Source: a virus. Taken from it: a stretch of 21,906 nucleotides of DNA. The stretch spans positions 1 through 21,906 of the IMG/VR virus record IMGVR_UViG_3300028025_002833; one strand, given 5' to 3'. The notes below the pieces were generated by a model, which was not told the origin of the DNA, made no database searches, and saw only the letters and a program-made list of their open reading frames with translations. How positions within the stretch are numbered: the stretch's first letter is position 1; every line of letters begins with the position of its first letter. A program made the translations under genes and the position numbers. Positions 1 through 21,906 of this stretch are shown in pieces.

Positions 1-286
1 CCATAATTTTTACTATCATTTTGTAATTTGTTAAAGTAAAAATAGTATGTCTATAGTTTAAAAAATCTAATTGGTTTAATTTATCAAATGAAACATTACG
101 CCAATGAGCAGCACATTTTTTCATCTGAATTAAATCACATTCTTTATAAAGTTGAAAATGATTATTTATAAACCATTTTATTTTACTTTCGTTTTGTCCG
201 CATTTAATAAAAGCATCATTTACGCAGTCAATAAAAAAAGACGAACCTTCGTAAGTCTCATAAGTTTTCTTTAATTTCTCAATCAT
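1..286 (-). CDS. Unknown small phage protein, cut by window edge
   Basis: An open frame begins at ATG 286-284 and runs without a stop off the left edge, giving about 95 residues. The product starts MIEKLKKTYETYEG and is charged, with several Cys (IDCVNDAF, YKECDL, KKCAAHW) and aromatic residues. I recognise no domain. Its start overlaps the 3' end of the 35-codon gene upstream by 8 nt, in keeping with the tightly packed small-gene series it ends within this window. No signal peptide or membrane segment is visible. It is inferred to be real from uninterrupted coding length, overlap and shared strand; the C-terminus and full length cannot be seen. Confidence 0.55.
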   Translation of the reverse strand, partial: MIEKLKKTYETYEGSSFFIDCVNDAFIKCGQNESKIKWFINNHFQLYKECDLIQMKKCAAHWRNVSFDKLNQLDFLNYRHTIFTLTNYKMIVKIM

Positions 287-386
287 ACTCTTCGTTTTTA
301 TAAAAATTATTAGATATGTTTACTTTTTTCTTCCAACGTAACAATCTACGATATTCGTATTTTTGTCTAGGATAATACAACTTCAT
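279..386 (-). CDS. 35-aa basic mini-protein, unknown function
   Basis: ATG 386-384 overlaps the TGA of the upstream 69-aa gene in an ATGA junction, and the frame ends with TGA at 281-279. The product (starting MKLYYPRQKYEYRRLLRWKK) is 35 residues, strongly basic and aromatic. Basic mini-proteins like this in phages are sometimes host-takeover or nucleic-acid-binding proteins, but nothing in this sequence proves that. The ATGA coupling and the 8-nt overlap with the next start are the main evidence that it is translated. It could still be a chance frame. Confidence 0.45.
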   Translation of the reverse strand: MKLYYPRQKYEYRRLLRWKKKVNISNNFYKNEEYD

Positions 387-592
387 AGCTTTTCAATTTC
401 GTGTTTTACTTCATTCCAATAATCAATAGTAGCATAATGTGACGCCATCCATAAAACATTATCCACAGCTATCAATGCGCATTTTTTAGCAATCACAGTA
501 CAAAGTATTTCCTCACCGCATTCTGAATCTTCATTCCAAAATACGAATTTATAACGATCAACTAAATCTTCGGCTTTCTCTTTTGGTGTCAT
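383..592 (-). CDS. MTPKE-family small protein, copy A
   Basis: A 69-residue protein starting MTPKEKAEDLVDRY and ending WNEVKHEIEKL. The middle carries AKKCALIAVDNVL, probably an amphipathic helix. I recall proteins of this general form (MTPKEKA...KCALI...EIEKL) as frequent small genes in Bacteroidota phages and prophages, without a known function. It is joined to the genes on both sides by ATGA overlaps (592-589 upstream, 386-383 downstream), so translational coupling is likely. It resembles its upstream neighbour in start, middle and end and is probably a tandem paralogue. No catalytic motif is visible. Confidence 0.75.
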   Translation of the reverse strand: MTPKEKAEDLVDRYKFVFWNEDSECGEEILCTVIAKKCALIAVDNVLWMASHYATIDYWNEVKHEIEKL

Positions 593-771
593 AGCTTTTC
601 TAATTCAATTACTACTTGTTTTAAATATTTAATTCTTTCAATATCAAACGTTTCTTGGATTCGTTGGTGTGCTGTGTATATAGCGCATTTAACCGCTAAT
701 TTATAGTTTTTAATCTCTAAGCCTATAAAGAAATCTTCTGTTAAACTAATGGCTAATTCTTTTGGTGTCAT
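589..771 (-). CDS. MTPKE-family small protein, copy B
   Basis: A 60-residue protein starting MTPKELAISLTEDFF and ending QVVIELEKL. It shares with the downstream 69-aa protein the MTPKE start, a central KCA helix (AVKCAIYTAH versus AKKCALIAVD) and an E-hydrophobic-EKL end. At DNA level both genes open with the same start-region sequence (ATGACACCAAAAG on the coding strand) and close with GAAAAGCTATGA, which suggests tandem duplication. It overlaps both neighbours by ATGA junctions. Function unknown; predicted helical and cytosolic, with no membrane segment. Confidence 0.75.
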   Translation of the reverse strand: MTPKELAISLTEDFFIGLEIKNYKLAVKCAIYTAHQRIQETFDIERIKYLKQVVIELEKL

Positions 772-1031
772 AAATCTATTTTATTATAAGTTAATTCTCC
801 GTCTTTTTGTCGCCATGGGTATTCAATGGCAACTACTTTTTTTTCTTTTACTTCATAAATTGCAAAATCAATTGGATTTGGTGCAAATGATATAGGCGCG
901 TTATAATCATAATAAGTAAATGGAATTTTAATAAAATCAGTATAATGTTCTTTTTCTATTTTTATAGAGCTTTCAATATATTTTCTAAAATACTCAACTA
1001 TATCTTTTTCAATTTCTATTTGTGTTTTCAT
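768..1031 (-). CDS. Unknown 87-aa phage protein
   Basis: An 87-residue protein (start MKTQIEIEKDIVEYFRKYIE). The N-terminal third looks helical and charged; the rest is rich in Tyr, Pro and beta-forming residues (KIPFTYYDYNAPISF, then VVAIEYPWRQKDGELTY). I do not recognise a family. The start forms an ATGA overlap with the gene upstream (stop at 1028), and its own stop forms another with the MTPKE gene downstream. It therefore belongs to the same run of coupled small genes and is probably expressed from the promoter near 1775-1804. Confidence 0.65.
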   Translation of the reverse strand: MKTQIEIEKDIVEYFRKYIESSIKIEKEHYTDFIKIPFTYYDYNAPISFAPNPIDFAIYEVKEKKVVAIEYPWRQKDGELTYNKIDL

Positions 1032-1255
1032 ATCTTACTTTTTACAATTATTGAATCCGAGTTTACGACCTTAAATGTACGCATTTGCTTGTACTTCTGC
1101 ATAAAATGAATTAACCGTTTACCATTATCCGTATGAATTACATCTTCAAAGTATTCTTTGCCTTGAGTTAGTTCTGCGTAAACACGGTCTAATATGTTTT
1201 GCAAGTCATCAAACGTGCTGTACTCAATGGTTAGTGTTACTTCCTTTGTCTTCAT
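1028..1255 (-). CDS. Unknown 75-aa phage protein
   Basis: I place the start at ATG 1255-1253 (MKTKEVTLTIEYSTFDDLQN), giving 75 residues. A longer frame to 1285 would add MILTRIIKSN but would deepen the overlap with the upstream gene, so the internal Met is preferred. The N-terminus looks like a beta-strand followed by a helix (NILDRVYAEL), and the C-terminus is beta-rich (TFKVVNSDSIIVKSKI). No family recognised. It overlaps the upstream gene (stop 1224) by 32 nt, and its stop overlaps the next start as ATGA. Confidence 0.65.
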   Translation of the reverse strand: MKTKEVTLTIEYSTFDDLQNILDRVYAELTQGKEYFEDVIHTDNGKRLIHFMQKYKQMRTFKVVNSDSIIVKSKI

Positions 1256-1442
1256 ATTGCTCTTTATAATACGCGTTAAAATCAATATCTTTATTACACC
1301 ATGTTACAATGTGGGCAGTTCTCATTTGCTCTTTTTCAATAACCTTTGCTTGGTCGTAGATTTTAGCTAGGTCATCACTTGAAAACTCGTTTTTATCACT
1401 TGTTACAAGTTGCTCGTATATCCAATCAATAGCTGTTTTCAT
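1224..1442 (-). CDS. MKTAIDW-type small phage protein
   Basis: Start chosen at ATG 1442-1440 (MKTAIDWIYEQLVTSDKNEF), 72 residues; an alternative start at 1466 adds eight residues and increases the overlap with the upstream gene. The pattern MKTAI(D/E)W...(A)K.(I/M)EK.Q followed by an acidic Tyr-rich tail (DFNAYYKEQYEDKG) is one I recall as very common in Bacteroidota phages and prophages, always as an uncharacterised protein. The core is probably a helical pair (DLAKIYDQAKVIEKEQM). It overlaps its neighbours by 17 and 32 nt. No function can be assigned. Confidence 0.75.
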   Translation of the reverse strand: MKTAIDWIYEQLVTSDKNEFSSDDLAKIYDQAKVIEKEQMRTAHIVTWCNKDIDFNAYYKEQYEDKGSNTNH

Positions 1443-1608
1443 GACTCCAAGTTTTAGTGCTTTCATTCCATCTTAAATTGTAGGCTTTTGCGCTGCATAC
1501 TTTCATGTAATGCGCTATATTCATTCGACCTACATTCTTTTTTTCTTGTTCCAACCAATAGTTTAATATTTCTAATAATGTTGGATTGCTTTTTTTAGGC
1601 TCTCTCAT
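1426..1608 (-). CDS. Unknown 60-aa phage protein
   Basis: Start taken at ATG 1608-1606 (MREPKKSNPTLLEILNYWLE), which overlaps the TGA of the membrane protein upstream in an ATGA junction; the frame could extend to 1665, but only by reading through that upstream gene. The product is 60 residues, with a probable helix (LLEILNYWLEQEKKN) and an aromatic C-terminus (NLRWNESTKTWSHENSY). No family recognised. It sits second in the small-gene operon after the promoter near 1775-1804. Confidence 0.6.
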   Translation of the reverse strand: MREPKKSNPTLLEILNYWLEQEKKNVGRMNIAHYMKVCSAKAYNLRWNESTKTWSHENSY

Positions 1609-1751
1609 GGCATTAAATTTAAAAGTGAATAAGATATACCAATTAATGCAAATAAGAACGTCCAAAAGCCTAAAACCGTGCTTAAAAACTCTTTCTGCTC
1701 ATCGTTGGCAGGTGTTACTTGGTCTAGTAATGTTGTAAAGTGTTTTTTCAT
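1605..1751 (-). CDS. 48-aa single-pass membrane protein
   Basis: ATG 1751-1749 opens a 48-residue frame ending at TGA 1607-1605, which overlaps the next ATG as ATGA. A polar N-terminus (MKKHFTTLLDQVTPANDEQK) precedes one clear hydrophobic segment at about residues 26-46 (VLGFWTFLFALIGISYSLLN). There is no cleavage site after the segment, so it is probably an inner-membrane anchor. It is the first gene after the promoter at 1775-1804 and lies just beyond the lysis-cassette terminator. It could be a second holin/antiholin or a superinfection-exclusion type membrane peptide; the sequence does not decide. Confidence 0.6.
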   Translation of the reverse strand: MKKHFTTLLDQVTPANDEQKEFLSTVLGFWTFLFALIGISYSLLNLMP

Positions 1752-1774
1752 AATATAAAAGTTTAATTGTTTGA

Positions 1775-1804
1775 CAAAGATATATATTCTTTTTAGAATA
1801 ACAA
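1775..1804 (-). promoter_or_regulatory. Bacteroidota-type promoter for the small-gene operon
   Basis: Read on the minus strand: TTG (complement of 1804-1802), exactly 19 nt of spacer, then TATCTTTG (complement of 1782-1775). This matches the known Bacteroidota housekeeping promoter pattern TTG-N19-TAnnTTTG. It lies about 25 nt upstream of the first small gene (ATG 1751) and just after the terminator of the preceding operon. It is the only sequence in the window where I find both boxes at correct spacing in an intergenic position. Confidence 0.75.
1785..1800. repeat. 6-bp inverted repeat in promoter spacer, candidate operator
   Basis: TATTCT (1785-1790), four T, then AGAATA (1795-1800): a perfect 6-bp inverted repeat with a 4-nt centre. 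It lies wholly between the -33 and -7 boxes of the promoter at 1775-1804. A repressor bound here would block RNA polymerase. The position is suggestive, but the arms are pure A/T-rich sequence in an AT-rich genome, so chance is possible. Confidence 0.4.
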
Positions 1805-1843
1805 CTATTTTATGAAATATTTTTTAATTTTTTTTTAGGCAAT

Positions 1844-1870
1844 AAAAAAACCCCTCGATTAAAAGGGGTT
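1844..1870 (-). terminator. Rho-independent terminator after lysis cassette
   Basis: On the minus strand, AACCCCT, an 8-nt loop and AGGGGTT form a 7-bp stem (plus positions 1849-1855 with 1864-1870), followed directly by a run of T (plus-strand A run 1844-1850). It lies about 40 nt after the stop of the last lysis-cassette gene at 1911 and separates the late structural operon from the small-gene operon, whose promoter follows. Confidence 0.88.
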
Positions 1871-1910
1871 CTTAACAATTAAACCATTATGAAAAAGCAA
1901 TACAAATATA

Positions 1911-2132
1911 CTATTTTAATTTTCTTAGCAATACTTTTTTTAAAATATTACCTACAAATGTTAATAGACCGCCTTGGGCATCGACTTTCACCTCGACTTC
2001 GTTAGCAGTCTTATTAACTTTAACGTCTAGTTTTTTTGAGTCGTAGTCTACGTTTAGATTTTCGTCTTTACGTTCAACTTTCAAATCTACTTTTTCAGTA
2101 TCTATGTCTACTTTAAAATTTTTCTTTGCCAT
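1911..2132 (-). CDS. Charged repeat protein at end of lysis cassette
   Basis: Start chosen at ATG 2132-2130 (MAKKNFKVDIDTEK), 3 nt after the endolysin stop; a longer frame to 2213 would lie inside the endolysin gene. The 73-residue product is highly charged and built from short irregular units alternating hydrophobic and charged residues (VDIDTEKVDLKVERKDE, LNVDYDSKKLDVKV, ANEVEVKVDAQ). It ends in GG and an amphipathic basic segment (LLTFVGNILKKVLLRKLK). No signal peptide or lipobox is visible. I recognise no family. It is the last gene before the terminator, so it may aid lysis, for example by membrane disruption through the basic C-terminus, but this is inference from position. Confidence 0.65.
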   Translation of the reverse strand: MAKKNFKVDIDTEKVDLKVERKDENLNVDYDSKKLDVKVNKTANEVEVKVDAQGGLLTFVGNILKKVLLRKLK

Positions 2133-2134
2133 TT

Positions 2135-2653
2135 TTATTTTTCGTTTGTTGTGATTACTCCTTTTGCTTCTAAATGTACTTTTCGAACGTTTGCAGGTTG
2201 TGCAATTTTCCATGCTGTTCTACGTGCTTTAAATAATCGTGTTTTTGCAATACGTGAAACGCTTACAGAGTTGCCTTGATTACCGCCTAAAACATGGTAA
2301 TGCGTTTTGTCTTCACCTACATAAATTCCTACGTGACCGCCGCCATTTCTTTTGAATGTTAATATATCCCCTAACATTGGTTCTGTCGCTTCGTTTCCCC
2401 ACGTTGACCATGATAACGCCCACAAAGGTTTTGAAACTACGTCTAATCCCGCCATTTTGCATATATAAGCAATATACAAACCACACCAAGGAATCTCGTC
2501 CGCATTATAAACTTTGTCTAAACATAATTCACGCGCCCAATTCATGATTATAGGGTTGTGTTTTTTACCTTCAACTTCTTTAACTCCAATATGTTTAATA
2601 GCTTGTACTAATAAACGTGGTGCGCCCTCATTATATAGCCAGTCGTAATTCAT
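2135..2653 (-). CDS. CHAP/NlpC-P60-type endolysin (TIGR02594-like)
   Basis: A 172-residue cell-wall hydrolase candidate. The thiol-peptidase pattern is visible: Cys57 in EIPWCGLYIAYI, followed by the GDILTF box (residues 95-100), His107 in GGGHVGIYVG and Asn125 in LGGNQGNSVSVSRI. This matches the Cys-His-polar catalytic triad of CHAP amidase/endopeptidases of the TIGR02594 type found in phages. The N-terminal helix (LLVQAIKHIGVKEVEG) is typical of that family. No signal peptide is seen, so export would need a holin; a membrane protein gene overlaps its start by 4 nt (ATGA at 2653-2650). It would cleave peptidoglycan peptide stems at the end of infection. The basic C-terminal tail after residue 140 may bind the cell wall. 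Confidence 0.85.
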   Translation of the reverse strand: MNYDWLYNEGAPRLLVQAIKHIGVKEVEGKKHNPIIMNWARELCLDKVYNADEIPWCGLYIAYICKMAGLDVVSKPLWALSWSTWGNEATEPMLGDILTFKRNGGGHVGIYVGEDKTHYHVLGGNQGNSVSVSRIAKTRLFKARRTAWKIAQPANVRKVHLEAKGVITTNEK

Positions 2654-2868
2654 GCTTCATTTCTTTTTTTACGCTCTGTTAGTTCGTCTTTTGGTTTGAT
2701 AGCGAAAGTCGGATTATCTTTTATAGTTAAATCCATTGAAACTTGTTTACCATAACATTCGTACAATCTTAATTTTAATTCTTGTACTTCCGTGTGTGTG
2801 TACCAAAGCCACATAGCTAGAACTCCTACGGCTCCGTTCTTTTTGATTTGCGTGATAAATTCGTTCAT
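2650..2868 (-). CDS. Single-pass membrane protein, holin candidate
   Basis: Start placed at ATG 2868-2866 (MNEFITQIKKNGAVGVLAM), giving 72 residues; an upstream Met at 2922 would add a polar stretch and overlap the previous gene. A hydrophobic segment, GAVGVLAMWLWYTHTEV (about residues 12-28), is followed by a charged helical region (ELKLRLYECYGK) and a basic tail (ELTERKKRNEA). The topology and the ATGA overlap with the endolysin gene fit a small class III or BhlA-like holin, which would release or trigger the endolysin. The membrane segment is short and no holin family is proven; a spanin-like or anchoring role is possible. Confidence 0.6.
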   Translation of the reverse strand: MNEFITQIKKNGAVGVLAMWLWYTHTEVQELKLRLYECYGKQVSMDLTIKDNPTFAIKPKDELTERKKRNEA

Positions 2869-2884
2869 TTTATATTGTTTTGTG

Positions 2885-3109
2885 TTATTCAAAAGGTGGT
2901 GTTGGTGTTGGTTTTGGTTCAAAAGGACTCAAAGGAATATCTAATAAATAAGCGTATTCAGTTGGCAAAATATCCACCTCGTCCGACTCACTCAAAAATA
3001 AAAAATATACATCATTAATATCCTGTACGAAATTAAAGAATGTATCTGCGTCAAAGAATACTCCTTGTAGTTCTTCTGCTGTTTGGTTTGTTACTATTCG
3101 TCCGTCCAT
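2885..3109 (-). CDS. Unknown acidic 74-aa protein with Pro-rich tail
   Basis: A 74-residue acidic protein (start MDGRIVTNQTAEELQGVFFD). The central part is rich in Phe and Asp (ADTFFNFVQDINDVYFLFLS), and the end is a Pro/Thr tail (SPFEPKPTPTPPFE). Its ATG shares one base with the TAA of the Ig-domain gene upstream (TAATG), indicating coupling. Proteins of this size next to fibre genes are sometimes chaperones for fibre folding or attachment, but I see no motif that supports this. Not recognised. Confidence 0.6.
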   Translation of the reverse strand: MDGRIVTNQTAEELQGVFFDADTFFNFVQDINDVYFLFLSESDEVDILPTEYAYLLDIPLSPFEPKPTPTPPFE

Positions 3110-4530
3110 TATACTTGTCTACTTAAAGTTGTTTGAAATGCTTGTACTGCTGTGTAAAAGTTATCACATTCTGTTTGAGTTAAACCATCTGATAAATAAC
3201 CAAATGCTATTTGTCTACTACTATTTTGAATAGTTGAATTACTTAAATTTATTGACCTTGCACCAAGTAGAAAAAATAAATCTGGTTTATCAGTTGATGC
3301 AGCTGTTGAGGTTGCGTGAGTTGTATTTCTAACTAATCTCACAGCATTTGATGCTGTTCTACTTACTTGATAAAACCCACTTGAATTTGTAACTGAAAGC
3401 GATGTATTCGTTGTTGTATTAACTTGAGCATAGGAAACATTATCAGTCCATCTCTCAATAATAAAACAAGAATTTTGTGAAGCTGCTCCTGCACCATGAC
3501 CAGTTTGACTACCTCCACTATTTGTTCTTGAATATATACCAAATGCCATACTATTCAATGACATAACACTATTAACATTTATTCCAGTACTTGCATACGT
3601 TACACCATTAGGAGTCATTCCAGTAGAGCTATGAGTCCAACCAGTTGCAAAAGTTAAATTGTACGTGCCAGGCGTTTTAAGATTGACCGCATGGCTTGAA
3701 TCGATACCACCTACTACTGGATAAATAGCTTTGAACTTAGTCCAAATTGAATATCCTTTCAAGTCAAGTACCAAAGTATTTATTGCACCTTGTTGCGTTG
3801 GGTTTGTTATTGCAGCTGCTGTTATGAATGCTTGAGCATCAGGATCGACTGCCGCTATCGGAGTTATTGTATTTGAAGTTGCGTTTGCATTTCCTACAGC
3901 GTTAGTTGCTGTTACTTGACAAGTAATTGACTGACTTACGTCTGATGTTACTAACGTATATGTTGAATTTGTTGCACTTCCAATATTTGAACCATTACGC
4001 TTCCATTGGTAAGTATAAGTTATCGTTGGTGTTCCAGTCCAAGTTCCTGTTGAACAAGTTACAACTTGACCTTCTTGTGCTGTTCCTGTAATTGCAGGTG
4101 CAACCGTGTTTACGGGTGCTGTATATGTTCCTGCTGTTATAGTGTTTGATGTTGCGTTAGCAGAACCAAAAGAATTAGTAGCAGTTACCTCACAAGTAAT
4201 AGATGCACCACTATCAGCAACAACTAATGTATAAGTTGAATTAGTAGCACTTCCAATATTGCTTCCGTTTCTTTTCCATTGATATGTATAAGTAATTGTA
4301 GGAGTTCCAGTCCAAGTTCCTGTTGTAGATGTTAAAACACTTCCTAAAGTAGTCGAACCGCTAATAACTGGAGCAACCGTGTTTACTAAGTCAACTAATC
4401 CATCAATATCTGTAGCACCAGACCAGCTCTCTCTATGACTTTTACCCCAACTAATATTGTTGTTTGCACCCTGTCCCCAACCTATATTATTGTTTACAGA
4501 ACCATCTCCCCAGCCATTTTCATTTGCCAT
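3109..4530 (-). CDS. Ig-domain virion surface or tail fibre protein
   Basis: A 473-residue protein in four visible parts. Residues 1-40 hold short GWG repeats (GWGDGSVNNNIGWGQGANNN), an N-terminus I recall from fibre-like genes of Bacteroidota phages. Two Ig-like domains follow (about 49-132 and 139-224), each with the GTWTG...YQWKRNG...ITC.VTATN pattern of phage bacterial-Ig domains. Residues 231-473 form a separate beta-rich, Ser/Thr/Asn-rich domain that may be a lectin-like receptor-binding head. Phage Ig domains are known to bind weakly to glycans and mucus-like surfaces, so a role in adsorption is inferred. It lies between the connector and lysis modules. The two Ig repeats are identical over 34 residues but differ in codons. 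Not clear whether it sits on the tail or head. Confidence 0.75.
   Translation of the reverse strand: MANENGWGDGSVNNNIGWGQGANNNISWGKSHRESWSGATDIDGLVDLVNTVAPVISGSTTLGSVLTSTTGTWTGTPTITYTYQWKRNGSNIGSATNSTYTLVVADSGASITCEVTATNSFGSANATSNTITAGTYTAPVNTVAPAITGTAQEGQVVTCSTGTWTGTPTITYTYQWKRNGSNIGSATNSTYTLVTSDVSQSITCQVTATNAVGNANATSNTITPIAAVDPDAQAFITAAAITNPTQQGAINTLVLDLKGYSIWTKFKAIYPVVGGIDSSHAVNLKTPGTYNLTFATGWTHSSTGMTPNGVTYASTGINVNSVMSLNSMAFGIYSRTNSGGSQTGHGAGAASQNSCFIIERWTDNVSYAQVNTTTNTSLSVTNSSGFYQVSRTASNAVRLVRNTTHATSTAASTDKPDLFFLLGARSINLSNSTIQNSSRQIAFGYLSDGLTQTECDNFYTAVQAFQTTLSRQV
3949..4050 (-). repeat. Ig repeat core, copy 2
   Basis: Codons 161-194 of the Ig-domain gene (TGTWTGTPTI ... STYTLV). The encoded 34 residues equal those of copy 1 at 4222-4323, while 16 of the codons differ, all synonymously. 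Confidence 0.9.
4222..4323 (-). repeat. Ig repeat core, copy 1
   Basis: Codons 70-103 of the Ig-domain gene. Aligned to copy 2 there are 18 identical and 16 synonymous codons with no amino-acid change. The changes include Arg AGA/CGT and Ser AGC/TCA, which need more than one base change. Confidence 0.9.
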
Positions 4531-4615
4531 TGTTCTTAGGTTTTAGAGTTGATAAATACACTTTTAACTTTTCGATGTTTTCTTGTTTTGGTTTATATGT
4601 TTTTATTTCTTTCAT
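4520..4615 (-). CDS. 31-aa basic mini-protein between connector and Ig gene
   Basis: ATG 4615-4613 overlaps the TGA of the connector gene (ATGA), and the frame ends with TGA at 4522-4520, eleven bases inside the Ig-domain gene. The product starts MKEIKTYKPKQENIEKLK and is a Lys-rich, probably helical peptide of 31 residues. Its junctions on both sides are what one expects of a translated linker gene that couples the connector to the Ig gene. It could equally be a ribosome-ferrying leader with no protein function. Not recognised. Confidence 0.45.
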   Translation of the reverse strand: MKEIKTYKPKQENIEKLKVYLSTLKPKNNGK

Positions 4616-5124
4616 AATATCCAACCTCCATAATTATTAATATCACTTGGGTACGTATCACCGTTTGAATTAGTGTTATACTCAGGAAATAAATCTTGGT
4701 TATAAATTATATGTGATATAAATCTGTCAGTATATTCTTTAGCAATATTTGAATATTTGTTTATTAAAAAATCTACTTCGAGTTTATCTACGTTTTCAGA
4801 GTTTTCAGAACTATGCTTGTAAATACCTTTGTTTGCGATTGTATAAGCCGCGTTTGGTAAATATTCAACCATTGACCAGTAAATAAGCATTGGTTTAACA
4901 TAAAGTTCTAAAAGGTCTTTATAATCGCTAAATTCTGGCTCGTCAATATCACCATTTAAAACTAAATCTTTTATTTTAGTTAGTAATTGAGTTCCTAAGT
5001 AGTTTTCAATATGTATATCTTGCGCTATTTTGATAAACTGAATAAATTTATCTGTATCCGTGTTTCCGTTTAACGCTGTTAAGCGTACTAAGTCATCGCG
5101 TGTTATTAATAAAGCCTCTGCCAT
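4612..5124 (-). CDS. Head-tail connector (gp6-like) candidate
   Basis: A 170-residue, mainly helical protein starting MAEALLITRDDLVRLTALNG. It contains a helical bundle pattern (FIKIAQDIHIENYLGTQLL, then YKDLLELYVKPMLIYWSMV) and a polar C-terminus (NSNGDTYPSDINNYGGWIL). The "IT..D......N.......F...I..AQ...I...LG..L" layout matches what I recall of small neck/connector proteins next to portal genes in Bacteroidota phages. It starts one base within the portal stop (5124), so the two are coupled. It would sit below the portal ring in the neck. The assignment rests on size, helical content and adjacency; no sequence search was possible. Confidence 0.6.
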   Translation of the reverse strand: MAEALLITRDDLVRLTALNGNTDTDKFIQFIKIAQDIHIENYLGTQLLTKIKDLVLNGDIDEPEFSDYKDLLELYVKPMLIYWSMVEYLPNAAYTIANKGIYKHSSENSENVDKLEVDFLINKYSNIAKEYTDRFISHIIYNQDLFPEYNTNSNGDTYPSDINNYGGWIL

Positions 5125-6887
5125 TATTTCCCGTATATTTTATTAGTAGGTAAAAAACCATTGTAAGGCATATCTTTAGGAAGCGTTGAAACAAGTTTAT
5201 CATTTTTAACTACGTAACCTAATTTTTCAGCCTTACGAACCGCTACTTGCTTTAATTCTTTGCTGTTTACGTCTATTGCTTTACCGCTAAATGTAGCATA
5301 AACTCGTTTATTCCATCTATGAGAACAATTGCCACCGCCTTTGTATAACCAAATTGAGTAAGTATCTGTACCATTTGGCCCCCATCCCTCATTAACCGCT
5401 TGTTTACTCATTTTTAATATATCCTCTTTACGATATATCTTATTAGCAGCTATCATTTTTTTACAAAATTCACGGCTTTTTTCAGTTGTTTCACCTGCGT
5501 AAACATAACGAGTTAAGAATTTAATACCTTCTATAACTTCATCTTGTTTGCTTCGAATGTTTGGACGCGCATCTCCTGTAGAAACTAAGTTAACTACTTT
5601 GCTTAATAAGCTTTGTTTAGGTTCTTTAGAAAGCTTTTCATTCTCGCTGTCATCATTATCATAGTCTACAGCGTTTTCATCTATTAGAATCCAATTTTCG
5701 TTTGGTTCTTCGCCTAAGTCAATTAACGATTGAGCAATTACAGAGTCTTTACTTAACATTGTTCCTGTTTCTTCAGCAACTTGTTCTTCGTTTTGCGTGT
5801 TTTCTAAGTCAGTAAATTCTAAAGGTTGTAACGTTCTAAACGCCAATTTAAGCGATATTCCGTTAAAAGCTAATATTTTGTCTAATCCACTAATCAAAAG
5901 GTCTTGAAATGGCTTAACAACCATGTTATCAAATAATATAGTAGAGTTTTTTAACTCATCAGCATTCGAACTAAATCCGTTACTTGAAGCAATACCAAAT
6001 AATAAAGGTGAAGTTACGTTATGCCCTAGCATAATCTTACGCAAACACTCTTCACTTAAATACGTATAGTGGTCTGGTGCATCGTTTAATGGTATATCCT
6101 CAACACTTGTTCGTGTTTCTACATTATCATTAAAACTTACAATTACTTTGCGCCCTTGTGAACCTGTTAATTTACCTAAAACTTGGCTTGTAATTTGGTC
6201 TTGTTGTTCGGGTGTTGGGACTCCATTATTAAAGTTAACTACTTTAGTTCCCGAAAATGAATTTTGAACTTCATTAATCAAATAACTAGCCACTTCCTCT
6301 TCTAACATAGCGTAACTTAATGCGCCTTGGTAGTCAACGTAACTAAAATATTTCATTCCTAGGCTGTAAGGCTTAATGTAAAGTATTTCTATTTCGTTAT
6401 TTGAATAACCAAAAGCACTAATTCGATTAGGTTTATACTTTCTTGTATCTTCCCAATTATCTGAATAGTAGTACGCTTCTATTTCTCCGTCTTTATTGCA
6501 CTTTTCAGGTGCTAATAATTGTACTGGTATATGATAAGCCTTTAAAATCTTTTTATGCGCTTTGTCATAGTGAACTTGAATAGCGCACTGACCTAAAGCC
6601 TTTAATTCAAATGCTAATTTACGTAAGCAATCTTGATTAAATAAAGCCATCATTTGAGCGTACTCATTCGGCTTTTTATTAGCATCTAAAGCAAACAATC
6701 CACGACCATAAATTAAACGGCTTATATTGTTTATAATCGCGTTATTAGTTGTAGAGTTTTTATATCTGTCAATTAAAAAATTGAAATAATCGTTATTTTC
6801 TCCATACGTTACCCAATCTTCTCTTTTAGATTCGACTACTTCGGGTGCTTCGTATTTCGCTAAATTTAATATATGTAGATTATTCAT
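5124..6887 (-). CDS. Portal protein with extra C-terminal domain
   Basis: A 587-residue protein placed as the portal: an N-terminus with YGENNDYFNFLIDRY and TTNNAIINNISRLIYGRGL, a central region with YHIPVQLLAPEKCN, and a clip/crown-like helical part (LRKIMLGHNVTSPLLFGIAS) typical of portal proteins that form the 12-fold DNA gate at the capsid vertex. From about residue 448 there is an additional domain containing YRKEDILKMSKQAVNEGWG and YKGGGNCSHRWNKRVY (Cys521, His523), ending KDMPYNGFLPTNKIYGK. I recall this block from head proteins of Bacteroidota phages, but its function is unknown; it may be a minor-head or protease-linked domain. It overlaps the 110-aa gene upstream by 8 nt and the connector downstream by one base. 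Confidence 0.8.
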   Translation of the reverse strand: MNNLHILNLAKYEAPEVVESKREDWVTYGENNDYFNFLIDRYKNSTTNNAIINNISRLIYGRGLFALDANKKPNEYAQMMALFNQDCLRKLAFELKALGQCAIQVHYDKAHKKILKAYHIPVQLLAPEKCNKDGEIEAYYYSDNWEDTRKYKPNRISAFGYSNNEIEILYIKPYSLGMKYFSYVDYQGALSYAMLEEEVASYLINEVQNSFSGTKVVNFNNGVPTPEQQDQITSQVLGKLTGSQGRKVIVSFNDNVETRTSVEDIPLNDAPDHYTYLSEECLRKIMLGHNVTSPLLFGIASSNGFSSNADELKNSTILFDNMVVKPFQDLLISGLDKILAFNGISLKLAFRTLQPLEFTDLENTQNEEQVAEETGTMLSKDSVIAQSLIDLGEEPNENWILIDENAVDYDNDDSENEKLSKEPKQSLLSKVVNLVSTGDARPNIRSKQDEVIEGIKFLTRYVYAGETTEKSREFCKKMIAANKIYRKEDILKMSKQAVNEGWGPNGTDTYSIWLYKGGGNCSHRWNKRVYATFSGKAIDVNSKELKQVAVRKAEKLGYVVKNDKLVSTLPKDMPYNGFLPTNKIYGK

Positions 6888-7212
6888 ACGTTATGTACTG
6901 ATTTGTTGTAGCGTGACTTGTATATTTACCATTGTTAACTGAAAAACTCACTATTGCTTGGTCAGTACAGAATATTTTACCTCTGTAAACTAAACTACCA
7001 TCGTTAAATAATTCAATGTTATAGTATCTGTTTTCCGTTAACTCACAAACTACATTTAAAATTTGATAGTAACCTTTATCTTCTACGCTGTCTATTTCTA
7101 TTGTTTCAGGTGTGTTTGTGCTATCGTCTGTAAATATTAATTCATCAAACGTTGTTGAACGTGGCACAATTACCAAAGGTTGAGGTTCTGTCGTAGTAGT
7201 TAGTACGTTCAT
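6880..7212 (-). CDS. Beta-rich minor structural protein, unknown
   Basis: A 110-residue, beta-strand-rich protein (start MNVLTTTTEPQPLVIVPRST). The pattern YYQILNVVCELTENRYYNIELFNDGSLVYRGKIF.TDQ recalls small uncharacterised proteins beside portal genes in Bacteroidota phages, in which a YR.KIF.T motif recurs. There is no signal peptide or membrane segment. It follows a terminator and overlaps the portal start by 8 nt. A neck or decoration role is plausible from context only. The start ATG 7212 is the first in frame after the terminator, with an AT-rich leader in front and no Shine-Dalgarno. Confidence 0.6.
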   Translation of the reverse strand: MNVLTTTTEPQPLVIVPRSTTFDELIFTDDSTNTPETIEIDSVEDKGYYQILNVVCELTENRYYNIELFNDGSLVYRGKIFCTDQAIVSFSVNNGKYTSHATTNQYITYE

Positions 7213-7253
7213 ATTTAATAAACGATATATTCGTGTTTATGTTTCTATATAAC

Positions 7254-7281
7254 AAAAAACCCCACCGATAAAGGCAGGGTT
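7254..7281 (-). terminator. Rho-independent terminator after tail tube gene
   Basis: On the minus strand AACCCTGCC, a 6-nt loop (TTTATC) and GGTGGGGTT form a 9-bp stem with two G:U pairs (plus 7258-7266 with 7273-7281). The stem is followed by a T run (plus A run 7254-7259). It lies 22 nt after the tail tube stop. No promoter with both boxes was seen before the next gene, so it probably allows partial readthrough into 7212. Confidence 0.85.
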
Positions 7282-7302
7282 AATTATTGAGAAAAAGAAA
7301 AA

Positions 7303-7878
7303 CTATGAAGTCACTACAGAAGCACCATCTAAAACAGTTGATAAAAGTGTATCTTCAGCAGAACAATTCAAGAAATTAGCAGGTACGTTCTCCATTCCTG
7401 TAAAAGTCAAATTATAACCATTAAAATCACCCATTGCAGTACCAGAAGAAACCGTTCCAGCAGTTACATCACATCCTCTTTGCAAACCTGCAATAAAGAA
7501 TTGATTACCACGTGTTCTTACAATAATATGAGGTCGTCCGTAAGCTAATAATTTAATCGTTTTATGCGTTGCAGCATCTTGCTTTTTTAATTGGATTGTT
7601 AACGCTTGTTCAAAAAACGTTGTTCCGTTATCTCTTGAAGTTTGAATAGTTTGCTCAAATGAGTTAGCACCTTTCAATTCAAATTTGTAAACCGTAGCTA
7701 CGTTTGAAATTTCCGTAATTACGTCTTCAAGTCCTGCAGTTGCAGAATAAGTTACATTACCACCTAAGGCAACTGGGTCTGGGTTATAATCCCCATAGTT
7801 AATAATATAGATAGCATCTAACCCACTAACCGAGTCTTTACACGCTTCTAATCTTCCGTTTGCTATATCGCAGCTCAT
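7303..7878 (-). CDS. Major tail tube protein
   Basis: A 191-residue beta-rich protein starting MSCDIANGRLEACKDSVSG. Features I associate with tail tube proteins of Bacteroidota siphophages are visible: a short N-terminal arm with paired Cys (CDI...ACKD), KFELKGANSFEQTIQTSRDN, a GRPHIIVRTRGNQFFIAG strand pair, and the end block TAMGDFNGYNLTFTGMENV. It would polymerise as hexamer rings to form the tail lumen. The gene stands alone between two strong terminators and just after the capsid gene, which fits high expression of an abundant virion protein. No tail sheath gene is found nearby, which points to a non-contractile tail. Confidence 0.75.
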   Translation of the reverse strand: MSCDIANGRLEACKDSVSGLDAIYIINYGDYNPDPVALGGNVTYSATAGLEDVITEISNVATVYKFELKGANSFEQTIQTSRDNGTTFFEQALTIQLKKQDAATHKTIKLLAYGRPHIIVRTRGNQFFIAGLQRGCDVTAGTVSSGTAMGDFNGYNLTFTGMENVPANFLNCSAEDTLLSTVLDGASVVTS

Positions 7879-7904
7879 ATCTTATATTTTTTAAAATGTT
7901 TAAT

Positions 7905-7933
7905 AAAAAAAAGGTGGTGTTTTTTGCACCACC
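7905..7933 (-). terminator. Rho-independent terminator after capsid gene
   Basis: On the minus strand GGTGGTG, a 7-nt loop (CAAAAAA) and CACCACC form a perfect 7-bp stem (plus 7927-7933 with 7913-7919), followed by eight T (plus A run 7905-7912). It begins about 23 nt after the capsid stop at 7956 and ends about 27 nt before the tail tube start. Strong GC stem in AT-rich DNA. Confidence 0.9.
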
Positions 7934-7955
7934 CTTATATTAGTTTGTTGTTAGA

Positions 7956-8912
7956 TTAATTTGCGCTATTTGTAATACCGTATGTTACAACGTCTTGAGC
8001 AAATCCGTATTTAGCATCAGCAGTAAATCGCATGATTACACGTACATTTTGTGAACCATCATTTTCTGCCATATCTAAAACGCGTACTTCGTTCAAGTCA
8101 CTCATCAATCCTGTTGCAAAGAACAAGTTAGAAGTTTGAGCAAGTAAAGCTGTGTTTGCAGCAAGACCAGGTGCTAAGAAAATCTTAACTCCATCAAAAT
8201 AAAGCTCATTCAATGCTTGGTTAGTACCTTTGTTATCGTAACCATTTGCACCTACTCCTGAAGCAGCAAAACCACCCAAAGCACGTACATAAGCACGATA
8301 GATGTTAGAAGAAACGTAAAGTTTCAAATCTTCTTTTCCGTACAAAGCAGCAGGAAGAGCATCTACGATAAGACCTAATTGCGCAATAACGTTTGAAGCG
8401 TTAACACCACCAGATACAGCAGCAATTTCTTGTGCTGAAGGTAGTGAAGCATCAGCAGCTAATTGTCTCATGATTCCTGAAAACTCTCCAGCACTTGCGT
8501 TGTTACCATCCCAAATAGTTAATTCCATTTGTTGAGCAACTTTCTCAGCAGCGTGTGCGATTAAGAAATCAGCAAAAGACTTAGGTAATACGTCGAATGC
8601 AGAATAACCCATTTCAATTGCATCCCAATCAGAACGGAAATCTGTTTTACAAAGTTGTAAGTTAACTTGGAAAGCTTCAGGTTGCAAAACTCTTTCAGTT
8701 AAAGTAACTGTTGATGTAGGGTCAAAGTCACAAGTTCCGTTTTTAACGATTCCATCAGTAGCTACTCGTTTAATAACTTGTTTATACTTAACGTTAGGCA
8801 TGATAGTGATTCCGCCTTTTTCTAAAGTTGGCGCAGACAATAAAGCTGCAGCGATGTACTTACCTGCGAATTCACCAGCGTAAGTAGTTGAAATTGATGT
8901 TGTTGTTGGCAT
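7956..8912 (-). CDS. Major capsid protein, HK97-fold candidate
   Basis: A 318-residue protein starting MPTTTSISTTYAGEFAGKY. The length, position after a scaffold-like gene, Ala/Gly-rich composition and pattern fit an HK97-fold capsid subunit. Visible elements are an N-arm to a P-domain with LEKGGITIMPNVKYKQVI, VLQPEAFQVNLQLCKTDF, a long spine helix (FADFLIAHAAEKVAQQMELT), DGVKIFLAPGLAANTALLA, and a C-terminal strand (VRVIMRFTADAKYGFAQDVV). The sequence lacks a clear cleaved delta domain, consistent with a separate scaffold gene. Codon use is richer in GCA/GCT and less AT-extreme than neighbours, as expected for a highly expressed gene. A strong terminator follows. Confidence 0.85.
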   Translation of the reverse strand: MPTTTSISTTYAGEFAGKYIAAALLSAPTLEKGGITIMPNVKYKQVIKRVATDGIVKNGTCDFDPTSTVTLTERVLQPEAFQVNLQLCKTDFRSDWDAIEMGYSAFDVLPKSFADFLIAHAAEKVAQQMELTIWDGNNASAGEFSGIMRQLAADASLPSAQEIAAVSGGVNASNVIAQLGLIVDALPAALYGKEDLKLYVSSNIYRAYVRALGGFAASGVGANGYDNKGTNQALNELYFDGVKIFLAPGLAANTALLAQTSNLFFATGLMSDLNEVRVLDMAENDGSQNVRVIMRFTADAKYGFAQDVVTYGITNSAN

Positions 8913-8937
8913 CTTTTGTTTATTTAAAAATTAATTA

Positions 8938-9528
8938 TTATTTATTTAGTCTTTCTAAAACTGAATCCATAATTGAACGCTCTCTTTTAGAAGCAATCTT
9001 TACTCTATCAATTGGGTTCGTGTTTTCGGGATTAAATGCAATTGGCTTAGGCTCTTCAGTTGTTTCAGTGCTTAATTCTACCTCTTCAACTTTTGGAGTT
9101 TTCAATGCGCTTAGTTCAGCTTTTAAAGTTTCATTTTCTTTTTTCAAGTTTTCAATTTCTGAAAAGAATGATTCCTTAACTACGCTTTCAATTGTTTTCT
9201 TTGGTGTTGGTGTTGTAGTTGCTTCTTTAGCTTCTACTTCAACTTCCGTTTCAGGTTCTTCAACTTCTACTTCCTCTTCCATTTTCTCTTTAACCTCTTT
9301 AACAATACCTTCAGCTTCTACAACCAAAATACGTCCATCTTCTAATTCATATTCACCAACTGGAACTGGTATTTTTTGTTCATCTTCTGTAACTACAAAA
9401 ACTTCCATTTCAGGCTCGAATGCTTCAGCTTCTAAGACCGTTACTCCATCTGCTAATTTCATTTGTTCTAGCTTCACTTCCATTCCTAAAAGAACTCGAA
9501 CTTTGTTTAAGATTTGATTTGTATTCAT
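8938..9528 (-). CDS. Acidic scaffold-like protein upstream of capsid
   Basis: A 196-residue, very acidic protein. Residues 15-80 hold a beta-rich segment with DGVTVLEAEAFEPEMEVFVV, VPVGEYELEDGRILVVEAEG, followed by an acidic Glu/Val stretch (EEEVEVEEPETEVEVEAKE), a coiled-coil (FFSEIENLKKENETLKAELS) and a conserved-looking end (RVKIASKRERSIMDSVLERL). Proteins with this DG...PVGEYEL.DGR order directly before the capsid gene are, as I recall, common in Bacteroidota phages and act as scaffold candidates. Coiled coil, acidity and adjacency to the capsid (25-nt gap) support internal scaffolding of the prohead. The plus strand holds a long shadow frame here that is not a gene. Confidence 0.7.
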   Translation of the reverse strand: MNTNQILNKVRVLLGMEVKLEQMKLADGVTVLEAEAFEPEMEVFVVTEDEQKIPVPVGEYELEDGRILVVEAEGIVKEVKEKMEEEVEVEEPETEVEVEAKEATTTPTPKKTIESVVKESFFSEIENLKKENETLKAELSALKTPKVEEVELSTETTEEPKPIAFNPENTNPIDRVKIASKRERSIMDSVLERLNK

Positions 9529-9541
9529 TTTTCGTTTTTAT

Positions 9542-9910
9542 TTATATTGATTGATAAATTTTGTCAATCGCAGTTAATAAGGATTTATATTCAGACATTT
9601 TTGCTGTGGATTCTTTTTTCCAACCACCGTAACCTGTATCTCCTATCCCTAATTTTTTTGCTTCTACTTCAAGTTTTGTTATTAAGTCAACTGAATTTTT
9701 TGCATTTTGATAAGCAACTCTAACACTATCACTATATTTTATAAAAGAATTTTTAGCCGCATTTTTTGTTTTTTCAACATTATCTTTTAAACCTTTATAA
9801 GCTGATAGACTTGCTTTAATATCATCTGCTAACGCTAACTCGATTTCGTGTTTAGCTAATTGAGTTTCCTCTTTAAAGAGTTTGTCGTAAATTGTTTTTT
9901 TTGTGTTCAT
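9542..9910 (-). CDS. Helical 122-aa protein, unknown head-module gene
   Basis: A 122-residue Lys- and Ala-rich protein, almost wholly helical (MNTKKTIYDKLFKEETQLAK, NVEKTKNAAKNSFIKY, KLEVEAKKLGIGDTGYGG), ending in a helix (MSEYKSLLTAIDKIYQSI). It begins with the same MNT start as the scaffold-like protein that follows after 13 nt. The segment ETQLAKHEIELALADDIKAS resembles phrases in the protease gene (LSKHEIELKEVDA), which may reflect a shared short motif or chance. No membrane or signal segment. Position suggests a minor head-assembly protein; a function cannot be assigned. Confidence 0.65.
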   Translation of the reverse strand: MNTKKTIYDKLFKEETQLAKHEIELALADDIKASLSAYKGLKDNVEKTKNAAKNSFIKYSDSVRVAYQNAKNSVDLITKLEVEAKKLGIGDTGYGGWKKESTAKMSEYKSLLTAIDKIYQSI

Positions 9911-9951
9911 AGTTATGTTTTAAACGATTAATAAATTATGCTGTTACTTTT

Positions 9952-10143
9952 TTAAGAGTTTTGCCTTACAATTGTTCTTACTCCGTCCACTTCTGTAATG
10001 GTTACGCTTTGAGGTGTTACACTCGCTGTTTTACCTATTCCTTGCGCTTGTAGACTTCCGTCACAACATTTGTTAGAGTATTTCCCGTCTTTACATAGAC
10101 AACCTCTTCTGCCGCCTTTTGGGCTTGGTATTTTTTCTGCCAT
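9952..10143 (-). CDS. Cys-rich 63-aa phage mini-protein
   Basis: A 63-residue basic protein with a compact Cys cluster: GGRRGCLCKDGKYSNKCCDG (four Cys as C-x-C...C-C), then a Thr/Val-rich tail (TASVTPQSVTITEVDGVRTI). I recall the phrase P.GGRRGCLCKDG.YS.KCCDGSLQAQG as a recurrent, uncharacterised gene next to structural genes in Bacteroidota phages. The Cys spacing could bind zinc or form a disulfide-stabilised turn in a virion. It lies 11 nt before the 79-aa gene upstream (10155) and 41 nt from the next start (9910). It is not a leader peptide: no hydrophobic segment is present. Confidence 0.75.
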   Translation of the reverse strand: MAEKIPSPKGGRRGCLCKDGKYSNKCCDGSLQAQGIGKTASVTPQSVTITEVDGVRTIVRQNS

Positions 10144-10154
10144 TTTAGTTTATT

Positions 10155-10394
10155 TTATAATATATATTTGTTACGTATTTCTAAAGGGATATTTTCCATA
10201 GATTGAAAAACCCCAAATAATAACGGAGTTTGTTCCGCTATAAAATCATTTATCATTGTAGGCGTTATTTCATCCGTGTTTACAATTATTCCACTACCTA
10301 CATAGTTTCTTATTTCTAAAGAACTTGGTTTAACAAATAAATTCGTTTGCTCAAAATTTAATTGTTCTTGTATGCACTCTAAAGTAAATTCCAT
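10155..10394 (-). CDS. Unknown 79-aa protein after fibre gene
   Basis: A 79-residue protein starting MEFTLECIQEQLNFEQTNLF, with a probable mixed helix/strand fold (VGSGIIVNTDEITPTMINDF) and end NIPLEIRNKYIL. It starts one base after the fibre gene stop (10396), so it is expected to be co-translated with it. Small genes directly after fibres often encode assembly chaperones, but no motif here shows this. The sequence contains one of the NTD (AAC ACG GAT) sites discussed for the AAACACG motif. Confidence 0.55.
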   Translation of the reverse strand: MEFTLECIQEQLNFEQTNLFVKPSSLEIRNYVGSGIIVNTDEITPTMINDFIAEQTPLLFGVFQSMENIPLEIRNKYIL

Positions 10395-10395
10395 G

Positions 10396-11805
10396 TTATA
10401 AACTATAAACTCCTAATAAAATTAAATCAAACTGCCCTGTATTTGTAATACCCGCACCCATACATCTTGATGCTGTAAAGTTTAACCCTTGCGTATCTAA
10501 AGGTAAATTCGATGATATAATACCTTCCGCTACATCCCCTGATTCATTATTGATAACTCTATAAATTATATCATTTGAAGAATTACCGTTATAAAGTTCT
10601 ATTGAATAAGTCGTAGTTAATGCTGCACCAGCTGTTCTATTAGCAGGAAAATTAACGCCTAAATCTACTTTCGTACAAGTTCCAGCACCGTCATTGTGAA
10701 ACAATTGTAAGTTAGTATCTGCAGCATCAGAACCCACTCCAATTACATTAAGCATTGAAGCAACGGTTACCGTATCTGAATAAGTTAAATCACTTGTTTG
10801 CCCCATCATTCCGTAAAATTGACGACATCCCGAACCAAAAGCTGTATCACTTATATAAACCTCACAAGTAAATCTGAAACCGCCCTTCATATACCAAAGC
10901 AAAGCAGAACCTCTCACTCCAGTATAACGCCCTGCTGAAACAACAGAACCGAAATAACCCTTTCTAATTTGTTTGGCTGCAAAATTTGTTGAAGCTACTG
11001 AACGTGCAATAGTTGAACCTGTTGTAGCTATTGTAACACCACCCGAAGTTGTATCTGTTGTGGAGTTGTTAGAAAACATAACACCTCGCATTTGTTCATG
11101 TGCTGTAACAGGTGGTATTAAACCGCCACTTGGCACGTTTTCCCAAAGTCCAGTAATTGCATTATAAGTTAAAACATCGTTGCTTAGTGGAGACGTAATA
11201 CTAACGTTATGTAACTCTTCTAATTCATAACCATTTTGAATAGCTACTATTATTTTACCATTTGAAGGGTGAGCATAACCAACCCAACCAATAAACACGC
11301 TATTAGCAGGTTTTGCAGGTGGAGTTACTGCAACCATTTCACCAGCTACAGAACTTAACCATAAAGCATTCCCATCACTAAAATCTGATGTATCTACATT
11401 GTGAAAAGTCCCGCTTGTTATTATATAACCGTTTGAATTGTTATTTATAGCAGTTAATGTTAATCCAATTGTTTTAGAACTTGTAGCTTCCGTGTCTGCG
11501 TCTGCTAAAGTGATTGTCGGGCTTTGACCTGTTGCGCCATTAATATAAACAACACTTGCTTTAGGTATTGTTGCGCCTGTTGTATTTCTAACTTCTAAAA
11601 CTTCCTTTTCTGCACTATCTACAACTCCGTCATTGTCTGAATCATAAACAGACTTTAACATATCTCCTTGCGTAGCTGAATTAATCCATGCAGTACCGTT
11701 GTAAGTTAATACTTGGTTAGTGGTTGCACCTGTTATAGTAACATCGGTTAAATTATCTAAACTCGGTGTAATATAAGAACTTCCCTTTGCGCTATTTTGT
11801 GCCAT
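10396..11805 (-). CDS. Head or tail fibre protein
   Basis: A 469-residue beta-rich protein. Residues 16-44 (LDNLTDVTITGATTNQVLTY) and 195-224 (LEELHNVSITSPLSNDVLTY) are two copies of a short fibre repeat ending in a Trp (NGTAWIN, TGLWENV). Between them lies a DxDxDG calcium-type loop (DSDNDGVVD, residues 55-63) and a GATIPKASVVYINGATGQSP...GLTL...LWLSS block that I recall from phage fibre and baseplate-attachment proteins. Residues 230-469 form a separate Ser/Thr/Gly-rich domain (VRGSALLWYMKGGFRFTCEV), probably the binding head. It sits between protease and scaffold genes, so it may be a head fibre rather than a tail fibre. Coupled to the 101-aa gene by a one-base overlap. Confidence 0.7.
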   Translation of the reverse strand: MAQNSAKGSSYITPSLDNLTDVTITGATTNQVLTYNGTAWINSATQGDMLKSVYDSDNDGVVDSAEKEVLEVRNTTGATIPKASVVYINGATGQSPTITLADADTEATSSKTIGLTLTAINNNSNGYIITSGTFHNVDTSDFSDGNALWLSSVAGEMVAVTPPAKPANSVFIGWVGYAHPSNGKIIVAIQNGYELEELHNVSITSPLSNDVLTYNAITGLWENVPSGGLIPPVTAHEQMRGVMFSNNSTTDTTSGGVTIATTGSTIARSVASTNFAAKQIRKGYFGSVVSAGRYTGVRGSALLWYMKGGFRFTCEVYISDTAFGSGCRQFYGMMGQTSDLTYSDTVTVASMLNVIGVGSDAADTNLQLFHNDGAGTCTKVDLGVNFPANRTAGAALTTTYSIELYNGNSSNDIIYRVINNESGDVAEGIISSNLPLDTQGLNFTASRCMGAGITNTGQFDLILLGVYSL

Positions 11806-12110
11806 TAAGTAGTATAAAATAAATTATAAGATAAATTAGCATTCCCTGAATAAACAGATATTATATCCGTGTTTTTCAATACTATTCCACCTGTTAAAAT
11901 AAATGTATCGTTACCATCAATAGGTAAATCGTAATATAGGTAGTGTGAATTATCAATACCCTCTCCAAGTGGTCTTACAGCCATTCTAAATGTCGTTGCT
12001 GTTGCGCCTATGTTACAAATCGAAATAGAACTTATTACGCAATCTGCTGAAGCTGTAAACAACGTTGTTAAGGTCGTCGCACTTGGTTTTATTCTTGCAT
12101 TTCCTAACAT
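11805..12110 (-). CDS. Small beta-sandwich virion decoration protein candidate
   Basis: A 101-residue protein, nearly all beta-strand: TTLTTLFTASADCVISSISI, TATTFRMAVRPLGEGID, YLYYDLPIDGNDTFILTGGI, then NTDIISVYSGNANLSYNLFY. The order SATTLTTLFTA...ISSI.ICN...A..FR.AV...YLYYDLPI.GNDTF..T.GI.L...D...VYS is one I know from small structural proteins of marine and environmental phages, thought to coat heads or tails. It overlaps the 62-aa gene upstream (12104) by 7 nt and the fibre gene by one base. Likely partner of the fibre; location in the virion not established. Confidence 0.65.
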   Translation of the reverse strand: MLGNARIKPSATTLTTLFTASADCVISSISICNIGATATTFRMAVRPLGEGIDNSHYLYYDLPIDGNDTFILTGGIVLKNTDIISVYSGNANLSYNLFYTT

Positions 12111-12292
12111 CCTTGCAATAAAAATAAAGGTTTAAAATCTGTAGGTACTTGTATTTGTTCTTGAAGCTGAATTATTAAATCTTCATAAGAAATTGTTTGT
12201 GCTACATCCGTGTTATTATCTAATATAAAAACTTCCGTATTTTCAACGGTTGCTTTTTGTACGTTTCTAATATAATACGGTATTTTAGGCAT
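12104..12292 (-). CDS. Unknown 62-aa protein
   Basis: A 62-residue protein starting MPKIPYYIRNVQKATVENTE, beta-rich in the middle (VFILDNNTDVAQTISYEDLI), with a helix-like segment IQLQEQIQ and a C-terminal Cys. Its ATG shares a base with the stop of the protease gene (12292), and its end overlaps the next gene by 7 nt. It opens the fibre/decoration block. No family recognised; a small fibre-attachment or decoration protein is a guess from position. Confidence 0.55.
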   Translation of the reverse strand: MPKIPYYIRNVQKATVENTEVFILDNNTDVAQTISYEDLIIQLQEQIQVPTDFKPLFLLQGC

Positions 12293-12876
12293 TACTTTAA
12301 CAACTCTTTTAACTGATTAATAATTTCTTTGCGTTCATCTTTCTCTTGGCTCATTTCGTATTTATCCGCAAAATATCCCTCAATTGAAAAACCTTTTACT
12401 TTTCCAGCTTTAACATCGTTCCAAATATCCTCATTGTTTACTTTCATAGAAATCATCCAAGTTCCTTTTGGTAAACTAAAACCGTACTCTTTAGATTTGT
12501 CCATTTCGGGATTATCAATAACCCAACTTTCAACAACACTTAAACCATTTAGTTTTTCTTTGTGTTCTAAAGTAGCGTTGTTTTGATTTGAACGCATTAA
12601 GAACAATTCTGAAGCCTTTTTAATAGTACCCTCACTAAAATATATGTAATAACCTTTTCCCTCTTTGTCAGCGCGTAAAATTTGCTTATTAGGTATTAAG
12701 GCTGCACCCATTAATATTTTCTTTTCTGCGTCAACTTCTTTAAGTTCTATTTCGTGTTTTGATAAAGCAATAAAGTTTTCTTCTATTGCAGGTGAATGTA
12801 CAACAGAAACCGCGTGGATTCCTGTTTGTAAATCGTTTTCATCAATTACTAATTCAATTATTTTCTTTGATTCCAT
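12292..12876 (-). CDS. XkdF-like prohead maturation protease
   Basis: A 194-residue protein matching the XkdF-like serine peptidase pattern (Pfam Peptidase_S78_2 type, related to the herpesvirus assemblin and HK97 prohead protease fold). Visible landmarks are VSVVHSPAIEENFIALSK near the N-terminus, His105 in TLEHKEKLNGLSVVESWVI, the GTWMISMKVNNEDIW block (138-152) and Ser164 in VKGFSIEGYF. His105 and Ser164 are the expected catalytic pair. It would cleave scaffold and capsid N-termini during prohead maturation. The C-terminus (EMSQEKDERKEIINQLKELL) is a charged helix, possibly the scaffold-targeting tail. Unusually it follows the tape measure gene and is separated from the scaffold by fibre genes. 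Confidence 0.85.
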   Translation of the reverse strand: MESKKIIELVIDENDLQTGIHAVSVVHSPAIEENFIALSKHEIELKEVDAEKKILMGAALIPNKQILRADKEGKGYYIYFSEGTIKKASELFLMRSNQNNATLEHKEKLNGLSVVESWVIDNPEMDKSKEYGFSLPKGTWMISMKVNNEDIWNDVKAGKVKGFSIEGYFADKYEMSQEKDERKEIINQLKELLK

Positions 12877-12888
12877 ATTTTTAAAACG

Positions 12889-14874
12889 TTATAAAGTTGC
12901 ATTTTGTAACCTATTCCTTTCAAGGCTTAAACCATTTGCTACGTCACCACTTACTACATAAGCCCTCGTTGGTTTTTGTTGTATTTGTGCTAATTGATTA
13001 ACCCCAGAACTTCCGATTACACTAAAATTAGGTGTAGTCATTTGACCACCACCACCACCGCCACTTGGTGCGCTACCACCACCTGTTGCACCGCCACCTT
13101 CAAATTTTTGAGTAGCAATCTTTGCAACGTTTGTTAAACCTGCTGCAACTGCCAAACCTGCTGCGATACCACCTCGAACTGGTGAACTTGGGTCAGGAAT
13201 AGGTAAGAACTGCGAAGCGTAAGCAGCTGTTGCATTTTGATAAGTTGTAATTAATGCAGAAGCAATTTGTGCTGCCTTTTGAACTTGAAACGCTTTACGC
13301 GCTGCCTTTTCTGATTTCTTGCCAAATAGTTCTGTAATACTTGCAATCGTTTCTAATCCTTGTTTAACTGCATTTACTTTAAATGACTGCGCCTTTTCTT
13401 CAGCTTGTCTTGCTCTAATTGCTTGAACGTCTAAGATTAATTGCCTTTTTTCTGCAGCTGCTTTTTCGGCTTCATATTCCGCATCTAATCCACCTTGTAA
13501 AGTTTCTAAACGTGAATTACTTAATACTTTTAAATCAGTTATTTTCTTAGTTTCTAATTTTATTATTTCGCTGTTGTCCTCTTCAATAGCTTTACGTATT
13601 TTTTCAGCGTTATCTTGTTGGGCAACTTCTAATTGTGCGCCTTTTAATTTTTCTAATTCTAGTCTTTTGTTAAGTAAATCGGTTAATATTTTTTCATCCG
13701 TGTTTGCCTTTCTTATTTCAAGTTCAATTAAAGCATCTAATTCCGATTTTCTATTTTCTATTGCATCAGATGAACCTTGCTTATTCATTTCTTTAACAGA
13801 TAATTGAAATCCTGCTTTTTGATTTTCTAAGTCGCGTAATTGTTTACGTATTTCTTCCTCTTCTTTTTTACCTTCCGCTTTTACCTCTTCAACATTAAAT
13901 AACGAACCTGCAATAAACCCTGAAAATTTATCTTGCATATCATCAATAGTTTTACCCATATCAAATGCAACTAATTTTCCCATCCCTAATGCCTCAGATA
14001 TTTTATTAGCACCTTTAATAGCTAAGTCAATAGGCATTAACATTAACTTAGGTAAGAATAAAGCAGAATTTACTATTAAGTCAACTACTTTCTTTGTTAG
14101 ATTATAGTTTTGTATCGCTGCCTTTTCTTCGGCTTTATTTGTACGTATAACATTTTCAAGTTCGATTTTACCTAATTCAATAGCTGTATTTACCTTTGCT
14201 ATTTTTAAGTTTAAAATTTCACGCTCACTTTTACCTTGAAGTTTTAATACATTATCTTGTGCATCTAAATTTTCTAATTCAGCTTTTGAAGTTTCAAAAT
14301 TAGCGTGTGAAAGTTGATTTAACTTTTCTTGCTCTTTAGAAACACCACTTACTGCAGCTTTTATATCATCCCAATAGGCAACAACGGCCCCTAAAGCAAC
14401 TATAAATAGCCCAATACCTGTTGCTAATAATGCACCTTTAATGCCTTTTAAAGATTCAACAGCAACTGCTCCTAATTGTTTAAAAGCACGTCCAGCATCT
14501 TCTAAGCCTTCAAGACCTTGCGCTAAAGCCATAGCACTCTGTACTTTAAGCATTGTTTCTTGTAGCTTTTCGCTTTCAACACCTATTAAACCCATAGCAC
14601 CCTCAACAGCACTAAAACCATTTGCAACAGAACTTAACGCTTTTGCTGTAGCTACAAATTTACCCTCTCCTTTAAATGCAGCAATAGCATCGTTTGTATC
14701 TTCTATTTTATCTTTTAACTCCGCAGCTCTTTTAGCAGCTTGTGAAACTTCTTTAGACGTTTCTCCATAGGCATCAGCCAATCTTTGAACTTCTAAAACT
14801 GCTTCTTTATATTGCTGTTTAAGGGTTTTAGTGTTATCTTGAATTTCTAACTCAATTACTCTTTTTTCTGCCAT
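12889..14874 (-). CDS. Tail tape measure protein
   Basis: A 661-residue helical protein starting MAEKRVIELEIQDNTKTLKQ. Long coiled-coil segments at the start and from about residue 330 to 490 (EEIRKQLRDLENQK, KRLELEKLKGAQLEVAQQD), an Ala-rich helical region (LSSVANGFSAVEGAMGLIG), hydrophobic segments (LLATGIGLFIVALGAVVAYW and VVDLIVNSALFLPKLMLMPI) and a Gly-rich stretch (GGGATGGGSAPSGGGGGG) near the end are typical of tape measures. These fix tail length and help DNA entry at the membrane. At about 0.15 nm per residue the tail would be near 100 nm. The start overlaps the 56-aa gene upstream by 23 nt. The frameshifting chaperone, normally adjacent, lies about 4.5 kb upstream. Confidence 0.8.
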   Translation of the reverse strand: MAEKRVIELEIQDNTKTLKQQYKEAVLEVQRLADAYGETSKEVSQAAKRAAELKDKIEDTNDAIAAFKGEGKFVATAKALSSVANGFSAVEGAMGLIGVESEKLQETMLKVQSAMALAQGLEGLEDAGRAFKQLGAVAVESLKGIKGALLATGIGLFIVALGAVVAYWDDIKAAVSGVSKEQEKLNQLSHANFETSKAELENLDAQDNVLKLQGKSEREILNLKIAKVNTAIELGKIELENVIRTNKAEEKAAIQNYNLTKKVVDLIVNSALFLPKLMLMPIDLAIKGANKISEALGMGKLVAFDMGKTIDDMQDKFSGFIAGSLFNVEEVKAEGKKEEEEIRKQLRDLENQKAGFQLSVKEMNKQGSSDAIENRKSELDALIELEIRKANTDEKILTDLLNKRLELEKLKGAQLEVAQQDNAEKIRKAIEEDNSEIIKLETKKITDLKVLSNSRLETLQGGLDAEYEAEKAAAEKRQLILDVQAIRARQAEEKAQSFKVNAVKQGLETIASITELFGKKSEKAARKAFQVQKAAQIASALITTYQNATAAYASQFLPIPDPSSPVRGGIAAGLAVAAGLTNVAKIATQKFEGGGATGGGSAPSGGGGGGQMTTPNFSVIGSSGVNQLAQIQQKPTRAYVVSGDVANGLSLERNRLQNATL

Positions 14875-15022
14875 GTCTTTTTACTTTAAATTCTCTTATT
14901 GCTTGTTTCCAAATACCTCTAGTTGTCTCTTTTAATTCGTGTTTACCTTTGGCAACTTCTATTGCTTCACCATGTCCAACGTGGTCAGCAAGTTTTAACA
15001 TTTCTAATATATTTTTTATCAT
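14852..15022 (-). CDS. 56-aa basic protein before tape measure gene
   Basis: ATG 15022-15020 overlaps the TGA of the 777-aa gene (ATGA), and the frame ends with TGA at 14854-14852, 23 nt inside the tape measure gene. The 56-residue product (MIKNILEMLKLADHVGHGEA ... RGIWKQAIREFKVKRHGRKK) is basic and helical with several His. This gap of 144 nt between two large genes would otherwise be empty, and both junctions fit coupled translation. Function unknown; a small assembly factor for the tape measure is possible given the position. Confidence 0.6.
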   Translation of the reverse strand: MIKNILEMLKLADHVGHGEAIEVAKGKHELKETTRGIWKQAIREFKVKRHGRKKSN

Positions 15023-17352
15023 TCCGCTATTGGTGTAAAATCACTATACATTGTTATTTGTGCTTCGCCTGTGTTAAGCTCCAATTTTAAATCGTTTATT
15101 ATATATCTTTTATCGCGTATAATAAGCCTATCGTTCAATTTAAGGTACGTAACTAAACTAACTGGTAATTGAGTTTTAATACTTACTAAACGTTGCTTTA
15201 AATTGTATAAATTAGATAGGTAGTTAAAGTAATAAGTTGCAAATAATCCATCTTGTATTGTTTCAGCATGGATAACAGAATTATCAGCTCCCCAATTCAA
15301 AGAATATTTTACACCGCCTACCGTTAAATCTTGACCGAATAAAGCATAACTTGAAATACTTACGTGAGTAGTTCCATTATAGAATTTAATATTATGGTCT
15401 AAAGTTCCTGAAGTTCCGTACAAATAAAGTAAAGTAGGTTTTGGAATATATGCTTGATAGTCTTTGTTTAAGTGATAACCTAATATAGTATAGTGAACTG
15501 GTGAATCGTTGTCTTCAGCACGTGCAAATTGTAGGTTTTCAAAAGGTAATTGTACCATGAACTCCCCACCATCGTAATTATATACATTATCCGTGTTTCC
15601 GTACTCTGAATTACTAATCGAAAAATAGTTTCTATTTATAAAACTTTCAGATTGCTGATATTGAAAAGATATCTTTTTATAAATTGGCATTTTAGAAACG
15701 TCAACGCTTTCAATATCTACGTAATTTGTTATGTCGTAAGCAATACCATTACTATACCACAAATCCAAAGGTAAAATTTCAAAAGAGTTTTGGTCAATAC
15801 CTACGCAAGTCATGTTGAACTGCTTTAAGATTCCTGAAAAGAAATCCGAAACTTTCATGTCGGGCAAAGTGTTTGTAATATCTACATTACCGCTTAATAC
15901 AACGGAGTTACATTGAATTACTGAAGTATTTGTATTTGTTGTTGGTGTTCCTGTAATTGGGTCGTCTATTGTAGTTCTTATCGAATAAGTAAAAACTACA
16001 GTCATGGTCATCGGTGCATTCGCTTTTATCTTAAAAGTGTAAACCCTATCTGCACCTGTGAAATTTGAAATCTGTATTTTTAGTGGGAATCCTGTTTCTG
16101 TGTTTTCGAAAGTTTGCTCGTAGATTCCGTTACAATACGCCTCAATATAATAAGTACCTGTTCCGCTTATCGTAGCTACTTGCATCTGTATTGTGTGTCT
16201 ATTAGCATCGTTTAATTCTTTAAACGTAATTGAGTTTTGTAATATATTAACATAGTCTCCTGGGTCGTAAGGATTTAATCCTGTAATACTCGATGCTTCA
16301 CTAATAAAATCAGCATCTTTTGTTTCAGTTAAAAATGAATATTCAGTTGCGTTTTTTGCTAATAAAAACAATTCAGTATAACGTTCATCACTAAAGAAAT
16401 CACTTGCTATTGATATTCCGTATCGTGTTTCTATAGCATCCATTAAACGCGCTACTTTAACCGCTGGGAATAATTCGTTATAAGCTATTGCATGAGCATT
16501 TTGCGTTATATCTTGGCTTCCGCTATCGTTGTACGTCCAAAGTCTGTTACTTGCTATTAGAGGATATCTTACATTATAATCAGTTGCAAGGTCAGTTATT
16601 CTATTATAAACGTTTGTTCCATTAAATGTAAATTGTAAACTTGAAAGATCTAATTGATTTAATTTGTCTTCACCAAATATATCTTTTAAGCTAACTAACT
16701 GACCGTAAAAACTGATTGAGTAATTATCTACTTTTCCGTTTTTAATATTTGCTTTTTCCAAAGAAACAACGCCCTTCCTAAATGGCATAAAATCTAATTC
16801 AATATAAGCAGGTCTTCGTAAATTAGGGTCTATTGTTCCGTCTATATCATTTTGGTAAAAGTGTTCAAATATTTGATTATTTACAACACTTGCAGGAACG
16901 GTAAAACTTTGGCTAAAGTCGGTAAACGTCTTTGAAATATCTTGAATGTTTTGAGTAGTTAAAGTAACGCTTATTTTTTCATCGTTAAATAACTCTAACC
17001 TATCGTAAACTTGAATATAGCAATAATCAGTACCTACAAAATCAATTTCGTAATTTTCAATTCCTGTTTTATATAACCATCGTTTGTAGTTAGGAAAATC
17101 AGTATCTTGAGTATTAAAATAAATATGAGGCTCATCTGTTGCGTAGTCATATATTTCTATACGCCATTCTGTAGTATAATATTTTATGGATATATCAAAG
17201 TCAACATCTGAGTAAGTAAATTGGTCTTTGCCCCCAAAAGTTCCGTCTTTACGTACTTCATAACTATACTTAACGCCATTAATAATAAAGTTTACTACAA
17301 TGCAATCATAGTCTATTGCTTCACGCCCTACATATATATGTACTTTTCTCAT
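15019..17352 (-). CDS. Large tail-tip/baseplate-like structural protein
   Basis: A 777-residue beta-rich protein starting MRKVHIYVGREAIDYDCIVV. The region KISVTLTTQNIQDISKTFTD, FSQSFTVPASVVNNQIFEHF, DPNLRRPAYIELDFMPFRKG is a pattern I recall from large virion proteins of Bacteroidota phages, where it is usually annotated as structural. Further on SDFFSGILKQFNMTCVGID resembles the hub-type segments of tail-tip proteins, followed by an ITNYVDIESVDVSKMPIYKK block. It is coupled to the 363-aa gene by a TAATG overlap. Position between neck-like proteins and tape measure suggests a tail-tip or distal tail component that holds the fibre and opens for DNA release. Exact role is inferred. Confidence 0.6.
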   Translation of the reverse strand: MRKVHIYVGREAIDYDCIVVNFIINGVKYSYEVRKDGTFGGKDQFTYSDVDFDISIKYYTTEWRIEIYDYATDEPHIYFNTQDTDFPNYKRWLYKTGIENYEIDFVGTDYCYIQVYDRLELFNDEKISVTLTTQNIQDISKTFTDFSQSFTVPASVVNNQIFEHFYQNDIDGTIDPNLRRPAYIELDFMPFRKGVVSLEKANIKNGKVDNYSISFYGQLVSLKDIFGEDKLNQLDLSSLQFTFNGTNVYNRITDLATDYNVRYPLIASNRLWTYNDSGSQDITQNAHAIAYNELFPAVKVARLMDAIETRYGISIASDFFSDERYTELFLLAKNATEYSFLTETKDADFISEASSITGLNPYDPGDYVNILQNSITFKELNDANRHTIQMQVATISGTGTYYIEAYCNGIYEQTFENTETGFPLKIQISNFTGADRVYTFKIKANAPMTMTVVFTYSIRTTIDDPITGTPTTNTNTSVIQCNSVVLSGNVDITNTLPDMKVSDFFSGILKQFNMTCVGIDQNSFEILPLDLWYSNGIAYDITNYVDIESVDVSKMPIYKKISFQYQQSESFINRNYFSISNSEYGNTDNVYNYDGGEFMVQLPFENLQFARAEDNDSPVHYTILGYHLNKDYQAYIPKPTLLYLYGTSGTLDHNIKFYNGTTHVSISSYALFGQDLTVGGVKYSLNWGADNSVIHAETIQDGLFATYYFNYLSNLYNLKQRLVSIKTQLPVSLVTYLKLNDRLIIRDKRYIINDLKLELNTGEAQITMYSDFTPIAE

Positions 17353-18443
17353 TAGTTAACAGAATTAATTACATCGTAAGCCATTTCGAACTCCATTGTA
17401 TAATTAATAGTTTTATTGTTAATGGATTTTTGTTTATCTAAAGACTTTGTTTTTAACGTTGCAGGAGTGTTATTTACTCGTATTGTTTCACTTAGTAATA
17501 ATTCTTGCATCGTGTTTTTGTACGCTTCCTCAACCCAACCTGTATTGGCTTTAATAGTTCGTTTTGCATTCGTATTATACACGCCAACTTGACCTTGAAA
17601 AATATTATAAACAGGAAAAGCTACAGGATTTGTTTTGTAAGTTGTGTTTGTCATTTCTATATTTTCAGTTGAAGCCTTATAAAACCATTCTCTTTGCCAT
17701 GCTCCAAATCTATTTATAAAATCTATGGTCATTGGTTCGTATTTACATTCACATTGAGGCGCAAAATAATAAGTACATAAAACCGTTTCAGCTTCCTCTG
17801 CAGTTCCTATAATTCTAAGTCTATTTCCAACAGCTTGAAAATCGGGGTGTACGCTTAAAAGATTTACTATTTTATTACGTGTAATTGTAACTTCAATTGC
17901 AGGGTCTATAAAATCCAAAGGTAAATATTGAACAACTAAACTATCAAACTCTGGAAAATAATCAGTACCTAACATTGTGAACATACTTGGGTAGTAAATA
18001 GCACTATCACAATGGTAATAATAAGTGTTTGGTGATTGACTTAATAAGAATCTGCTTAAAGTTATTTCGTTGGGGTTATCTCCATCTTCATAATATCCAT
18101 AACCATCTAAAGCAATATCAGTTACCGTATCTAACAAAGTACTAGACGCACCCTCATAATAATATGTTTTATATTCAACGTTGCAGTAAGTGTATTGATT
18201 CGGTATTGAATTATTTGTAGTCGTGTATGCAATACTTTCATAAAACTTAAAATACTCTCTTAAATAAGGTGCTATGTCGTAAAATGCTGTACGTTCGTTT
18301 GTACTTGGTATTTTCTTACTCAATACGTAAGTAGGTAATGCAGGAGCTGCGCCTGTTCCATTCCAAATAAACAACTCTATTTTAGTTTCTGTTTGTGTTG
18401 CTTCGTCTATTGTTACAATATGAGGTGAACGTGCTAATATCAT
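17352..18443 (-). CDS. Tail-associated structural protein, unknown fold
   Basis: A 363-residue protein, Tyr-, Thr- and Asn-rich (start MILARSPHIVTIDEATQTET). Motifs include IELFIWNGTGAAPALPTYVL, TAFYDIAPYLREYFKFYES, and FINRFGAWQREWFYKASTEN. The FINRFG.WQ...F pattern recurs, as I recall, in structural proteins encoded beside the large tail-tip gene in Bacteroidota phages. It has three clustered Cys (APQCECKYEP plus upstream LCTYYF) that could bind metal or form disulfides. ATGA overlap at 18443-18440 with the gp10-like gene and TAATG overlap with the 777-aa gene point to a tightly co-translated tail module. Likely a distal-tail or tail-tip partner; no enzymatic motif seen. Confidence 0.55.
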   Translation of the reverse strand: MILARSPHIVTIDEATQTETKIELFIWNGTGAAPALPTYVLSKKIPSTNERTAFYDIAPYLREYFKFYESIAYTTTNNSIPNQYTYCNVEYKTYYYEGASSTLLDTVTDIALDGYGYYEDGDNPNEITLSRFLLSQSPNTYYYHCDSAIYYPSMFTMLGTDYFPEFDSLVVQYLPLDFIDPAIEVTITRNKIVNLLSVHPDFQAVGNRLRIIGTAEEAETVLCTYYFAPQCECKYEPMTIDFINRFGAWQREWFYKASTENIEMTNTTYKTNPVAFPVYNIFQGQVGVYNTNAKRTIKANTGWVEEAYKNTMQELLLSETIRVNNTPATLKTKSLDKQKSINNKTINYTMEFEMAYDVINSVN

Positions 18444-18973
18444 TTTTTAAAATTTGGTTTCATAATACTGTCAAATAATTCTATTACGTCTAATCCGTAT
18501 TTATCTATTAATTCATCAGGTAAATTCTTATAAGCTGCTTCAAATGGCTTTGTAAAAAATAAACTTGGTTTTATACCTTTTTCAAATATACTTCGCGCTA
18601 TTGCAAAGTTTAAACCTTTACGTGTTTGAAATTGTCCTTTAGTGTTTCTCGGTGCTATCCCTCTTCGAATCGTCCATTTGTCAAATGCACTTGGTGGTGG
18701 CATTCCTTTTAAACCGTTTTTTCCACCTTTTGATTTATAACTAAATGGCGTATCGTATTTCTTTTTAATACCGCTAACACCTTTGTCTTGAAAGAATCCG
18801 TAATCTTCCATGTCAAAGTAAATCCCTATTGAATTAGGAAATGCTTTTGCTTCACCTTGAATTGAATTATAGAGTTTTTTAGATGCGTTTTTACCTGTCG
18901 TAGTTAAATTACGTTTAGCTTGACTTACAACGTGCTTAATAAATCTATCTAAAAGTTCCTGTCTATTATTCAT
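18440..18973 (-). CDS. HK97-gp10-like head-tail joining protein candidate
   Basis: A 177-residue basic protein starting MNNRQELLDRFIKHVVSQAK. It has helices in the first 45 residues, then strands (SIGIYFDMEDYGFFQDKGVS), a KYDTPFSYKSKGG loop, MPPPSAFDKWTIRRGIAPRN and a conserved-looking GLNFAIARSIFEKGIKPSLF, FTKPFEAAY end. The MEDYG.F.DKG.SG and FDKW..RRG pattern recalls the HK97 gp10/minor tail protein superfamily and its many Bacteroidota phage relatives. It would act in the neck, joining tail to head, next to the tail terminator. It overlaps both neighbours by short junctions (18973-18966, 18443-18440). Confidence 0.6.
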   Translation of the reverse strand: MNNRQELLDRFIKHVVSQAKRNLTTTGKNASKKLYNSIQGEAKAFPNSIGIYFDMEDYGFFQDKGVSGIKKKYDTPFSYKSKGGKNGLKGMPPPSAFDKWTIRRGIAPRNTKGQFQTRKGLNFAIARSIFEKGIKPSLFFTKPFEAAYKNLPDELIDKYGLDVIELFDSIMKPNFKK

Positions 18974-19424
18974 CGCAAATAGTCATTTGGTTACTTATCA
19001 AATAGTCAAAGGTCATAGTCCAACCTGCTAAGTTGTTTTCAAAGCGTTCTATAAATGGTTCTAAACTTGGGTTACCATCTATAATTCCTAAGTTCAAAAA
19101 GTAATCACCGCGAGTTAGTTTATCATAAACACGGTTTAACATTGTTATTTGAGTATTTAATACGTCCTGTTCGTTATCGTTGCCTATAAAAATATCTGTT
19201 GTTTCGTCTTTTGCTATATCAACTACGTCCATCGCAATTACAGAAATATTATATCTTATAACGTTACTTTCAAACGTAGCATTATTTACCATAATATGAG
19301 CTAAAGGAAATATCGTTTGTTTAGATAAGTCAACTCTATAAATATCGCCTTGGGTAACCGTGTTTACTAATTCCGTAGATTCTAACTCTGACTTGATTAT
19401 ATTTAATATTCCGTAATAACTCAT
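18966..19424 (-). CDS. Tail terminator / neck protein candidate
   Basis: A 152-residue protein starting MSYYGILNIIKSELESTELV. It has an N-terminal helix, then strands (TQGDIYRVDLSKQTIFPLAH, RYNISVIAMDVVDIAKD), a helix with TQITMLNRVYDKLTRGDYF, and a final strand with FENNLAGWTMTFDYLI. The order helix-strand-"MD.VD"-long helix-"L.GW...F" is that of tail terminator-like proteins (gpU/gp10 fold), which cap the tail and contact the neck. ATGA overlap with the frame -1 extension of the chaperone gene (19424-19421) and an 8-nt overlap with the gp10-like gene suggest an intact tail-assembly block. The assignment is by pattern and context only. Confidence 0.55.
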   Translation of the reverse strand: MSYYGILNIIKSELESTELVNTVTQGDIYRVDLSKQTIFPLAHIMVNNATFESNVIRYNISVIAMDVVDIAKDETTDIFIGNDNEQDVLNTQITMLNRVYDKLTRGDYFLNLGIIDGNPSLEPFIERFENNLAGWTMTFDYLISNQMTICDE

Positions 19425-19702
19425 ATTCCTTTATTTAATTGTCGCTTTAATTCTCTTTGTTCAATTTCGTTTTTTTGCTTTTCGAAAGTAAGGTAGGTAA
19501 GTGCTTTTGTAAGTCGAAGTCTGGTAACATCGTCAAACTTTGTGACGTCTCCTTTAGCTGCTGCATATATGCTCTGATACCATCCCCACTGTTTGTTAAA
19601 TTGAGTTCTTTCGCTAAAATCGTTTTCATCTCCTCGCTCTTCATCAGTTGTTTCTCCAAATAAGACAGGGTAGCCCCTAATAATTCGCTCTCTAAATTCC
19701 AA
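19421..19702 (-). CDS. Frame -1 C-terminal extension of tail chaperone (gpGT-like)
   Basis: This frame runs 93 codons from TTG 19702-19700 to TGA 19423-19421, and lies entirely one base back relative to the chaperone gene. It has no ATG and is closed by TAA at 19714-19712, just upstream of the T run, so it can be read only after the shift or from a rare TTG. The protein segment QFNKQWGWYQSIYAAAKGDV, TKFDDVTRLRLTKALTYLTF, ending EKQKNEIEQRELKRQLNKGI matches the T-domain style (WGWY..IY.LA.GD..K.D.V) of gpG-T chaperone fusions. A slip at 19702 gives a fusion of 163 + 93 = 256 residues. Its stop overlaps the next gene's ATG as ATGA. Confidence 0.8.
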   Translation of the reverse strand: MEFRERIIRGYPVLFGETTDEERGDENDFSERTQFNKQWGWYQSIYAAAKGDVTKFDDVTRLRLTKALTYLTFEKQKNEIEQRELKRQLNKGI

Positions 19703-20190
19703 AAAAAAACCTTAGCAGCAAGTGCAATATCCAAAGGCACAAATTCCATAACCTCAGAATAAGTGACAGAACTAACATACGGCTCAATTGTATACTTGTC
19801 TTTTTGTGTTTTTACTATTGGGCGATACATTACCGCCATCGCTTTATGAAAGTTGCTTATATCGGCTATATTTGCTTCAAGGTCTATATATTCACCCCAG
19901 CTTATCTCTTCTAAATTCGGTATAAATCCAAACTCAACGCCTGAAAGCGTAAATCTGTTTTTAAATTCCGTCTTTTGCTCAAATAACTTTGCAAAATGTA
20001 GGCTTAAAGATTCAATTTCTTTGTAAGGTAATTTAACGACATCCTTTAATTCGATACCGCAAAATATTTGAATCATTTTTTCAGCTAGAAATAACTCGTC
20101 TTTTGTCTTTGAAACTACTTCCAAAAACTTTTGATATTTCTTTAAGCTAATTTCACTTAGGCTTGTTGGAATGACTAATTCTAACTTCAT
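19447..20190 (-). CDS. Tail assembly chaperone, zero-frame product (gpG-like)
   Basis: A 247-residue mostly helical protein starting MKLELVIPTSLSEISLKKYQ. It carries LFEQKTEFKNRFTLSGVEFG, FIPNLEEISWGEYIDLEANI and VMYRPIVKTQKDKYTIEPYV, and continues past the T run (LAAKVFFWNLESELLGATLS) to a Lys-rich end (KSKKTKLNKEN). The segment FIPNLEEISWGEYIDLE...MAVMYRPI is what I recall of phage proteins that precede T-domain frames. It would keep the tape measure in order and help tail tube assembly. Codons 161-163 (GTT TTT TTT) fall in the slippery run at 19701-19709; slipping yields the 256-residue alternative product. The gene lies 13 nt after the 55-aa gene, far from the tape measure gene itself. 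Confidence 0.7.
   Translation of the reverse strand: MKLELVIPTSLSEISLKKYQKFLEVVSKTKDELFLAEKMIQIFCGIELKDVVKLPYKEIESLSLHFAKLFEQKTEFKNRFTLSGVEFGFIPNLEEISWGEYIDLEANIADISNFHKAMAVMYRPIVKTQKDKYTIEPYVSSVTYSEVMEFVPLDIALAAKVFFWNLESELLGATLSYLEKQLMKSEEMKTILAKELNLTNSGDGIRAYMQQLKETSQSLTMLPDFDLQKHLPTLLSKSKKTKLNKEN
19701..19709 (-). promoter_or_regulatory. Slippery T9 run for programmed -1 frameshift
   Basis: On the coding strand the bases read AAG GTT TTT TTT TGG in the chaperone frame, so a T TTT TTT heptamer ends at 19702. Shifting by -1 reads TTG GAA TTT, the first codons of the T-domain frame. A short hairpin (AGGG, GCTA, CCCT) lies about 23 nt downstream, too weak and distant to be called a classic stimulator. 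A run of nine T could equally cause RNA polymerase slippage. Confidence 0.78.
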
Positions 20191-20203
20191 ATTATTTAAA
20201 CGT

Positions 20204-20371
20204 TTATTTTGATTTATTGTAGTTCACGGCTATGGCGTATGCTTCACCGAGTAAAATTAAATGCTTTCTTAAGTTTTGAGGGTCATCGAATACTATTTTA
20301 ATCCGTTTTCCTGTACGAATATACACATAGTTCTCAACTACAGCCTTTAACTTCGGTGTGTCATCTGTCAT
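20204..20371 (-). CDS. 55-aa mini-protein between terminase and chaperone
   Basis: ATG 20371-20369 shares a base with the terminase TAA (TAATG), and the frame ends with TAA at 20206-20204. The 55-residue product (MTDDTPKLKAVVENYVYIRT ... LLGEAYAIAVNYNKSK) is a small mixed-fold protein with DDPQNLRKHLILLGEA. It fills the 180-nt interval between terminase and chaperone genes and is read in a single clean frame. No family recognised; a small neck or packaging factor is possible from position. Confidence 0.65.
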   Translation of the reverse strand: MTDDTPKLKAVVENYVYIRTGKRIKIVFDDPQNLRKHLILLGEAYAIAVNYNKSK

Positions 20372-21531
20372 TAACGTATATTATATGTTCCATAATTACG
20401 CTTTAATCCTAAGGTTTCCATTTCATGATAACGAAAAGCATCTATAGCATGATTATTATTATCAATAGGCTTATTTAAACGTGTTCCGTGTTTATCTACG
20501 TCCCAACAATACGCCCTTAACTCTTTGATTAAATTAACGCTGTTGGACGTCACTAAATATTCCTGCTGTTGTATTACATCAATTCCGTAATTAATTGAAT
20601 CCTTGCCCTTTGTAACGCCTTTAATCGTTATTCCGTAGCGTTTTATTTCATCTATTGATTTGGGTTCTGAACTATCAGCGTACACAATTACGTTTTTAGG
20701 TAGTGTTTTAGCTATGTCGCTGTTTAACATTCCTGTTTGGTACTTTAATTCGTTGAGGATTCGTGTTCCGTTATAATTGTATACTTCGATTATTGCAGTC
20801 GGGTCATTGGTATATCCAAAGTCTAAACCGATACCGATTAACTTAGCTTCGGTTGGTAGTTTATCAATTTGTTTCCAGTTGCTAAATATAACACCCTCTA
20901 ACATTCCTATTTCTCCCAATCCGTAAACACGCCACCAATTAGCCCAATAGCTGCTTGTTTCTGCTTTTAAACGATTCTTTTCTATTTGTTGAACAATGCT
21001 ATTATCTAAAGCTTCATTGTCTTTGTAAGTTAAGATTATAAAGTCTGCGTCGGGTTCGTCTTTTAGTTCGGTATGCACCCAAAATTCATTTGCAGGATTA
21101 AAGTCTAAATAAACTTCTTTCTTAGTACGTATTGCTAACTCATTATAAGATTCAAAGGTCACATTATTACACTCATTAATATATAAAATATCACGCCTGG
21201 CTCCTCTTAATTTACTTGAATCATCTGCACTAAAAAATTCAAAGTTGCTTCCGTTTTTAAACTGATAATTTAAAAGTGATTTATTGAATTGCTCATCGTT
21301 ATAACGATTAGTCCATTTAAGTATTTTAAGAAAATCTTTTAATGCACCCCGTCTTAAATGTGGTATTGATTCAGCAACTACGCTTATTTCTAAGTTAGGT
21401 TGTTGTATTGCTTTATTTATTAAGACCGCTAAAATAGAATACGTTTTCGAAGCACTTGTACCACCTTGTATTATTTTAATTCGTCTTTTTAAAGCCAGTA
21501 CTTTATTCGTTGCTGTCGTCCTCTTGAACAT
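20371..21531 (-). CDS. terL: Terminase large subunit (PBSX/Terminase_3-like)
   Basis: A 386-residue packaging ATPase-nuclease. The ATPase half shows a Walker A-like motif at 23-30 (GGTSASKT), a Walker B with catalytic Glu at 115-120 (ILYINE), and LDFNPANEF at 142-150, the coupling-motif region. The nuclease half shows acidic residues of the RNase H-like site: Asp237 in GIGLDFGYTNDP, Asp286 in VIVYADSSEP and Asp364 in NNHAIDAFRY. It would cut concatemeric DNA and pump it through the portal. The length and motif order fit PBSX-type terminases common in Bacteroidota phages. The start overlaps the small subunit candidate by 29 nt, and the 55-aa gene begins on its last base. Confidence 0.95.
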   Translation of the reverse strand: MFKRTTATNKVLALKRRIKIIQGGTSASKTYSILAVLINKAIQQPNLEISVVAESIPHLRRGALKDFLKILKWTNRYNDEQFNKSLLNYQFKNGSNFEFFSADDSSKLRGARRDILYINECNNVTFESYNELAIRTKKEVYLDFNPANEFWVHTELKDEPDADFIILTYKDNEALDNSIVQQIEKNRLKAETSSYWANWWRVYGLGEIGMLEGVIFSNWKQIDKLPTEAKLIGIGLDFGYTNDPTAIIEVYNYNGTRILNELKYQTGMLNSDIAKTLPKNVIVYADSSEPKSIDEIKRYGITIKGVTKGKDSINYGIDVIQQQEYLVTSNSVNLIKELRAYCWDVDKHGTRLNKPIDNNNHAIDAFRYHEMETLGLKRNYGTYNIR

Positions 21532-21835
21532 CAGGAAATAATGGTTGTTCTATTATTGTTTGTTCTACTTGTTGTAATGGTGCACCATAACCGCTATCCA
21601 TTAATGCTTTGTAAGCTGCTACATCTCCTTCACGGGCTTTTTTAATTAGTGCCAAAGTCATTAAATCTTCTTGGCTCATTGTTTCTTCAGCACCCGTTAA
21701 AGGGTTCTTTAGCTTTTGATTAACTTCTAACCAATACTTTGCTATTGTGCTTCTATTCTTTGCACCTTTTGGTCGTCCGTTTTTTTCTGGTTGATATTCA
21801 GAACTAAACTTTTTTAGATTATCTTCTTTTGCCAT
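21503..21835 (-). CDS. Terminase small subunit candidate
   Basis: A 110-residue protein starting MAKEDNLKKFSSEYQPEKNG. It holds the RPKGAKNRSTIAKYWLEVNQ segment of DUF5681-like proteins that precede large terminases in many phages, a helical centre (EDLMTLALIKKAREGDVAAY) and an acidic C-terminus (FPDVQEDDSNE). It would bind the packaging site and load the large subunit, which overlaps its 3' end by 29 nt. It is the first gene at the right edge; the 71 bp to the right hold no recognisable promoter or gene. Function is inferred from position and family resemblance. Confidence 0.75.
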   Translation of the reverse strand: MAKEDNLKKFSSEYQPEKNGRPKGAKNRSTIAKYWLEVNQKLKNPLTGAEETMSQEDLMTLALIKKAREGDVAAYKALMDSGYGAPLQQVEQTIIEQPLFPDVQEDDSNE

Positions 21836-21906
21836 AATCTCGTTTTTTTCTCGTTATTTTAAAAGATTAGGTTCAACAAAAACTCTTAAATGACAATTAA
21901 TATCAT

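Follow-up and report, generated by a model that had tools for sequence, protein, structure and literature searches.

The locus described here raises the question of whether one phage gene yields two proteins with different C-terminal ends by slippage on a run of nine T's and, if so, whether it is the RNA polymerase or the ribosome that slips. The stretch analysed (the window) comprises 21,906 nucleotides of the IMG/VR virus record IMGVR_UViG_3300028025_002833, and the gene in question, hereafter the slippage gene, lies on its minus strand at 20190-19447 and gives a zero-frame product of 247 aa. The common N-terminal domain (19702..20190, minus strand) takes up zero-frame codons 1-163, the last of which is the second TTT of the run, and the zero-frame tail (19447..19701, minus strand) follows with 84 codons and a stop. 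The T9 run itself (19701..19709, minus strand), flanked as G-T9-GG, is read in the zero frame as ...GCT AAG GTT TTT TTT TGG... and includes the in-frame heptamer T TTT TTT (19702-19708, minus strand). The -1 frame, which is shut upstream of the T run by a TAA (19712..19714, minus strand), holds a T domain of 93 codons plus stop (19421..19702, minus strand) that would be reached via slippage, and its TGA overlaps the ATG of the next gene (18966..19424, minus strand; 152 aa, phrog_30964) as ATGA at 19421-19424. The zero-frame tail overlaps almost the whole T region, and some 250 bases are read in two frames. Together, the N and T domains make up a fusion of 163 + 93 = 256 residues, and the motif WGWY...GD..KFD.V is found in the T domain of the window. 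An initial annotation of this DNA had already described the AAG GTT TTT TTT TGG context, the -1 frame shut by TAA and open for 93 codons to the ATGA, and the 256-residue fusion with its WGWY motif, all of which we recovered, with the T9 at 19709-19701 and the TAA at 19714-19712; the 84 zero-frame codons past the slip, the most unusual part of the locus, were absent from it.

A T9 alone is unremarkable in the window, which is AT-rich and contains two such runs versus 7.7 expected, and its significance lies in its conservation. The only other T9 (1828-1836, plus strand) falls in a gap between two minus-strand ORFs. A search of Rfam gave no match. Relatives were collected from IMG/VR, the queries being the products of the zero and -1 frames, the Nonlabens protein, a profile built on the T domain and several distant N domains, which yielded more than 300 loci, some of them overlapping copies of one contig. 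The set of 327 loci used below was defined by an N-domain profile placeable to its end, and a T run was not required. As a result, the longest T run at the site measured 9 in 313 loci, 10 in 11 and 8 in 3, and no relative without the run was encountered; a chance T run was rejected, since 8-10 T's occur in 327/327 loci. Furthermore, T TTT TTT stood in frame, as an X_XXY_YYZ heptamer of the zero frame, in 224/224 distinct contexts. TTC never occurred as the second Phe codon among these 224 contexts, and as background, TTC makes up 32% of Phe codons in the same N domains, and T is the last base in only 40% of their V/L/I/F codons. A swap to TTC at the second Phe would be silent in the zero frame and, provided that TTA or TTG is the next -1 codon, in the -1 frame as well. 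Because the T run and the in-frame heptamer are conserved, the slippage reading is strongly supported, and with it the claim of the initial annotation that a slip at the T run fuses the N and T domains.

The stops around the run were less constant. A -1-frame stop precedes the T run by 2-48 codons in all relatives but one, at a position that is not conserved, and a locus near-identical to the window (L001) is without the TAA just before the run. In the +1 frame, a stop follows two codons past the T run in 203/223; we considered this stop as a clue to products of a one-base deletion and rejected it, since it follows from the two coding frames. One locus (L092, 478-1242) carries a T10, and with its one extra base the N domain reads straight on into the T domain; a sequencing error may lie behind this, or the gene may be fused in nature.

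We then investigated whether the T domain could have a start of its own. The -1 ORF spans 80-93 codons in complete relatives, and the conserved residues of the T domain include FR.R, WGWY and others. The -1-frame stop shares bases with the following ATG, as ATGA in 122/223 and as TAATG or TGATG in 23/223, and the same start-overlap patterns at the zero-frame stop numbered 17 for ATGA and 29 for TAATG or TGATG (n = 223). If there were no slippage, the T domain would be a separate protein made from an internal start, be it the TTG at 19702 or a different codon, and the T run would be incidental. In the window a TTG does stand right at 19702, and the Nonlabens record has a separate gene from a downstream ATG. 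However, the first -1 codon varies among relatives (TTA in 139 and TTG in 72 of 224 contexts), an ATG near the slip point occurs in 6/228, the annotated Nonlabens ATG would remove the conserved first part of the T domain, and the invariant T run would be left unexplained. An ATG-started second gene, the kind of homologue that the initial annotation had set against a slip, is thus almost absent, and we rejected an internal start, which is very improbable, on the ground that start codons are not conserved. The Nonlabens P12024S/L site reads CT9ATCATTTAGG, with the T domain in the -1 frame and a zero-frame tail of 25 codons. In these phages gp41 and gp39 are annotated from the downstream ATG (L154, 6528-6695; L155, 3528-3695), so that the conserved T domain loses its first third. 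A further locus (L072, around 1883-2629) has its -1 frame shut after 41 codons, just before WGWY, and its zero frame open for 90; this early stop is either an error or a loss of the T domain.

The overlap of the two frames next called for an account of the zero-frame tail. In 141 real sequences the zero frame stays open for 77 codons on average, versus 24 after the synonymous codons of the T domain were reshuffled. Variation at fourfold sites, scored only where a change cannot create a zero-frame stop and compared pairwise with relatedness ignored, was 0.17 in the overlap versus 0.53 in the N domain for tails of at least 70 codons, and 0.39 versus 0.61 for tails of 45-69 codons. As a control, short zero-frame tails were used, and the T domain beyond the tail gave 0.48 versus 0.55 in the N domain, a comparison of six sequences only. 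The view that the zero-frame tail is a mere shadow of the T domain was rejected by the stop and synonymous-site tests. Judged from these substitution patterns, purifying selection at the protein level is acting on both frames of the overlap. Where the tail stops is specific to each clade, between 16 and 90 codons beyond the slip, and these end points could trace the growth or shrinkage of a dual-coded tail. In the N-domain tree, which is unrooted, the Nonlabens phages and their kin, whose zero-frame tails are short, fall into a single clade, and long tails were either gained by overprinting or lost in the Nonlabens clade, depending on where the root is placed.

In the scheme that we propose, standard reading would give the 247-residue protein, made up of the 163-residue N domain and the 84-residue zero-frame tail, and -1 slippage on the T9 would give the 256-residue fusion of the same N domain with the 93-residue T domain; the same roughly 250 bases would encode two different C-terminal ends. 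From sequence conservation, both proteins are presumably made. By analogy with lambda gpG/gpGT, one form would bind the tape measure protein and the rarer fusion would recruit tail-tube subunits. We put the probability that this is one gene with two products through slippage and a dual-coded end at roughly 0.85, a figure that excludes the level of slippage and the chaperone role.

The level of slippage was therefore considered separately. The RNA polymerase would add a U on the nine T's and bring the T domain in frame in a fraction of transcripts; alternatively, the ribosome would slip by -1 on U_UUU_UUU, with two tRNA-Phe in tandem. Both levels yield an identical fusion, and mass spectrometry alone cannot tell them apart. 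We compared T and A runs in 505 other ORFs of the same loci, each of at least 200 aa, with the expectation from synonymous reshuffling. As a result, T runs of at least 8 and A runs of at least 9 were depleted in the coding ORFs of these phages: T9 was seen 0 times elsewhere versus about 15 expected, T8 7 times versus 23, and A9 9 times versus 27. An exact T7 in the heptamer phase was tolerated (43 seen versus 57 expected), this being the least avoided phase. Such avoidance favours slippage by the RNA polymerase, by which some transcripts gain one U at the T9 and ordinary translation then gives the fusion, although it could also stem from replication errors, and the tolerance of T7 heptamers in the same phase in other genes speaks against a purely ribosomal shift. 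In many bacterial genomes, A and T runs are avoided from length nine owing to transcriptional slippage, and mxiE uses a U run of this kind (PMC1088944), which again points to the polymerase.

Changes in the flanks of the heptamer bear on the same question. In five lineages the codon ahead of the two Phe codons has lost the T from its second position (GGT twice, AGT, AAT and GAT), and four of the five have gained TT after these codons, which gives T9 or T10, versus 3/54 to 3/88 of the others depending on the clustering. The Fisher p values run from 4e-4 to 6e-5 with the clustering, and are optimistic since the test was devised after the first cases. The heptamer is intact in the lineages that lost the T, even without the extra T's, and the compensation of run length despite an intact heptamer favours the polymerase and argues against the ribosome alone, as does the complete lack of TTC at the second Phe codon in the contexts above, a usable heptamer ending that is synonymous in both frames. 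On the other side, purely ribosomal -1 frameshifting on U_UUU_UUU, as in lambda G-GT and P2 E+E', would take the flanking T's as only mirroring the encoded residues (V/L/I before, W/Y after), and the residues usual at these positions can indeed account for each flanking T. No context lacks the heptamer (224/224), and one lineage has only T8 (L277, L309 and L310), which would be enough for the ribosome and counts against the polymerase. To our knowledge, the experimentally studied tail-chaperone cases are all ribosomal, a further point against slippage in transcription. P2-like phages use T-run heptamers, namely T6G, T7G and T7C (PMC3931495). In E. coli, U_UUU_UUU is reported to be less shift-prone than A_AAA_AAG (PMC5009743), which counts against the proposed scheme. 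Programmed -1 ribosomal sites often, but not always, have a stimulatory RNA structure downstream. No stability beyond that of shuffles was found in the RNA downstream of the site (nine sequences, with pseudoknots outside the model), and a downstream stem as stimulator was rejected for want of a signal.

From these patterns in the sequences, run length seems to be selected besides the heptamer, and for this reason polymerase slippage is at least as likely as ribosomal slippage. We regard RNA polymerase slippage as having an even chance of being right and purely ribosomal frameshifting as falling just short of that, and both may be acting. The -1 shift of the initial annotation thus stands as slippage at the T run; its assignment to the ribosome is no better supported than the polymerase slippage that was offered there as an alternative, as the run length points at least equally to the polymerase.

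We next placed the gene in its genomic neighbourhood. Upstream of it in the window lie the terminase subunits, with the large subunit TerL at 20371..21531 (minus strand; Terminase_3, E 1.5e-16), and downstream follow proteins of 152, 177, 363 and 777 aa and then the tape measure protein (12889..14874, minus strand; phrog_3336, E 6.7e-10), four genes downstream of the slippage gene. The slippage gene is thus located in the tail cluster between TerL and the tape measure gene, not directly before the latter. A first scan of genome contigs with the window protein gave no match. A relative was present on a 3.9-Mb contig, a single-contig Flavobacteriaceae genome chosen from the family to which a Winogradskyella MAG belongs, where the order is TerL, slippage gene, 149 aa, 169 aa, 341 aa, 776 aa and a 646-aa tape-measure-like protein; with the gene order compared by eye, this locus is likely a prophage. 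The cultured Nonlabens phages P12024S and P12024L have a homologue directly after TerL, and two more relatives lie on Bacteroidota MAG contigs. Judged from these relatives, the host of the window's phage would be a member of the Bacteroidota.

Finally, we investigated what the products might do. The N domain matched the profile phrog_32199 (E 7.7e-15), and searches of Pfam, NCBIfam and PHROGs gave no sequence similarity to annotated G/GT families; profile matches to phrog_166, a tail protein, were weak (best E 0.0015). The N domain was folded alone with AlphaFold2, as an alignment including the L092 fusion had put T rows on the N domain, and the model reached a pLDDT of 93.7; the T-domain model, from 19 rows, is of low confidence (pLDDT 65). 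Foldseek with the N-domain model gave no match against the PDB at E 0.001, and among the BFVD viral models it retrieved the Nonlabens P12024S protein I6R9M9, many uncharacterised phage proteins and, weakly (E 8.3e-3), one annotated tail assembly chaperone. In a second look with VIA-align, the HK97 tail assembly chaperone gp13 (2ob9) came first, but its Z of 3.5, over 68 residues, hardly exceeded that of unrelated chains. It is rather unlikely that the slippage is real and the products nevertheless serve another head or tail assembly step. The weak fold and profile matches to known chaperones would agree with such a role, as would the position of the gene after the terminase and not immediately before the tape measure gene; however, no other two-product candidate was seen between TerL and the tape measure gene in the window and the likely prophage, and the BFVD match and the first rank of HK97 gp13, weak as it is, also speak against it. 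The products are thus probably tail assembly chaperones, on the basis of the tail-cluster position, the two-product layout and the weak fold matches; the chaperone role named in the initial annotation is plausible by position and architecture, with weak support from the fold.

The broadest form of our proposal, which we advance tentatively and think somewhat more apt to fail than to hold in all its parts, is that RNA polymerase slippage on a T9 of conserved length, not ribosomal frameshifting, gives rise to the tail chaperone fusion in a widespread family of Bacteroidota tailed phages, with the whole T domain dual-coded and both forms carrying different, selected ends. The loci provide a large and deeply conserved natural data set on polymerase versus ribosome slippage, a matter usually settled case by case, and the selection on both alternative ends over up to about 90 codons makes a strong case of dual coding in double-stranded DNA phages. 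In the open-access papers searched, we found no report of a frameshift in tail genes of Flavobacterium or Bacteroidota phages. In both sequenced isolates that carry the gene, P12024S/L, annotation overlooked the fusion: the gp38-gp39 and gp40-gp41 pairs of these phages (Inhavirus) are true homologues annotated as two hypothetical proteins, which differ in having a zero-frame tail of only 25 codons. Elsewhere in the collection, a gp26-like gene of Cyanophage P-RSM6 (NC_020855.1; L301, 2468-3366) ends in AGT TTT TTC GGG TAG, with an in-frame T TTT TTC right before the stop, and the -1 frame from there enters a gp51-like gene; judging from the sequence, the two are possibly another slippage pair annotated as two genes.

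Slippage in phage tail chaperones is already known, and what is unusual here is that one stretch is used twice and that the T run keeps so strictly to its length. Lambda gpG/gpGT is alike in having a tail-cluster gene with a slippery site, a -1 shift to a T domain and a common N domain, and its -1 ribosomal shift gives a product ratio of 30:1 (PMC5009743). Unlike in lambda, the slippery site here is a run of 8-10 T's whose length is seemingly selected, and most members have a zero frame that carries on for 55-90 codons across the T domain. P2 E+E' and the P2-like Smp131 likewise shift by -1 on a T run within a tail gene, with T6G in P2, where E' reaches 37 nt back into E, and T7G in Smp131 (PMC3931495); the present run is T9, and the overlap is about 250 nt with both frames selected, versus 37 nt in P2. 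In Shigella mxiE, an extra U in a U run connects two frames that overlap, from which the longer product results (PMC1088944), and insertion of a U at the run would join the overlapping frames here in the same way, in a gene of different identity and function.
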